This document shows, one piece after another, positions 1 to 64,000 of a DNA stretch of 64,000 nucleotides. The position numbers and the translations under genes are program-made. Each line of letters starts with the position of its first letter. Position 1 is the first letter of the stretch. The notes beneath the pieces were generated by a model. It was given only the letters and a program-made list of their open reading frames with translations. It searched no databases and was not told where the DNA came from. This stretch comes from Acholeplasmatales bacterium (GTDB lineage: Bacteria > Bacillota_I > Bacilli_A > Acholeplasmatales > Anaeroplasmataceae), in contig JAFXXC010000077.1 of assembly GCA_017542485.1 (NCBI GenBank), positions 1 through 64,000 on the forward strand. The letters run 5' to 3'.

Positions 1-84
1 TCAGGAGTAGAAAGAATCACTAGTTATAATTTAGCTTTTAAGTACGAAAAACTAAAAGTATCGGATTTGGGTTTCACAAATTAA
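1..84 (+). CDS. C-terminal end of an unidentified protein (5' truncated)
   Basis: Frame 1 is open from the first base and ends at TAA 82-84, giving 27 residues that end in KLKVSDLGFTN. I do not recognise the family. A 7-bp hairpin (arms 67-73 and 83-89, one G-U pair) overlaps the stop codon and is followed by a short T-rich stretch, as at a gene end. The next real gene starts about 320 bases later. The reading frame could be fortuitous because only 27 codons are visible. Confidence 0.3.
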   Translation, partial: SGVERITSYNLAFKYEKLKVSDLGFTN

Positions 85-180
85 CCCGACTTATTTTAAA
101 GAAAAAATCCGCGAATGACTTTCTCACGTTGAAACAGTTTGTTTGCTTGTTAAAAAATAGAAAACAGATTAAAAAATTAT

Positions 181-217
181 GATTGCTTAGTATTATCTAG
201 GCAATCTTTTTATTTTT
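181..217 (+). terminator. Rho-independent terminator
   Basis: Arms GATTGCTTAG (181-190) and CTAGGCAATC (197-206) pair over 10 bp with one G-U, around a 6-nt loop, followed by TTTTTATTTTT. It most likely ends transcription from the gene entering at the left edge. Confidence 0.75.
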
Positions 218-297
218 GCGTTGCAACGCAAATCCGACGTAAAAAAAATACGTTGCACTTCGGTCTTTAAAAAACGATAAAAAGGTAGAATTCTACC
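215..297. repeat. Cluster of perfect palindromes in the 1-404 intergenic region
   Basis: Three inverted repeats follow the terminator. There is an 18-bp perfect palindrome centred between 223 and 224 (TTTGCGTTG and CAACGCAAA), a 5-bp repeat ACGTA/TACGT (237-241 and 249-253), and a 14-bp perfect palindrome GGTAGAATTCTACC at 284-297. No gene overlaps them. They could be operator sites, recombination or insertion-element remnants, or extra terminators. No T-run follows the last two. The rest of 85-404 shows nothing further that I can support. Confidence 0.45.
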
Positions 298-404
298 AAA
301 AAAACGGAAATTATATTTACAATATACATTATGGATGATATAACAAACATATTTACTTTAAATGATATTAATGCTAAAATTTATAATGGTTAGGTTGTGA
401 TTTT

Positions 405-1091
405 ATGCGCGTTATTCCAGAAAGTGAAAAGTATTATAAATCTGTGTATATGCACCCTGATAGTGCAAAAGAAGATATAAAATATTTTTCTAATCAATAT
501 CCTTTTAAATATAAATTTGATTTTATTAGTCCTGGACTATTTTTGCTTGCAATTGCATTTTTTGCATTATCACCTATTATACCATTTATATGGATTGGTG
601 GTATTATTGCATTAGGTGCTGCTGTGTTCTTTTTATATAAATATATTAATAAAAGAAGAGTTGCATTTTTGGATCATTATGAAAAAGCAATTGTATCTAA
701 TGGAAAGATAAAATATCAGGATAGTAATATGGTTAGTGCGTTATTTCCAATTTATATAATTTGTGATAATGATAAGAAAACATTTAAATTAATTTATCAA
801 GATAACACATATATTTTTTGTGAATATGATGATATATTAACTTATAGAATATTGATTGATAGAGTTGAAGTAAATGGTAGTAGATTACCAGATACTCCAA
901 ACCAAAAATCTAAGTCTTATATTTTTGAATTGACATTCAATAATAAGAAAAAGGCTGAAATAGGTATTAATAATATGGTGAGTAATTTTATAGTAAATGG
1001 TAGGTACTCATTTCAATTATTTGCGAATACAGAAGCTATTAATAGAATAGCAAATATTATTGATAGAATTATTAAGAAAAATAAAGTTTAA
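405..1091 (+). CDS. Small membrane protein of unknown function, two TM helices
   Basis: 228 residues. Two adjacent hydrophobic helices lie at about residues 44-78 (LFLLAIAFFALSPIIPF and IWIGGIIALGAAVFFLY), followed by a basic KYINKRR stop-transfer. A soluble C-terminal part of about 145 residues, rich in beta-type sequence, probably faces the cytoplasm. The start ATG 405 has only a weak AGG-type ribosome site just upstream. I do not recognise the family; the YxDIxxY pattern near residue 140 (EYDDILTYRIL) resembles bacterial PH-like or YcxB-type modules, but that is only an impression. It stands alone before the hup promoter. Confidence 0.7.
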   Translation: MRVIPESEKYYKSVYMHPDSAKEDIKYFSNQYPFKYKFDFISPGLFLLAIAFFALSPIIPFIWIGGIIALGAAVFFLYKYINKRRVAFLDHYEKAIVSNGKIKYQDSNMVSALFPIYIICDNDKKTFKLIYQDNTYIFCEYDDILTYRILIDRVEVNGSRLPDTPNQKSKSYIFELTFNNKKKAEIGINNMVSNFIVNGRYSFQLFANTEAINRIANIIDRIIKKNKV

Positions 1092-1138
1092 TAGAATAAA
1101 AAATCCGTTAAAATAGCCATTTTTTAAGACTTCTAGTA

Positions 1139-1167
1139 TTGAAATTTTATTTTGTGATTGTTATAAT
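1139..1167 (+). promoter_or_regulatory. Sigma-A promoter of hup
   Basis: TTGAAA (1139-1144), 17-bp spacer, then perfect TATAAT (1162-1167). Transcription would start near 1174, inside the 5'-extended reading frame. This supports the internal TTG start of HU at 1208. Confidence 0.75.
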
Positions 1168-1207
1168 ATATTTAATAATTATCATAAGTAAAATTGGAGG
1201 AAGAAAA

Positions 1208-1483
1208 TTGAAAAAATCAGAATTAGTTGCACAGTTAGCTGATGCAAACGACTTATCTAGAAGACAGGCCGAGAAAATTATTGATGATTTCTTGGAATTA
1301 ATCGCTGATGAGTTATCAAGAGGAGAAAAGGTTGTATTATCAGGATTTGGTACTTTTGAGGTTAGAACAAGAGTAGCTAGATCAGGAAGAAATCCTAGAA
1401 CTGGTGAGGAAATAAATGTTCCAGAACAAAAGACACCAGCATTTAAGGTTGGTAAAATTTTAAAGGACGCTGTAAACAAGTAA
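1208..1483 (+). CDS. hup: DNA-binding protein HU
   Basis: 91-residue nucleoid-associated protein of the HU/IHF family, which binds and bends DNA as a dimer. The length is the usual ~90. Two N-terminal helices (residues 1-38) are followed by the signature GFGTFEVRTRVARSGRNP and the beta arm with TGEEINVPEQKTPAF. A longer frame opens at 1139, but TTG 1208 is chosen: GGAGGAAG lies 5 bases upstream, the promoter -10 is at 1162-1167, and HU proteins normally begin MNKSEL-like (here KKSELV). The gene is monocistronic, between its own promoter and a strong terminator. Confidence 0.96.
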   Translation: MKKSELVAQLADANDLSRRQAEKIIDDFLELIADELSRGEKVVLSGFGTFEVRTRVARSGRNPRTGEEINVPEQKTPAFKVGKILKDAVNK

Positions 1484-1490
1484 TTTCTAA

Positions 1491-1517
1491 ATAGAGCTCC
1501 AAGAGCTCTATTTTTTA
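1491..1517 (+). terminator. Terminator of hup
   Basis: Perfect 9-bp stem ATAGAGCTC/GAGCTCTAT with loop CAA, followed by six T. Confidence 0.92.
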
Positions 1518-1563
1518 TACGATTAACTAAAATCTTTTACTTTTAAAGGATCGGGGTGTAAAC

Positions 1564-2511
1564 ATGAATGCTTTTGATGCAATATATTCAAATAATGTAA
1601 TGGCATTAAGAGAATATTTAGAAACTGGAGATATTAATATTAAGAATGAGCGTGGTATGAGTTTAATGCATTATGCCATTGTTTTTGCTAATAGTGAAGT
1701 GTTTGACTTATTATTAGAGAATTTTATTGATATTAATATTCAGGATTCACATGGCGATACACCTGCTCATTATTGTGTTGTAAATAACAGAATGGGATTT
1801 TTAAAGACTTTAATAAGAAAAGAATGTAATTTAAGTATAAAGAATAATGATGGACAAACACCTTTATTTAAAGCATGTACATTAGGCAGAGAAGATATAG
1901 TATTTTTGTTATTAGAATCTATGAATTTTAATTTATATGAAAAAGATTCTAAGGATGAAACAGTATTTATGGCTTTGATAAGAAGTAGAAATTTAGACTT
2001 ATTAACTAAACTTAAGCCAGATGATAAAATTGTTGATGTAAAAAATTTCCAAGGAGAAGCACCACTTCATATTGCTGCAAGAGCAGGTGATTCTAGAGTT
2101 ATTAAGTATTTGTTAGATAATAAAGCATTTACTAATATTAAGAATAATCAAGGAGAGACACCACTATTTTATGCTGTAAGAAGTCAAAATAAAGAAGCTA
2201 TTGATTTATTATTAAAATATGGTGCTGTACTTGATTGCCGTTCAACATTCGGTGATACTATATATGATTTGATACCTTCATATGATTTATCTAGTTATAT
2301 AAACGAAAAAAGTGAACAATATAAGTCATATTTGTATCATACAAATTATCCACTTCATTATGCTATTATTATTGAGAATTATCCATTAGTATTAAAATAT
2401 TTAGAGATAAGAAATATCGATAGAAAAGATGATTTTGGATATACACCTATTGATTTAGCTAATAGAATGGGTAATGCAAGAATTTTAAAGGCTGTTAAAG
2501 AGAGCAAATAA
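1564..2511 (+). CDS. Ankyrin-repeat protein
   Basis: 315 residues made almost entirely of ankyrin repeats, about eight units of roughly 33 residues. Examples are G.SLMHYAIVFANSEVFDLLL, GDTPAHYCVVNN, GQTPLFKACTLGREDIVFLLL, GEAPLHIAARAGDSRVIKYLL and GETPLFYAVRSQNKEAIDLLL, with a degenerate spacer at residues 235-262 and a last unit DDFGYTPIDLANRMGNARIL. There is no signal peptide or membrane helix, so it is cytosolic. Ankyrin arrays bind proteins; the partner is unknown. ATG 1564 follows GGGGTG at good spacing. The terminator overlaps its stop codon. Confidence 0.9.
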   Translation: MNAFDAIYSNNVMALREYLETGDINIKNERGMSLMHYAIVFANSEVFDLLLENFIDINIQDSHGDTPAHYCVVNNRMGFLKTLIRKECNLSIKNNDGQTPLFKACTLGREDIVFLLLESMNFNLYEKDSKDETVFMALIRSRNLDLLTKLKPDDKIVDVKNFQGEAPLHIAARAGDSRVIKYLLDNKAFTNIKNNQGETPLFYAVRSQNKEAIDLLLKYGAVLDCRSTFGDTIYDLIPSYDLSSYINEKSEQYKSYLYHTNYPLHYAIIIENYPLVLKYLEIRNIDRKDDFGYTPIDLANRMGNARILKAVKESK

Positions 2512-2523
2512 GCTCTCTTTTTT
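2497..2523 (+). terminator. Terminator overlapping the ankyrin gene stop
   Basis: Stem AAAGAGAGC (2497-2505) with GCTCTCTTT (2512-2520), loop AAATAA holding the stop codon, then more T. The last codons of the gene form the 5' arm. Confidence 0.9.
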
Positions 2524-2580
2524 GCTGAAAGTATAAGTTTTTCAAATAGATAGTGCTGTCTATCAATTGGCTACAAATAC

Positions 2581-2608
2581 TATAATTTTGTTTATGAAAA
2601 CGTTTCAA
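2581..2608 (+). promoter_or_regulatory. Isolated TATAAT with a cre-like box in the 2524-2932 spacer
   Basis: TATAAT at 2581-2586 has no good -35 upstream. It is followed at 2595-2608 by TGAAAACGTTTCAA, close to the catabolite-responsive element consensus with one key mismatch. A short inverted repeat GATAG/CTATC lies just upstream. The rest of 2524-2932 is A+T-rich and I see no supportable gene in it. A CcpA link is only inference. Confidence 0.25.
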
Positions 2609-2932
2609 ATGATAGAATCGCATTTTTTAAAGCATATTCGAATATTATTTTATATTTATAATTGTTTTATTTGATTTTAAAATTATTTACCGAAATATTG
2701 CACATATTTCGAATTTAATTTCAAAAAAAGTTATATTTTTATGCAAAAATGGTTAAAAGTATTATTGAAATTGTATAAAATTAAGTTTATAATAGCGTTA
2801 GTTGGAATTTTTGGGAGAATAGTTTTTGTTTTCTTTTTTAAATTTCATTTATATTTTTTGGCTAAATAAATAATTTGGCCGTTTTTCGTTATAAATATTA
2901 TTTGTGTTATTATCTTGTGAATATTAATTGTT

Positions 2933-2961
2933 TTGACAATATATGAAATTAGAGATATAAT
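2933..2961 (+). promoter_or_regulatory. Sigma-A promoter of the opp operon
   Basis: Perfect TTGACA (2933-2938), 17-bp spacer, perfect TATAAT (2956-2961). Predicted start near 2968 gives a leader of about 57 nt to oppB. It is one of the few fully consensus promoters in the window, in keeping with high expression of a nutrient importer. Confidence 0.9.
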
Positions 2962-3024
2962 TAAGCATATGTTTCGTTTATATAATATTTATAATATTAT
3001 AAATAATTTTCAGGGGTGATTATT

Positions 3025-3960
3025 GTGAATTCAAAAACAGCTATGTATATAGTTAAAAGACTACTCATGGCTATATTAACAATATTTGTTGTCATAACTG
3101 TAACATTCTTTGTAATGCAGGCTGTTCCAGGAGGCCCATTCTTATCTGAAAAGGGTATTACTGAAGCAAGACTTGCTGCATTGAATAAGCGTTATGGCTT
3201 AGATCAGCCACTTGTTGTTCAATGGTTGAGATATGTTGTTAATGCATTAAGATTTGATTTTGGAGTTTCAATTAAGGATAATGATGCATCTGTTATGTCT
3301 TTAATATGGAATGACTTTAAGGTTTCTGCAGTAAATGGTTTATTAGCATCTGTACTTGCTATAGTTGTAGGTATTTTCTTAGGTGTTATCGCTGCAGTAA
3401 AAAGAGGAAAGATTGCTGATAGAATTATCATGATTCTATCAACTGCAATGGTTGCTGTACCATCATTTGTTATAGCAGCATTCTTCCTATATTGGTTCTG
3501 CGTTAAGTTGAAGGCGTTCCCAACTAACTTTGGTACATCAAGTTCTGCTTTAAAATATTTCTTGCCAGTTTTAACTTTATCATTGTATCCAATGAGTTAT
3601 ATTGTAAGACTTACAAGAACATCAACACTTGATGTATTAAATAGTGATTACGTTAGAACTGCAAGAGCTAAGGGTGTTAGTCCATTTAAGGTATTATTTA
3701 AGCATACTTTAAGAAATTCATTAACTCCAGTTATTACATATGCTGGTCCAATGGTTGCGTTCATTTTGACAGGTAGCTTAGTTGTTGAAAAATTATTCTC
3801 TATACCTGGACTTGGTGGAACATTGATTGTTGCAATTCAAAGATCAAATTATCCAATGGTTATGGGATGTACTGTGTTTGTTTCATACATTGTTATATTC
3901 TTTATTTTAGTTAGTGATATTTTATATAAAGTAGTAAATCCTAGAGTGGATTTAGAGTAA
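3025..3960 (+). CDS. oppB: Oligopeptide ABC transporter permease OppB
   Basis: Inner-membrane permease, one half of the channel that imports oligopeptides. About 311 residues with six predicted helices. The N-terminal MYIVKRLLMAILTIFVVIT helix and the QAVPGGPF segment are typical of OppB/DppB, and the EAA loop ARAKGVSPFKVLFKHTLRNS (about residues 210-230) contacts the ATPases. A frame opens at GTG 3016, but that GTG lies inside the ribosome site AGGGGTG, so GTG 3025 (MNSKTAMYIV) is the better start. First gene of oppBCDFA, 13 bases before oppC. Confidence 0.94.
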   Translation: MNSKTAMYIVKRLLMAILTIFVVITVTFFVMQAVPGGPFLSEKGITEARLAALNKRYGLDQPLVVQWLRYVVNALRFDFGVSIKDNDASVMSLIWNDFKVSAVNGLLASVLAIVVGIFLGVIAAVKRGKIADRIIMILSTAMVAVPSFVIAAFFLYWFCVKLKAFPTNFGTSSSALKYFLPVLTLSLYPMSYIVRLTRTSTLDVLNSDYVRTARAKGVSPFKVLFKHTLRNSLTPVITYAGPMVAFILTGSLVVEKLFSIPGLGGTLIVAIQRSNYPMVMGCTVFVSYIVIFFILVSDILYKVVNPRVDLE

Positions 3961-3973
3961 GGAGGAACTGAAG

Positions 3974-5074
3974 ATGAAATTAAGAAACTTTTTATCACTT
4001 CAGCCTGATTATTCCTTATTTACTCTAGTAGGACCTGAGGAAAAAATTCAGGCTGTAAAGATGCGTCCATCTGCATCATTCTGGAAAGATGGATTTAAAA
4101 GATTATTTAAAAATCCAATTGCTATAGTATGTATTACTATTTTAGCGATAATTGTATTGGCTGCAATATTTATTCCAATGTTTTGGCCATATGCATATGA
4201 TGAAATGTTAGGAACAAATAGATATTATTCAACAGAAGCATATAAATTATGGGAAGCGCAAGGAAATAATGATGCTTTCTCATATATTAAGCCTTTTGAA
4301 TATTCAGAATATGAAACATACTTAAAAAATCAAGGAGAAAGTGTTTTTCCTCATATTTTAGGTACAGATAGTGCTGGTAGAGATTATTTTATTCGTATTA
4401 TATATGGTATGAGAATTTCATTAGTTGTTGGATTCTTTGCTAGTGTAATCGTATGTATTATTGGTACTATTTATGGTGCCATCTCTGGTTATTTTGGTGG
4501 TAAGGTAGATATGGTAATGATGCGTATCGTTGATGTAATTTATTCACTACCTGACTTATTAATTATCATTTTATTATCAGTTGTATTAAATGCTACATTA
4601 AAAGATGCAATAGCAGGAACAATATTTGAAAGATTAGGATATGGAATTATAAGTATCTTTATCGTATATGGTTTATTATATTGGGTAGGTATGGCTCGTA
4701 TGGTTCGTGGTCAAATAATGGCTATTAAACAGCAAGAGTTCGTACTTGCTGCAAGAACAATTGGTACATCATCTATAAAAATTATATTCAAGCATTTATT
4801 ACCTAACTGTATAGGTATTATCATTGTTACAACAGCTTTACAGATTCCATCTGCTATATTTACTGAATCATTCTTAAGTTTCGTTGGTTTAGGTGTATCT
4901 GTTCCAATGCCATCATTAGGAAGTTTAGCAGCAGATGCTTCTAAGTTGTCTGTAATGATTAATTATACATATATGATGATTATTTCTTCATTATCTATAT
5001 TGTTTATTGTTTTATCATTAAACCTTCTAGGTGATGCACTAAGAGATGCATTTGATCCTAAGTTAAGAAAGTAG
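3974..5074 (+). CDS. oppC: Oligopeptide ABC transporter permease OppC
   Basis: Second permease subunit, 366 residues. A cytoplasmic N-terminus of about 40 residues (with RLFKNPIAIVC leading into the first helix) is followed by an extracytoplasmic stretch of about 80 residues. Then come the family motif HILGTDSAGRDYFIRIIYG, the remaining helices, and an EAA loop AARTIGTSSIKIIFKHLLPN. The C-terminus NLLGDALRDAFDPKLRK is characteristic of OppC/DppC. ATG 3974 follows AAGGAGGAACTGAAG. It is within the opp operon, 5 bases before oppD. Confidence 0.94.
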   Translation: MKLRNFLSLQPDYSLFTLVGPEEKIQAVKMRPSASFWKDGFKRLFKNPIAIVCITILAIIVLAAIFIPMFWPYAYDEMLGTNRYYSTEAYKLWEAQGNNDAFSYIKPFEYSEYETYLKNQGESVFPHILGTDSAGRDYFIRIIYGMRISLVVGFFASVIVCIIGTIYGAISGYFGGKVDMVMMRIVDVIYSLPDLLIIILLSVVLNATLKDAIAGTIFERLGYGIISIFIVYGLLYWVGMARMVRGQIMAIKQQEFVLAARTIGTSSIKIIFKHLLPNCIGIIIVTTALQIPSAIFTESFLSFVGLGVSVPMPSLGSLAADASKLSVMINYTYMMIISSLSILFIVLSLNLLGDALRDAFDPKLRK

Positions 5075-5079
5075 GCGAG

Positions 5080-6330
5080 ATGATGGAATTTATTAAGAAA
5101 AATAATGTTGAAGAAAATGTAAATTATGAGCATTTTCTTGAAGTAAGAGATTTAAAAACATCATTCTTTGTACCTGCTGGTGAAGTAAAGAGTGTTGATG
5201 GAACTAGTTTCAATGTAGATAAGGGTAAAATCTTAGGTATCGTTGGTGAATCTGGTTCTGGTAAAAGTGTTACTGCTTATTCAATTATGCAAATTTTATC
5301 AGCTCCTGGTAAAATTGTTGGTGGTTCAATTAAACTTGAAGGTAGAGAATTAGTTGGTTTACCAGAAAAGGAATTAGCTAAAATCAGAGGTGGAAAGATG
5401 TCTATTATCTTCCAAGACCCAATGACAAGCTTAAATCCAGTTTATTCAATTGGTAATCAATTAAGAGAAGCTATTTATTTACATAGAACTCTTCCTAAGT
5501 TAGATAAGGATGGAAATCAAGAATTAGATAAAGATGGAAATCCTGTATTTAGAAAATATACTAAAAAAGAAGCTAATGAATTAGCTATGAGAATGTTAGC
5601 AGAAGTAGGTATTAATTCACCTGAAAAGCGTTTGAAACAATATCCATTTGAATTCTCAGGTGGTATGTTACAACGTATTATGATTGCTATGGCATTATGT
5701 ACTGAGCCAGATTTATTAATTGCAGATGAGCCTACTACAGCACTAGATGTTACTATTCAAGCACAAATTCTTGAGCTTATTCAAAAGATTCAAAAGAAAA
5801 CTGGTATGGCAGTTATCATTATTACGCATGACTTAGGTGTTGTTGCTGAATTATGTGACGAGGTAATCGTTATGTATGGTGGTAGAATTGTAGAACGTGG
5901 AAACGCTGATGACATATTCTATAATCCTAAGCATGAATATACAAAAGGTTTATTAGCATCTATTCCTACAATGGATGATAAGGAAAGACTTGAACCAATT
6001 GAAGGAACTGCAATTGATTTATTAAATTTACCAAAAGGTTGTGCATTCTCTCCTCGTTGTAAGAATACAATGAAGGTATGTCTTGAAAAATATCCTTCTG
6101 AAGAATTAGTTGATGGTGTACATAAGTGTGCATGTTTCATGTATATTAAAGAAGAAATAGACAAAGAATTAGCTGAAGGTAATAATGTTGATGAAGCTGA
6201 GCCAAAAGTAGAAGAATCTACTGAAGAGGCAAAATCAGAAGTTTTAGATACTAGTGCTGAGTCAAAACCAGTTGAATCAGAAAATTTAGAAGAAAAATCA
6301 AATAAGGAGGAAGCAAAAGATGGAGAATAA
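5080..6330 (+). CDS. oppD: Oligopeptide ABC transporter ATPase OppD, with acidic C-terminal tail
   Basis: 416 residues. Walker [10 protein letters not shown]-loop [12 protein letters not shown], signature FSGGM, Walker B LLIADEP and the H-loop THDLG are all intact, so it should hydrolyse ATP to drive import. The Opp-type C-terminal cysteine cluster ([14 protein letters not shown] ... CAC) is present. Two DKDGN copies sit in a short insertion before the signature. The last ~60 residues form a highly acidic, low-complexity tail ([10 protein letters not shown] to the end) not usual in OppD. ATG 5080 and 5083 are both possible. It overlaps oppF by 11 bases. Confidence 0.93.
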
Positions 6331-8158
6331 TGAAAAAGATATCCAAGCAACTTCTTTAGTTGATAATGAATATTTACTTGAAGTAAATGACTTAAAAATG
6401 TATTTTGATATAACAACAGGTTTCTTCAAGACAACTCCTTTAAAGGCAGTTGATGGTGTTTCATTTAAAATTAAAAAAGGTGAAACATTAGGTGTTGTTG
6501 GTGAATCAGGTTGTGGAAAAACTACACTTGGTAGAACTATTATGAATTTGTATAGAGCCTCAAGTGGTGAAATTATTTATAATGGTTTATTAATTAGTTC
6601 TTATTCAGATTTAAAGAGAATTCAAAAAGAAGAAAAATTTGAATTAGGATCTCTAAAATTTGAAAAGAATAAGAGAATCAAGAATTATCATAAGTCACTA
6701 AATGAACAAGTTGCTAATGGCGAATTAGAACCAGAAGCAGTTAAAGGATTAGTTGATAAATTCACTCAAGAAGAAAATGAAAAATTTGCTAAGGATTCTC
6801 AAAAATTACATGATTTATACAAACAAAAATATGATGCAAAGGCTAAAGAGATTAATGATGATATTAACAAGGTCTTAGAAGAAAGAGATAATAAGCTTAA
6901 TGCTTTAACTCCAGTAGATAAAAATACTGATTTAGAGGCTATTAAAATAGCTGATGAAAAGACTTTAGAATTTAAGGCTGAAGCTTCAAAATTATTGGCT
7001 GATGCTAAAGAAGTTAGAAATAATGAATATGCAAAGGCTAAAGAAGATAAGCAAAATGATTTAGCTAACTATAACAAATTTAAAGAAGAATGTCATAATA
7101 AAGAAGCTGAATTAAAAAATAAGATTTCAAGTGCTTCTGAAGAAGAAAAGGCTAGTCTTCAAAAAGAACTAAAATCATTAATAAAAGAAAATACTAATGA
7201 TATTATTGTTAAGAAAGAAAAACTTAATGGTGATTATAACATTAGAAAATCTATAGCTACTGGTAAGTATCAAAAGACTAAACAGCAAATTAATGATGAT
7301 TTAGCTAAGAAAATAAGTGATGTTAGAAGTCAAAGTAAGTATTATCTTTATGTTGATGAAGAAGCTAAAATTAATAAGGATGCTAAAAAAGCAATAAAGA
7401 GAATTAAATCATCTTCTAGATTTAGATTAAAAGAATTTAGAAGAAAATGTACTATGGTTTTCCAAGATCCTTATTCATCATTAAATCCTCGTATGACTGT
7501 ACAGGATATTATTGCTGAACCACTTGATGTAAATCATTTATATACTACAAAAGAAGAAAGACGTAGTAAGGTTTTGGAATTAATGAGACTTGTAGGTTTA
7601 TCTCCTGAGCAATCAACAAGATATGCTCATGAATTCTCAGGTGGACAACGTCAAAGAATTGGTATTGCAAGATCACTTGCAGTAAATCCTGAATTTATTG
7701 TTTGTGATGAGCCAGTATCTGCACTAGACGTTTCAATTCAAGCACAGGTTATTAACACATTCCAAGATTTACAAAAGGAATTAGGATTAACTTATTTATT
7801 TATTGCACATGATTTATTAGTTGTAAGACATATATCAAATCGTATAGCAGTTATGTATTTGGGTAAAATAGTTGAGATTGCTGAAACAAAAGAATTGTTC
7901 GATAGTCCACTTCACCCATATACAATATCATTATTAAGTGCAGTACCTATGCCAGATCCTAATACAGCTAGAAGTAATAAGCGTATTGTATTAGAGGGCG
8001 ATGTACCTAGTCCACTTAATGTACCTTCTGGATGTCCATTTAGAGTTAGATGCCCTAAGGCAACAGAAGCTTGTAAAAATCGTGTTCCAGAGCTTAAAGA
8101 AATTAGCAAGGATCACTTTGTATCATGTCTATTATTAGACGATGATCTATCAGTTTAG
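6320..8158 (+). CDS. oppF: Oligopeptide ABC transporter ATPase OppF with ~280-residue coiled-coil insertion
   Basis: 612 residues, nearly twice the usual ~320. Walker A GESGCGKT is at residues 61-68, Q-loop [11 protein letters not shown] at about 380-390, signature FSGGQ at 439-443 and Walker B FIVCDEP at about 459-465. Between Walker A and the Q-loop, residues ~93-372 are a Lys/Glu-rich, strongly helical insertion that reads as coiled coil, in the position where normal OppF goes directly to the Q-loop. The C-terminal Cys cluster ([14 protein letters not shown]) is kept. All catalytic motifs are intact, so the protein is probably active. Long OppF forms are known in some Mollicutes; the role of the insertion is unknown. 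Confidence 0.93.
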
Positions 8159-8160
8159 TT

Positions 8161-8186
8161 AATAATAGGGAGAAACAACTATTATT
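8161..8186 (+). other. Hairpin between oppF and oppA
   Basis: Arms AATAATAG (8161-8168) and CTATTATT (8179-8186) are perfect over 8 bp, with the 10-nt loop GGAGAAACAA. No T-run follows, so it is not a classic terminator. The oppA ribosome site AAGGAGG begins 8 bases later. It may protect or process the oppA message so that the binding protein is made in excess of the pump. Bases 8164-8173 are perfectly complementary to the C-rich loop of the RNA at 45084-45190. Confidence 0.5.
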
Positions 8187-8210
8187 ATATATAAGGAGGA
8201 AAAAAGTTTT

Positions 8211-10031
8211 ATGAAGACAAAAAAGATTTTGTTAGGCTCAGCAATGGCTGTTGCTGCAGTCGCCACTTTAGCTTCATGTGGAGGCAATAGTGGTCTTAGT
8301 GTATGCTTGGCTTCAACACCTGATCATGTTGACCCAGCATTAAACAGCGCAGTAGATGGTGCATCTTATGCAGTACATCTATTTGGTGGTTTAGTTAGAT
8401 ATGTTCCTGCTAAGGACGGTAAGAGCGTTGAATTAGCAGCAGATTTAGCTAAAGAATTACCTAAAGCAGTTAAGGAAGGTAATAAGGTATCTTATACTTT
8501 CACATTAAGAGATGGTGTAAAGTTTAGTGATGGTACAGAAATCGAACCATCTGATTTCGTTAAGTCATGGAACCGTGCTGCATCATATACACCTGAAGAT
8601 GCAACTGCTGAAGGTGCATTAGACGCAGATTATAACTATATGTTTGAAGTAATCGATGGTTATGATTCATTAAATGATAAGCAAGAAGCTGGAACATTAA
8701 AGGCTTCTGATTATCAAAATTTCTTAAATTTAACTGCAGATGATGATAAGAATACATTAAAGGTTGTATTACCTGTTGATGTTCCTTATTTCTATGAATT
8801 ATGCGCATTCCCTGCATATATGGTATTAAAGGATGCTGACAAGCTTCCAGCTGATGGTTCTTGGGCTAAGGATCCATCTAAGTTTGTAGCATCTGGTGCA
8901 TATACATTAAAGTCATATGAAAAAGATGTTAAGATGACTATTGAAAAGAACTCAACATATTGGGATGCTGCTAATGTAACAACTGATAAGATTAATTTCG
9001 TATTTAGTGATGATTCATCAGCAATGCTTGCTCAATATAACGCTGGAGAATTACAATTAATCGATGATCTTGATGCTGAAACAGTTGCTGCAAAGCAAAA
9101 TGCTAAAGATTATCATGTAATTGGTCAATTAGGTACTTATTATATTTCTTGGAATGTAAATGGAGATACATTCAAGAATACTTCAATTGCAAATAACGAA
9201 GCTGCTAAGGCAGAAGTTAGAAATGCTATTTCTTTATTAATCGATAGAAAGACTATCGTTACAAATGTAACTAAGATGGGTCAAACACCTTCAACTGGTT
9301 TCGTTGGTGCTGGTTTAACTGATCCAGCTGGTGGTGAATTCGTTGATCACAATGGTGTAAATGGCGATGGTAAGGGTTATTGTGGTGATGCTAATAATTA
9401 TGCAGCAAATAAGGCAGCAGCTATTACAACATTAAAGAAGTATTTCACATATGATGAATCAACAAAGAAGTTCACTAACTTCCCATCAATCAATTATTTA
9501 TACAATACTAACTCAGGACATCAAGCTGTTGCAGAAGCAGTTCAAGCACAATTCAAGGAATTAGGTATTACTGTTAATGCTACTAACCAAGACTGGGCAC
9601 AATTCTTACAAACAAGAAAGAAAGGTGACTATTCAGTAGCTAGAAATGGTTGGTTAGCTGACTATAATGACCCAATTTCATTCTTAGACTTATGGACAAC
9701 TGGTTCTGGTAATAATGATTGTCAATTAGGTAAGGGTGCTCATGCAACTGTTACTGGTTATGAAATTGATTTAACTGGTATTGGTTCTTATGGTAAATTA
9801 ACTGGTACTTGGTCAGATACTTATGATGTTGTAATTGCAGCTATTAAGTCTGAAACAAATACAGCTAATCGTTATAAATTAATGCACAAGGCTGAAACAT
9901 TATTAATGTCTACAGGTTGTATCAACCCAATTTACAACTATGTTGATAACTGGCTACAAGCAGAAAAGTTAACTAACGTTTATGCTTCTCCACTTGGATT
10001 CAAGTATTTCACTTGGGCTAAGCAAGCTTAA
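8211..10031 (+). CDS. oppA: Oligopeptide-binding lipoprotein OppA
   Basis: 606-residue SBP family 5 (OppA/DppA-type) solute-binding lipoprotein that captures peptides outside the membrane and delivers them to OppBC. The signal peptide MKTKKILLGSAMAVAAVATL leads to lipobox LASC with the lipidated Cys at residue 23. Family landmarks include LASTPDHVDPALN, the LRDGVKFSDGTEIEPSDFVKSW region (about residues 104-126), YNTNSGHQAVAEAVQAQF and the C-terminal NPIYNYVDNWL. ATG 8211 follows AAGGAGG at about 10 bases. Codon use is enriched in AAG, TTC and AAC relative to its neighbours, as in highly expressed genes. Last gene of the operon, followed by a terminator. Confidence 0.95.
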   Translation: MKTKKILLGSAMAVAAVATLASCGGNSGLSVCLASTPDHVDPALNSAVDGASYAVHLFGGLVRYVPAKDGKSVELAADLAKELPKAVKEGNKVSYTFTLRDGVKFSDGTEIEPSDFVKSWNRAASYTPEDATAEGALDADYNYMFEVIDGYDSLNDKQEAGTLKASDYQNFLNLTADDDKNTLKVVLPVDVPYFYELCAFPAYMVLKDADKLPADGSWAKDPSKFVASGAYTLKSYEKDVKMTIEKNSTYWDAANVTTDKINFVFSDDSSAMLAQYNAGELQLIDDLDAETVAAKQNAKDYHVIGQLGTYYISWNVNGDTFKNTSIANNEAAKAEVRNAISLLIDRKTIVTNVTKMGQTPSTGFVGAGLTDPAGGEFVDHNGVNGDGKGYCGDANNYAANKAAAITTLKKYFTYDESTKKFTNFPSINYLYNTNSGHQAVAEAVQAQFKELGITVNATNQDWAQFLQTRKKGDYSVARNGWLADYNDPISFLDLWTTGSGNNDCQLGKGAHATVTGYEIDLTGIGSYGKLTGTWSDTYDVVIAAIKSETNTANRYKLMHKAETLLMSTGCINPIYNYVDNWLQAEKLTNVYASPLGFKYFTWAKQA

Positions 10032-10046
10032 TTAAACAATAAGATT

Positions 10047-10080
10047 AAATGGTGCTAGAAATAGTACCATTTTTCTTTCT
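10047..10080 (+). terminator. Terminator of the opp operon
   Basis: 11-bp stem AAATGGTGCTA (10047-10057) with TAGTACCATTT (10062-10072), one G-U pair, GAAA tetraloop, then a T-rich tract. Confidence 0.9.
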
Positions 10081-10104
10081 GGTATTGTGTTTTTCAAAAA
10101 AATA

Positions 10105-10133
10105 TTGATTTTATATTAATAATATAATATAAT
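10105..10133 (+). promoter_or_regulatory. Sigma-A promoter of the rimP-nusA-infB operon
   Basis: TTGATT (10105-10110), 17-bp spacer, TATAAT (10128-10133). Start near 10140 gives a leader of about 53 nt that contains a strong hairpin. Confidence 0.8.
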
Positions 10134-10147
10134 GACTTTGGTGTTAG

Positions 10148-10176
10148 AAGAGAGGTTAAAGCCTCTCTTATTTATT
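10148..10176 (+). promoter_or_regulatory. Leader hairpin upstream of rimP
   Basis: Perfect 8-bp stem AAGAGAGG (10148-10155) with CCTCTCTT (10162-10169), loop TTAAAG, followed by the interrupted T-tract ATTTATTTG. It lies between promoter and ribosome site (GGAGGG), so it can act as a weak attenuator. Feedback on transcription by NusA, encoded downstream, is possible but is inference. Confidence 0.5.
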
Positions 10177-10192
10177 TGATTGGAGGGATTTA

Positions 10193-10639
10193 ATGGATAT
10201 TAATATATGTAAAAAAATATTAGAACCATTTTTAGAGGAACACGATTTGATATTTTATAATGTTGAATTAGTTAAAGAGTATGGATCATTAATATTAAGA
10301 GTAATACTTGATAAAAAAGATGGTTTGGATATTGAATTATTAGCAAAGGCTAATGAATATCTTTCTAATGAAATAGATAAATATGATCAAGATATGCCTG
10401 AATACATGCTTGAAGTTTCATCTCGTGGTGCTGAAAGAACTATTGATAACGAAGATGAAATGAATGAGGCAGTTAACAAGTATATTCATGTTGAAATCGA
10501 AAATATGGTATATGAAGGTGTATTAGTTGAAAATAATATTGATAATATAATTGTAAATATCAATATTAAAGGTAGATTTAAAAAGATTCCAATAAAAAAA
10601 GAAGAAATTAAGCTAATAAGATTAGCAGTGAAAATTTAG
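10193..10639 (+). CDS. rimP: Ribosome maturation factor RimP
   Basis: 148 residues, a normal RimP length. The protein assists 30S subunit assembly in the cytoplasm. The N-terminal domain carries the pattern LRVILDKKDGLDIELLAKANEYLS, and the YMLEVSSRGAERTI segment (about residues 78-92) matches the conserved LEVSSPG..RPL region. A small SH3-like C-terminal domain ends IPIKKEEIKLIRLAVKI. ATG 10193 follows GGAGGG at 7 bases. First gene of the translation/transcription operon in the standard Firmicute order. Confidence 0.94.
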   Translation: MDINICKKILEPFLEEHDLIFYNVELVKEYGSLILRVILDKKDGLDIELLAKANEYLSNEIDKYDQDMPEYMLEVSSRGAERTIDNEDEMNEAVNKYIHVEIENMVYEGVLVENNIDNIIVNINIKGRFKKIPIKKEEIKLIRLAVKI

Positions 10640-10654
10640 GAGGACTATTTTAAA

Positions 10655-11731
10655 ATGATTAATAAGGAATTTTTTAAAAATGCAGAAGAGGTTGCTGAAT
10701 CAAGAGGCATTTCTGTACAAGATGTATATGATACTTTTGCTAAAGGATTAGTAAATTCATATAAGAAGATTTATGGAAATACTTCTTGTAGAGTTGTAAT
10801 TAATCCAGATAAATGTGAGATTTTATTATATGGTGTTCATAAGGTTGTTAGTGAATATAGTGAAGTATATAATCCTGAAGAGCCAGAAGAAATGTTACTT
10901 GAGGATGCTAAGAAAATTAAAGCAAGCTACAAGGTTGGAGACATTGTAGAACAACAAATTAACATTAAAGAATTCAATAGAACTGCAATTGGCGCTGCTA
11001 AGAGTGTATATACACAAGGTGTTAGAACACGTCAAAGAGAAATTGCTTATGAGCATTTCAAAGGCTTAGAAGGTGAAATGGTAGTAGCTGAAGTAACTAA
11101 TATTACTGATAAATACATTTCATTAGATTTAGGTATGAATGTTACAACAATATTACCTATAACTGAATTATTACCAAACGATAGATTATCAATTGGTGAT
11201 AATGTTAGAGTTTATATTAAGAGAGTAGAGCAAACTAGCAAGGATCCTAAGGTTTCTGTATCAAGAACTGATAGAGCATTAGTAACAAGATTAATGGAAA
11301 CATATATTCCTGAAATTAAGAGCGGTGTTATTGAAATTAAGGGTATTGCTCGTGATCCTGGCGATAGAAGTAAAATTGCATTATTATCTAATGATTCACA
11401 TGTAGATGCAATTGGTTCATGTGTTGGTGAAGGTGGAGCTCGTATTAGAGAAATTGTTAATGCTTTAGGCGGCGAAAAGGTTGATTTATATGAGTGGAGT
11501 GATGATCCAGAACAATTAGTTACAAATGCGTTACAACCTGCAAGTGTTACACAAGTAATTGAAATTGATGAAAAGAATAAGACATCAAGAGTTGTAGTAC
11601 CTGATGAGCAATTATCACTTGCTATTGGAAAGAGTGGTCAAAACGTTAGATTAGCTGTACAATCATGCGGTTGGAAGATAGATATTATGCCAACTAGTGA
11701 AGCATATCAAAAAGGATTGATTTTAAAGTGA
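10655..11731 (+). CDS. nusA: Transcription termination/antitermination factor NusA
   Basis: 358 residues, the short Gram-positive form without C-terminal acidic repeats. Domains in order: N-terminal RNA polymerase-binding domain (1-~125), S1 domain (EGEMVVAEVTNITDKYISLD, about 135-200), then two KH domains containing IALLSNDSHVDAIGSCVGEGGARI and LSLAIGKSGQNVRLA. It modulates pausing and termination. The stop TGA at 11729-11731 overlaps the GTG start of ylxR by 4 bases, which implies translational coupling. This TGA also shows that the standard code is in use. Confidence 0.96.
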   Translation: MINKEFFKNAEEVAESRGISVQDVYDTFAKGLVNSYKKIYGNTSCRVVINPDKCEILLYGVHKVVSEYSEVYNPEEPEEMLLEDAKKIKASYKVGDIVEQQINIKEFNRTAIGAAKSVYTQGVRTRQREIAYEHFKGLEGEMVVAEVTNITDKYISLDLGMNVTTILPITELLPNDRLSIGDNVRVYIKRVEQTSKDPKVSVSRTDRALVTRLMETYIPEIKSGVIEIKGIARDPGDRSKIALLSNDSHVDAIGSCVGEGGARIREIVNALGGEKVDLYEWSDDPEQLVTNALQPASVTQVIEIDEKNKTSRVVVPDEQLSLAIGKSGQNVRLAVQSCGWKIDIMPTSEAYQKGLILK

Positions 11732-11985
11732 GAGAAAAAAAACTAGTTCTAAGAACATGTGTATGTTCTAAAGAAGTATGTGAAAAAAAAGATTTGTTCC
11801 GTATTGTTAGGACACCTGAGGGCGATGTAGTTGTTGATACACGTGGTAAGGTTAATGGTAGAGGAGCATATTTAAAGAAAGATAAGGAAGTAATACTTAA
11901 AGCCCAAAAGACTAAAGTTTTGGATAAGAAGCTTGAAGTTGAAGTTCCTGAAAGTATTTATCAAGAATTAATTGGATTGTTATAA
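11728..11985 (+). CDS. ylxR: YlxR-family RNA-binding protein
   Basis: 85 residues starting at GTG 11728, overlapping nusA by 4 bases. The family core is clear: RTCVCSKEVCEKKDLFRIVRTP and then GRGAYL (about residue 51). Most YlxR proteins carry RxCxxCR..; here the second position is CSKEVC, a small departure. YlxR (RnpM) in Bacillus has been reported to modulate RNase P. Position between nusA and ylxQ/infB is the classical one. Confidence 0.9.
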   Translation: MREKKLVLRTCVCSKEVCEKKDLFRIVRTPEGDVVVDTRGKVNGRGAYLKKDKEVILKAQKTKVLDKKLEVEVPESIYQELIGLL

Positions 11986-11986
11986 T

Positions 11987-12274
11987 ATGGATAAAATATT
12001 AAATAATTTAGGTCTTTGTCAAAGAGCAAAAGGAGTTATTTCTGGTGAAGAAATGGTTGAAGAATACTTAAAGGCTAATAAAGTTTATTATATATTTTTG
12101 GCTAATGACGCATCTAAAAATACTCAAAAAAGAGTTTTTGATAAAGCTAAATATTACAATGTAGAAGTTGATAATTCATATTCGTCTGATGAAATATCAG
12201 CTGCCATTGGTAAAGTTGGAAGAATGGTGGTTGGAATCACGAATAGTGGATTTGTAAAAATTTTAAAGAAATAA
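11987..12274 (+). CDS. ylxQ: L7Ae-type ribosomal-protein-like YlxQ
   Basis: 95 residues of the L7Ae/L30e/Gadd45 fold that binds kink-turn RNA. Motifs: LGLCQRAKGVISGEEMV near the N-terminus, YYIFLANDASKNTQKR in the middle, AAIGKVGRMVVGITNSGF at the end. A frame opens at TTG 11972 inside ylxR, but ATG 11987, two bases after the ylxR stop, gives the standard N-terminus MDKILNNLGL. Ribosome site is weak, so coupling to ylxR is likely. Confidence 0.9.
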   Translation: MDKILNNLGLCQRAKGVISGEEMVEEYLKANKVYYIFLANDASKNTQKRVFDKAKYYNVEVDNSYSSDEISAAIGKVGRMVVGITNSGFVKILKK

Positions 12275-12283
12275 GGTGATTTT

Positions 12284-14107
12284 GTGGCTAACAAGACGAA
12301 AAATAAAAAAGAAACTAGAGCTTCAAATATTCCATCTAAAGGAAAAAATAATAACAAGGAAGAAAATAATGTTTTAATTTATAAAAACGATATGACTGTT
12401 GCTGATGTAGCTGCAGCAATGAATAAAACTAATGCTCAAATTGTTATGAAGCTTATGCAACTTGGAATAATGGCAAATCAAAATCAGGTTGTAGATAGAG
12501 AAACAATCGAACTTGTTGCTATGGATTTTGGCTATGAGTTAAAAGATGAAGTTATCACAGATGCAACAAGATTTGAAGAAATAGAAATAATAGATGAGGA
12601 AGCTGATTTAGCATCACGTCCTCCTGTTGTTACAATAATGGGTCATGTTGACCATGGTAAAACAACATTGCTTGATACAATTAGAAATTCAAGAGTAGTA
12701 AAGGGAGAAGCAGGTGGTATTACTCAACATATCGGTGCTTATCAAGTAAATAATAATGGATTCCCTATTACATTTATAGACACTCCAGGACATGCTGCAT
12801 TTACACAAATGAGGGCACGTGGAGCACAAATTACTGATATAGTTGTATTAGTTGTTGCTGCTGATGATGGTGTAATGCCTCAAACAGAGGAAGCAATTAC
12901 ACATGCAAAGGCTGCTGGTTGTCCAATTATTGTTGCTGTAAATAAAATGGATAAGCCAACTGCTAATCCAGATAGAGTAATGCAAGAATTAGCAAACTAT
13001 GATTTACTTGCTGAAGCATGGGGTGGAGATACAATCTTTGTTCCTATTTCAGCATTGAAAGGTACTGGTGTACCACAATTACTTGAAATGATTCAATTAG
13101 TTGCTGAAATGAAGGACTTAAAGGCAAATCCAAAGAGATTAGCTATGGGTACTGTTATTGAAGCACAGCTTGATAAGGGTAAAGGACCTGTTGCTACATT
13201 CTTAGTACAAAATGGTACATTAAAGGTAGGAGACTGTGTTGTTGTTGGTAATACTTGGGGTAAGGTTAGAACAATGGAAGATGATACTCATGCCAAATTT
13301 CAAGAAGCAACTCCATCTACAGCTGTTGCTGTAACTGGTTTAAGTGAAGTTCCTTTTGCTGGAGATAAATTTATGGTATTCTCTGATGAAAGAACTGCAA
13401 GAGAAATCGCTGAAGCTAGAAGCCTAAAGAGTAAGAATGAAAGCAATATGGTTAAGAAGGCAGCATCTTTAGATGATTTATTTAATAGTGCTGATAAATC
13501 TAAAGAATTAAATTTGATTATTAAGTGTGATGTTCAAGGATCAACTGAAGCATTAAAGGCATCTTTAGAGAAAATAAATGTTGAAGACCTTAAGGTAAAT
13601 ATTATTCGTGCATCTGTTGGCGCAATAACAGATACTGATGTTGTACTTGCAGAAGCTTCACATGCAATTATCATTGGATTTAATGTTAGACCTATGGCAC
13701 CTGTTAGAGCAATTGCAGAGTCAAAAGGTGTTGAAATTAGATTATACAATATCATTTACAAGGTAATAGAGGATATTGAGGCTGCACTAAAGGGTATGCT
13801 TGATCCTGTATTTGAAGAAGTTGTTACTGGTCAATGTGAGGTAAGAAGTTTATTTAAATTATCTAAGGTTGGTACAATTGCTGGATGTTATGTTACTGAT
13901 GGTGTTATTGAACGTAATTCATTAGTTAGAATATTAAGAAATGGTATAGTTGTATTTGAAGGAAAGATGGCATCTTTAAAGAGATTTAAGGATGATGTAA
14001 AAGAAGTAAAATACGGATTTGAATGTGGAATTACAATTGAAAACTATAATGATATTAAAGAAGGAGATATTATTGAGGCTTCAATTATGAAGGAGATTCC
14101 TAGATAA
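12284..14107 (+). CDS. infB: Translation initiation factor IF-2
   Basis: 607 residues, a short IF-2 with a reduced N-terminal region (about 110 residues before the G domain). GTPase motifs: GHVDHGKT (G1, about residues 121-128), DTPGHAAF (G3), NKMD (G4). Domains II, C1 and C2 follow, ending [18 protein letters not shown]. It delivers initiator tRNA to the 30S subunit and promotes 70S joining. GTG start at 12284 is preceded by AAGGTGAT. The stop shares one base with the rbfA start (TAATG). Confidence 0.97.
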
Positions 14108-14454
14108 TGGGATTATCTTTAGAAAGATTAGAATCATTATCACTTCGTGAATTATCATTATTATTTAGACGTGACCCTAAAGGAAATGGTTTATCAAATG
14201 TTAGTGTAACTGAAGTTAGAATAACAAGAGATTTATCTTTTATGACCATTTTCTATTCCTTCTATCAGGGTACTGAAGAATATTATCAAAATTTGTTAGA
14301 AACAAATAAGGTATATATTCGTTTTGAATTAGCAAAAAAAATTAAAGCAAGAAAAATGCCTGATTTAATTTTTAAGCGTGATACGTCTTTAGATTATGGT
14401 AATCATATTGAAGATTTATTATCTGAAATACATAAAAAGGAAGAGAATAAGTAA
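14107..14454 (+). CDS. rbfA: Ribosome-binding factor A
   Basis: 115 residues. It binds the 30S subunit during late assembly and cold adaptation. The family pattern is visible: LERLESLSLRELSLLFRRDP at the start, VSVTEVRITRDLSFMTIFYSF in the middle, IRFELAKKIKARKMPDLIFKRD near the end. ATG 14107 overlaps the infB stop by one base. Confidence 0.92.
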   Translation: MGLSLERLESLSLRELSLLFRRDPKGNGLSNVSVTEVRITRDLSFMTIFYSFYQGTEEYYQNLLETNKVYIRFELAKKIKARKMPDLIFKRDTSLDYGNHIEDLLSEIHKKEENK

Positions 14455-14455
14455 T

Positions 14456-15274
14456 ATGAGTGATGAAAAAAATATCGATGAGGCAGTAGAAAAAAGATTT
14501 GGACATAAAAATGATATGTTTGAAACTAATTCAAAAAATAAAATAAAGCATATCATTGGTGTGGCATCAGGTAAGGGTGGAGTAGGTAAATCTATGGTAA
14601 CATCTTTACTTGCTATATCACTTGCTAAAAGTGGATATAAGGTTGGTATTTTAGATGCTGATATTACTGGTCCATCTATTCCTAAAGGCTTTGGAGTTCC
14701 GGCTTTTGTTGATGGTACTGATGAATTAATGTATCCACAAATATCAAAATTAGGCATTAAAATAATGTCTATTAACTTATTATTTGAAGATCCTACACTT
14801 CCAGTTTTATGGCGTGGTCCTATGATTGGTAGTGCTTTAAAACAATTTTATTGTGATGTTTTATGGGATGAATTAGATTTCTTATTAATAGATATGCCTC
14901 CAGGAACAGGAGATGTTCCTATGACAATTTATCAGTCTTTACCTATTGACGGTGTTGTTATTGTATCAACTCCTCAAGATTTAGTTAAGATGATTGTTGG
15001 TAAAGCCGTAAATATGTGTAAACAAATGAATGTTAATATACTAGGCTTGGTTGAAAATATGAGTTATATGGAATGTCCTTGTTGTGGTGAGATATTATAT
15101 CCATTTGGCGAATCAAAGCTTGATGAAATCGCTGATTTTTATAATATTGTACCATTAGGCTCATTACCTATTAATCCTGATAGTAATAAATATGTTGATA
15201 ATGGTACTGTTGAGGATTTAGATGTTTCAAGACTTAGTGAAATAATAGAAAAGCTTTTAGCTATGTTAGATTAA
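14456..15274 (+). CDS. mrp: Mrp/NBP35-family P-loop ATPase (Fe-S carrier)
   Basis: 272 residues from ATG 14456; a longer frame from 14396 would run inside rbfA and lacks a ribosome site, whereas AAGGAAGAG precedes 14456. The deviant Walker A GKGGVGKS (about residue 41) and the LDADITGPSIPKGFG and LLIDMPPGTGD motifs define the Mrp/ApbC group, which carries Fe-S clusters to apo-proteins. The conserved CPCC pair for cluster binding is at about residue 205 (MECPCCGE). The N-terminal DUF59 domain found in many Mrp proteins is absent. Confidence 0.9.
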   Translation: MSDEKNIDEAVEKRFGHKNDMFETNSKNKIKHIIGVASGKGGVGKSMVTSLLAISLAKSGYKVGILDADITGPSIPKGFGVPAFVDGTDELMYPQISKLGIKIMSINLLFEDPTLPVLWRGPMIGSALKQFYCDVLWDELDFLLIDMPPGTGDVPMTIYQSLPIDGVVIVSTPQDLVKMIVGKAVNMCKQMNVNILGLVENMSYMECPCCGEILYPFGESKLDEIADFYNIVPLGSLPINPDSNKYVDNGTVEDLDVSRLSEIIEKLLAMLD

Positions 15275-15285
15275 GGGTGTAATAT

Positions 15286-16971
15286 ATGAATAGTAAGGAT
15301 TTGGCAAATTTAATATTTCCTAATATCAATTTAACTATAGATGATTTAGAAAAAAGATATCCAAAAAGAGATTTACCTGAAGGTGCTATGGTTACTAGAT
15401 TTGCGCCATCACCAACAGGCTTTTTGCATACTGGTAGTTTATTTACATCATTAATATCTGCTAGATTTGCTAAGCAATCAGATGGAGTTTTCTATATTAG
15501 ACTTGAGGATACTGATACTAAAAGAGAAATTGAAGGTTCTGGTGAATCTTTAATAAAACAATTAGCTGTATTTGATGTTATTCCTGATGAGGGATATTTA
15601 TCAGATAGTGAAGAAAAAGGTAATTATGGTCCATATAAGCAGTCTATGCGTAGTGAAATCTATAATACAGTTATTAAACATTTAATTGAGATAGGTAGAG
15701 CTTATCCATGCTTTGCATCTCAAGAAGAATTAGCTGAATTAAGAAAGAAACAAGAAGCTTTAAAAGAAATACCTGGATATTATGGCAAATATGCTATTTA
15801 TAGAGATTTGCCTATTGATGAAGCAATTAAAAGAATTAATAATGGTGATCCATATATTATTAGATTTAAATCAATGGGAGACCATAATAATAAAATATCA
15901 TTCCATGATGAAATAAGAGGAGATTTAGAATTAACTCAAAATGATCAGGATATTGTTATTCTAAAATCTGATGGCCTACCTACATATCATTTTGCGCATC
16001 TATGTGATGATCATTTTATGCATACAACTGTAGTAACAAGAGGAGAAGAATGGTTACCTAGTTTACCTATTCACCTTGAATTATTCGATACACTAGGATT
16101 TGAACGTCCTAAGTATGCACATTTTCCTGTAATTATGAAAGTTGAAGATGGTAATAGAAGAAAGCTTTCAAAAAGAAAAGATGCTGAAGCAGCATGTTCA
16201 TACTTCTTAGAAAAAGGTTATCCTAAATATGGATTTATTGAATATTTATTGACTATAGCCAATTCTAATTATGAAGGATGGAGAAATGTTAATTTAGATA
16301 AGTCACCATATGATTTTAAATTGACATTTGATAAGATGTCACTAGATGGTGCTTTATTTGATATAGAAAAGGTAGAATCTATTTCTAAAGAAAGAATGGC
16401 TTATCGTAAAGCATCAGAATTAGAATTAGAAGTTGAAACGTGGGCAAAAGAATATAATAAAGAATTCTACGATAAAATTATTAATAATAGAGAATTTATT
16501 ACTAATATTTTAAATATTGAAAGAGAAAAAGATAATCCAAGAAAGGATTATGCAAAATATTCTGATATTTATCCTATTATTTCATTCTTCTATAATGATA
16601 TTTATGATTCAATTGATAAAAATACTTTAGATTGGACAGTAATGAAATCTAAAGGAGAATTTAAAGAAGTAGATAAAAAGGTTATAAAAAATCTACTTAC
16701 TGAGTATTTAGATACATATAATGTAGAAGTTGATGAAGATACTTGGTTCAATAATTTAAAGGATTTATCAGCTAAATATTTATTTACATCTGATCGTAAG
16801 GCATATAAAGCAAATCCTAATGATTTTAATGGTCAAGTTGGTGACGCAGCTGGTTTTATAAGACTATGTCTTGCCGGAAGAAAAAACACACCTAATATTT
16901 ATTATGTTCAAAAGATATTAGGTAAAAATGAAGTAGTAAGAAGAATTAATTCTATAATAGAAAAATTTTAA
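15286..16971 (+). CDS. gltX: Glutamyl-tRNA synthetase
   Basis: 561 residues, longer than the common ~480-residue GltX. The class I signature is FAPSPTGFLHTGSL (HIGH equivalent HTGS at residues 48-51) and the second signature is KLSKR at about residue 293. A 35-residue extension precedes the catalytic core and the C-terminal anticodon-binding region is enlarged. The enzyme charges tRNA-Glu, and if it is nondiscriminating also tRNA-Gln; the window cannot decide. A tRNA-Glu gene lies 63 bases downstream. Confidence 0.95.
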   Translation: MNSKDLANLIFPNINLTIDDLEKRYPKRDLPEGAMVTRFAPSPTGFLHTGSLFTSLISARFAKQSDGVFYIRLEDTDTKREIEGSGESLIKQLAVFDVIPDEGYLSDSEEKGNYGPYKQSMRSEIYNTVIKHLIEIGRAYPCFASQEELAELRKKQEALKEIPGYYGKYAIYRDLPIDEAIKRINNGDPYIIRFKSMGDHNNKISFHDEIRGDLELTQNDQDIVILKSDGLPTYHFAHLCDDHFMHTTVVTRGEEWLPSLPIHLELFDTLGFERPKYAHFPVIMKVEDGNRRKLSKRKDAEAACSYFLEKGYPKYGFIEYLLTIANSNYEGWRNVNLDKSPYDFKLTFDKMSLDGALFDIEKVESISKERMAYRKASELELEVETWAKEYNKEFYDKIINNREFITNILNIEREKDNPRKDYAKYSDIYPIISFFYNDIYDSIDKNTLDWTVMKSKGEFKEVDKKVIKNLLTEYLDTYNVEVDEDTWFNNLKDLSAKYLFTSDRKAYKANPNDFNGQVGDAAGFIRLCLAGRKNTPNIYYVQKILGKNEVVRRINSIIEKF

Positions 16972-16972
16972 C

Positions 16973-17000
16973 TTGCAAAATTAATAAATTATGGTATCAT
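16973..17000 (+). promoter_or_regulatory. Promoter of tRNA-Glu
   Basis: TTGCAA (16973-16978), 16-bp spacer, extended -10 TGGTATCAT (-10 hexamer 16995-17000). It begins immediately after the gltX stop. Confidence 0.6.
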
Positions 17001-17001
17001 A

Positions 17002-17028
17002 ATATGTGCGCGGATATAGCGCACATAT
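17002..17028 (+). other. Hairpin between promoter and tRNA-Glu
   Basis: Perfect 10-bp stem ATATGTGCGC (17002-17011) with GCGCACATAT (17019-17028), loop GGATATA, ending 6 bases before the mature tRNA 5' end. There is no T-run. It may end the gltX message or sit in the tRNA 5' leader as a processing or stability element. Confidence 0.6.
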
Positions 17029-17034
17029 AGCCTT

Positions 17035-17110
17035 GGCCTGTTGGTGAAACGGTTAACACATCGCCCTCTCAAGGCGACATTCATGGGTTCGAATCCCATA
17101 CAGGTCACCA
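17035..17110 (+). tRNA. tRNA-Glu (anticodon CTC)
   Basis: 76 nt with encoded CCA. The acceptor GGCCTGT pairs with ACAGGTC (one G-U). The anticodon stem TCGCC/GGCGA encloses loop CTCTCAA, giving anticodon CTC. The T arm ATGGG-TTCGAAT-CCCAT is perfect. The sequence is close to Bacillus-type tRNA-Glu. CTC reads only GAG, so a separate TTC isoacceptor must exist elsewhere. Confidence 0.95.
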
Positions 17111-17123
17111 GTATAAATAATTC

Positions 17124-17156
17124 AAGTCTTAGAGGAATCTAAGGCTTTTATTTTTA
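17124..17156 (+). terminator. Terminator after tRNA-Glu
   Basis: 10-bp stem AAGTCTTAGA/TCTAAGGCTT with one G-U pair, GGAA loop, followed by TTATTTTTAT. Confidence 0.88.
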
Positions 17157-17168
17157 TACATCCATTTG

Positions 17169-17203
17169 TTGATTTCCTCCAATAACTACTGTATAATAGT
17201 AGT
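17169..17203 (+). promoter_or_regulatory. abiE promoter with overlapping inverted repeat
   Basis: TTGATT (17169-17174), 17-bp spacer, TATAAT (17192-17197). The -10 lies in the middle of an inverted repeat ACTACT (17185-17190) / AGTAGT (17198-17203). AbiEi antitoxins studied in streptococci repress their own operon by binding inverted repeats at the promoter, so this is the expected operator. The assignment here is inference from position. Confidence 0.7.
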
Positions 17204-17220
17204 AACAGGAGGAAATTTAT

Positions 17221-17808
17221 ATGATTAAGACTATAGATATGCTTTTATATGAATATAGAGACTATTCTAATATTTATAATAAAATTGCACTTGAAGAAAA
17301 GAATAATAACTTAATTAAGCTAAAAAGAGGTCTTTATGAAACTAATAAAGATTCTGATCCTTTTACTTTAGCTAATGTTTTATTATCTCCATCATATATA
17401 TCCTTTGAGACAGCTTTAGCTTATTATGGAATGATACCTGAAATGGTATATGCCATTAAATCGGCTTCATTTAAGAAGAATAAGAAGAAAGAATATAAAA
17501 ATTTTTTTGGATTATTTTTATATCAAGATATTAATTCAAATGCTTATCCATATGATATCAATGAAATTGAAATCGATGGAATAAAAGTGATGATTGCATC
17601 ACGTGAAAAAGCATTATTAGATTTATTATCTGTAATATCCCCAAGAAATAATAAAAAGGAATTATTAGATTTATTATTTGAAGATTTAAGAATAGATGAA
17701 GTATTATTTGATGAATTAGATAAAAAGAAAATAATAGGGTTATGTGATTTATATTCATCTAAAACATTGAAATTATTAAAGAAGTATTTGGAGAATAAAA
17801 ATGATTAA
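17221..17808 (+). CDS. abiEi: AbiEi-type antitoxin / transcriptional regulator (type IV TA)
   Basis: 195 residues. Features fit the AbiEi family: a short N-terminal winged-helix-like region, then LKRGLYETNKDSDPFTLANVLL, SPSYISFETALAYYGMIPE and the IMIASREKALLDLL-like helix (here VMIASREKALLDLLSVISP). AbiEi counteracts the AbiEii toxin without direct binding and represses its own promoter. ATG 17221 follows CAGGAGGAAA at good spacing. It overlaps abiEii by 8 bases, the usual coupled arrangement. Confidence 0.85.
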   Translation: MIKTIDMLLYEYRDYSNIYNKIALEEKNNNLIKLKRGLYETNKDSDPFTLANVLLSPSYISFETALAYYGMIPEMVYAIKSASFKKNKKKEYKNFFGLFLYQDINSNAYPYDINEIEIDGIKVMIASREKALLDLLSVISPRNNKKELLDLLFEDLRIDEVLFDELDKKKIIGLCDLYSSKTLKLLKKYLENKND

Positions 17809-18655
17809 TAATTATATTTTAGAATCATTAAAGCTTAATAATCCTAAAAATCTAATCGAGTTTGAAAATGTCTTAAGAGAAATATCTCAAAAGATAATAT
17901 TATATGCATTAGCACAAACATCTTTTTTTAAGAATGTTGCCTTTTATGGTGGAACTTGCTTAAGAATCTTTCATAATCTAGATAGATTTAGTGAAAATTT
18001 AGATTTCCAAGTAATAAGTGAAGATTATAAACTTGATTTTAATCAATATATGACAAAGTGTATTAATGTTCTTGAATCATATGGTTTAAAATCTATAGTA
18101 TATTCAAAATCAGATTATGATATTGGAGAAGTTAGAAGAAGATATATTAAAATATCTTATTACGATTTAGCAAGTGAATATTTTGGTGGAATTAGTATGA
18201 ATAAAGAAAAGCTTGTTTCAATAAAAATTGAAGTTAGTACAAAATATATTCCTGGTGCTAGATATGAAATGAAATTATTAAACTCTCCAATGTTTTCAAA
18301 TATATATTGTTTTGACTTTGGTTCATTATTTGCAGGTAAATTAAACGCATTATTAACTAGAAATTGGCGAGAAAGAACTAAAGGTAGAGATTATTTCGAT
18401 TACATGTTTTATTTATCACATGACGTTAAATTTAATTTAGAATACTTAAAAAATAAATTAAAATATTCTTTAGAAAAAAATACATCAAATTATACCATTG
18501 ATAGTATTAAAGAATTATTGAAATTAAAATTTGAAGAATCAGATTTTGGTTCAATAAAGGATGATATTATACCATTCATTAATGCTAATTATACTATTGA
18601 CAACATAGATAAAAATATGTTTATTAATTCGATAGATTATTTAAAGTGTGAATAA
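17801..18655 (+). CDS. abiEii: AbiEii/AbiGii nucleotidyltransferase toxin (type IV TA)
   Basis: 284 residues, DUF1814/AbiEii family. Motif I is FYGGTCLRIF (about residue 49) and the following metal-binding motif reads RFSENLDFQV (about residue 66), where most family members have DLD or DID; the first acidic residue is Asn here. The downstream KGRDYFDYMFYLS motif (about residue 197) with catalytic Lys/Asp is intact. Such toxins transfer nucleotides (to tRNA ends in studied homologues) and can abort phage infection. Toxin activity is likely but the Asn leaves some doubt. Confidence 0.85.
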   Translation: MINNYILESLKLNNPKNLIEFENVLREISQKIILYALAQTSFFKNVAFYGGTCLRIFHNLDRFSENLDFQVISEDYKLDFNQYMTKCINVLESYGLKSIVYSKSDYDIGEVRRRYIKISYYDLASEYFGGISMNKEKLVSIKIEVSTKYIPGARYEMKLLNSPMFSNIYCFDFGSLFAGKLNALLTRNWRERTKGRDYFDYMFYLSHDVKFNLEYLKNKLKYSLEKNTSNYTIDSIKELLKLKFEESDFGSIKDDIIPFINANYTIDNIDKNMFINSIDYLKCE

Positions 18656-18687
18656 AGTGTCCAAATATTATGAATGGAGGACCTATA

Positions 18688-18732
18688 ATGTGTCCTATGG
18701 TTTACTATCTAAATAATTTAAGGGGCTGTTAA
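18688..18732 (+). CDS. Possible 14-residue peptide downstream of abiEii
   Basis: ATG 18688 has a strong ribosome site (GGAGGA, 7 bases upstream). The frame encodes MCPMVYYLNNLRGC and stops at TAA 18730-18732 inside the 5' arm of the following terminator. It lies 32 bases after the abiEii stop and would be cotranscribed with the TA pair. No known family. Chance remains likely for so short a frame; the good ribosome site is the main reason to list it. Confidence 0.25.
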   Translation: MCPMVYYLNNLRGC

Positions 18733-18764
18733 GAAAACTAAAATAGTTTCTCTCAGCCCCTTTT
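18720..18764. terminator. Bidirectional terminator between abiE and the DUF1275 gene
   Basis: Outer stem AAGGGGCTG (18720-18728) with CAGCCCCTT (18754-18762), plus inner pairing AAACT/AGTTT. T-rich ends on both strands (TTTT after the stem on +; on the - strand the tract is weaker). It separates convergent genes. Confidence 0.8.
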
Positions 18765-18766
18765 AA

Positions 18767-19465
18767 TTATATATGTTGTTCTTTTTGTTCTAAATCATCA
18801 GGAATTCCATTGAAGTCTTTATCATTACATTTATTTCTTAAAATGAAATATGCTATAGATAATACAATATAAATAGAAGAAGTAATAAAGAATATAATAT
18901 TATTAATTAATGAATAAAATACTATTCCTAAAACTCCTCCGGTTAAGAAGCTTACTATTGCAAAAAATGGAATTAATCCTGTTATATATTTTTCGTTTTT
19001 ATTGCCTCTAAGCTTATATCCAACAAACACGCCTAAATCTGTAATATTTCCTGACATATGGGTCATTCTAACTACAATGCCTTTAAATGAAACTACCATA
19101 CCATTTTGTAATCCCATTGCAAAAGCAAATACTAATACACTATATTTAATTGGTAAGAAATATGGGACAAATATTAATAATCCAATAGATAATATAATAA
19201 ATCCATAACTTTTATATAAATAAAATGCTCTTTCACCTGTTACAAATCCTGATATTACAGCGCCTAAGAAGAATAATACTATAACTCTTAATACTTCCCA
19301 AATACCGGTAAGATCACCTTCTGTAATATTTATAGCTACTTTAGAGACAAGACCAGTTAGATGTGAAACAGTTGTTCCATCATAACCAAATATTGAAATA
19401 GCATTAACTGCACCTGCCATACAGGTTAATAAACACATCCACAGCAATAATAATCCTTTACTCAA
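18767..19465 (-). CDS. DUF1275 (YoaK-family) membrane protein
   Basis: 232 residues with about six transmembrane helices. Family signals are MAGAVNAISIFGYDGTTVSH with LTGLVSK at the N-terminus, AFAMGLQNGMV in the middle and RMTHMSGNITDLG after it. The hydrophilic tail ends in KCNDKDFNGIPDDLEQKEQ. The function of DUF1275 proteins is unknown; a transporter role is commonly suspected. Start is TTG at 19465 with AGAAGG 8 bases upstream on the minus strand. It is monocistronic and convergent with abiE. Confidence 0.82.
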   Translation of the reverse strand: MSKGLLLLWMCLLTCMAGAVNAISIFGYDGTTVSHLTGLVSKVAINITEGDLTGIWEVLRVIVLFFLGAVISGFVTGERAFYLYKSYGFIILSIGLLIFVPYFLPIKYSVLVFAFAMGLQNGMVVSFKGIVVRMTHMSGNITDLGVFVGYKLRGNKNEKYITGLIPFFAIVSFLTGGVLGIVFYSLINNIIFFITSSIYIVLSIAYFILRNKCNDKDFNGIPDDLEQKEQHI

Positions 19466-19646
19466 TTTTATAACCTTCTTTTTATGAGATTTTCATTATT
19501 ATAATTACATAATCTTAATAATTCGACATTTATTATATCATAAAAGTTTTATTTTTTTATACATATTATAAAAAACACTTTGCAATTACATATTTTTAAA
19601 AATTTAGAATAGTTGAATTATTTTTGTAAACGCTATCATTTTTCTC

Positions 19647-19675
19647 TTGTTTAGTTTATTAATTAGTAATATAAT
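19647..19675 (+). promoter_or_regulatory. Promoter of the cold-shock gene
   Basis: TTGTTT (19647-19652), 17-bp spacer, TATAAT (19670-19675). The leader is only about 30 nt, so the long cold-shock-box 5' UTR typical of enterobacterial cspA is absent. The remainder of 19466-19646 is A+T-rich with nothing else supportable. Confidence 0.7.
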
Positions 19676-19712
19676 ATAGTAAAGGCTTATTTAGCTGAAA
19701 GGAGTTTACAGC

Positions 19713-19910
19713 ATGAATGGAAAAGTAAAATGGTTCGATTCAAGCAAGGGATATGGTTTTATCGTTTCAGAAGAGGGAAAAGATGTATTTGTTCATTTTA
19801 GTCAAATAGTACAGGATGGCTACAAGACATTAGAAGAAGGACAAGAAGTAACCTTTGATGTAGAAGTTGGTGAAAAAGGTCAGCTTGCAAAAAATGTTAA
19901 AAAATTATAA
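19713..19910 (+). CDS. cspA: Cold-shock protein (CspA family)
   Basis: 65-residue OB-fold RNA chaperone. [17 protein letters not shown] contains RNP1 (KGYGFI) and DVFVHF is RNP2, the nucleic-acid-binding aromatic patch. The length is the usual 65-70. Ribosome site AAAGGAG precedes ATG 19713. Single gene with its own promoter and terminators. Confidence 0.96.
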
Positions 19911-19918
19911 TCGATTAT

Positions 19919-19946
19919 AAAACCGGATTCATCCGGTTTTATTCTT
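19919..19946 (+). terminator. Terminator of cspA
   Basis: Stem AAAACCGGA/TCCGGTTTT with TTCA loop, followed by a T-rich tract. Confidence 0.9.
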
Positions 19947-19970
19947 TATATATTAATAAATTATTATTTC

Positions 19971-19990
19971 ATAGCAAAATGCTATTTTTT
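19971..19990 (+). terminator. Second, weaker terminator after cspA
   Basis: 5-bp stem ATAGC/GCTAT with loop AAAAT, followed by TTTTTTATTTTTTT. The short stem makes it a backup at best. Confidence 0.5.
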
Positions 19991-20057
19991 TATTTTTTTG
20001 GTTAATTTTTGATTTTTTTGTCTATTATTTAGTGTAATTCAAAAAAGGAGAAAAACA

Positions 20058-20597
20058 ATGAGAAGAAAAAAAGAAATAATAATTATTATTTTAATAGTAG
20101 GGATAACTATATTTTTGGCATTTATGCCAATGCTATTAGCTAATAGAAATAGCGAAATTGAAGAAAATAGTACAAATAATAAATCTACTATTAATATTAC
20201 TGTTAAGGGAGAATTAAAGGTTGAGGAGGTTAATATTAGGATACCATATGGATATGCATACGGATATGTTATCACTAAAATAGAAGCTTATTTAAATAAA
20301 TATAGTATTGTATCAAGTAATAAGACTAAGAGATATTATGATGATAGTATTATTGTTATTGAAAGTAGTGATACAAAAAAGGATTATACTGAGGCAATCG
20401 ATACTAATGATAAGATTGATATTAATAATGCTAATTTAGATGAGCTTATAAAATTATATGGTATAGGTGAGAAGAGGGCTAAAGCAATTATAGAATATAG
20501 AGATAAGAAAAAAATAGAAACATTTGTTGAATTAAAGGAATTATTAGGAGTTAGTGATGAGGTTATTAACAATATTAAGGAAAAAGCCTTTTTGTAA
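20058..20597 (+). CDS. comEA: Competence DNA receptor ComEA
   Basis: 179 residues. An N-terminal membrane anchor (about 6-28) is followed by a linker, a SLBB-like region and a C-terminal helix-hairpin-helix DNA-binding domain: INNANLDELIKLYGIGEKRA then AIIEYRDKK and LLGVSDEVINNI. In known systems ComEA holds incoming double-stranded DNA at the membrane for transport by ComEC. ATG 20058 follows AAAAGGAG. The 3' end overlaps comEC by 41 bases, which indicates coupled translation. Confidence 0.9.
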   Translation: MRRKKEIIIIILIVGITIFLAFMPMLLANRNSEIEENSTNNKSTINITVKGELKVEEVNIRIPYGYAYGYVITKIEAYLNKYSIVSSNKTKRYYDDSIIVIESSDTKKDYTEAIDTNDKIDINNANLDELIKLYGIGEKRAKAIIEYRDKKKIETFVELKELLGVSDEVINNIKEKAFL

Positions 20598-22665
20598 TAA
20601 TGTATTTTATTTTTTAATAGGTGTTATATTTTTTATTATTTCATATAAATATCCATTATTTTATATTGTATTAGGTGGATATTTAATATATTTGGTAATT
20701 AAAACAAAATTGTTGTTACCTATATTGATTAGTATTTTAATATTTTTGTCGAGGATTTTAATTGATAGAGTTTTTGTTTTTGATGTTAATGATGATTATG
20801 ATATTTATGTTAATGATATTATAGATGAAAATAGATATGAAGCATATGTTGGATATAAGAAGTTATTATTGTATGATAATAATCATAATGTTAAGCCAGG
20901 AGATAAATATACTGCAACAATAAAAATAAATGATATAGAAGAAAAAAGTTATGATACTGATTTTGATTATGAATATTATTTAAAGAGTAAAGGTATTTAT
21001 AAAAGTGGAATTGTTGTAAGTAAAGAATTTAAAAGAAGTGGTTTTTCTTTAAATAGTATAAAGTATTATTATTCTAATTATTTAAAAGATAATTTATGTG
21101 AGGAATCATATTTATATGTTAAGGCTTTAGTATTCGGAGATAATGATTTAGAAAATGATATAAAGGATAGTTATAGTGTATTAGGATTATCACATATATT
21201 AGCTATTAGTGGTATGCATATTGTGTTTTTGTTTAATATTATATCTTTTATATTGTTAAAGGTATTTAATTATTATAAAAAGGGAATTCCAATAGTTATA
21301 ATAACTTTGTTTGTTATATTAATAGGGGCTCCTATAAGTTCAGTTAGAGCAGTTTTATTTTTGATTATTGGTAGTTTAAATAAAGGTAGAACTAGATATG
21401 GCAGGATTGATATATTATCAATATCTTGTTTAATTATGTTATTAGTTAATCCATTTATGTTATTTAATAGTGGATTTATATTAAGTTTTTTAGTTAGTTT
21501 TATTCTAATTTTTAAGAATAGTCTATTTAAAAGTAGTGGAAGTTTATTAATAGATACATATAAAATGTACATTTTATTATTTTTGATAACTTTACCTTTT
21601 GTAACAAATATAAGTAACAGAGTATCTATATTATCTATATTATTATCCCCTATATTATCAATAGTGTTGGGATATATATTATTACCTATTAGTTATATAT
21701 TAGGTTTGTTGCCGATATTAGATTTTGTGTTTAAGTATGTGTTCATTTTTATAAATAATTATATTGTTAATTTAGGTAGTTTACTTCCTATTTTCCATTT
21801 ACAATCTTTTAATTTATATATGATTATTGTTTATTATGTTGTATTTATATTGTTTATTATTGGTTTATATAGAGGAAGAGGTATTTATTATTTGGGATTA
21901 TTAGTTTCATATATTGTTATGTTATATGGAATTAAATATGTTGATTTTAAAGGACGTGTTACTTTTATTAATTGCGGTCAAGGGGATAGTGCTTTAGTAG
22001 AATTACCATATAATAAAGGAATAATGGTTATAGATTGTTTTAATAGTATAGATTATTTAAAAAGAAGAGGTATTGATTATATAGATTATTTAGTATTAAC
22101 CCATTCTGATAGTGATCATGTAGGAGATTATGTTAAGGTATTAGATGAATTTAAGGTTGGTATGATATATTATCCTATATATGATGAAAGATTTGATAAG
22201 CTATTAGCTGGTTATAAAAACAAAAAAGGAATAAGTGATATTAATAATATTAATAGTAATGTGTTTGATATTGAAGTACTAGGACCTATTAAAGAATATA
22301 GTGATGTTAATAGTAATAGTATTGTTTTAAAATTAAGAATGTATGATACTACATTTTTATTTACTGGTGATATGACTATTGAAGAAGAATATGATTTAAT
22401 TGATAAATATGATTATATTTTAGATTCTGATATTTTAAAGGTAGGACATCATGGCTCTAATACATCTTCTAGTAAGGAATTTTTAGAATATGTTAGTCCA
22501 ATATATAGTATTATTTCAGTTGGAAAAAATAATAGTTATGGATTACCTAATAATGATGTTGTAAAAAGGTTAGAAGAAGAGTCTAAGGTGTATATGACAA
22601 AGGATTGTGGGAATATAGATATATATGTTTATAAAGAGAAAGTGTGGATTTCAACTTATAGATAA
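20557..22665 (+). CDS. comEC: DNA uptake channel ComEC/Rec2
   Basis: About 702 residues. The N-terminal membrane and soluble region (1-~210) is followed by the Competence domain of multiple helices, which starts at VLGLSHILAISGMHIVFLF. The C-terminal metallo-beta-lactamase-like domain begins at FINCGQGDSALVEL, with HSDSDH (metal ligands), FTGDM and VGHHGSNTSSS motifs. It forms the channel for single-stranded DNA and may degrade the other strand. GTG 20554 and ATG 20557 are both possible; TAGGAG sits 6 bases before the ATG. With comEA this suggests competence or a remnant of it. Confidence 0.92.
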   Translation: MRLLTILRKKPFCNNVFYFLIGVIFFIISYKYPLFYIVLGGYLIYLVIKTKLLLPILISILIFLSRILIDRVFVFDVNDDYDIYVNDIIDENRYEAYVGYKKLLLYDNNHNVKPGDKYTATIKINDIEEKSYDTDFDYEYYLKSKGIYKSGIVVSKEFKRSGFSLNSIKYYYSNYLKDNLCEESYLYVKALVFGDNDLENDIKDSYSVLGLSHILAISGMHIVFLFNIISFILLKVFNYYKKGIPIVIITLFVILIGAPISSVRAVLFLIIGSLNKGRTRYGRIDILSISCLIMLLVNPFMLFNSGFILSFLVSFILIFKNSLFKSSGSLLIDTYKMYILLFLITLPFVTNISNRVSILSILLSPILSIVLGYILLPISYILGLLPILDFVFKYVFIFINNYIVNLGSLLPIFHLQSFNLYMIIVYYVVFILFIIGLYRGRGIYYLGLLVSYIVMLYGIKYVDFKGRVTFINCGQGDSALVELPYNKGIMVIDCFNSIDYLKRRGIDYIDYLVLTHSDSDHVGDYVKVLDEFKVGMIYYPIYDERFDKLLAGYKNKKGISDINNINSNVFDIEVLGPIKEYSDVNSNSIVLKLRMYDTTFLFTGDMTIEEEYDLIDKYDYILDSDILKVGHHGSNTSSSKEFLEYVSPIYSIISVGKNNSYGLPNNDVVKRLEEESKVYMTKDCGNIDIYVYKEKVWISTYR

Positions 22666-22697
22666 ATATGGTATAATGAATAAAAGGAATGATTTCT

Positions 22698-23924
22698 ATG
22701 GTTAATAATTATGAGTTAATACATAATAATATTGTTATTAATGGTGCTTTTTTCAAAGATGATTGTTTTGGATCATTTTTTATTACTACACCTACACTAG
22801 ATACGTTAGAAATAGGTAAAAGTATATCACTTAAAGTAAGTGGAAATATTGTTACTACATATGCTAAAAGAGAGAATACATACGATGTATATAAAATAAA
22901 TAGAGAAAAAGGTTTTATGTATGTATTTGCAAAAAAGGCTAATGTTGAAGATTTTGAAGTGAATTATTTATCATTTGTTGATTTATCATTATATAGTAAT
23001 TTTGAATTATTTACAGGAGGAGATGTGCTTGATTCATTAGCTAGTATTTGTAAACTTCCTTCTGGTAATTATGTTGTAGGAAGTGTACAGGATTATATAA
23101 GTGCTATTGAAGATTTAAAATTAAAATATCCGGATAAGGAAGAGTTTTATAGAGGACATTATTATTATAAATATAATTTCGTTCCATCTTTATATAGAAA
23201 TATGAATTATGCAAAGAATGAAGATTATATGTATATGGATTTTAAATCTCAATTTTATAATGAATTAAATAATAAAAAATATATTGAAATATTGACTACG
23301 ATGCAGCATTATAAGATGCCTACAAGATTGTTAGATACTACATCAAATCCACTTGTTGCCTTATTTATGGCATGTGAAAAGCCTATTAATTATAAGACAA
23401 ATAAATATGGAATTGGTGAGGTAATTGTTATGAATGAGGATAGGAATCAAATAAAGTATTCTGATTCAAATTCAGTAACATTATTATCATCTTTAGCAGT
23501 AATAGAGACTAAATATAAGCAGGAATTATATGAAAAATTTATGCTATCGATAGAGAAAAATGATAAAAGTATTTATCAAAATACTAATGCATATAAAAGA
23601 TTTGTTGCGGAAGTTAAAAATGAGCTTCCTAGTTTTGATGAATCATTTTTCTCACCTAAAGTATTGTTAAAACCAATTCATGTTAAAGTTGGTATGATTA
23701 ATGAACGTATATTAGCTCAAAGTGGTAATTTTGTATTATTTGGTTTATGTAATTATGACACTAATGAATATGAAATGTTAAATACCATAGCTAAAGAGAG
23801 GATATTTATAGTTCATAGAGATTATATAATTAAGCAATTAGAATTATTAAACATCCACGAGGGTACAATGTATCCTGATAAGGATCATATGTCACATGTA
23901 ATTGTAAAAGGATATAATAAGTAA
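22698..23924 (+). CDS. FRG-domain protein
   Basis: 408 residues. An uncharacterised N-terminal domain of about 125 residues is followed by an FRG domain: FYRGHYYYKYNFVPSLYR (about residue 152) and QHYKMPTRLLDTTSNPLVAL (about residue 206), the two hallmark stretches. FRG domains are often seen in proteins of mobile or defence-associated loci; their activity is unknown. ATG 22698 is preferred over 22689, because AAAGGA lies 9 bases upstream of it and abuts the earlier ATG. An extended -10 TGGTATAAT at 22669-22677 probably drives it. Ends in a long bidirectional terminator. Confidence 0.82.
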   Translation: MVNNYELIHNNIVINGAFFKDDCFGSFFITTPTLDTLEIGKSISLKVSGNIVTTYAKRENTYDVYKINREKGFMYVFAKKANVEDFEVNYLSFVDLSLYSNFELFTGGDVLDSLASICKLPSGNYVVGSVQDYISAIEDLKLKYPDKEEFYRGHYYYKYNFVPSLYRNMNYAKNEDYMYMDFKSQFYNELNNKKYIEILTTMQHYKMPTRLLDTTSNPLVALFMACEKPINYKTNKYGIGEVIVMNEDRNQIKYSDSNSVTLLSSLAVIETKYKQELYEKFMLSIEKNDKSIYQNTNAYKRFVAEVKNELPSFDESFFSPKVLLKPIHVKVGMINERILAQSGNFVLFGLCNYDTNEYEMLNTIAKERIFIVHRDYIIKQLELLNIHEGTMYPDKDHMSHVIVKGYNK

Positions 23925-23966
23925 AAATAAAGAAGAATCAATCTTCATTTGATTCTTCTTTATTTT
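23924..23966. terminator. Bidirectional terminator, FRG gene / yidD
   Basis: Perfect 18-bp stem (arms 23924-23941 and 23949-23966) with 7-nt loop. It has A-rich 5' and T-rich 3' flanks, so it works on both strands. The 3' arm encodes the last residues of yidD. Confidence 0.9.
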
Positions 23967-24231
23967 CTTTTTCGATTTGGTTTATTTCCTCTTTATATTT
24001 CTTTTTCTCTTCCTTAGAAAGTGGAACAGGATCGTATCCACCTTTAAATAATCTATTGCATTTTAAAAATCTTTTAGTAGTTAGAAATGATGCATAGAAG
24101 AAGTTAAATTTTTGGTAACATTCTTTAGCATAGGCTGAACATGTTGGATAAAAACGGCATTTAGGAGGAGAATTAGGAGAGATGCCTTTTTGATAAGCCT
24201 CGATTAATTTAATAACCCCTTTATTTTTCAT
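23938..24231 (-). CDS. yidD: Membrane protein insertion efficiency factor YidD
   Basis: 97 residues. The YidD core is clear: LIEAYQKGISP, CRFYPTCSAYAKECYQKF and CNRLFKGGYDPVP. A charged Lys/Glu tail of about 30 residues follows. YidD is a small amphipathic protein that helps YidC insert membrane proteins. It overlaps the 3' end of the DJ-1-type gene by 11 bases; rnpA-yidC, its common neighbours, are not here. Confidence 0.93.
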   Translation of the reverse strand: MKNKGVIKLIEAYQKGISPNSPPKCRFYPTCSAYAKECYQKFNFFYASFLTTKRFLKCNRLFKGGYDPVPLSKEEKKKYKEEINQIEKENKEESNED

Positions 24232-24760
24232 AATATATTTGTTTTTGAACTTCTTTTAGTTTTCCTTCACCCATTGTTTCTTTGATAATTGCATAAGCAA
24301 AATCTATTGAGTAGGCAACGCTTCTTGATGTAATTAATTTGCCATCAACTACTACACCTTTATCATGGTATGTTCCACCAAAATCTTGGTTCATTGAAGT
24401 AAAGCAAGTGTAGTTTTTACCTTTTAGTAAGCCTAATGCTCCAAATACTGTTGGGGCAGCACAAATACCACATAGATATTTATTAGATTTATAAAAATCT
24501 AGTATTATTTTTTGGACAACTGAAGATTGCATAAGGTTTTTGTATTGTCCTCCTCCACCAGGAATAATCAATACATCATAATCATTTGGATTTATTTGAC
24601 TTAATAATGTTACATCTGCGTATTTTATATTATGTGAGCCAGTAACTATATTATTGACTCCTGCAATAGTTAAATCGCCTTTCGCCCTTCTTATTAAAGC
24701 GAATGGGGCAGTTGCCTCCTCCTCTTCAAAACCATCAAAAATAATAGCTAAATATTTCAT
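24221..24760 (-). CDS. DJ-1/PfpI family protein
   Basis: 179 residues, class I glutamine-amidotransferase-like fold. The nucleophile elbow is LCGICAAPTVFG (Cys at about residue 98), and the acidic partner is in IIFDGFEEEEATAP near the N-terminus, as in the DJ-1/YajL/ThiJ group. Members act as chaperones, glyoxalases or deglycases; the substrate cannot be told. Start at 24760 has AAGGTGAT upstream, and an extended -10 TGCTATAAT (plus-strand 24782-24790) gives a short leader. It is first in a two-gene unit with yidD. Confidence 0.87.
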   Translation of the reverse strand: MKYLAIIFDGFEEEEATAPFALIRRAKGDLTIAGVNNIVTGSHNIKYADVTLLSQINPNDYDVLIIPGGGGQYKNLMQSSVVQKIILDFYKSNKYLCGICAAPTVFGALGLLKGKNYTCFTSMNQDFGGTYHDKGVVVDGKLITSRSVAYSIDFAYAIIKETMGEGKLKEVQKQIYYEK

Positions 24761-24781
24761 TTGTAATCACCTTCCGTGTGA

Positions 24782-24790
24782 ATTATAGCA
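24782..24790 (-). promoter_or_regulatory. Extended -10 promoter for the DJ-1-type gene
   Basis: The minus strand reads TGCTATAAT, an extended -10. The -35 region is poor (ATTAAA-like). Predicted start is near 24775, just ahead of the ribosome site. Confidence 0.45.
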
Positions 24791-24906
24791 TATATTTTTT
24801 GTATTTAATATTCTTTTTTATAATTTTAAAATTATTAAGTAATTTGCTTTATATTAAATTCTTTTTATTATATAATAATAAAGTATCGTTGATAATAAGG
24901 GTGATA

Positions 24907-26352
24907 ATGATGGAATTGAATTTAGAAAAGAATGTTATCGTATTATATGGTAAGTCTTATAAATATGATGGATTGTTGAGAAAACTAACAAGTTTATCTG
25001 GTAATGAACTTTATCATTTTATTTCTAATAGGGGAATTGCTTTGCCTAGAAAAATGAATTGTATGGCAATGTTTTCTGTATTAAATGAAAAGATTAAATA
25101 TTTACATTCTAAGTCATTATCAAAGGATTATTTTACTAGATTACAAAGCTATAAGGACTTTGGCGAAACTCAATTAACAGAATTATTTAAGACTATTTGT
25201 GATGACGATGATTATTTCAAATATAGATATAATTTATTAAATTTAATCTTTATCAATTATGCAGGATTAGCTTTAAATGATGGAGAAGTACAATATTTAA
25301 GAAATGTTAAAAAAACAGGTCTTGAAAATTTTGAAACTTATTCAAGCTTTGTATCTGCGTGTTCACTTGAGCAGGAAGGTACATTCGATGGCGTTGATTT
25401 TGAAACATTAAAAAATAATCTATTGGTTTCAGCATCTGCTCAAGATATTTTAAAACTTGGTGAAAAATATGGTATTGAAATTCCTCAATATCTTACAAAA
25501 GAACAATATTATGATTTTATAGTTTATTATTTAAAAAAGAAAGATATATATACTGAAGAAATTGATAATGAGCTTAAAGAAATGACATTAGGAAGCCTTA
25601 CTACATACTGTAGAAGAAATGGAGTGCCTCTTTCACCATCATTATCTAAAGAAGACTATATCACATATTTGTTTTATTATCTTGAAGGCTGTGAAATTGC
25701 AAATACAAGTATAAAAATGATAATTAGTGATCCTATTTATGATCCGGTTGACTTTTCATTTGATTTGTCACAAATAAATGTATTTGGTGGAGATGAAGCT
25801 AAAAGAATAGTAAAATTTAATGGTGATGATGATCCTGAATATGTAGAAAGAATAAATTATATTATAGATAAGATTAATCGTCCAAACGAAACAACATTTA
25901 TTCCTTTTGCAGAAACAGAAACTATTGGGGCACCTATTAGACCTGGTGAGCAAAAGATGGATGATGGTAATGATGATTTTGAATTAGAGGATTATGAACT
26001 TGAAGAAATACAAGATGAAGAATCCGAAAATGAAAATAGTGAATCAGAAGATTCAAATGATGTTAATGATGAATCAAATGTTGAGGTTGAATCTGATAAT
26101 AATGAAAATGAATTAGTAAATAATGAATTATTAGAGGATGAAACAGTAAATAATGAACCTATGGATTTTAGGGATACTGAAGTTAATAAAGAAAAAATAG
26201 ATATTACTAATGTAATAGTTAATGATCTATATGGCTCAAAAAAATTAAAAGAATTAAAGAATGGCAATAGAAAGATTGTATTATTATCAATTTCTCTTAC
26301 TATTGTTGTATTAATATTAGGTTTTGTAATATTTGCGTTAGCAAAAAGATAG
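24907..26352 (+). CDS. Tail-anchored protein with SAP-like repeats, unknown function
   Basis: About 481 residues from ATG 24907 (GGGTG upstream; the hydrophobic N-terminal extension of the longer frame from 24778 lacks a ribosome site and overlaps a likely promoter, TTTATA 24848 / TATAAT 24871). At least three similar ~35-residue helix-turn-helix units resemble SAP/HeH modules: LSGNELYHFISNRGIALP, ILKLGEKYGIEIPQYLTKEQ and LTTYCRRNGVPLSPSLSKED. An acidic low-complexity linker (about residues 345-420) is followed by a single C-terminal membrane helix (about 458-478). It should face the cytoplasm from the membrane. It lies 12 bases before mutS. Confidence 0.75.
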   Translation: MMELNLEKNVIVLYGKSYKYDGLLRKLTSLSGNELYHFISNRGIALPRKMNCMAMFSVLNEKIKYLHSKSLSKDYFTRLQSYKDFGETQLTELFKTICDDDDYFKYRYNLLNLIFINYAGLALNDGEVQYLRNVKKTGLENFETYSSFVSACSLEQEGTFDGVDFETLKNNLLVSASAQDILKLGEKYGIEIPQYLTKEQYYDFIVYYLKKKDIYTEEIDNELKEMTLGSLTTYCRRNGVPLSPSLSKEDYITYLFYYLEGCEIANTSIKMIISDPIYDPVDFSFDLSQINVFGGDEAKRIVKFNGDDDPEYVERINYIIDKINRPNETTFIPFAETETIGAPIRPGEQKMDDGNDDFELEDYELEEIQDEESENENSESEDSNDVNDESNVEVESDNNENELVNNELLEDETVNNEPMDFRDTEVNKEKIDITNVIVNDLYGSKKLKELKNGNRKIVLLSISLTIVVLILGFVIFALAKR

Positions 26353-26364
26353 GAAGTTTTTGAT

Positions 26365-28908
26365 TTGAAAGAAGTAAAATATACACCAATGATGGAACAA
26401 TATTTAGATATTAAAAAGGACTATAAAGACCATATAGTCTTTTTTAGACTTGGTGATTTTTACGAAATGTTTTTTGACGATGCTTATTTAGCATCTAAAG
26501 AATTAGAATTGGCATTGACTGGAAAGGATGCAGGAGCACCTGAGCGTGTGCCTATGTGTGGTATTCCTTATCATGCGGCTAGCGAATATATTGAAAAGCT
26601 TGTACAAAGAGGATATAAAATTGCTATAGTAGAACAAATTGAGGACCCTAGGGAAGCAGTAGGAATTGTTAAGCGTGGAGTAGTAAAAATTATTACCCCT
26701 GGAACAATAGAAACTGGAATTAAGGATAATGAGAATAATTATATTGCTTCTATAGGAGGATATAAGAAAGAATATTATTTATGTTATTCTGATGTTACTA
26801 CTGGTGAAGGGTATATTTCTTCTTATAGTAATATAGAAATGCTTTTAAATGAATTATTAGCACTTCATATTAAAGAAATAGTTGTTAAATCAGATTTTAA
26901 TAATAGATTGTTTTATGAATTTGTTAAAAACAATAATATAACATTATCTATTATGGATAATACAGAAATAGCTCCTGAATTATTATATATTGTTTCTGAT
27001 ATAGATGATAAATATAATGACACTGTATCAATATTGTTAAATTATTTTATTAAAACTCAATATCAAAAGCCTATTTATTTTAAGAAATTTAAATCTTATG
27101 CAAATGAGAAGTATTTACATATTGATGCCTTTACTAAAAAGAATCTAGAGATAACAGAAACTTTAAGATATGGAAATAGAAATGGCTCTTTATTATGGCT
27201 TATTGATAAGTGCAATACAGCCATGGGTTCAAGACTTATGAGGAAATGGTTAGAAAAACCACTTGTAGATAAGGATTTGATTAATGAGAGATTAGATTAT
27301 GTGGAATCTTTTAATAATTCATTTTTAACCAAAGAAGAAATAAAAAAACTGTTTAAGAATGTTTATGATTTAGAAAGAATTATTACAAGAGTTTCTTCAG
27401 GTAGTGCTAATTCAAAGGATTTAGTATGGCTAAGAAGAAGCTTAGGAAGTATTCCAAGTCTAAAAGAATATTTAAAAAATAGTTCATATGATAATTTATT
27501 AAATTTATCTGATATTATTAATCCTCATTCTGAATTATATGATTTATTAGAACGTGCATTAGTGGAAAATCCACCATTATCTGTTAAAGAAGGTGGAATG
27601 ATTAATGAAGGTTTTAATAAAGATTTAGATGAAATAAGAAATATATCTAAGCATGGTAATGAATGGTTATTAAATTATGAAAAGAGCGAACGTGAACGTT
27701 TGGGAGTTAAAACTTTAAAAGTTGGATATAACAGAGTAACTGGCTATTATATAGAGATATCTAAGGGAGCTTATAATGATTTAAAGGAAGAAACTGGTTA
27801 TACTAGAAGAGCTACTTTAGTTAATAGCGAGAGATTTATTTCTAAAGAATTAAAAGAATACGAAGAAACATTATTAAATGCTAAGGAAAGAATAGAAAGC
27901 TTGGAGTACGAGATATTTGTTAGTTTAAGAAAAGAAGCTGCAAAATATGTTGTGAGCTTACAAGAATTAGCAGAAATTATTTCTAGAATAGATGCTTATA
28001 TATCATTATCTGATGTTAGTATAAAGTATAATTATGTAAGACCCACATTTAATGATGATAGAATAGTTAATATTGTTGATGGTAGACATCCTGTATTAGA
28101 AGCTATTTTAAAGAATGATTATATTTTAAATGATGTTGTGATTAATAAATATAATGTTATTTTAATAACAGGTCCTAATATGAGTGGTAAGTCTACTTAT
28201 ATGAGAATGCTAGCATCTATTATTATTTTGGCTCAAATTGGTTCATTTGTTCCAGCTAAGAGTGCTGATTTAATGGTTTTTGATGCAATATTTACACGTA
28301 TTGGTGCATCAGATGATTTGGTTTCTGGTCAGTCTACTTTTATGGTTGAAATGAGTGAGGCTAATTATGCTATTACAAATGCGACAAAGAATAGTTTAGT
28401 TTTATTTGATGAAATTGGACGTGGTACTGCAACCTATGACGGTATGGCACTTGCTCAAGCTATATTAGAATATTTGCATGAGAAGGTAGGGGCAATTGTT
28501 TTATTTTCAACACATTATCATGAATTAACTAGACTTGAAGGAATATTAAAAAGACTTAAGAATGTTCATGTGTTGGCTAAGGAAACTGAAAATGGTGTAA
28601 AGTTTTTACATAAGGTAGTTGATGGTCCTACTGATAAAAGCTATGGTATTAATGTAGCTGAACTTGCAGGACTTCCTAAGTCACTAACAAAAAGAAGCAA
28701 GGATATATTAGAGTCATTAGAGGAAAATAATAATAAAGAAGCAATTAAATTAGATTTATTTAATTTTGATGAATATGATAATAAAGAGGAGATTAAAGAG
28801 GATTCTCGTGCTTTAAAGATATTTAAGAGATTGGAAGAAATTGATATTAATAGATTAAGTCCGTTAGATGCATTAAATTTAATAAATGAGCTTAAGGAGA
28901 TTGAATAA
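26365..28908 (+). CDS. mutS: DNA mismatch repair ATPase MutS
   Basis: 847 residues. The mismatch-recognition domain carries FFRLGDFYEMFFDDA with the conserved Phe-x-Glu reading (GDFYEMF). Connector, lever and clamp domains follow, then the ATPase with GPNMSGKST (about residue 605), DEIGRGTATYDG and STHYHEL. Start is TTG 26365 with AGGAAG 10 bases upstream. It overlaps mutL by one base. Presence of MutS-MutL argues against a highly reduced parasitic mollicute, most of which lack them. Confidence 0.97.
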   Translation: MKEVKYTPMMEQYLDIKKDYKDHIVFFRLGDFYEMFFDDAYLASKELELALTGKDAGAPERVPMCGIPYHAASEYIEKLVQRGYKIAIVEQIEDPREAVGIVKRGVVKIITPGTIETGIKDNENNYIASIGGYKKEYYLCYSDVTTGEGYISSYSNIEMLLNELLALHIKEIVVKSDFNNRLFYEFVKNNNITLSIMDNTEIAPELLYIVSDIDDKYNDTVSILLNYFIKTQYQKPIYFKKFKSYANEKYLHIDAFTKKNLEITETLRYGNRNGSLLWLIDKCNTAMGSRLMRKWLEKPLVDKDLINERLDYVESFNNSFLTKEEIKKLFKNVYDLERIITRVSSGSANSKDLVWLRRSLGSIPSLKEYLKNSSYDNLLNLSDIINPHSELYDLLERALVENPPLSVKEGGMINEGFNKDLDEIRNISKHGNEWLLNYEKSERERLGVKTLKVGYNRVTGYYIEISKGAYNDLKEETGYTRRATLVNSERFISKELKEYEETLLNAKERIESLEYEIFVSLRKEAAKYVVSLQELAEIISRIDAYISLSDVSIKYNYVRPTFNDDRIVNIVDGRHPVLEAILKNDYILNDVVINKYNVILITGPNMSGKSTYMRMLASIIILAQIGSFVPAKSADLMVFDAIFTRIGASDDLVSGQSTFMVEMSEANYAITNATKNSLVLFDEIGRGTATYDGMALAQAILEYLHEKVGAIVLFSTHYHELTRLEGILKRLKNVHVLAKETENGVKFLHKVVDGPTDKSYGINVAELAGLPKSLTKRSKDILESLEENNNKEAIKLDLFNFDEYDNKEEIKEDSRALKIFKRLEEIDINRLSPLDALNLINELKEIE

Positions 28909-30674
28909 TGGGAAAAATTATGAAAATGGCTCCAGAGCTATATAATATGATTGCTGCTGGCGAAGTGGTAGAAAGACCATTTAGTGTTGTTAAAGAATTG
29001 GTTGAAAATGCAATTGATGCTAAAAGTAGCGAAATTAAGATTTATTTAATTAATGGTGGACTTGAAGGAATTATTGTTTCTGATAATGGTGAGGGTATGG
29101 ATAAAGATGATGTTTTGTTATCATTTATCCCTCATGCAACAAGTAAGATTAAAAATGAATATGATTTATTTAGAATAAATACATTAGGCTTTAGAGGCGA
29201 AGCAATTGCTTCAATAGCTAGTGTAAGTAGATGTGAAATTACATCATCTATTGATGGTGTTAATGGATATAGAGTGGTTTATAAGGGTGGAGTTAAAAAG
29301 GAAGAAGGAGTTTATCATTCTAACAAAGGCACAAGTGTAAATGTATCAGAACTTTTTGCTAATACTCCAGCTAGATTAAAGTATTTAAAAAGTGCTAAAA
29401 GTGAAATGTCATCAATATTATTTTTTATTGAAAGAATAGCTTTAGCACATAAAGATATTAGATTTAATGTATTTAATGATAATAAATTGGTATTTAGTAC
29501 AAGTGGTAGTAATAATATAAGCAATTTAATTGGCGAAATATATGGCGTTGATGCGTGCAAAAACATTATTTCATCACAATATGTATCAGATGGATACAAG
29601 GCAAGCTTAGTATTAATAAAACCTTATATTTATAGATCAAATAAATTAGAGGTCACATTAATAGTTAACGGTAGATATGTTAGAAATTATAACATTTCTA
29701 ATGCCATTATATCTGGATTTGATACATATATACCTATTGGAAAATATCCTATAGCTATTATTTATTTGGAAATTGATCCACTATTAATAGATGTAAATGT
29801 TCATCCTAATAAAACAGAGATTAAGATTGCAAATGAGTCAGATATTTGTATTAAAATAACTGATGAAATTAAGAATGTATTAAAAAATACAATGGTTATT
29901 CCAGAAAGAAAAATAGAAAAAAATAATAATATTGGATATCAAAAGACTACTATCTTTAATACAAGTGTATTGAATGAGGATACTCCTAAATATGAATCTA
30001 AAGAATTTGAATTAAATATTGAGGATTCTGATGAAGAGATAAAATATGGACCAGTAGTTGAGAAAAAAGAAAATGTTATTATTGAAAGAAAACTACCATA
30101 TTTTGAATATGTAGGATGTGTTTTTGGAACATATTTAGTTTTTCAAAATAATGATGGTTTATATTTGATGGATCAGCACGCGGCTGCTGAAAGATGCAAT
30201 TATGAAAAATATTATAAAATATTAGGCGATAGTAATCAGCCATCTAGTGAATTGTTATTCCCTATTAGTTTACAAGTTTCAAAGAAAGAAGCTTTATATA
30301 TTGAAGAAAATATGGATAAATTTGAAAAAATTGGGTTTTCTTTAGATGAAATAGGCGATAAAACATTTGTAATAAGAAGAGTTCCATTATGGGCTAAGAT
30401 TGATAATTTGGAATCAATTATTTATGATATTATTGCAAAAATGATTAATGAAGAAAAAATAGATATTATTTATTTTAGAGACCATATTGCAAAGCAAATT
30501 AGTTGCAAGGCATCTATTAAGGCTAATCATCAATTATCAAGGGTTGAGGTTGAAGCATTAGTAAACAATTTAAATAAATGTGAGAATCCTTACACATGTC
30601 CTCATGGTAGACCTACTATTATTAAATTGTCTCAAACTGATTTAGAAAAGATGTTTGAAAGGATACAAAAATGA
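28908..30674 (+). CDS. mutL: DNA mismatch repair endonuclease MutL
   Basis: 588 residues. GHKL ATPase motifs: ELVENAIDA, DNGEGM and GFRGEA. The C-terminal domain has the endonuclease metal motif DQHAxxExxxxE (DQHAAAERCNYE) and CPHGRP, so it is the nicking type found in bacteria without MutH. It joins MutS-bound mismatches to strand incision. ATG 28908 overlaps the mutS stop (TAATG) and its own stop overlaps miaA by 4 bases. Confidence 0.96.
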   Translation: MGKIMKMAPELYNMIAAGEVVERPFSVVKELVENAIDAKSSEIKIYLINGGLEGIIVSDNGEGMDKDDVLLSFIPHATSKIKNEYDLFRINTLGFRGEAIASIASVSRCEITSSIDGVNGYRVVYKGGVKKEEGVYHSNKGTSVNVSELFANTPARLKYLKSAKSEMSSILFFIERIALAHKDIRFNVFNDNKLVFSTSGSNNISNLIGEIYGVDACKNIISSQYVSDGYKASLVLIKPYIYRSNKLEVTLIVNGRYVRNYNISNAIISGFDTYIPIGKYPIAIIYLEIDPLLIDVNVHPNKTEIKIANESDICIKITDEIKNVLKNTMVIPERKIEKNNNIGYQKTTIFNTSVLNEDTPKYESKEFELNIEDSDEEIKYGPVVEKKENVIIERKLPYFEYVGCVFGTYLVFQNNDGLYLMDQHAAAERCNYEKYYKILGDSNQPSSELLFPISLQVSKKEALYIEENMDKFEKIGFSLDEIGDKTFVIRRVPLWAKIDNLESIIYDIIAKMINEEKIDIIYFRDHIAKQISCKASIKANHQLSRVEVEALVNNLNKCENPYTCPHGRPTIIKLSQTDLEKMFERIQK

Positions 30675-31564
30675 TGAATAAGGTTATTTGTGTAGTAGGT
30701 GCTACAGCTGTTGGTAAAACTAAAATATCTATTGAAATAGCAAAGCATTTCAATATAGATGTGATTAGTGGAGATAGTGTTGCAATATATAAAGGATTAG
30801 ATATAGGTAGTGCAAAGCCAACAAAAAGTGAAATGGATGGAGTTATTCATCATTTAATTGATATTAGAGAAGTAAGTGATGGATATAGTGTTGCTGATTT
30901 TCAGAAGGAAGCTAGAAAAATAATGGATAATAACGAATTATCCCTTATTTGTGGTGGTACAGGTTTATATATTCAAAGTGCATTATTTAATTATGAATTT
31001 AATGCTAGTAGTAGAGATTTTTCTTATGAGGAAAAATATAAGGACTATTCAAATTTAGATTTGTTTGATTTATTATTAGAACGAGATCCTAATATTGATA
31101 AAGAGAAATTACATCCTAACAATCGTAAAAGGGTGTTAAGAGCTTTAGAAGTATATGATGAACTTAATCAATCTATTCATAGCTTTAACAAGAAAAAAGA
31201 GGCTTTATATGATTATTATATCGTTTATTTAACATTAGATAGAGAATTACTATATGATAGAATTAATAAACGTGTAGATAAGATGATTTCTGATGGACTT
31301 GAAGAAGAGGTTAGGAGACTATACGATGGTGGTATTATGCCACATGCTATAGGATATAGCGAGTTTATCCCTTATTTTGAGGGACTAATTAGCCTTGATA
31401 GTGTAATTGATGAAATTAAAAAGAATACTCGCCATTTAGCTAAAAGGCAGGAAACTTGGTTTAGAAATCAAATGGATAGTCATTTTTATAAGGTTGATTT
31501 AGGTAATATTAACAATACGATAGATTGTATAATTGATGATTTAAATAGGTGGATAAATAGATGA
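30671..31564 (+). CDS. miaA: tRNA dimethylallyltransferase MiaA
   Basis: 297 residues. It adds an isopentenyl group to A37 of tRNAs that read UNN codons. P-loop GATAVGKTK (residues 9-17), SGDSVAIYKGLDIGSAKP, and LICGGTGLYIQSALFN are diagnostic. The insertion domain is followed by the C-terminal KNTRHLAKRQETWFRN. The conserved DSxQ in most MiaA reads DSVA here. ATG 30671 overlaps the mutL stop by 4 bases; ATG 30674 is also possible. Confidence 0.95.
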   Translation: MMNKVICVVGATAVGKTKISIEIAKHFNIDVISGDSVAIYKGLDIGSAKPTKSEMDGVIHHLIDIREVSDGYSVADFQKEARKIMDNNELSLICGGTGLYIQSALFNYEFNASSRDFSYEEKYKDYSNLDLFDLLLERDPNIDKEKLHPNNRKRVLRALEVYDELNQSIHSFNKKKEALYDYYIVYLTLDRELLYDRINKRVDKMISDGLEEEVRRLYDGGIMPHAIGYSEFIPYFEGLISLDSVIDEIKKNTRHLAKRQETWFRNQMDSHFYKVDLGNINNTIDCIIDDLNRWINR

Positions 31565-32040
31565 GATTATATTTAATAGGTATGCCAGGTAGTGGAAAAT
31601 CTACTTTGGGTAAAAAATTAAGTAAAAGATTAAAATATACTTTTATTGATATGGATAATTACATTGAAAAAAAAGCATGTATGTTTGTCGATGAGATATT
31701 TGATAAATATGGTGAGGAGTATTTTAGAGCTTTAGAAAAGAATACTTTAAATGAATTTTTGGATATGAATGATGTAGTTATCGCAACTGGTGGCGGAGTT
31801 ATTAAGGATAAGAATAATAAAAGCCTTATGGATGGTAAATGCATATATTTGTATGTAAGACCAGAGGCTTTAGAAAAAAGATTAGAACAATCTAAAATTG
31901 TAAGACCTCTATTAATGGAAAAAAGTGTTTATACTTTATATGATGAAAGAAAAGATTTATATGAATATTTCATGGATATTAAGGTTGATAATGAGAATAT
32001 AGATAACTCAATTGAAAATATATTGGAGGCATTAAAATGA
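31561..32040 (+). CDS. aroK: Shikimate kinase
   Basis: 159 residues. It phosphorylates shikimate at O3 in chorismate synthesis. Walker A GMPGSGKST (residues 7-15), shikimate-binding DMDNYIE (the D-x-D motif) and the GGGV motif TGGGVI (about residue 76) are present, and the lid arginine lies in VRPLL. It overlaps miaA and aroQ by 4 bases each (ATGA), a tightly coupled operon. Confidence 0.94.
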   Translation: MRLYLIGMPGSGKSTLGKKLSKRLKYTFIDMDNYIEKKACMFVDEIFDKYGEEYFRALEKNTLNEFLDMNDVVIATGGGVIKDKNNKSLMDGKCIYLYVRPEALEKRLEQSKIVRPLLMEKSVYTLYDERKDLYEYFMDIKVDNENIDNSIENILEALK

Positions 32041-32459
32041 AAGCATTAGTTATTAATGGACCAAATTTAAATATGCTTGGTAAGCGTCCTAAGGAACATT
32101 ATGGAACTTTAACATTATACGAAATAAATGATATGATGGTTAAAGAGGCTGAAGGTATTGAATTAGAGTTTTTTCAGTCAAATTCTGAAGGCGAGATTGT
32201 AACTGAAATACAATACGCTTTAGGTAATTTTGATGCGATTATTATTAATCCAGCAGCTTATACTCATACAAGCGTTGCAATACATGATGCACTTGAAATA
32301 TTTGATGGTATTATTATTGAAGTACATTTATCACATGTAGATGATAGAGAAGATTTTAGAAAAATTAATTTTATTAGGGAATGCGCAACAGTTACTTTTT
32401 CTGGAAAGAAAGAGGGAAGCTACATAGACGCAGTCCGTTATTTGAAAAATATTAAATAA
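32037..32459 (+). CDS. aroQ: Type II 3-dehydroquinate dehydratase
   Basis: 140 residues, the small dodecameric type II enzyme. It converts 3-dehydroquinate to 3-dehydroshikimate. GPNLNMLGKR and HYGTLTL (catalytic Tyr) at the N-terminus, NPAAYTHTSVAIHDAL in the middle, and EVHLSHV (catalytic His) later. The usual Asn after HLS is His here. Only aroK and aroQ of the shikimate route are in the window. Confidence 0.95.
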   Translation: MKALVINGPNLNMLGKRPKEHYGTLTLYEINDMMVKEAEGIELEFFQSNSEGEIVTEIQYALGNFDAIIINPAAYTHTSVAIHDALEIFDGIIIEVHLSHVDDREDFRKINFIRECATVTFSGKKEGSYIDAVRYLKNIK

Positions 32460-32470
32460 TATGTTATAAT
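32442..32470 (+). promoter_or_regulatory. Promoter of efp
   Basis: TTGAAA (32442-32447), 17-bp spacer, TATAAT (32465-32470) with TG extension. It overlaps the end of aroQ and gives a leader of about 25 nt. Confidence 0.8.
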
Positions 32471-32502
32471 TTAAAAGATTTTAATTAATAGGAGTTGAAT
32501 TT

Positions 32503-33060
32503 ATGGTTTCAAGTAATGATTTTAAAAATGGTATGACTATTCTTTATGATGGTAATATTTATAAGATTTTGGAATTTATGCATGTTAAGCCTGGTAAGGG
32601 TGGAGCATTTGTAAAAACTAAGCTTCGTAATTTAAGAAGTGGTGCAATTATTGATTTTACATTTAACGCAGCAGAAAAAATAGAGAAGGCTATGATCGAT
32701 AAGATTGAAATGCAATATTTATATGATACTGGTGATGCGTTAGTATTTATGGATAATGAGACTTATGAACAAATTGAAATACCTCATAATCTTGTAGAAT
32801 ATGAAATGCAATTCTTAAAAGAGAATGAGAATGTTAATATTGAAAAATATGGTGATGAAATTTTAGGTATTATTTTACCTGATAAGGTAACATTAAAGGT
32901 AACTCAATGTGAACCTGCAGTAAAAGGTGATACTAAAACTAATGCCCTTAAGGATGCAATTGTTGAAACTGGTCTACTTGTTAAGGTACCTATGTTTATA
33001 GAAAATGGCGAAGAAATTGTCATTAATACAGAAACAGGAAAGTATTCAAGTAGAGCTTAA
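32503..33060 (+). CDS. efp: Elongation factor P
   Basis: 185 residues, three beta-barrel domains. The loop that reaches the peptidyl-transferase centre reads PGKGGAFV with Lys at about residue 32, so it belongs to the Lys type. It relieves stalling at proline runs. TAGGAG lies 9 bases before ATG 32503. It has its own promoter and is 17 bases from the next gene. Confidence 0.97.
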   Translation: MVSSNDFKNGMTILYDGNIYKILEFMHVKPGKGGAFVKTKLRNLRSGAIIDFTFNAAEKIEKAMIDKIEMQYLYDTGDALVFMDNETYEQIEIPHNLVEYEMQFLKENENVNIEKYGDEILGIILPDKVTLKVTQCEPAVKGDTKTNALKDAIVETGLLVKVPMFIENGEEIVINTETGKYSSRA

Positions 33061-33077
33061 TATAGGAGTGTATAAAA

Positions 33078-34472
33078 TTGGACGTACAATCGAGTAGTAT
33101 AATTCCCCTTTCGGTATTTACCGAATCTATTCCTTTAATGAGCGTGATAATGATTATTCTAATAATATTATCAGCGTTCTTTTCTATGAGTGAAACTGCC
33201 ATTTCATCATCAGCTGAGTCTAAGCTTAGGGTGATGATTGAGGATAGAAAAAGAGGTGCAAAAAAAGCACTAGAGTTAACATCTAAATTTGATAAGACGT
33301 TAATTACATTATTAATTGGCAATAATATTGTTAATGTATTATTGTCTACTATCGCAGTGTACTTTTTTATTAGTTTAGCAGTAGCTGAGGATTACGTTAG
33401 CTTAATATCTACAGCATCAGTAACAATAGTATTGTTAATATTTGGCGAAATAGTACCAAAGGTTATTGCCAAGGAACATCCAGAGCCAATATCTTGTGCT
33501 ATAAGCTGGCCAATATATATTGTTTCATTAATTCTAACTCCTCTAGTGTATTTTTTCTTAGGAATTCAAAGAATGATAACTAGAAAAAAGGCTGAGGATA
33601 CTAAGATTGATGAGGATGAATTAAATGTATTAATTGATCAGATGGAGGATGAAGGCTCAATTGAAGAGGATGAGGCTGCAACAATTAGGAATGTATTTAA
33701 CTTAAATGATAGAAGTGTTAAAGATATAATGGTTCCAAGAATTCAAATGGAGGCCTTAGATTATAATTCAACACTTGAACAAGTGAAGAATTTTATGATA
33801 GAAAATGCTTATTCAAGAGTTCCTGTTTATAAAAAGGATAAAGATCATATTGTTGGTATTCTTTATGAAAGAGATTTTTTCCCTGCTTTGGTAAAAAATC
33901 CTAAGATGAGCTGGAGAAGAATTTTAAGACCTGTAAAGTTTGTTTCATCTGAAATGAAAGTTGACGCTTTAATAGAAGAATTAAGAAGTAGTAAAACTCA
34001 TATTGCTATAGTATCAGGAGAATATGGTGATGTATTGGGCCTTGTTACTATGGAGGATTGCCTTGAGGAAATAGTAGGAGAAATATATGACGAACATGAT
34101 AATCCTGGAGATGACGATTTAAGATTCGAAGAGCTTGAGGATGGTAGCTATATTGTTGATGCTGATATGTTCGTTGAAGATTTATTTGAAAGAATAAATG
34201 TTGGTGATTGTCCTGATGATATACCAAGTAAAATATCAGGATGGTTATTTGCAAAATGTGAAAGCTTGCCTGAGGTAGGTTTTTCAATTAACTACATTGC
34301 ACTATATACTCAGTTGGATTCAGAAACTGAAGAATATCAAGATTATGCAAAAAAATTAACAATTTCTATATACGAAGTTGAGGATAGAAGAATTACTTCA
34401 GCAAAGGTTACAGTTGTTGATGCAACCGATGATGAAATTGAAGCTAGAAAAGCAGAAATTGAAGACGAATAG
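33078..34472 (+). CDS. CNNM/CBS/CorC-domain membrane protein (HlyC/CorC family)
   Basis: 464 residues. An N-terminal DUF21/CNNM transmembrane domain (about 20-165, including SAFFSMSETAISSSAESKL and IFGEIVPKVIAKEHPEP) is followed by a CBS pair (VKDIMVPRIQMEALD and HIAIVSGEYGDVLGLVTMED) and a CorC_HlyC C-terminal domain. Family members are linked to Mg2+ or Co2+ efflux. Start is TTG 33078 after AGGAGTG. It is probably cotranscribed with efp and closed by a terminator. Confidence 0.9.
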   Translation: MDVQSSSIIPLSVFTESIPLMSVIMIILIILSAFFSMSETAISSSAESKLRVMIEDRKRGAKKALELTSKFDKTLITLLIGNNIVNVLLSTIAVYFFISLAVAEDYVSLISTASVTIVLLIFGEIVPKVIAKEHPEPISCAISWPIYIVSLILTPLVYFFLGIQRMITRKKAEDTKIDEDELNVLIDQMEDEGSIEEDEAATIRNVFNLNDRSVKDIMVPRIQMEALDYNSTLEQVKNFMIENAYSRVPVYKKDKDHIVGILYERDFFPALVKNPKMSWRRILRPVKFVSSEMKVDALIEELRSSKTHIAIVSGEYGDVLGLVTMEDCLEEIVGEIYDEHDNPGDDDLRFEELEDGSYIVDADMFVEDLFERINVGDCPDDIPSKISGWLFAKCESLPEVGFSINYIALYTQLDSETEEYQDYAKKLTISIYEVEDRRITSAKVTVVDATDDEIEARKAEIEDE

Positions 34473-34500
34473 GAGAATTTATTCTCCTTTTCTTTTTCTT
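34471..34500 (+). terminator. Terminator of the efp unit
   Basis: 7-bp stem AGGAGAA (34471-34477) with TTCTCCT (34482-34488), loop TTTA, followed by TTTCTTTTTCTT. Confidence 0.85.
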
Positions 34501-34608
34501 ATTTTCATATAGGTAAATTATCGAAAATTAACAAACTATAAAAAAAATTTATAGTAATAATGAAAAATTATGAAAACTAGAAAATATTTATATTCATATT
34601 ATGAGTTA

Positions 34609-34649
34609 TTGAAAATTTTGTATATTTAGTATAAAATATATTATACTAA
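34609..34649 (+). promoter_or_regulatory. ftsZ promoter with overlapping inverted repeat
   Basis: TTGAAA (34609-34614), 17-bp spacer, TAAAAT (34632-34637). The -10 lies within a perfect inverted repeat TTAGTATAA (34626-34634) / TTATACTAA (34641-34649) with a 6-bp centre. A repressor bound there would block transcription; no regulator is identified. Confidence 0.55.
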
Positions 34650-34687
34650 AAGAATATCGGAAAAAGGGGAAAAGAAGGGGGAATATT

Positions 34688-35938
34688 ATGATATTTGATG
34701 ACTTAGATGAGTTAGATTCATCAAAAACTAAGATTAAAGTTATCGGTGTTGGTGGTGCTGGTAATAATGCAATAGATCATATGATTGAAAACGAAGTTCT
34801 TGGTGTTGAATTCTGGGCTGTAAATACAGATGCTCAAGCTTTAAAAAATTCAAGAACTCAAAATAGATTATTAATTGGTAAGACAACTACTCATGGACAG
34901 GGTGCAGGAGCAAATCCAGAAGTTGGTAGAGCAGCTGCGTTAGAAAGCGAAGATGATATTCATGAGATGATTGGTGAAGCACAAATGGTTTTCATTACTT
35001 GTGGTATGGGTGGTGGAACAGGTACAGGTGCAGCTCCAGTTATCGCTAAGGTTGCTAGAGAACATGAATGCTTAGTCGTAGGTATTTGTACTAAACCATT
35101 TACATTTGAGGGACCAGGAAGAACAGCAAACGCTGTAGCCGGACTTGAAAATTTAAGACAATATGTTGACACATTAATTGTTATACCAAATCAAAGATTA
35201 TTACAAATTGTTGATACATCTACTGGAATTTTAGCAGCTTTTAGAGAGGCTGATAATGTTTTACGTAAAGGTGTTCAGGGTGTAGCAGAAATCATTGCTA
35301 TACCTGGATTAATAAATGTAGATTTTGCTGATGTCAATACAGTAATGAAGAATAAAGGTACAGCACTTTTAGGTATAGGTGTTGCCAAAGGTCCTAATAG
35401 AGCAATTGAAGCTGCTAGAAATGCAATTCATTCGCCTTTACTTGAAGTAACAATTGATGGTGCAACAAATGCCATAGTTAATATTAATGCTTCAACTTCT
35501 TTATCATTAACTGAGGTTGATAGAGCAATTGAAGAAATTAGAAACAATAGTGGAAAAGACTTAGATATTATATTTGGTGCTTCAATTAATACAGATTTGA
35601 AGGATGAACTTGTTGTTACAGTTATTGCAACTGGATATGAACTTAAAGCTCAAAAATCTGGATTTGATGAACTTCGTTCAGCTATATTTAAGAATATGAG
35701 TGATGATAATATTACTTATTCAGGCTTAGATGATGATGATTATGTTGAAACTGAACAAGACCAAGGAAAAGAAAAGCTTGGACAAATATTTGACAATATT
35801 TCTCCAAAAGAGGAAAGAAGACGTCTTAAGGAAGAGAAGAAACGTATGAAAGAGGCTGAAAAGGAAAGAATGAGAAATGAAAAAATTTCCGATGAAGAAC
35901 CTCAATCAAATTTCCCTAGCTGGTTAAAAAGAAATTAG
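34688..35938 (+). CDS. ftsZ: Cell-division GTPase FtsZ
   Basis: 416 residues. Tubulin-like GTPase with signature GMGGGTGTGAAPVIAKVA (about residue 104), GVGGAGNNA near the N-terminus and GPGRTANA. A variable Lys/Glu linker and the conserved C-terminal peptide NFPSWLKRN, which binds membrane tethers, follow. It polymerises into the division ring. ftsA and the dcw genes are not adjacent. ATG 34688 follows GAAGGGGG. It is monocistronic with its own promoter and terminator. Confidence 0.97.
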   Translation: MIFDDLDELDSSKTKIKVIGVGGAGNNAIDHMIENEVLGVEFWAVNTDAQALKNSRTQNRLLIGKTTTHGQGAGANPEVGRAAALESEDDIHEMIGEAQMVFITCGMGGGTGTGAAPVIAKVAREHECLVVGICTKPFTFEGPGRTANAVAGLENLRQYVDTLIVIPNQRLLQIVDTSTGILAAFREADNVLRKGVQGVAEIIAIPGLINVDFADVNTVMKNKGTALLGIGVAKGPNRAIEAARNAIHSPLLEVTIDGATNAIVNINASTSLSLTEVDRAIEEIRNNSGKDLDIIFGASINTDLKDELVVTVIATGYELKAQKSGFDELRSAIFKNMSDDNITYSGLDDDDYVETEQDQGKEKLGQIFDNISPKEERRRLKEEKKRMKEAEKERMRNEKISDEEPQSNFPSWLKRN

Positions 35939-35962
35939 TGCGATAAATATCGCACTTTTTTT
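35937..35962 (+). terminator. Terminator of ftsZ
   Basis: 8-bp stem AGTGCGAT/ATCGCACT with AAAT loop, followed by seven T. The stop codon TAG lies at its 5' edge. Confidence 0.92.
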
Positions 35963-35964
35963 GC

Positions 35965-35994
35965 GAAAAAAATAGGAGAGTTAGTCTCCTATTT
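35965..35994 (-). terminator. Terminator of the giant coiled-coil gene
   Basis: On the minus strand, the 10-bp stem AAATAGGAGA/TCTCCTATTT is followed by a T-run (plus-strand A tract 35965-35970). It overlaps the stop codon of the gene. Confidence 0.85.
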
Positions 35995-38900
35995 AATATG
36001 TTTTAATTGAATGTTGTGATTCTTTTTTTCACGTCTAAGCTGAAGCTTATGAGTACTTGTTAAATTCATAATGCTTTTTCCATATGTCATATTAATTTCT
36101 GAAATATTATTATTAATTTCCTTACGTCTTTCAATATAATCTAATTTAGCTTGGTTAGTATTTTTATCTATATCTTGATTATATCTTTTTGTTTCAAGCT
36201 GATAATTATGTTTTTCTGTTTTTGCTTTTTCAGGAATGTTATTAATTATCTCTTTACGTTTATTAATATAAATATGTAAATCAGCATCTAATCTTTTTTT
36301 GCTTAGTGTTGCAGTATCAACAATATTTTTTACATCTTCATGATATTTTTGTGATAATTCATTCATTGTGCTCTCGTAATCATCAATAATTGATTTTTGA
36401 TTTGCACAAATTGCATAGAATTCATCATAAAATTTTTGTGTAGCTTCTGAAGTTTTATTAATTATATTTTTAGAATTGATATTGTGATTATTGTTATTCT
36501 TTTTGATTAGATTATCACATTTTCTCTCAGATTTAGCATATTGAAGATGTCTTTTCCTAATAGTTTGGTTTAATCCATGTTTGATTCTGTTAGCTCTTTG
36601 TCTTTCTGATTCAACATTCGCCTCAAAATCATTGTTAATTTTAATGACTTTTTCTTCGTATGTCTTTTCAGTAGAATTTAAATCATTAGCCTCTTCTTGG
36701 CGTTCAGAAAGGTAGAAGATATTAATATTATCATAAATCATTTTTATTAGTGAAGAAATATTCATATTTACTTCATTTTTCTTTTTGTTTATTACTGTTT
36801 CATAATTAATAGAAGTAATTTTTGTTTCCTTTGGAGGCATTATAATAAAATTAATTGCTTTTTTTGTATTATTTACAGTATTTAATAAATTAGATATTAA
36901 ATTATGATATGCAGAAGCACTATAATATTGTCTACGTTTTATTTCTGCTTTTTTATTGGCATAGTCAGCTTCTAATTGTTTTAATTTTGCATCAACTGTT
37001 GAAAGCTCAGATTTTATTGGTTCTATTTTAGCAATATTTTCATTGGCTTCCTGAGTTATAGTATTAATTTTATTTGTTAATGTAATTAAATTCTTTTTGG
37101 CTGTTTGTTTATCATATAATGCATAATTTTTAGGATCCTTAATATATAATATTTGATTTTGTATTGTAAAAATTAATGCATTATAATCATTTATTTTATT
37201 TTGATATAATTCTAAAGAATCTTCCAATTCATTTTTCTTTGATGATAATACTTTATAATCTTTGCTGTAGATTGATTCTATTAATTCATAATAATCTTTA
37301 AATTTAAATGATTCTTCAAATTCTAATCTATAGTTAGTTATTACTCTTGTTAATTCGATTAAGGAATCACCTAAATCTCTTAAATAATCTAATGCGTGTT
37401 TTAACATTCCATTAATGAATGATATGACTATATCATAATATTCAGGACGGAAAATAATATTGCCAAATATTATATCTAATATCTTTGTTGTATTATTAAA
37501 TAATTCAACTACTAGATTGATATAAGTAGAAGATATTTGATTTATAGATTTGACCTCATTTATAAAACGTTTATCAAGTATTGTTAAAGATAATTTATCT
37601 ACTTCAAGTTGACCTTTTAAAGATTCTGAATCTATTTCAAGTGCTTTTTTGAATTTGTCTAATGCCATTTGGAAATTTAATGAATATACATCGTTTTGAA
37701 GTATTGCCTTTTCAATGGCAATTTCAGAATTCTTTAATTGTTTATATTTATGGTTTTTTAATCTAATATTTGATTTACTATAGTTTAAAAGTTCGTTTTC
37801 TTTTTTTACATTTAAATCATAAAGTTTTTTATTATATTCATTTAAAACCCTATCTTTTTCTATTTCTAGAAGATTATGTACTACTAGATAGTTTTGAGTT
37901 TTAATGTATTTTTTATCTTCAATTTCATGAATTATTTTATGGATGCTTTCTACTGAATTTAAATCTATTTTTGTTTTTTTAATATCTGTAATAGTTTTTT
38001 CTAATTCAATATGATGTAATGTTTCAAGTTTTTCGAAATCTTTATCAATATCAATTGTTTTGATTGAACTTTCTAATCTAATTAGGTTAGCTGATTTGTT
38101 GTAGTCATTATTTGTGACTGTCATTTTATAATTTAAATCATTTTCGTCTAGGTTATTACGCTCTTGGTAATATTTATTGTCGTGCAATTCTTTTTCGTTT
38201 ATAGACTTAATGGAAAAGGTTCTGTTAAGTTCTAATATTTTTTTATTGTATGAATTGTTTTCTGTTTCAATTAGATAATTATTAGTTAAAGTTTTCAAAG
38301 TTTTTTCTGATTGTGACTCTTCAAGATTTGATGAGTCGAAGAAGGCACGGTTTTTTTGTTTTATTTGTCTTTTTTTATTTCTATCATCTAATTGAGAATA
38401 ATAGATAGAAGAGATGATTTTTTCTTGTTCTTTATGCAAATCTAAAAGACGGTATTGTAAATCGATTTTTTCGTTTGCAATATCGGAATTATAATCATTT
38501 TTGATTTTTGTTATACTTTCTTCTAAGTCATTCATATTTAAAACGAATTCTCTTGATATGCTTTGGCTTTCAAATTGATATTCATTTCTTTTTTGTTCTT
38601 TTTCTGATTGATTTGATGATAGACTATTAGAATATTTAGTACGTTCTTCGCCATTATTTTTATTTTTTTCTGTAACTAATTTTCTTATTTTATCGTTTAA
38701 TTCTACACTTTCTTTGTATTTATTTTCCTTATGTGTAGCTTGTATTACAGAGAAATCACTTATTTGTTTTTCTAATATTTCATTAGTGTTTGATATTCTT
38801 TGATTATAGTTTTTAATTATTGTTCCAGTTTCGATATCATAATCTATTAAAGAATAAGAATGATCATTTTTTAGTTTTTCTAGTTTTTGTTCAAGATGGC

Positions 38901-39411
38901 TATTATTTTTAGATATACTGTTTTGATATGTTAAATTAGCGTTTTCCTGTTGGTAAGTATATCTTGATATGTTTTCTTGATGTTCTAAATTGAACATTTC
39001 TATGTTTTGATTGTTTGACATAATGAAATAGTTAATGTCTAATTCATGAGCTTCTTTTTTTCTGGCATTCTCTTCATTTATTTTTACTATTTCTTGCTTG
39101 ATGTTTTGATCACTTTTTGCATATTTATCTATTATTAGATTTTTCTGATTTTCTGTTTCTTTTATTAAGATATTTTTTTCATTATTATATTCTTTTAATT
39201 GTTTAGTGAAATTTTCAGAATATTTATGTAGATTCTTATCTAAAATTATTGTTGATTTGATACATTCATCAATAAAAGAAGTGAATGTTAGTTTTATAGT
39301 ATTCAATAAATTATTATCAAATGGTGCTTTATCATCGAGTTCGATGAAGGTGTTAATAAATGAGTTGAATTCATTCGAGAAATTAGTTATATCATCGTTA
39401 AATCTAGACAT
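35989..39411 (-). CDS. Giant coiled-coil protein (1140 aa), unknown function
   Basis: 1140 residues, almost wholly helical and charged (Lys, Glu, Asn), with long heptad-like coiled-coil stretches at about 60-600 and 740-1130. They are separated by a more hydrophobic middle (about 610-720, including INLVVELFNNTTKILDIIFG). There is no signal peptide, convincing membrane helix, Walker motif or other enzyme signature, so it is not an SMC protein. GAGGTGAT precedes the ATG. The architecture suggests a cytoplasmic scaffold or filament. It is convergent with ftsZ and divergent from ruvA. I do not recognise a family. Confidence 0.8.
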   Translation of the reverse strand: MSRFNDDITNFSNEFNSFINTFIELDDKAPFDNNLLNTIKLTFTSFIDECIKSTIILDKNLHKYSENFTKQLKEYNNEKNILIKETENQKNLIIDKYAKSDQNIKQEIVKINEENARKKEAHELDINYFIMSNNQNIEMFNLEHQENISRYTYQQENANLTYQNSISKNNSHLEQKLEKLKNDHSYSLIDYDIETGTIIKNYNQRISNTNEILEKQISDFSVIQATHKENKYKESVELNDKIRKLVTEKNKNNGEERTKYSNSLSSNQSEKEQKRNEYQFESQSISREFVLNMNDLEESITKIKNDYNSDIANEKIDLQYRLLDLHKEQEKIISSIYYSQLDDRNKKRQIKQKNRAFFDSSNLEESQSEKTLKTLTNNYLIETENNSYNKKILELNRTFSIKSINEKELHDNKYYQERNNLDENDLNYKMTVTNNDYNKSANLIRLESSIKTIDIDKDFEKLETLHHIELEKTITDIKKTKIDLNSVESIHKIIHEIEDKKYIKTQNYLVVHNLLEIEKDRVLNEYNKKLYDLNVKKENELLNYSKSNIRLKNHKYKQLKNSEIAIEKAILQNDVYSLNFQMALDKFKKALEIDSESLKGQLEVDKLSLTILDKRFINEVKSINQISSTYINLVVELFNNTTKILDIIFGNIIFRPEYYDIVISFINGMLKHALDYLRDLGDSLIELTRVITNYRLEFEESFKFKDYYELIESIYSKDYKVLSSKKNELEDSLELYQNKINDYNALIFTIQNQILYIKDPKNYALYDKQTAKKNLITLTNKINTITQEANENIAKIEPIKSELSTVDAKLKQLEADYANKKAEIKRRQYYSASAYHNLISNLLNTVNNTKKAINFIIMPPKETKITSINYETVINKKKNEVNMNISSLIKMIYDNINIFYLSERQEEANDLNSTEKTYEEKVIKINNDFEANVESERQRANRIKHGLNQTIRKRHLQYAKSERKCDNLIKKNNNNHNINSKNIINKTSEATQKFYDEFYAICANQKSIIDDYESTMNELSQKYHEDVKNIVDTATLSKKRLDADLHIYINKRKEIINNIPEKAKTEKHNYQLETKRYNQDIDKNTNQAKLDYIERRKEINNNISEINMTYGKSIMNLTSTHKLQLRREKKNHNIQLKHIK

Positions 39412-39440
39412 TTATTATCACCTCAAACTTTCCTACTTGT

Positions 39441-39469
39441 ATTATATAATCAAATTCAATCATAGTAAA
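39441..39469 (-). promoter_or_regulatory. Promoter of the giant coiled-coil gene
   Basis: The minus strand reads TTTACT (39469-39464), 17-bp spacer, TATAAT (39446-39441). The leader is about 22 nt. Confidence 0.6.
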
Positions 39470-39484
39470 GTTATAAATTGTTAT

Positions 39485-39503
39485 TTAAGTATAAAATACT
39501 TAA
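39485..39503. repeat. Inverted repeat in the ruvA / coiled-coil divergent spacer
   Basis: TTAAGTAT (39485-39492) and ATACTTAA (39496-39503) around AAA. The core AGTATAAAATA also occurs in the inverted repeat over the ftsZ promoter (34626-34649). It could be an operator, but A+T-rich palindromes arise easily here. Confidence 0.35.
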
Positions 39504-39577
39504 TGTATATATAATTGGGAATAATTATCTTTAAAAAAGACTAATGTTATGATATTATAAAATAGGTGAATTAGTGT

Positions 39578-40135
39578 ATGTATGGATATATAATTGGTAA
39601 GGTGATGAAAATTACACCTAAATATATAATTTGCGAAAATAATGGAATAGGGTATGAAATAATTGTCCCTAATCCTTTTAATTATAAACTTAATGAAGAA
39701 TATAAAATTTATACTTATCAGCATGTAAGAGAAGATTTGATAGAACTATATGGTTTTATGGAATTTGAAGAAAAAGAGTTGTTTTTAAAACTTATTTCTG
39801 TTAGTGGAATAGGCCCAAAAAGTGCATTAAGCATATTGGCTACTGGAACTGTAAATGAAATATGTAGGGCTATTGAGGCAAGAAATGATGCATATTTAAG
39901 AAAATTTCCTGGTATTGGTAGTAAGGCTAGTCAACAAATTATTTTGGATTTGGCAGGTAAGCTTTCGTTTACTAATGAAGGTGTCAGCAATTCAAAGCTT
40001 GATGATGTAGAAGATGCGCTTATTGCATTAGGTTATAGTAAAAAGGAAATAACTAAGGTTATTCCTAAGCTTGATGCTAATTTGGATGAAGGGGAGCTAA
40101 TTAAGGAAGCACTTAAGAAGCTTATTAAGGCATAG
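39578..40135 (+). CDS. ruvA: Holliday junction helicase subunit RuvA
   Basis: 185 residues. N-terminal OB domain ([19 protein letters not shown]), two helix-hairpin-helix motifs ([16 protein letters not shown] and [19 protein letters not shown]) and a C-terminal three-helix domain ([19 protein letters not shown]) that contacts RuvB. RuvA tetramers hold the four-way junction. ATG 39578 follows AGGTGA. It is first gene of ruvA-ruvB-queA-ppiB-tgt. Confidence 0.95.
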
Positions 40136-40137
40136 TT

Positions 40138-41151
40138 ATGGGAAGAGATAGAATATTAGATCCAAATTTAGAAGGCGACGAGGAAACAAGTGAGTTATCG
40201 TTAAGGCCTCAAAAGTTAACTGAATATATTGGTCAATGTGAAGCTAAAGAAATGCTAGATGTTTATATTAAAGCAGCTTTGAAAAGAAATGAATCGCTTG
40301 ATCATGTCCTATTATATGGTCCTCCTGGATTAGGTAAGACTACGCTTGCACAAATTATAGCTAACGAGCTTGGCGTTGGTATTAAGGTTGTTTCAGGACC
40401 ATCTGTTGAGAGAAGTGGTGATTTAGCAGCAGTTCTTACTACATTAAATGAGGGAGATGTTTTGTTTATTGATGAGATACATCGATTACCTAGATATGTA
40501 GAGGAAGTACTATATAGCGCAATGGAGGATTATGTCCTTGATATAATGGTTGGAAAGGATAATCAAACAAGAAGCATTAGAGTTAATCTTCCACCATTTA
40601 CTCTTGTTGGCGCAACAACTAGGTATGGTGATCTTTCATCTCCACTTAGAGATAGATTTGGTGTTGTATTAAGACTTAATTATTATACAATTGACGAATT
40701 ATCTGAAATTGTTAAAAGAACAGCGAAGGTATACAATGCAGAAATAGAAAATGATGCCATTTTATCTTTAGCTAGACGTAGTCGTGGTACTCCAAGAATA
40801 GCTAATAGATTATTTAGAAGAGTTAGAGATTTCGCAGATGTAAAAAACAATGGTGTTATTTCAAATGAGATTTGTCAAATAGCACTAGATAAACTTGGAA
40901 TTGATAATGATGGTCTTGATTATACAGACTATAGATATTTAAGAGCAATAGTAGAAACATTTAAAGGTGGACCGGTTGGAGTTGAAAGCTTAGCTGCTAC
41001 TATCTCAGAGGAGGTAACTACTATTGAGGATGTATATGAACCATATTTATTGCAGGAAGGTTATATAAAAAGAAGTAATAGAGGTAGAATAGCTACAGAA
41101 AAGGCTTATGAAAAGCTTGGTGTTAAATATTATAAGGGGATATTTTCATGA
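40138..41151 (+). CDS. ruvB: Holliday junction branch-migration ATPase RuvB
   Basis: 337 residues. AAA+ motor: [15 protein letters not shown] (Walker A, about residue 60), LFIDEIHRL (Walker B), GATTR (sensor 1), and the winged-helix C-terminus [13 protein letters not shown]. It drives branch migration with RuvA. It starts 2 bases after ruvA and overlaps queA by 4 bases. ruvC is not nearby, as in many Firmicutes, where RecU takes that role. Confidence 0.97.
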
Positions 41152-42176
41152 TAAGAACTGATGATTTTGATTATTATTTGCCCGAAGAATTAATAGCCCA
41201 AACACCACTAAAGGATAGAAGCCAATCACGTCTTTTGGTATTAGATAAAAATACTAAGACTTATGAGGATAGAATATTTAGTGATATTTTGGATTATCTT
41301 AATAAAGATGATGTATTAGTATTGAATGATACAAAAGTAATACCAGCAAGACTATATGGTCATAAGGTAGATACAGACGCATTAATTGAGGTATTGTTAT
41401 TAAAGGATTTAGGGGAAAATGTTTGGGAGTGCCTTGCAAAACCACAAAAGAGGGTTAAGATTGGAACTGTAATTTCTTTTGGTGATGGCAGTTTAAAGGC
41501 AGAATGTATTAAATTATTTGATATGGGTATATGCCATTTCAAATTAATATATGATGGTATATTAGTTGAGATTTTAGATAAATTAGGAGAAATGCCACTT
41601 CCTCCTTATATCCATGAGAAATTGAAAGATAAGGATAGATATCAAACAGTATACGCTAAAAATCCTGGTTCGGCTGCCGCGCCTACAGCAGGGTTACATT
41701 TTACTAATGAATTGTTAGAAAAAATAAAGAATAAAGGTATTGATATTATATATGTTACACTTCATGTAGGTTTAGGAACATTTAGACCTGTAAATGAGGA
41801 TAATATTGAAAATCATGTTATGCATACAGAATATTATGAAATATCAGAAGAATCATGCAAAAAGCTAAATGATGCTAAGGCGAAGGGTAAAAGAATTATC
41901 GCAGTAGGTACTACATCTACAAGAACATTAGAATCTAATTATAAAGAAGGTGTGGGATTTACTCCTAAATGCGAGAATACAAGTATTTTTATTTATCCTG
42001 GATATAAATTTAAATCAATTGATGCGTTAATTACTAATTTCCATTTGCCTAAATCAACATTGATAATGCTAGTTAGCGCACTTGCAGGGAGAGAATTTAT
42101 ACTTGATAGTTATAAGCACGCTGTAGATGAAAAATATAGATTTTTCTCATTCGGTGATGCAATGTTTATAAAATAA
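41148..42176 (+). CDS. queA: S-adenosylmethionine:tRNA ribosyltransferase-isomerase QueA
   Basis: 342 residues. It forms epoxyqueuosine in tRNA by transferring and isomerising the ribosyl part of SAM. Motifs include [16 protein letters not shown] at the N-terminus, [10 protein letters not shown] (about residue 178), [11 protein letters not shown] and [15 protein letters not shown]. It overlaps ruvB by 4 bases and sits with tgt, the preceding enzyme of the same pathway. Confidence 0.96.
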
Positions 42177-42189
42177 GGAGGAGATTATA

Positions 42190-43832
<1,643 letters not shown>

Positions 43833-43838
43833 AAAGTT

Positions 43839-43871
43839 ATGGTGTATTGTAGAACAATATGCCATTTTTTC
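43839..43871 (+). terminator. Terminator of the ruvA-tgt operon
   Basis: 11-bp stem ATGGTGTATTG/CAATATGCCAT with two G-U pairs, loop TAGAA, followed by a T-run (TTTTTTCTTG). Confidence 0.85.
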
Positions 43872-43976
43872 TTGTTTTTTATGAATTCCATATGATAGAG
43901 ATAAATTTATTCTTTAATTTTTTTATGTAGTGTGATAAAATTATTCACGAATATTCGTTTTTTAGGGGTGATAAAA

Positions 43977-44459
43977 ATGGATGTTGAAACAATGCTTAAA
44001 GTTTTAGGAGTAAGAACACAAAGTAAAGAATCTATTGAGTTATGTTATAAGATGGATATTGAAGCTTTTAACATGATGTCCTCAGATGATAATAATTATT
44101 CAAATGAAAAATTTGTTTATGAATGTGTATATAAATCATTATTGGATGAACTTGATTATGAGAAATTATCAACTGAAGAAAAAGTAAGATGTCTTAAGGT
44201 TGTTGATTCAATTGATTTAAATGAAGAGGATAAGGAATATAGAGATTTATATTTCACAGGGCTTGAAAGAGTGCTTTTAAGATATGGTAGATATGATTTG
44301 ATAAAATTTCAAAGAATACCAATGTCAGATCATGATGGTATTGCAAAAGATGCATATCTATATGAATTACATGGAGATTACGCAACTGCGATTAAGTATT
44401 ATAATTTAATTGGTGAAGATAATCGTTATGATATTTGTATATATAAATCTTCAAGATAA
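43977..44459 (+). CDS. Hypothetical protein, TPR-like C-terminus
   Basis: 160 residues from ATG 43977, which has AGGGGTG upstream; the longer frame from GTG 43932 has no ribosome site. All-helical and acidic. The C-terminal stretch AYLYELHGDYATAIKYYNLI reads like a tetratricopeptide unit. No signal peptide, no membrane helix. I do not recognise the family. It stands alone between two terminators. Confidence 0.72.
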   Translation: MDVETMLKVLGVRTQSKESIELCYKMDIEAFNMMSSDDNNYSNEKFVYECVYKSLLDELDYEKLSTEEKVRCLKVVDSIDLNEEDKEYRDLYFTGLERVLLRYGRYDLIKFQRIPMSDHDGIAKDAYLYELHGDYATAIKYYNLIGEDNRYDICIYKSSR

Positions 44460-44484
44460 TTAATAAAATTATTTATGTTAAAGT

Positions 44485-44511
44485 AGGTCTAATTTAATTA
44501 GACCTTTTTTA
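44485..44511 (+). terminator. Terminator
   Basis: Perfect 9-bp stem AGGTCTAAT/ATTAGACCT with TTA loop, followed by six T. It ends the upstream hypothetical gene. Confidence 0.92.
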
Positions 44512-44546
44512 TTCGAATAAAATTTTAAAATTAAAACATTTTCTAC

Positions 44547-44574
44547 TTGAAAAATAATTTTTATTTTATATAAT
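44547..44574 (+). promoter_or_regulatory. Promoter of the 110-aa hypothetical gene
   Basis: TTGAAA (44547-44552), 16-bp spacer, TATAAT (44569-44574); leader about 26 nt. Confidence 0.7.
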
Positions 44575-44606
44575 ACTTGCTGTACGTTTATTTTTAGGAG
44601 GATATT

Positions 44607-44939
44607 ATGCAGGATAATTATTACAATCATATGATTTCTACTTTATTACCAAATTTAAAGCAAATGTTAACTTATAATGAGCCAGGTACTATGGATGAGT
44701 TTAAAACTATGCCATTAAAGGAATGGGATAAGCTTACAGTAATGGTTGAATCATTAAAGGATTATACTTTATCTAATGGAAGAAAAAATCAGCTTATGAC
44801 ATATTATTCTGATACACTATATCCATTGTTGGTAAGCGGAAATCTTTTAAAGCAAGGATTTAAAAAATATTATGCTATAAGAGTAGATGATTTTGACTTT
44901 AGACAGATGATTTCAAAATGTGAAGGATATATCATCTAG
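44607..44939 (+). CDS. Hypothetical small protein
   Basis: 110 residues, mainly helical, with no signal peptide or membrane segment. Own promoter and a strong ribosome site (TAGGAGG, 7 bases before ATG 44607) show that it is a real gene. No family recognised; no motif stands out beyond VMVESLKDYTLSNGRKNQL in the middle. No clear terminator follows, so transcription may run on into the A+T-rich spacer 44940-45240. Confidence 0.75.
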   Translation: MQDNYYNHMISTLLPNLKQMLTYNEPGTMDEFKTMPLKEWDKLTVMVESLKDYTLSNGRKNQLMTYYSDTLYPLLVSGNLLKQGFKKYYAIRVDDFDFRQMISKCEGYII

Positions 44940-45018
44940 TTTAATTTATTTTATAGATTTAAGAAAATTTATTTTAAAATTGATATAAATGATATATTTT
45001 TCTATCAAAATGATAAAA

Positions 45019-45077
45019 TCACATAATTTCACATAATTTACAGAAATTTGACACATTTTTTATTGATAGAATACAAT
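45019..45077 (+). promoter_or_regulatory. Promoter with upstream tandem repeats for a leader or small RNA
   Basis: Perfect TTGACA (45048-45053), 18-bp spacer, TACAAT (45072-45077). Two exact tandem copies of TCACATAATT lie just upstream at 45019-45028 and 45029-45038, a position suited to an activator. The predicted start is near 45084, about 150 bases before yggS and with no coding region in between. Confidence 0.7.
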
Positions 45078-45083
45078 TGTCTT

Positions 45084-45190
45084 AAGAAAGACGTGTCTAT
45101 CATAATCTCCCTATTTGATAGATAACTTTTCATAAGCAAACTTATAACTCTCCCAATTAGAAAAGGACACGTAGGTGTCCTTTTCGCTTT
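45084..45190 (+). ncRNA. Candidate small RNA or attenuating leader upstream of yggS
   Basis: A promoter (45048-45077) and a strong terminator-like hairpin (AAAAGGACAC 45161-45170 with GTGTCCTTTT 45175-45184, GTAG loop) bound about 107 nt without an ORF. Inside are hairpins CTATCA/TGATAG (45097-45102 and 45116-45121) and ATAAG/CTTAT. C-rich single-stranded motifs TCTCCC occur twice, in the first loop and after the second hairpin, as in RsaE/RoxS-type Firmicute sRNAs that pair with ribosome sites. ACGTGTC (45091-45097) can also pair with the terminator 5' arm, so a cis-acting attenuator of yggS is the alternative. It is not a T-box or a riboswitch I recognise. Confidence 0.55.
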
Positions 45191-45239
45191 ATTATAGAAA
45201 AATGTTTAATTATATTATATAATTAATAGGGTGGTATTT

Positions 45240-45881
45240 ATGAAACTTAGAAGTGATATAGATGAATTCATCAAAACTATTCCAGATAATGTTAATATCG
45301 TCGCAGCAACAAAATATGTTGGTGCTCAAGAAATGATGGATTTATATAAGCATAATATTAAAAATTTTGGTGAAAATAGAGTTGATTCTTTTAATAATAA
45401 ATATGAAGAATTGAAAGACGTTAAGGATATTAAATGGCATTTTATTGGCCATTTGCAAAGAAATAAGTGTAAAGATATAATTAATAAAATAGATTATTTA
45501 CATTCTTTAGATTCTATTGAATTAGCTAAGATGATAGAAAAATATAGAGTGAATGAATTAAATACTTTTATTGAGGTTTCCATTAATTTAGAAGAAAATA
45601 AAAATGGTGTTGATTATCATAATATTTATGATTTTGTTGGCGATTTATTAAATTATAAAAAGATTAAAATTATTGGATTAATGATGATGGCTATTAAAAA
45701 TGATAATGATGAGGATTTAAAGGATCAGTTTGATAAGCTTTATAATTTAAGAAATGATTTAGAGAAAAAATTTAATATTTCTATTCCATATTTGTCAATG
45801 GGCATTAGTGATGATTATAAAATAGCTATAGATAGTGGCGCTACTCATGTAAGATTAGGTAGAATTTTATGGGAGAATTAA
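45240..45881 (+). CDS. yggS: YggS-family PLP-binding protein
   Basis: 213 residues. Single-domain alanine-racemase-like fold. The PLP lysine is in VAATKYV (about residue 25). FGENRV, WHFIGHLQRNK, LSMGISDDY and THVRLGRILW are conserved. The family maintains PLP and amino-acid homeostasis rather than acting as an enzyme. ATG 45240 (after AGGGTGG) is preferred to the upstream GTG 45231. Overlaps ylmH by 13 bases. Confidence 0.94.
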   Translation: MKLRSDIDEFIKTIPDNVNIVAATKYVGAQEMMDLYKHNIKNFGENRVDSFNNKYEELKDVKDIKWHFIGHLQRNKCKDIINKIDYLHSLDSIELAKMIEKYRVNELNTFIEVSINLEENKNGVDYHNIYDFVGDLLNYKKIKIIGLMMMAIKNDNDEDLKDQFDKLYNLRNDLEKKFNISIPYLSMGISDDYKIAIDSGATHVRLGRILWEN

Positions 45882-46606
45882 TTGAATTTAATAAAAAGAT
45901 TTTATCATTAATTAATAAAGTTAATGATGGTAGAGTAGTATTATTGAATTTTTTAGATGAAAATGAAGCTGGAATAGTTGAAGAACTATGTAGTAAAAAT
46001 CATATAGGTTTTTATTATTATGGTGGAATTGATAATTCAGATAGGAATAGATATATTTTATCTAATTATGAAATTTGTAATGATGATTTTAAGATTTGTG
46101 TATATAAGATAGATTATAATAAAAGATATTATAATATTGAACATAAGCATGTATTAGGTACACTTATGAGTTTGGGTATTAAAAGAGAAACTATTGGTGA
46201 TATTGTTATTACTGATAATAAAGATATTTACTTTGCCTGTACGGAGGAAATATCTAGATTTATAGAAAATGAATTAGAGTTTATCAATAGAGCTAAGATA
46301 GAATTAGATAGAATTGATTATAAAGTTTCTAATGTAATAAGATATGAAGAAAAAGAAATATTATCATCTTCATATAGACTAGATGGTATTATTTCTGGAG
46401 TATATAATATTTCAAGAAATAAATCACTTGAATTAATTAAAGAAGGATTAGTATATATAAACCATATCAATAATATGAATGTTAGTCATAATGTTAGTGA
46501 AAATGATGAAATAAATGTTAGACATTATGGAAAGTTTAAAGTTGATAAGCTTGTAAGCACTACTAGAAGTGGTAGGTATAAGATAAAAGTCTTGATCAGG
46601 AGGTAG
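45869..46606 (+). CDS. ylmH: YlmH-type S4 RNA-binding protein
   Basis: 245 residues. YlmH N-terminal and middle domains (LGTLMSLGIKRETIGDIVI) are followed by an S4 domain (YNISRNKSLELIKEGLVYIN) and a basic end. YlmH in Bacillus has been linked to ribosome-associated quality control (RqcP2). In many Firmicutes yggS (ylmE) and ylmH flank sepF and ylmG next to divIVA and ftsZ; here sepF and ylmG are missing between them. The start lies within yggS. Confidence 0.9.
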   Translation: MGELIEFNKKILSLINKVNDGRVVLLNFLDENEAGIVEELCSKNHIGFYYYGGIDNSDRNRYILSNYEICNDDFKICVYKIDYNKRYYNIEHKHVLGTLMSLGIKRETIGDIVITDNKDIYFACTEEISRFIENELEFINRAKIELDRIDYKVSNVIRYEEKEILSSSYRLDGIISGVYNISRNKSLELIKEGLVYINHINNMNVSHNVSENDEINVRHYGKFKVDKLVSTTRSGRYKIKVLIRR

Positions 46607-46613
46607 CTATAAT

Positions 46614-47294
46614 ATGATTGGAATAATAGCAGCAATGAATACTGAAATGAATATTATTTTAGATAATATGATAGATGTAAATGAAAATAGCATTGCGGGT
46701 TTTACATTTTACGAAGGTGTGATTGGTGATAATAATGTTGTAATTTGCGAATGTGGCGTTGGTAAGGTCAATTCTGCCTCAGTAGCAGTTATTATGATTA
46801 CTACATATGAGGTTGATTTAGTAATAAATACTGGTATTGCAGGTGGTTTAAGTAATACTAAATGTAGAGATGTTATTATAGCTAATGGATTAGCATATCA
46901 TGATTTTGATATAAGAATATTTGGCTATGAATATGGACAAATACCACATATGCCTAAGGTATTTCCTGTAAATCCTACTAATATTATGCATGTAAAGAGT
47001 GTTTTAAATAAGCTTAATATTGCTTATAAAGAGGGTATTATTATATCTGGTGATCAATTTGTTAGTAGTTTAGAAAAGCTTGAAATGGTTAAGGATTTAG
47101 GTGCTTTAGCATGTGAGATGGAAGGAGCATCTATTGCGCAGGTATGTACAAGAGCTGGCGTTGATTTTATTGTATTAAGATATATTTCTGATTTGGTAGG
47201 AGCAACAGGCCAAAATGAAGATTATTTACAATTTGAAGATGAAATGGCTAACCGTTCAGCCAAAATATGTTTAAAATTAATTGAGAATATTTGA
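46614..47294 (+). CDS. mtnN: 5'-methylthioadenosine/S-adenosylhomocysteine nucleosidase
   Basis: 226 residues. It hydrolyses MTA and SAH to free adenine, clearing products of SAM metabolism. MIGIIAAMNTEMNIIL at the start (catalytic Glu), NTGIAGGL (phosphate-site remnant), ACEMEGASIAQVC and RYISDLVG (catalytic Asp) match the family. CAGGAGG precedes ATG 46614. Same operon as yggS-ylmH; the stop touches the next gene's leader. Confidence 0.95.
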   Translation: MIGIIAAMNTEMNIILDNMIDVNENSIAGFTFYEGVIGDNNVVICECGVGKVNSASVAVIMITTYEVDLVINTGIAGGLSNTKCRDVIIANGLAYHDFDIRIFGYEYGQIPHMPKVFPVNPTNIMHVKSVLNKLNIAYKEGIIISGDQFVSSLEKLEMVKDLGALACEMEGASIAQVCTRAGVDFIVLRYISDLVGATGQNEDYLQFEDEMANRSAKICLKLIENI

Positions 47295-47302
47295 GGATTG
47301 TT

Positions 47303-47884
47303 ATGAAATTTTATGCAGTAAAGGGAGATAATTATAGTAATATTTTTACATCTTGGGATGAAGCAAAAAAGGCGATAGCAACAATATGTAATCCTAAATA
47401 TAAATCATTTGCAAGTGAAAATGATGCTAAAGATTTTTTAGATGGTAAAAATATACTAAATGAGATAAAAGAGCCAGTGTGCTATATTGATGGTAGCTAT
47501 GATGAGAAAACTAATGCATATAGTTTTGGTGGTATATTATTATATAATGGAAAAGAATATGAATTTAAAAGAAGATTTGAAAGTGATGAATATTCTTTGC
47601 ATAGAAATGTTTCTGGAGAAATAAGAGGAGCTTCTTATATAATTAATTATTCACTGAAAAGAGGAATTAAAAAGCTTCATTTATTTTATGATTATATTGG
47701 TATTGAAAAGTGGTATAAGGGCGAATGGAAAGCTAATACAAATATAGCAATTAAATATGTTAATTTTGCTAAAGAAGTAGATGGCAAGATTGAAGTTGTA
47801 TTTCATAAGGTAAAAAGCCATACTAATGATAAATATAATGATATCGCAGATAGACTTGCAAAAGAAGCATTAGATTTGGCTTAG
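47303..47884 (+). CDS. rnhA: Ribonuclease HI with N-terminal hybrid-binding domain
   Basis: 193 residues from ATG 47303 (GAGG 6 bases upstream; the earlier TTG at 47291 overlaps mtnN). The first ~55 residues (KFYAVKGDNYSNIFTSWDEA) form the RNA/DNA hybrid-binding (viroplasmin-like) domain. The RNase H domain has the acidic tetrad in YIDGSYD, GEIRGA, YDYIGIE and NDIADRLAKEA. It removes RNA from RNA-DNA hybrids. Confidence 0.93.
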   Translation: MKFYAVKGDNYSNIFTSWDEAKKAIATICNPKYKSFASENDAKDFLDGKNILNEIKEPVCYIDGSYDEKTNAYSFGGILLYNGKEYEFKRRFESDEYSLHRNVSGEIRGASYIINYSLKRGIKKLHLFYDYIGIEKWYKGEWKANTNIAIKYVNFAKEVDGKIEVVFHKVKSHTNDKYNDIADRLAKEALDLA

Positions 47885-47903
47885 TTTTAATTTTGCTAAA
47901 ATT

Positions 47904-47935
47904 TATAATTATGGGTTTCAACAGAAATCCTTTTT
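47904..47935 (+). terminator. Terminator after rnhA, preceded by a -10-like box
   Basis: 7-bp stem GGGTTTC (47913-47919) with GAAATCC (47924-47930), one G-U pair, AACA loop, then TTTTT. TATAAT at 47904-47909 immediately upstream may be the uvrB promoter, although its -35 is poor; in that case the hairpin would sit at the very start of the uvrB leader. Confidence 0.65.
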
Positions 47936-47955
47936 AATTCTAAGGGGTGGTTGTT

Positions 47956-49917
47956 ATGTCATTTAAAATTAATTCAAAATATAAGCCAACAGGTGATCAG
48001 CCTAAGGCTATAGAAAATATAGTAAATAATTTTAATAATGGTATCAAAAGACAAACACTTTTGGGAGCAACAGGTACAGGAAAGACATTTACAATGGCAA
48101 ATGTTATTGAAAGGTTAAATAAGCCTACATTGGTGTTAGCACATAATAAAACACTTGCTGGACAATTATATAATGAATTAAAGGAATTGTTTCCAAATAA
48201 CCATGTTGAGTATTTTATTTCATATTATGATTATTATCAACCTGAGGCTTATGTTGTATCTAGTGATACTTATATTGAAAAGGATGCTCAAATTAATGAT
48301 GAAATAGATGAATTAAGACATAGTGCAACAGCGGCTTTAATGGATTATGATGATGTTATAGTTGTTGCTTCAGTTTCTTGTATTTATGGTATTGGTGATC
48401 CTATAGATTATAAAGATTCTATGTTAAATATAAGAGTTGGTGAATCTTATAATAGAAAGAAGCTTATGCAAAGACTAGTTGAGATGCAATTTGAAAGAAA
48501 TGATTTTGAATTTAAAAGAGGTTCTTTTAGATTAAGGGGAGATACATTAGATATTATTCCACCTTCTGAGCATGCAAAAGGAATAAGAATTGAATTTTTT
48601 GATGATGAAGTGGATAGAATAAAAACATTTGATGTTTTGACTGGAACAACATTAGAGGATGTAATGTTTGCTAATATATTCGCTGCTACTCACTTTGTTA
48701 CTAATAAGGATAAACTTCAAGAGGCAATTAGAAGAATAAAAGAAGAATTAAAAGATAGAGTAAAGGAATTTAATGACGAAGGTAAACCATTAGAGGCTGA
48801 ACGTATCGAGCAAAGAACAAAATATGATATTGAAATGCTTGAACAAACAGGTTTTTGTTCAGGTGTTGAAAATTATTCAAGACATTTAGCATTAAGAAAA
48901 GAAGGCGAAACACCATCTGTATTAATTGATTTCTTTCCAAAGGATTTTTTGTTAATTGTTGATGAATCACATGTAACTATTCCACAAGTTGGTGGAATGT
49001 ATAATGGTGATAGATCAAGAAAGATGAATTTGGTTAATTATGGTTTTAGACTACCAAGTGCCTTAGATAATAGACCTTTAAAATTTGATGAATTTGACAA
49101 AAAAATAAATCAAGCATTATTTGTGTCTGCAACACCTGGAGACTTTGAAAAGAATTATCCTATAACAGAACAAATAATTAGACCAACAGGGCTATTAGAT
49201 CCTATTATAGAAGTAAGAGAGACAAATGGTCAGGTTGATGATATTTATGCTGAAATTGTAAATCATTCTAAAATTGGAGAAAGAGTCTTAGTAACAACAT
49301 TGACAATTAAAATGAGTGAGGAATTAACTGCATATTTAAAAAAATTAGGTGTTAAGGTTGCATATTTACATTCAGAGATTAAAGCATTAGAGCGTATAGA
49401 GATTTTAAAAGATTTAAGATTAGGTAAATATGATTGTCTAGTTGGTATTAATTTATTAAGAGAAGGTTTAGATTTACCTGAAGTATCTTTGGTATGTATT
49501 TTAGATGCAGATAAGCAAGGCTTCTTAAGAAGTGAAAGAAGCTTAATTCAAACAATAGGTAGAGCTGCACGAAATAAAAATGGTAAAGTAATATTATATG
49601 CAGATACATATTCTGATGCGATGAATTATGCAATTAGAGAAACTAAACGTAGAAGAGATATTCAAAATCAATATAATATTGATCATAATATTACACCACA
49701 AACTATTATTAAAGAGATTCCTAAGTCTATTACAATGAAAAAAGCAGATGATATTAGTGATACTAATAAGACATATCATAAGAATATGACTAAGGATGAG
49801 AAGGCTCAAAGAATATTAGAATTAGAAGAAGAAATGAAGGCGTATGCTAAAGAATTAAATTTCGAAGCAGCTGCGATGATAAGAGATGCTATATTTGAGC
49901 TAAAGGCGTCAAAGTAG
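47956..49917 (+). CDS. uvrB: Excinuclease ABC subunit B
   Basis: About 653 residues. DEAD-like helicase for nucleotide excision repair: [16 protein letters not shown] (Walker A), the beta-hairpin with [16 protein letters not shown] box, [17 protein letters not shown] and QTIGRAARN, then the UVR domain ([20 protein letters not shown]) that binds UvrC. ATG 47956 follows AAGGGGTGG; the upstream in-frame GTG 47947 lies inside that site. uvrA does not follow, and there is no LexA-type palindrome that I can see. Confidence 0.97.
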
Positions 49918-49925
49918 GTGATTTT

Positions 49926-51263
49926 ATGAAAGAAAAAGAAACATATAAAGTAACTATTGAAAGCTTTGATATAAATGGATATGGTGTATGCCATATAGAT
50001 TCTAAAATTGTTTTTGTTATTGGGGCAGTAATAGATGAAGAAGTAATAGTTGAAATAATAAATGTTCATAAAAAATATGCTTTTGCTAAATTAGTAAGGA
50101 TATTAAAAGAATCACCATTAAGAGTAGAAGCTGATTGCCCATATTATAAATATTGTGGTGGTTGTGATATGATGCATATTTCATATGAAGAAGAATGTAA
50201 AATAAAAGAATTTAGAGTCACACAAACCTTAAGAGGATTAGATTATAAATTATTACCAATTATTAAAGCTGATAATATTTATGGATATCGTAATAAGGTT
50301 ATGGTGCCTTTTTGTAAGGATATAGATGATGATATATTATATGGCTTTTATCAAAAGGATTCTCATGAAATAGTATCTATAGATAATTGTTTAATTAGTG
50401 ATGAATTAACTAATAAAATATTGAATTATATATGTAAATATTTAAATATATTTCATATATCAATTTATGATGAAAAAAGCCATACAGGCTTATTTAAGGA
50501 AGTAATGGTTAGACATACTAAATTAAATGAATATATGGTTGTTTTAGTAACAACAGAATATTATGATTTTTCCAATTTAGTTAATTATTTAATAGAAGAT
50601 TTTAAGGAAATAAAATCTATATATTTAAATATTAATTCTAAGAAAACAAATGTTGTATTATCTAATGAATATAAATTGATATATGGTAATGAAACTATTA
50701 TAGAAGATATTTTAGGATTGAAATTTAATGTATCTCCTGCATCATTTATGCAAGTAAATAATTCGCAATGTGAAAAGCTATATTCTAAAGCAATAAAGTT
50801 AGCAAATCTAGATAAAAATATGAATGTTATAGATGCATATTGTGGTATGGGATCTATTACATTAAATATAGCTAAAAATGTTAATAAAGTATATGGTATT
50901 GAAATAGTTGAATCAGCTATAGAAAATGCCAATAATAATAAGTTATTAAATAATATAAATAATGCAGAATTCATTCTAGGACCGTGTGAAGAAAAAATAA
51001 AAGAATTATCTAATATGACTAATATAGATGTTATATTCTTTGATCCTCCTAGAAAGGGTTGTGATATAGAATTCTTAAATACAGTTATTAGTATGAAAAT
51101 CCCAAAAATAATTTATATATCTTGTAATGTAGCAACATGTGCAAGAGATATAAAAATATTAGAAGAAAATGGATATAAATTAGAGACTGTTGTCCCAGTA
51201 GATTTATTTCCTAGAACATTACATGTGGAGACAGTCTGTTTACTAAATCGTAGAAACGACTAA
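49926..51263 (+). CDS. rlmD: 23S rRNA (uracil-5-)-methyltransferase, RlmD/RumA family
   Basis: 445 residues. N-terminal TRAM domain (TIESFDINGYGVCHID), an Fe-S cluster site CPYYKYCGGCDMMH (residues ~76-88, plus a later Cys), and a Rossmann methyltransferase domain with DAYCGMGSITLNIA, FFDPPRKGCD and the nucleophile Cys in YISCNVATCARD. It methylates a uracil in 23S rRNA; which position (1939, 747 or both) cannot be told from sequence. GTAGGTGAT precedes ATG 49926, 8 bases after uvrB. Confidence 0.92.
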   Translation: MKEKETYKVTIESFDINGYGVCHIDSKIVFVIGAVIDEEVIVEIINVHKKYAFAKLVRILKESPLRVEADCPYYKYCGGCDMMHISYEEECKIKEFRVTQTLRGLDYKLLPIIKADNIYGYRNKVMVPFCKDIDDDILYGFYQKDSHEIVSIDNCLISDELTNKILNYICKYLNIFHISIYDEKSHTGLFKEVMVRHTKLNEYMVVLVTTEYYDFSNLVNYLIEDFKEIKSIYLNINSKKTNVVLSNEYKLIYGNETIIEDILGLKFNVSPASFMQVNNSQCEKLYSKAIKLANLDKNMNVIDAYCGMGSITLNIAKNVNKVYGIEIVESAIENANNNKLLNNINNAEFILGPCEEKIKELSNMTNIDVIFFDPPRKGCDIEFLNTVISMKIPKIIYISCNVATCARDIKILEENGYKLETVVPVDLFPRTLHVETVCLLNRRND

Positions 51264-51318
51264 AAATAGCAAAAAATAGCTTAAAAATAGGTGATTTTAA
51301 CCAAAATAAGTAACGAAG

Positions 51319-51350
51319 AGGATTAGAAAACTAATCCTTTTTAATTTTTT
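51319..51350 (+). terminator. Terminator of the uvrB unit
   Basis: Perfect 8-bp stem AGGATTAG/CTAATCCT with AAAA loop, followed by TTTTAATTTTTT. Confidence 0.9.
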
Positions 51351-51410
51351 CCTAAAATGTAAATATTTTATTTACATTTCAATATTATCATTTCTATTAC
51401 ATTATTGCTT

Positions 51411-51444
51411 GTTTTTGTTGCACTTTTGTTGCGCTTTTTGTTGT
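51411..51444 (+). repeat. Three imperfect TTTTGTTGC direct repeats
   Basis: TTTTTGTTGCAC, TTTTGTTGCGC and TTTTTGTTGTAA lie head to tail about 75 bases before the surface-protein gene. Spacing of about one helical turn suits cooperative regulator binding, but they may be chance low-complexity sequence. Confidence 0.35.
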
Positions 51445-51517
51445 AAAATAAAAACAGAATAAACGATATAAATAAATAGAGTGTTATAAGTATATTATTA
51501 TGAAAAGAGGGAATAAT

Positions 51518-54055
51518 ATGAAAAAGAAATTAGCGATTTTTGCTCTTATGATTATTGGATTATTAATCAGTTTTATGAGCGTTCAAAAAGGAAATGTTGT
51601 ATATGCAGGAACTGAAGATAAACTGCTTACAACAATTACACCAACTGGCGATACTACATATAATGAAACCATACCTGGTATTGTTACAGTTAAATTAGAA
51701 AACAGTAAATATGATTCGGATTTTGGTTGGAAATGGGAGGCTGCTGATGGCTTTGTAAGAGTCGAAGGAAATAAAGGATTCGTAATAACCAAATGTATCT
51801 TCTCAGACACAATTGAGGGAATAGGGACTTTTACCTATACATATACAGAGGGACCTTTTGAATCACGTTTTGTAAACGGACTATGTGTGGATAATTCTGA
51901 TATGAATGCTATAACATCGATTGAAGTGTATGGTACCGCTATTGAATATAGTGTTACTTTCGATGGAAACTCTACGGTTACAACTGAAGAAAATATGTCC
52001 TGGAGTAGCATCTGCACAACCGCTTTAAATGGCAAGATGTTTGGAGTTGTTGGGGACAACCCTATGGGTTATGACTTGGATTTCTACGGGACTCATTTTG
52101 ATTATTTGTATCTATTCGACAAAAATAGCGCATTAGCGTCAGTTGATGCCTATGAGTTCTCTTACATCACTGGTTTCGAAATCACTTTTAATGGTAATTT
52201 GAAGTCATGGGACAAAAAGAATAATTCCCAAGTAATTGAGAGCGGAAAAAAGTATGAAGTATCATTGACTCCTTCAGATGAGTTCTACTTCTATACGAAT
52301 GACGACTACCAACTTCTCCCAATCACCTCTCTTACTGTTTACTATATTGCTCCTGCAACTCCAGATACAAGTGCATTAAACGAAGCAATCTCTGATGCAG
52401 AAACATTCTATAGTAGTATTAAAGATAATACTGATTATGTAAATATCGCAAACACTCTTAAAACTGCAATTGATGCTGCAAAAGCTGTTGCAACAAGTGA
52501 TAATATAGATAAAGATGATATTGCTTTAGCTGTTACCAATATTACAACTGCAACAACAAATGCTAAAAAAGCATACGATGATGCCAGAGCAATAAAAGTT
52601 TTAATTGAAAATCAATTTGGAAGTTATTCCGATACTAGCGGTGTATATATTTATCTTGGAAATAAAACTGAAAATGTGGCATTTAAATTCGAAGTTGATA
52701 TATCTGCTGATTCTAACATTTATGTAAATCATAACCTAACTCCAAATAAGTTATATACGATTGATGATATGAACTTAGGAAAATGTAAAGCAATAATTGG
52801 AGAGACAGAATATAATTATAAATCTGCAAGTATTATGTTGATTTCTGATGAAAATGGTTATATCAGTTATAGTGCTATGGTCGAACTTGAAAATAATGAT
52901 TTATATAATTTGGTAGAAGCAGATCCAGTATCTGGAGAATGGGCCATTGAAAAATATGAAGAACATATTACACCAAATAATCAAGGTATATTTTCTTTAA
53001 CTGATACTGAAACAAACTCTAAATTTGAAATTGTCATAAATGACTATGATTCAAATAAAACATCTTATGACTTATCTGAAATTTATGATGATTTTTCTTA
53101 TTGTAAAATTGGAGCTAGAAGTTGGGATTATAAGACTTTAACATTTACAAGAAATGTTGATGATGATGGATTAGTTCATGTTGTTGTCGCTGTTGTTACA
53201 GAACATGGAGACACATTAAGTTTAGTTTATAACCAACCTGATCCTGATTTAATTGCTGCTCAAGCTGTAATTGAAAAAATTGAAGCACTTCCAGAACTTA
53301 GCGAAATTACATTAGATGATAAAAACAGTGTTGAAACTACAAGAACAGCTTACGATGCTTTAACCGAAAAGCAAAAATTAAAAATAACAGCTGATACACT
53401 TAAAGTATTAACTGATGCCGAGGCTAAGATTGCTGCACTTGAAAAAGATGCTGCTGATACAAAAGCAGCCAATGCTGTAATTGAAAAAATTAACGCACTT
53501 CCTGAAGTTAGCAAAATTACATTAAATGATAAAAACGCTGTTGAAACTGCAAGAACTTCATATAACACTTTAACTGCTGACCAAAAAGCAAAAGTATCTC
53601 AAGAAATACTTAAAAAATTGACTGATGCCGAGGCTAAGATTACTGCACTTGAAAAAGATGCTGCTGATACAAAAGCAGCCGAAGCTGTAAATGCAAAAAT
53701 CAATGCTCTTCCTGAAACTAGTAGTGTAACTTTAAATGATGAAGAAACAATTAAAGCTGCAAGAGCAGCATATAATGCTTTAACTGCTGACCAAAAAGCA
53801 AAAGTTTCATCTGATACTGTTAATAAGCTTTCTAATGCTGAAGCAAAATTAGCAGAATTACAATCACCAACTCCAGTAAAACAAGGTTTATCTGCTGGTG
53901 CTATTGTTGGTATAGTAATTGGTTCTATATTAGTTGTAACGATTATTGGTTGCTTAGTATTATTCATACTTAATAAGAAAGGTATAATAAATATCCCATT
54001 CTTAAATAAGAAAGAACAAAAAGTTGATGATTCTGATACTAATAAAGACAAATAA
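51518..54055 (+). CDS. Large surface protein with FIVAR-like and three tandem helical repeats, C-terminal membrane anchor
   Basis: About 845 residues from ATG 51518 (AGAGGG 6 bases upstream; ATG 51500 lacks a site). Signal peptide KKLAIFALMIIGLLISFMS with cleavage near VVYA-GT. An N-terminal beta-rich region (about 35-285) matches no family I know. A FIVAR-like helical module (about 290-365), a second beta region (about 375-575), and three 70-residue repeats with the pattern INALPE...ITLNDK...AYNALTADQK follow. A membrane helix at about 790-817 and a charged tail KKEQKVDDSDTNKDK end it. There is no LPXTG motif. Codon use in 51640-52350 is visibly richer in C-ending codons than its neighbours, suggesting acquisition. 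Likely an adhesin or glycan-binding surface protein. Confidence 0.8.
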   Translation: MKKKLAIFALMIIGLLISFMSVQKGNVVYAGTEDKLLTTITPTGDTTYNETIPGIVTVKLENSKYDSDFGWKWEAADGFVRVEGNKGFVITKCIFSDTIEGIGTFTYTYTEGPFESRFVNGLCVDNSDMNAITSIEVYGTAIEYSVTFDGNSTVTTEENMSWSSICTTALNGKMFGVVGDNPMGYDLDFYGTHFDYLYLFDKNSALASVDAYEFSYITGFEITFNGNLKSWDKKNNSQVIESGKKYEVSLTPSDEFYFYTNDDYQLLPITSLTVYYIAPATPDTSALNEAISDAETFYSSIKDNTDYVNIANTLKTAIDAAKAVATSDNIDKDDIALAVTNITTATTNAKKAYDDARAIKVLIENQFGSYSDTSGVYIYLGNKTENVAFKFEVDISADSNIYVNHNLTPNKLYTIDDMNLGKCKAIIGETEYNYKSASIMLISDENGYISYSAMVELENNDLYNLVEADPVSGEWAIEKYEEHITPNNQGIFSLTDTETNSKFEIVINDYDSNKTSYDLSEIYDDFSYCKIGARSWDYKTLTFTRNVDDDGLVHVVVAVVTEHGDTLSLVYNQPDPDLIAAQAVIEKIEALPELSEITLDDKNSVETTRTAYDALTEKQKLKITADTLKVLTDAEAKIAALEKDAADTKAANAVIEKINALPEVSKITLNDKNAVETARTSYNTLTADQKAKVSQEILKKLTDAEAKITALEKDAADTKAAEAVNAKINALPETSSVTLNDEETIKAARAAYNALTADQKAKVSSDTVNKLSNAEAKLAELQSPTPVKQGLSAGAIVGIVIGSILVVTIIGCLVLFILNKKGIINIPFLNKKEQKVDDSDTNKDK
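53261..53866 (+). repeat. Three in-frame 210-bp tandem repeats in the surface-protein gene
   Basis: Unit starts are at 53261, 53471 and 53681, exactly 210 bases (70 codons) apart. The stretch from about 53411 to 53470 is almost identical to that at 53621-53680, so units one and two share recent origin. Such repeats allow copy-number change by slippage or recombination. Confidence 0.85.
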
Positions 54056-54079
54056 AAATAAAGATTTAAATAATTAAAT

Positions 54080-54122
54080 AAAACAGCTTCAGAGCAATGA
54101 TTCTGAAGCTGTTTTACTTTTT
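54080..54122 (+). terminator. Terminator of the surface-protein gene
   Basis: Perfect 14-bp stem (54080-54093 with 54102-54115), 8-nt loop, followed by ACTTTTT. It also has an A-rich 5' flank. Confidence 0.92.
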
Positions 54123-54396
54123 AAATGGCATCAGGAAGCTAATTATTTCCTAATTAATACTATATATTAAATTTTAAATAATTCTAAAAATATATAAATA
54201 TTCAACAACAATTAATCATTAATATTACATGTAATGCTGATTTATTTTGAGTATAACCATAAAATGGTACTGGTGAATATATATTTTAATAATAACACGA
54301 TGCTATTAAAATAACATGTTACATAGGCTTTAATATGCTATTGAATTATGTTATCTCACATGTAGAAACGGTATGCTACCTTTCGTGGAAAAATTG
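54123..54396. other. Intergenic spacer with repeated ACATGT palindromes
   Basis: No supportable gene. Three short palindromic boxes contain ACATGT: ATTACATGTAAT near 54230, TAACATGTTA near 54316 and CACATGTAG near 54357. They may be regulator sites for the downstream nucleotidase or chance. Confidence 0.25.
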
Positions 54397-54425
54397 TTGA
54401 AAAAATAAGTTGAGTAAGATATTAT
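54397..54425 (+). promoter_or_regulatory. Promoter of the nucleotidase gene
   Basis: TTGAAA (54397-54402), 17-bp spacer, TATTAT (54420-54425). The leader is about 109 nt and holds a 9-bp hairpin (ATGATCTAT 54449-54457 with ATAGGTCAT 54470-54478) without a T-run. Confidence 0.6.
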
Positions 54426-54540
54426 ATAATATGATTAAACTTAAGTTAATGATCTATGATTTAAAAGTTATAGGTCATATTTGGGGAAAATCAATAAAAA
54501 AATATGTTGATTAATATTTATAGAAAAGTAGGAAGAAAAA

Positions 54541-56307
54541 ATGAAAAAGGTATTATGTTTGATAATGGCATTGTTCTCATTGATGGTATTTGCATCATGT
54601 GGAAAAAATAATAATTCTCTAAAAATAGTATATACAAATGATATTCACAGTTACATAGCCAATACAGTTAAAGATTCAGATGGAAATGAAGTTGATGGAA
54701 TAAGATTAAATAATTTATCAGGATATATTAAAGAGTTAAAAAAAGAAAATAATGTTTTGGTGGTTGATGCTGGTGATCAAGTTCAAGGAGCGATTTATGG
54801 AGCTATTGATCAGGGCGTTGACATTATTAATATGATGAATGCAGTTGGTTATGATTTGGCAACACCGGGTAATCATGATTTTGATTATGGTGTAGAAGCA
54901 TTTAATGGTTTTGTTAAAGAAGCTAAGTTTCCTTATATTTCATGTAATTTTAAAAAGGTAGAAGATGATAAAAATGTGTTAGACTCTACAAAGGTATTTG
55001 AAGTTGGCAATTTAAAAATAGGTTTTGTTGGAATATCAACTCCTGAAACTATCACCACATCTACACCAACATTTTTTCAAAATGGAAAAGGTGAGTTTAT
55101 TTATAAATTTGCTGGAGAAAGTAAAAAGGAAGATCTATATAATAGTGTTCAAAAGGCAATTGATGAAATAAAAAATAGTGTTGATTATGTTATAGCATTA
55201 GGGCACTTAGGAGTTGGTATTGATGAAGAGAAGCGAGGTATTAGAAGTATTGATGTAATAAATAATACTACTGGTATAGATGCGTTTATTGATGGTCATT
55301 CACATACATTAATGGAAAAGAAGATTGTAAAATCTAAGGATAATAAAGATGTAGTTTTAACTCAAACAGGAAGCTATTTAGCGGGTGTTGGGGTAATGGA
55401 TATTTCAAAAGATGGTACCATTAATACTACAATTGTTAATTCTATTAAAGAAAAAGATGATACATTAAAAGTACTTGAGGATAATTTAATTAAAAAAGTA
55501 AATGATAAGCTTGGTCAAAAAATAGCTGTATTAGATAAAAACTTGATTGTTAATAATCCAAATGTAAGTAACCAAAGAATAATACGTGCTAGAGAAACTA
55601 ATTTAGGTGATATATCTTCAGATAGTGTTTATTGGTATCTAAATGAGTCCAAAGGCTTAGATTGCGATATAGCAATTACTAATGGTGGAGGCATTAGAAC
55701 AAGTATTGAATCAGGCGATGTAACATATTTATCTTGTAAATCTGTTATGCCTTTTGGAAATCAGGTTTGTTTAATTAAGACAAAAGGGCAAAATATTAAA
55801 GATGCTATTGAAATGGGAGTAAGTGTTATAGGAGAATGGGATAAAGAATGGAATTGTCCTGCAGAAAATGGAGGATTTATTCATCCGGCTGGGTTAAAAT
55901 ATGACGTTGATTCAAGTATACCAAGTAGTGTAGAAGTAGATAATAATGGAATGTTTGTTTCAGTAAAAGGAGAATATAGAGTCAAGAATTTAATGATATA
56001 TAACAAAAACACTAAACAATATGAATTATTAAATGAAAATAAGGATTATTTAGTTGGTGGTATTAATTATTTATTAAGAAACTCTGGTAATGGATTATCT
56101 ATGTTTAAGAATTCAGAATTAGTATTAGATTATATAGATGAAGATTATACTGTATTTGCTAAATATTTAATGGCATTTGATAAAGATGATGATTATGCTC
56201 ATATTATTAATCGAAATTCCCCATTAAAGAAATATGCAAATTATTTATACGATTATGAGAACCCATATGGTTCAGGAAGAATTAATTTATTAAATATACA
56301 AAATTAA
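54541..56307 (+). CDS. 5'-nucleotidase / 2',3'-cyclic phosphodiesterase lipoprotein (UshA/YfkN-like)
   Basis: 588 residues. Signal peptide ending in lipobox FASC (Cys at about residue 20). Metallophosphoesterase domain: YTNDIHS, VVDAGDQ, TPGNHDFDYG, ALGHLGV and DGHSHT supply the metal ligands. The C-terminal 5'-nucleotidase domain includes ITNGGGIRTSIESGDVT and the substrate-stacking region around FGNQVCL. On the outer face it would free nucleosides and phosphate from nucleotides for uptake. Ribosome site AGGAAG precedes ATG 54541. Convergent with purF. Confidence 0.92.
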   Translation: MKKVLCLIMALFSLMVFASCGKNNNSLKIVYTNDIHSYIANTVKDSDGNEVDGIRLNNLSGYIKELKKENNVLVVDAGDQVQGAIYGAIDQGVDIINMMNAVGYDLATPGNHDFDYGVEAFNGFVKEAKFPYISCNFKKVEDDKNVLDSTKVFEVGNLKIGFVGISTPETITTSTPTFFQNGKGEFIYKFAGESKKEDLYNSVQKAIDEIKNSVDYVIALGHLGVGIDEEKRGIRSIDVINNTTGIDAFIDGHSHTLMEKKIVKSKDNKDVVLTQTGSYLAGVGVMDISKDGTINTTIVNSIKEKDDTLKVLEDNLIKKVNDKLGQKIAVLDKNLIVNNPNVSNQRIIRARETNLGDISSDSVYWYLNESKGLDCDIAITNGGGIRTSIESGDVTYLSCKSVMPFGNQVCLIKTKGQNIKDAIEMGVSVIGEWDKEWNCPAENGGFIHPAGLKYDVDSSIPSSVEVDNNGMFVSVKGEYRVKNLMIYNKNTKQYELLNENKDYLVGGINYLLRNSGNGLSMFKNSELVLDYIDEDYTVFAKYLMAFDKDDDYAHIINRNSPLKKYANYLYDYENPYGSGRINLLNIQN

Positions 56308-56315
56308 TGATAAAT

Positions 56316-56341
56316 AAAAAAGACGCTTATGCGTCTTTTTT
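56316..56341. terminator. Bidirectional terminator, nucleotidase / purF
   Basis: 11-bp stem AAAAAAGACGC/GCGTCTTTTTT with TTAT loop; A-run and T-run flanks serve both strands. The purF stop lies in the loop. Confidence 0.92.
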
Positions 56342-57769
56342 GATATTTTTAATAGTCATTGAATATTTAGAAATATTATTAATATTATTAGGGATTCTTA
56401 TAGGATATTTACCTGTAAAACATCCATCACAATATGTACAATATAAATCTTTAGCTAATTTGTGTATTCCATTTACTGATATAAATGCAAGAGAATCAGC
56501 ACCAATGTGGTTGCATATTTCATCATTTGTTTTATATTTACAAGCTATTAAATTTTCTTGTGAATCAATATCAGTTCCAAAATGACAAGGATATTTAAAT
56601 GCAGGCGCTGTTATTCTTAAGTGAACTTCTTTAGCACCAGCATCTCGTAGGATTTTAACTATTCTTTGTGATGTTGTTCCTCTTACGATAGAATCATCAA
56701 TTAATATTACCCTTTTATTTTTTATAGTTTCTTTTATAACATTTAATTTTATTTTTACTGCATTCTCTCTTTCTTCTTGAGAGGGAGCTATAAATGACCT
56801 ACCGATATATTTATTTTTTATAAATCCAATTCCATATGGAATATTAGATTCTAATGAATAACCTAAAGCTGCATCTATTCCTGAATCAGGAACACCTATT
56901 ACAACATCGGCATCAATTGGAGATTCTTGTGCTAATATTTTACCAGCATTTAATCTAGCTTCATGTACAGAAACACCCTCTATTATAGAATCTGGTCTTG
57001 CAAAGTATATGTACTCGAAAATACATAATGATTTTTTATGATGGCTTTCTGGCTTAATGCTTTTTATTCCTTCATTTGATATAACTACAATTTCACCTGG
57101 TAATATATCTCTTATAAATGTTGCACCAACCGCATCTAAGGCACAAGTTTCTGATGCGACAACATATCCATTTGACTTTGTTTTACCTAATACAAGTGGT
57201 CTAAAGCCATATGGATCTCTAAAGGCAATAAGTTTAGTAGATGACAATGCTACACAAGAATAAGCTCCTTTAATTTTAGTCATAACTTTTTTTATAGCTG
57301 ATTCTATTGAATCTGTTTTTATTCTTTCTTTAACAATAGAATAACAAATTGATTCAGTATCAGATGTTCCATGAAATATTGCCCCATTTAATTCGAAAGA
57401 TGCTCTTAAATCGTAAGCATTTGTCAAATTACCGTTATGTGCTAATGCTAAGTTTCCTTTATTATGCTGTATAACAATTGGTTGAATATTGTTAATATTA
57501 TTTCCACCTGTAGTAGAATATCTTACATGACCTATAGCCATATTACCAGTATTTATGTTTTTTAGATTTTCTTTATTGAAAACTTCATTTACTAAACCAA
57601 TACCTTTAATGTAATCAATCACTCCATCATTACATACTGCTATACCACAAGCCTCTTGACCTCTATGTTGTAATGCATATAGTCCATAATAGACAGAAGA
57701 TGCAACTTTACATTTTTCTGGTTCAAAAATTCCGAATACTCCACATTCTTCATGAATAGTATTAAACAT
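56327..57769 (-). CDS. purF: Amidophosphoribosyltransferase PurF
   Basis: 480 residues. It makes phosphoribosylamine from PRPP and glutamine, the first step of purine synthesis. A short propeptide MFNTIHEE precedes the catalytic Cys of CGVFGIF. The glutaminase domain contains GHVRYSTTG; the PRPP loop is VILIDDSIVRGTTS; Fe-S ligands lie in CHFG and LYCTYCDGC, so it is the Bacillus-type Fe-S enzyme. GGAGGTAG precedes the ATG. It is 10 bases after asnB on the minus strand, with no other pur gene in the window. Confidence 0.96.
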   Translation of the reverse strand: MFNTIHEECGVFGIFEPEKCKVASSVYYGLYALQHRGQEACGIAVCNDGVIDYIKGIGLVNEVFNKENLKNINTGNMAIGHVRYSTTGGNNINNIQPIVIQHNKGNLALAHNGNLTNAYDLRASFELNGAIFHGTSDTESICYSIVKERIKTDSIESAIKKVMTKIKGAYSCVALSSTKLIAFRDPYGFRPLVLGKTKSNGYVVASETCALDAVGATFIRDILPGEIVVISNEGIKSIKPESHHKKSLCIFEYIYFARPDSIIEGVSVHEARLNAGKILAQESPIDADVVIGVPDSGIDAALGYSLESNIPYGIGFIKNKYIGRSFIAPSQEERENAVKIKLNVIKETIKNKRVILIDDSIVRGTTSQRIVKILRDAGAKEVHLRITAPAFKYPCHFGTDIDSQENLIACKYKTNDEICNHIGADSLAFISVNGIHKLAKDLYCTYCDGCFTGKYPIRIPNNINNISKYSMTIKNIKKDA

Positions 57770-57779
57770 GGACTACCTC

Positions 57780-59360
57780 CTATTTACCACTATTTCCATA
57801 ATTTGATAAAACTCTAGCTGATGGATCATTAACATTACATCCATCCCAGTTTTTATTAGGCATCCAAAAATCTTTAACCATCTCTGACTGATTAGGATAA
57901 TATTTTTCAAATATTTCTCTATATAATAATGATTCTTTAGTAAATGGCTTAGAATGATTATATTTACTAATCAATCTATTATATTCCTCATCGCTATAAT
58001 AATTATCTGCATATTCTTTTAAATAATTGACCATAGAATGTCCAACGGCATCAGAAAATGCAGCTTTATCTCTTAGTAAAATTTCTTTTGGTAAAATATT
58101 ATCAGCTTCAAAGGCATGTCTTAATAAATATTTACCCATATTATATTTATTCATCTTCATAGAAGGATTAATCGACATAACATATTTAACAAAATCTAAA
58201 TCTCCAAAAGGGACTCTTGCCTCTAATGAATTAACTGATATACATCTATCTGCACGAAGTACATCATACATATGTATTTCATGAATTCTTTTAATTGCTT
58301 CATTTTGAAATTCAATTTCGTTTGGTGCAAAATCTGTATATTTATATCCAAATAATTCATCAGATATTTCACCAGTTAATATGACTCTTATATCAGAAGT
58401 TTCATGAATAGCTTTACATATTAAATACATACCAATAGATGCTCTAATAGTTGTAATATCATATGTTGCCAATGTTTTAATAACGAAATCAAGTGAATTA
58501 AATATATCATCCTTTGTCATAATGATTTCATGATGATTAGAACCAATATATGAAGCAACTAATCTTGCATATTTTAAATCAATTGCATCTATATCCATAC
58601 CTATAGCAAATGTCTCTATCTTTTTATTCAATAATTTAGAAGAAATAGCACATACTAAAGAAGAATCCAAACCACCTGATAATAAGAAACCTATTTTAGC
58701 ATCAGAATCTAATCTTTTTTCTACTCCACTAATTAATTTATCATGTATATTTTTACATACATTATCCAAAGAATCATTAATTATAGATTCAACCTTGGTA
58801 ACATTATTATAGCAAATGAATTTTCCATCAATATAATAATGACCAGGAGGAAATGGTAATATTTTATCCGCCAGACCAACAATATTTTTAGGCTCTGATG
58901 CAAATATAATATTTCCATCTTTATCATATCCATAATATAAAGGTCTAATACCAATTGGATCTCTAGCAGCTATTAATTTTTTTAAATTAGCATCATAAAT
59001 TATTAGTGCAAATTCTGCATCTAACATTTTAAACATATCTAATCCATATTCCTTATATAATGGTAATAAAACTTCGCAATCAGAATTACTTATAAAGCTG
59101 TATCCTTTTTTCTTTAAATCTTCCTTTATAGGCTTAAATCCATATATTTCACCATTACATACTAAATAATTATTATTTAATTTAAATGGCTGCATACCAA
59201 TATCGGTTAATTCCATTATAGCCAATCTATGAAATCCTAAATATCCATTATCTAATTCAATAATTCTAGACATATCTGGACCTCTAGAAATGGTTTTTTC
59301 AAAGCCTTCTTTAAATATATCTATAGGCATTTTGCCTAAACATCCCATAATTGAGCACAT
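57780..59360 (-). CDS. asnB: Glutamine-dependent asparagine synthetase
   Basis: 526 residues from the ATG at 59360. The longer frame (to 59405) would bury the catalytic Cys, whereas MCSIMGC puts Cys at position 2, as required after Met removal; GAAGGAG lies 6 bases upstream. The glutaminase domain has RGPD, FHRLAIM and NGEIYG. The synthetase domain has the pyrophosphate loop LSGGLDSSLV and LTGEISDELFGYKY. It transfers glutamine nitrogen to aspartate. The gene follows amt with a hairpin in the gap. Confidence 0.95.
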   Translation of the reverse strand: MCSIMGCLGKMPIDIFKEGFEKTISRGPDMSRIIELDNGYLGFHRLAIMELTDIGMQPFKLNNNYLVCNGEIYGFKPIKEDLKKKGYSFISNSDCEVLLPLYKEYGLDMFKMLDAEFALIIYDANLKKLIAARDPIGIRPLYYGYDKDGNIIFASEPKNIVGLADKILPFPPGHYYIDGKFICYNNVTKVESIINDSLDNVCKNIHDKLISGVEKRLDSDAKIGFLLSGGLDSSLVCAISSKLLNKKIETFAIGMDIDAIDLKYARLVASYIGSNHHEIIMTKDDIFNSLDFVIKTLATYDITTIRASIGMYLICKAIHETSDIRVILTGEISDELFGYKYTDFAPNEIEFQNEAIKRIHEIHMYDVLRADRCISVNSLEARVPFGDLDFVKYVMSINPSMKMNKYNMGKYLLRHAFEADNILPKEILLRDKAAFSDAVGHSMVNYLKEYADNYYSDEEYNRLISKYNHSKPFTKESLLYREIFEKYYPNQSEMVKDFWMPNKNWDGCNVNDPSARVLSNYGNSGK

Positions 59361-59381
59361 AAAAATCTCCTTCAAAATATT

Positions 59382-59410
59382 TAAGTGTGACCTATCATAG
59401 GACACACTTA
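59382..59410 (-). promoter_or_regulatory. Hairpin between amt and asnB
   Basis: Arms TAAGTGTG and CACACTTA are perfect over 8 bp (59382-59389 with 59403-59410), with further inner pairing CCTA/TAGG around TCA and one A-A mismatch. On the minus strand it ends just before the asnB ribosome site and has only a weak T-run (TAAATATTTT). It may be a partial terminator or an RNA-processing site that lowers asnB-purF relative to amt-glnN. Confidence 0.5.
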
Positions 59411-59416
59411 AATCTA

Positions 59417-61192
59417 TTATTCAACATCCATTAATGCTTTAGCACCAGTTTCACCAGTTCTAACTTTAACTACATCTAAGCAGTTATATACGAAAATCTT
59501 ACCATCTCCGATATGACCTGTATATAATACCTTTCTAGCAGTTTCAATGACTAATGATGCAGGTACATTAGCTACTACAATATCAACCTGAATTTTAGGA
59601 AGAAGTGTAGGTTCAATTTTGATACCACGGTAGTATTCAGGAGCACCCTTTTGAACGCCACAACCCATAACATGAGATACTGTCATACCAGTAATACCAA
59701 TATTCATTAATTCATTCTTTAATGATTCAAAGCTTCTTTCTTTACATACAATTTCAATCTTAGTAATTGTCTTATCACCAGGTTTGATGTTATCTACTGT
59801 AGGCATAGTCTGAACTTCGATTGCTTCGCTTGGTGGAACATCACCATTAACTTCTTTAACAGCATCACCATAATCAAATGATTGAGGTGCCATTGCGAAT
59901 CCAGCATAAGCAGTTACTAAACCATGCTCTGTTAAATCTAATCCTCTAATTTCCTCTTCAGGAGTAGCTCTTAAGAATGGTGTTACACCATCTTTTCTCT
60001 TAATTATTTTCATAACACCAAAGACTAAGAATGCCCAAGCAGCTGTCCATCCACAAACTGCTAATACACCGATAATTTGTACACCTAATTGTGCAAATCC
60101 ATGACCATAGAATAAACCAGTAGTAGTTGAGAATAAACCACAAGCTATTGTTCCCCAAACACCATTTAAGAAGTGAACAGAACAAGCACCAACTGGATCA
60201 TCGATATGACATACTTTATCTAAGAATTCAACACCAAATGTTAGAATGAATCCGGCAACAATACCAATAACAATAGAACCAATTAAATCAACTCTTGAAC
60301 ATCCTGCAGTAATTGCAACAAGTCCAGCTAAAGAACCATTTAATGTCATAGAAACGTCTGGCTTACCATTTCTAATCCATGTAATCATCATAACTGTTAC
60401 AGTAGCTAATGAAGCTGAGATAGTAGTAGTCATAAATACTTGACCCATACCTTCATAGCCATCCCATGATGTACAAGCTGCTGGGTTAAATCCATACCAA
60501 CCGAACCATAGAATGAATACACCTAATGCACCAATTAAAACATTATGACCTTGGATTGCATTAATCTTTGTAACTTTACCATTTTCGTCTCTTACATATT
60601 TTCCAATTCTTGGTCCAACCATCCATGCACCAATTAAGGCAGTTAAACCACCAACCATATGAATAGAACAAGAACCACTTAAATCAATAAATCCTTGAGC
60701 TGTGCCACCATCAAGTAAGCCCCAGCTTTGTGCTAATTGTTGTAACCAACCATTATTTCCAACACCCCAGTTCCAATAAGCTTCAACTGGATAAACAATT
60801 GCAGAAATAATCATAGAATAAATACAATAAGCTTTAAAGTTTGTACGTTCAGCCATAGCACCTGAAACAATTGTTGCTGTAGTTGCACAGAATACTAAGT
60901 TAAAAATGAAATCTGTCCAACCACTCCAAGAAGCTCCTTCACCAAACATACCTTTATATACTTGACCTACATCACCGAATATACCACCAGCAATGGCATT
61001 TTCAGCACAAAGAATAGGCCCACCAATTAAAATAAATGTAATAGTTCCTAGGCAGAAATCCATAAGGTTTTTCATTGTTATATTACCTGTGTTTTTTGCT
61101 CTAGTAAAACCTGCTTCACACATAGCAAAACCAGCTTGCATGAAGAATATTAGCGCAATCGCAATAAGTTTCCAAATCTGATAATCCCACAT
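59417..61192 (-). CDS. amt: Ammonium channel Amt fused to a C-terminal PII signalling domain
   Basis: 591 residues against ~400-450 for ordinary Amt. Residues 1-~415 form the eleven-helix Amt channel: MQAGFAMCEAGFTRAKN, DLSGSCSIHMVGG (first pore His) and DDPVGACSVHFLNGVWGTI (second pore His). A ~60-residue linker leads to a complete PII domain (about 475-591): GVQKG, the T-loop EYYRG with Tyr at about 521, TGHIGDGK (B-loop) and VRTGETG (C-loop). PII senses ATP/ADP and 2-oxoglutarate and plugs Amt; here sensor and channel are one chain. GGGGGAAAAG precedes the ATG; 25 bases after glnN. Confidence 0.95.
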   Translation of the reverse strand: MWDYQIWKLIAIALIFFMQAGFAMCEAGFTRAKNTGNITMKNLMDFCLGTITFILIGGPILCAENAIAGGIFGDVGQVYKGMFGEGASWSGWTDFIFNLVFCATTATIVSGAMAERTNFKAYCIYSMIISAIVYPVEAYWNWGVGNNGWLQQLAQSWGLLDGGTAQGFIDLSGSCSIHMVGGLTALIGAWMVGPRIGKYVRDENGKVTKINAIQGHNVLIGALGVFILWFGWYGFNPAACTSWDGYEGMGQVFMTTTISASLATVTVMMITWIRNGKPDVSMTLNGSLAGLVAITAGCSRVDLIGSIVIGIVAGFILTFGVEFLDKVCHIDDPVGACSVHFLNGVWGTIACGLFSTTTGLFYGHGFAQLGVQIIGVLAVCGWTAAWAFLVFGVMKIIKRKDGVTPFLRATPEEEIRGLDLTEHGLVTAYAGFAMAPQSFDYGDAVKEVNGDVPPSEAIEVQTMPTVDNIKPGDKTITKIEIVCKERSFESLKNELMNIGITGMTVSHVMGCGVQKGAPEYYRGIKIEPTLLPKIQVDIVVANVPASLVIETARKVLYTGHIGDGKIFVYNCLDVVKVRTGETGAKALMDVE

Positions 61193-61217
61193 AATAATCT
61201 TTTCCCCCTTTATTCAA

Positions 61218-63305
61218 TTATTTTACACTATATAATAAATCACCATATGATGGAACTGGCCAATCACGTGAATCAACATCTAATTCAATACTATCAATGA
61301 TTTCTCTTGCTTCCTCCATTAATGGAAGAACATTGTTCTTATAGTACATTGATAATTCAGTACAATCACTAATGTTCTTAGCACCATCTAATACTAACTT
61401 AAGATCTAATTTAACTTTATAAGCCTTAGCTAATTCACCACTAATCTTATTTAAGATTTCTAATTCGTATGAATCACTAACACCCAAACTCTTCTTTAAT
61501 GAAGCTGTTTCAGCCAAATTCTTTGTATATTTTGATATTGCAGGAAGATAATCCTTATTTAACATATCTAAGCAAGTTAATGCTTCAATATTTACAATCT
61601 TTGAATAATGCTCTTGACCAATTTCATATCTAGCATTAATTTCATTTACTGAATAAATATCATGAGAAGTAAATAATTTAACATTCTTTTCATGTAAATA
61701 ATACTGTAATGCTTCTGGAGTAGATTTTAAATTTAATAATCCTCTCTTTTTAGCTTCTTGAACCCATGAATCATCATAACCATTACCATTAAATATAATT
61801 CTCTTATGCTTAATAATTGTTTCTTTAATTAATTCATGTAACTCAGTACTAAAATCTTTAGCCTTCTCTAATCTATCAGCGAATTGTCTTAATGATTCAG
61901 ATACAGCAGTATTTAACATAATATTTGCACATGAAATAGAATCAGAAGAGCCTAAAGCTCTAAATTCGAATTTATTACCTGTAAATGCAAATGGAGAAGT
62001 TCTATTTCTATCAGTAGTATCCTTTGGTAGAGGTGGCAATACATCTGCACCAATCTTAAGGAATGTTTTACCATCTGTTTTAAGAGGCTTTCCTGTTTCA
62101 ATTGAATCGATTACAGCTTGTAATTCAGAACCTAAGAAAATTGAAATAATAGCAGGAGGTGCCTCGTTTGCACCTAAACGGAAATCGTTAGATGCACTCG
62201 CAACAGATATTCTTAATAAATCTTGATATTCATCAACTGCCTTAATAACAGATACTAAGAATAATAAGAACTGTGCATTTTCAGCAGGAGTATCACCTGG
62301 CTCTAGTAAATTGATTCCTGTATTAGTAGACATTGACCAGTTGTTATGCTTACCAGAACCATTAACGCCTTTAAATGGCTTTTCATGTAGTAAACAAACT
62401 AAATCATGTTTTTTAGCAATTCTTTGCATCATTTCCATAGTAATTTGATTGTGGTCAGCCGCAATATTTGTTGTAGCGAATATTGGTGCTAACTCATGTT
62501 GAGCAGGAGCAACTTCGTTATGCTCTGTTTTAGCAAGAATTCCTAATTTCCATAATTCTTCATTTAAGTCATTCATAAATTCTTGAACTCTAGTTTTAAT
62601 AGAACCAAAATAATGATCATCAAGTTCCTGTCCTTTAGGGGCCATAGCTCCAAACAATGTTCTACCTGTGTAAATTAAATCTTTACGTTTTTCATACATT
62701 TCCTTATCAATTAAGAAATATTCTTGTTCAGGACCAACAGTTGTTTTAACTGAAGTAACACTATTTTGACCAAATAATTTTAATATTCTTAAAGCTTCTT
62801 TATTTAATGCCTGCATTGATCTTAATAATGGAGTCTTTTTATCAAGTGCCTCACCACCATAAGAACAGAATGCAGTTGGGATACATAAGCATTTATCTTT
62901 GATGAATGCATATGATGTAGGATCCCATGCTGTATATCCTCTTGCTTCACATGTTGCTCTTAATCCACCAGATGGGAATGAAGAAGCATCAGGCTCGCCT
63001 TTGATTAGTTCTTTACCTTTGAATTCCATGATTATACTTCCATCATCTTCAGGTGAAATGAATGAATCATGCTTTTCAGCAGTAGAACCAGTCATAGGTT
63101 GAAACCAGTGTGTATAATGTGTAGCTCCATTTTCAATTGCCCAATCCTTCATTGCCTGTGCAACAGAATTGGCAACACTAATATCTAATTCCTTTCCATC
63201 ATTAATTGTTTTCTTTAGTTTTTTATAAACATCAGAAGACAATTTAGATTTCATTACCTTATCATTAAAGACAAGGCATCCAAAATAATCTGTAACCTGT
63301 TTCAT
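61218..63305 (-). CDS. glnN: Glutamine synthetase type III
   Basis: 695 residues, the size of GSIII (about 700-730), not the ~450 of GSI. Diagnostic stretches: [83 protein letters not shown] and [19 protein letters not shown]. It makes glutamine from glutamate, ammonium and ATP in the cytoplasm. AGGAGG lies 6 bases before the ATG. First gene of the minus-strand nitrogen operon, behind a consensus promoter and an attenuator. Confidence 0.97.
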
Positions 63306-63316
63306 GTTTTCCTCCT

Positions 63317-63362
63317 AAAAAAAATGGGCAAGGAGCTGTGATTTTTCACTGGCTTCCTTGCC
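63317..63362 (-). terminator. Leader terminator/attenuator of the glnN operon with ANTAR-like hexaloop
   Basis: On the minus strand, between promoter and ribosome site, GGCAAGGA (63362-63355) pairs with TCCTTGCC (63334-63327) over 8 bp. Inner pairs are GC/GC and GTGA/TCAC, and CATTTTTTTT follows: a complete intrinsic terminator. The 5' arm can instead form GGC-AAGGAA-GCC (63362-63351), a 3-bp stem with a hexaloop with A at position 1 and G at 4, the pattern bound by ANTAR proteins. A second small hairpin GTG-AAAAAT-CAC follows, with A but no G4. The two folds exclude each other, as in ANTAR antitermination. Confidence 0.75.
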
Positions 63363-63372
63363 TTATGCCACC

Positions 63373-63402
63373 ATTATAAAACCAAAATATTTGTCTTGTC
63401 AA
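63373..63402 (-). promoter_or_regulatory. Promoter of the glnN-amt-asnB-purF operon
   Basis: The minus strand has TTGACA (63402-63397), 18-bp spacer, TATAAT (63378-63373). Both hexamers are perfect. Start is near 63366, directly before the attenuator. Confidence 0.9.
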
Positions 63403-63516
63403 CAGAAAAATGAATAAAATTTTGCAAATTATTCGATTTTAGTACAAAAATTTCAATTTATAACCATTATACGAGAATAAAATTCTAAAAAAATCAAAAA
63501 AATAAAATATTTGTGT

Positions 63517-63545
63517 TGATTATGCAAATAAAACGTGATAAATTA
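63517..63545 (+). promoter_or_regulatory. Probable promoter of the divergent regulator gene
   Basis: TTGATT (63517-63522), 17-bp spacer, TAAATT (63540-63545). Leader of about 100 nt. The rest of the 63403-63654 spacer is A+T-rich with no other feature that I can support. Confidence 0.45.
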
Positions 63546-63654
63546 TTTGTATATTTGATAAAAAAATGTCAAATTTTCAAATAAAATTTTAAATTTATAC
63601 GATAATTTGTGTAAAATTCATACAAAATTTTTGCGAAAAAGGGGTGAATATTGG

Positions 63655-64000
63655 ATGAAATTCAAAAATAAGTTAAATGTTGTTATTTTATCTGATTTTG
63701 AAAATTTTAATAAGAACATTAATAAAATATTTGCCCCTCTTCCAATTAAATCAATCAATTTTTCCTTTATCGATTCTATAAGTTTGATTAAGGATATTGT
63801 TGATGCTGATAATGATTTACTAATTATTAATAAAGCAGCCTACACAGAGGATGAGACAAAGGAATTGTTAAAGTATGATTATAATACAATGGGTGTAATT
63901 GTAATTATTGATACATATTTTAAATTTGATTTGTTATTTAAAAATGTAGATAGTGGAATTATTACTATTAGAAGACCTGTTACAGTAAACAAATTTATCG
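63655..64000 (+). CDS. Receiver-like (probable ANTAR) response regulator, 3' truncated
   Basis: Open to the window end, 115 codons visible. The fold pattern is receiver-like: LNVVILSDFENF (strand 1), DNDLLIINKAAYTEDE (strand 3), MGVIVIIDTYF (strand 4), GIITIRRPVTVNKFI (strand 5). The phosphoacceptor Asp at the end of strand 3 is replaced (INK), so it is a pseudo-receiver. Degenerate receivers fused to a C-terminal ANTAR RNA-binding domain are typical neighbours of glnN/amt loci in Firmicutes; the ANTAR part would lie beyond the window. GGGGTG is 9 bases before ATG 63655. Divergent from glnN. Confidence 0.6.
   Translation, partial: MKFKNKLNVVILSDFENFNKNINKIFAPLPIKSINFSFIDSISLIKDIVDADNDLLIINKAAYTEDETKELLKYDYNTMGVIVIIDTYFKFDLLFKNVDSGIITIRRPVTVNKFI

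Follow-up and report, generated by a model that had tools for sequence, protein, structure and literature searches.

A single-hexaloop attenuator predicted to place a glnN operon under ANTAR-protein antitermination in an Acholeplasmatales bacterium

The window, that is, the whole stretch of 64,000 nucleotides analysed here, comprises positions 1 to 64,000 of contig JAFXXC010000077.1 in the 1.69-Mb draft genome of an Acholeplasmatales bacterium (GCA_017542485.1). The relatives of this bacterium are Anaeroplasma/Acholeplasmatales from the gut, largely from the rumen, and A. bactoclasticum ATCC 27112 is among the records of the matched relatives. Near the end of the window, glnN, amtB and an asnB-like open reading frame follow one another closely, and a gene for a putative regulator diverges from them (Table 1). 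The PII domain fused to the Amt protein adjoins glnN and is a candidate nitrogen sensor for the regulator. Beyond the regulator gene lie genes identified by inspection as LL-diaminopimelate aminotransferase-, pyrG- and gltB-like.

Table 1. Features of the glnN region, given as positions in the window.
Feature	Position	Strand	Basis or remark
−35 sequence, TTGACA	63397..63402	−	−35/−10 arrangement kept in homologous leaders
−10 sequence, TATAAT	63373..63378	−	promoter scoring; 18-nt spacer (ideal, 17); kept in homologous leaders
Predicted transcription start	63366 (about)	−	inferred from the −10 sequence (7th base after it)
Hexaloop hairpin, GGC[AAGGAA]GCC (A1, A2, G4)	63351..63362	−	antiterminator, predicted ANTAR binding site
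Intrinsic terminator stem-loop	63327..63362	−	8-bp outer stem; apical GTGA AAAA TCAC
T8 tract of the terminator	63317..63324	−	sequence
glnN ribosome binding site, AGGAGG	63311..63316	−	directly after the T tract
glnN, glutamine synthetase type III	61218..63305	−	PF12437, PF00120, PF18318
amtB fused to a PII (GlnK-like) domain	59417..61192	−	PF00909 and PF00543, PII C-terminal; 25-nt gap after glnN; operon by position
Asparagine synthetase-like (asnB) ORF	57780..59405	−	named by sequence inspection; 11-nt gap after amtB; operon by position
Divergent NitR/AmiR-like regulator, receiver-like domain and ANTAR	63655..64000, continuing to about 64251 in the contig; ANTAR, 64063-64200	+	domain and profile searches

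The glnN promoter matched the σ70-type sequence at 12 of 12 positions and was the top-scoring site of the region. The predicted leader is approximately 61 nt long and reaches to the ATG of glnN at 63305; its hexaloop hairpin begins 4 nt from the predicted start. The strand that forms this hairpin is also the 5′ arm of the terminator, in which GGCAAGGA (63362-63355) pairs with TCCTTGCC (63334-63327), followed by CA and then T8. Folding gave a minimum free energy (MFE) of −19.3 kcal/mol (z = −2.45), and 3 of 200 shuffled sequences folded equally well. When successive prefixes of the growing leader were folded, the hexaloop hairpin was contained in the MFE structure until about +34, and the terminator was formed from +36. 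Since the two structures are mutually exclusive, the leader constitutes an attenuator. An automatic terminator scan missed the terminator because the loop maximum of the scan is 8 nt. The initial annotation had described a perfect promoter followed within 4 nt of its predicted start by a terminator with an 8-bp stem and T8, all of which were confirmed, apart from a promoter spacer of 18 rather than the ideal 17 nt; the exclusion that it had proposed between this terminator and an ANTAR-type hexaloop with A1 and G4 is borne out by the switch between +34 and +36. The pattern GGCAARGANGCC occurs once in the 64 kb when up to one mismatch is allowed, and the combination of promoter and hexaloop occurs once in the whole genome.

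An AT-rich motif, GAATAAAATTT/AAATTTTATTC, is found at 63422-63500 of the window (minus strand), approximately 20 and 83 bp upstream of the glnN −35 sequence, the copies being 63 bp apart. This motif, which was picked post hoc, is common to many Anaeroplasma glnN promoters (25 copies compared with 3.5 in shuffled sequences), and it is possibly the site of a DNA-binding co-regulator.

The ANTAR domain (PF03861) of the divergent regulator scored 27.8 bits on the protein, against a cut-off of 27.3, and 30.4 bits in the genome search. The initial annotation had tentatively assigned the gene to the ANTAR class and had made this depend on a domain beyond position 64000, where the domain above the Pfam cut-off indeed lies. 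A profile of the regulator family matched PdtaR (1s8n), EutV (6wsh) and AmiR (1qo0) in PDB, whereas a phmmer search of PDB with the single regulator sequence gave no match. At the position of the phospho-acceptor Asp, 16 of 19 family members, including the window protein, have Asn, two have Ser and one has Asp; input from a kinase is therefore unlikely. In EutV, Arg142, Lys149, Glu160 and Tyr164 contact the RNA, and Tyr164 stacks on G4 (PMC8934654). The equivalents of Lys149 and Glu160 are invariant in the 19 regulator sequences, the Tyr164 position is occupied by His, as in AmiR, and Arg142 is not conserved.

A second ANTAR protein is encoded in the same genome between glyA and an rnfC-like gene (L004 4219-4782, minus strand, G000:C80; also L180, L181 and L182). 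This rnf-linked gene is kept across the genus, and no other ANTAR gene was found in A. bactoclasticum (G018) or in G014. Because these two genomes have the leader, the divergent regulator is not its universal reader. No hexaloop leader was seen in the stretches read of the glyA-ANTAR-rnf operon of the window's genome.

For comparison, glnN leaders were drawn from related genomes and 80 named loci. The window and all 28 other named loci of the Anaeroplasma clade showed a promoter, a distance of 4-8 nt (17 in two), one hexaloop, an overlapping terminator and a ribosome binding site. In an unselected test of 79 glnN leaders, in which the promoter was scored independently of the loop, an A1..G4 hexaloop hairpin was found in 51, compared with a mean of 2.95 and a maximum of 10 in shuffled sequences, and no other pair of letters at positions 1 and 4 exceeded 11. 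The positives consist of 29 leaders from the window and its clade and of 22 leaders of the same type among the 50 more distant, mostly clostridial, ones. In 50 of the positives, the first hexaloop lay between +4 and +17 relative to the predicted start, and exactly one hexaloop was present in 44, the window leader included. In four clostridial leaders (L103, L105, L106 and L109), two serial promoter-proximal attenuators were observed, both of them complete with hexaloop and terminator, and 65-98 nt separate the two loops. The remaining second loops were mostly terminator apices, in line with chance. The glnN leaders of L143 and L149 have a seemingly one-base-larger or degenerate loop, for example ACAGC[AGCAGGC]GCTGT in L143, and were excluded from the hexaloop count.

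These counts bear on the possibility that the site is an ordinary dual-hexaloop ANTAR site, with either a degenerate second hairpin in the terminator loop or an upstream hexaloop in a longer transcript. ANTAR targets have been defined as two hexaloop hairpins, P1 and P2, separated by a linker of 5-12 nt in eut and 2-25 nt in an actinobacterial search, with P2 overlapping the terminator (PMC3369931, PMC8934654, PMC8164766). A second short hairpin does often follow the first within 1-3 nt, and true dual hexaloops precede the second, divergent gene for type III glutamine synthetase (GSIII) in two genomes of the genus (L065 1403-1480 and L064 1408-1460, the latter on the reverse strand of L064). 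In L065 they are GAGC[AAAGGT]GCTT and TTGC[AAAGTC]GCAA, the second lying inside the terminator, and L064 also has two hairpins. Because the same scan recovered both hairpins in these leaders, the method detects dual sites where they are present. The two genomes are without the window-type glnN, and in one of the two (G005, 78% complete) no ANTAR gene was seen. The inner hairpin of the window leader (GTG AAAAAT CAC), however, is not conserved as a hexaloop: it is absent in L070 and L076, and it shows A1 and G4 in L080 and L137 only, which is about the chance level for 34 leaders. Upstream of the hexaloop, no A1..G4 hexaloop was found in the window leader, and the few nucleotides between the predicted start and the hexaloop could not hold another one. 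Leaders with a GAAC-type stem, described below, also start at about the predicted +1. A dual site is thus unlikely. The hexaloop that the initial annotation had expected in homologous leaders is conserved both in the clade and among distant loci, but its variant two-hairpin site, in which hairpin 1 overlaps the terminator, gives way to one conserved 5′-end hexaloop, the inner hairpin being the terminator apex.

In an alignment of 34 leaders, A1, A2 and G4 of the loop were invariant, whereas positions 3, 5 and 6 took four, two and four letters, respectively; the invariance of A1 and G4 is partly built in here because the 34 rows were picked by the A..G loop pattern, a flaw from which the unselected count is free. 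Positions 3, 5 and 6 were paired in 25, 32 and 28 of the 34 predicted terminators, respectively. They vary nevertheless, so pairing alone does not freeze a position. A2 and the last base of the 3′ stem were each unpaired in 19 of the 34 and are both conserved, which terminator pairing alone is insufficient to explain. In L101, the predicted terminator leaves the 5′ stem unused, and the hairpin nevertheless persists, with an A-U pair in compensation; this G-C to A-U change was the one compensatory change found in the hexaloop stem. The 3-bp stem varies so little that its covariation counts are weak, and those on the terminator stem were uninformative. The argument therefore rests on the loop-letter pattern and on the exchange of stems between genes. 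Such a pattern would be the signature expected of a loop read by a protein.

The exchange of stems was seen at genes other than glnN. Many relatives have a gltB-like gene or glnA in the position divergent to glnN, and the promoter of this gene is followed, from about the predicted +1, by GAAC[AAxGxx]GTTC and then by a terminator. Unlike stems around the same loop elsewhere are GAAC/GTTC, CAGC/GCTG and AGGC/GTCT. The GAAC-type leaders, with another stem around the same predicted loop at the same place, provide the strongest structural covariation that was observed. Pattern and model searches of the window's genome found no second hexaloop site; the single match to the GAAC-type pattern is without a promoter and apparently within a coding sequence, and it was treated as chance. 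Run over 27 genus genomes, a covariance model built here (R1) retrieved the glnN leader. Its weak extra matches proved on inspection to be ordinary terminators or coding sequence, which argues against a wider GGC-type regulon.

The same observations make it quite improbable that the conserved GGCNNNNNNGCC acts at the DNA level, as an operator immediately after the start, with the terminator serving as a simple attenuator or belonging to a small-RNA gene. GGCNNNNNNGCC is a hyphenated DNA palindrome at about +5 to +16, and the region upstream of the promoter has the recurrent AT-rich DNA motif. However, the invariant inner letters A1, A2 and G4 are asymmetric, the stem letters differ among genes while loop pattern and position are kept, and the family of the adjacent regulator has an RNA-binding rather than a DNA-binding domain.

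The hexaloop also tracks ANTAR genes. All 24 genomes of the relatives set that have a glnN of at least 79% identity, the window's own genome included, encode an ANTAR protein, and a relative with no ANTAR gene (G012) has a glnN-type gene without the element. Among more distant genomes, an ANTAR gene was present in 23 of 24 with the hexaloop compared with 13 of 26 without it (p = 0.0003, with kinship ignored; since the species are related, such p-values overstate independence). An ANTAR gene lay within 3 kb in 18 of 52 cases with the hexaloop and in 0 of 28 without it, kinship again being ignored. In one hexaloop-bearing draft genome (L142), no ANTAR gene was seen. As for the protein-dependent antitermination of nitrogen genes put forward in the initial annotation, the ANTAR regulator, the conserved loop and this co-occurrence speak for it, whereas the dual-hairpin arrangement assumed with it did not hold.

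Slightly less probable than an operator is that the main product is the terminated RNA of approximately 50 nt, which would titrate the ANTAR protein like EutX/Rli55 instead of controlling glnN. A strong promoter with an early terminator would suit such a role, and a hexaloop-bearing sponge RNA is known for EutV (PMC8934654). In the terminated RNA, however, the hexaloop strand is locked within the terminator, and in the Anaeroplasma-clade homologues the element lies directly before the glnN ribosome binding site; a sponge role and glnN control could coexist. Least probable of all is an attenuator with another reader (a glutamine riboswitch, a T-box, a GlnR-type or a ribosome-dependent system) and an incidental A/G loop pattern: the tie between regulator and leader is itself predicted, but no Rfam family matched the glnN leader or 17 related loci at gathering or loose thresholds, the leader has no room for a T-box or a leader peptide, and the hexaloop co-occurs with ANTAR genes.

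We consider it probable, on the evidence of the sequences, that the glnN-amtB(PII)-asnB operon is under ANTAR-protein antitermination at a single predicted hexaloop, which precedes every other structured element of the RNA. The polymerase would start about 4 nt before GGC[AAGGAA]GCC, so that the hexaloop hairpin would fold first. When active regulator is absent, the hexaloop strand would re-pair with TCCTTGCC into the terminator, and an RNA of approximately 50 nt would be released. Contact of an ANTAR protein with A1 and G4 of the loop would hold the 5′ arm of the terminator, and transcription would proceed into glnN. The divergent NitR-like protein is most likely the reader, and the genome's other ANTAR protein may be a further one. 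Because the receiver domain is without the phospho-acceptor Asp, activation is probably not by a kinase; a partner or ligand that reports nitrogen status, the Amt-fused PII domain being one candidate, would probably serve instead. The hexaloop at +5 would be exposed while the polymerase is near the promoter, and promoter escape or early pausing may buy the time that P1 provides elsewhere. The analysis establishes the layout of the leader, its two exclusive folds, the pattern of conservation, the ANTAR domain, and the linkage and co-occurrence of the genes; the start site, binding, antitermination, reader identity and signal are all elements that we infer.

With less confidence, we lean towards the view that such leaders form a widespread class at Bacillota nitrogen genes, with one hexaloop at the 5′ end and promoter proximity replacing P1, that this class was missed by dual-hairpin searches, and that a second hexaloop is not intrinsic to ANTAR antitermination. 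In EutV-dependent control, removal of P1 or a change of the linker abolished or strongly lowered expression (PMC3369931, PMC8934654), which implies that a lone hexaloop might not suffice. On the other hand, the EutV-RNA structure identified a single hexaloop as the minimal unit bound, and the authors of that work expected lone sites chiefly in settings in which a moving polymerase sets no time limit (PMC8934654). The glnN leaders differ from this expectation in that their lone sites do face such a limit.

The predicted system resembles EutV/eutP of Enterococcus faecalis (PMC3369931, PMC8934654) in its protein with receiver-like and ANTAR domains, in its A1/G4 hexaloop on a stem of at least 3 bp with a C-G closing pair, and in the strand common to hexaloop and intrinsic terminator. 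It differs in having one hexaloop at the 5′ end of the RNA rather than two with a 5-12-nt linker, and the 5′ arm of the terminator contains, in most glnN leaders, the hairpin as a whole rather than chiefly its 3′ side. Unlike EutV, the regulator is without the phospho-acceptor Asp, and no kinase gene was noticed adjoining it. ANTAR control of nitrogen genes is shared with AmiR (Pseudomonas amidase operon) and NasR/NasT (nitrate assimilation), and the pseudo-receiver and the His at the Tyr164 position are further likenesses to AmiR. The target RNAs of AmiR and NasR, however, are described as having two hairpins (PMC3369931), compared with the single hexaloop here, and nothing resembling an AmiC or NasS sensor gene was noticed next to the glnN regulator. 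Relatives of the present locus include glnA-linked ones, and glnN diverges from its regulator gene. In the first respect they are like clostridial glnA-nitR, where the ANTAR regulator gene adjoins that for glutamine synthetase, and in the second unlike it. Target genes of the same kind, glutamate synthase and other nitrogen genes, appear in predicted ANTAR regulons of Desulfotomaculum and others (PMC3369931). Those regulons were found with a dual-hairpin model, which would miss single sites such as the glnN leaders; some of the clostridial loci may nevertheless be among the sites predicted there. The literature searched, with most subscription journals outside its scope, contained no description of single-hexaloop attenuators. 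Why two hexaloops are needed if a dimer binds one, and what single hexaloops do, have been raised explicitly as open questions (PMC8934654). About 50 natural leaders in which promoter, hexaloop and terminator lie near one another make the question directly testable, and the dual-hexaloop leaders that precede a second GSIII gene within the genus offer a built-in comparison. For Anaeroplasma and for those gut clostridia whose glutamine synthetase is of type III, the element is in addition a candidate nitrogen switch, and it provides a tighter search motif. The best reading of the glnN leader, its function being predicted, is a new form of ANTAR antitermination that is promoter-proximal and, unlike the dual-hairpin targets described for EutV, AmiR and NasR, has a single hexaloop.
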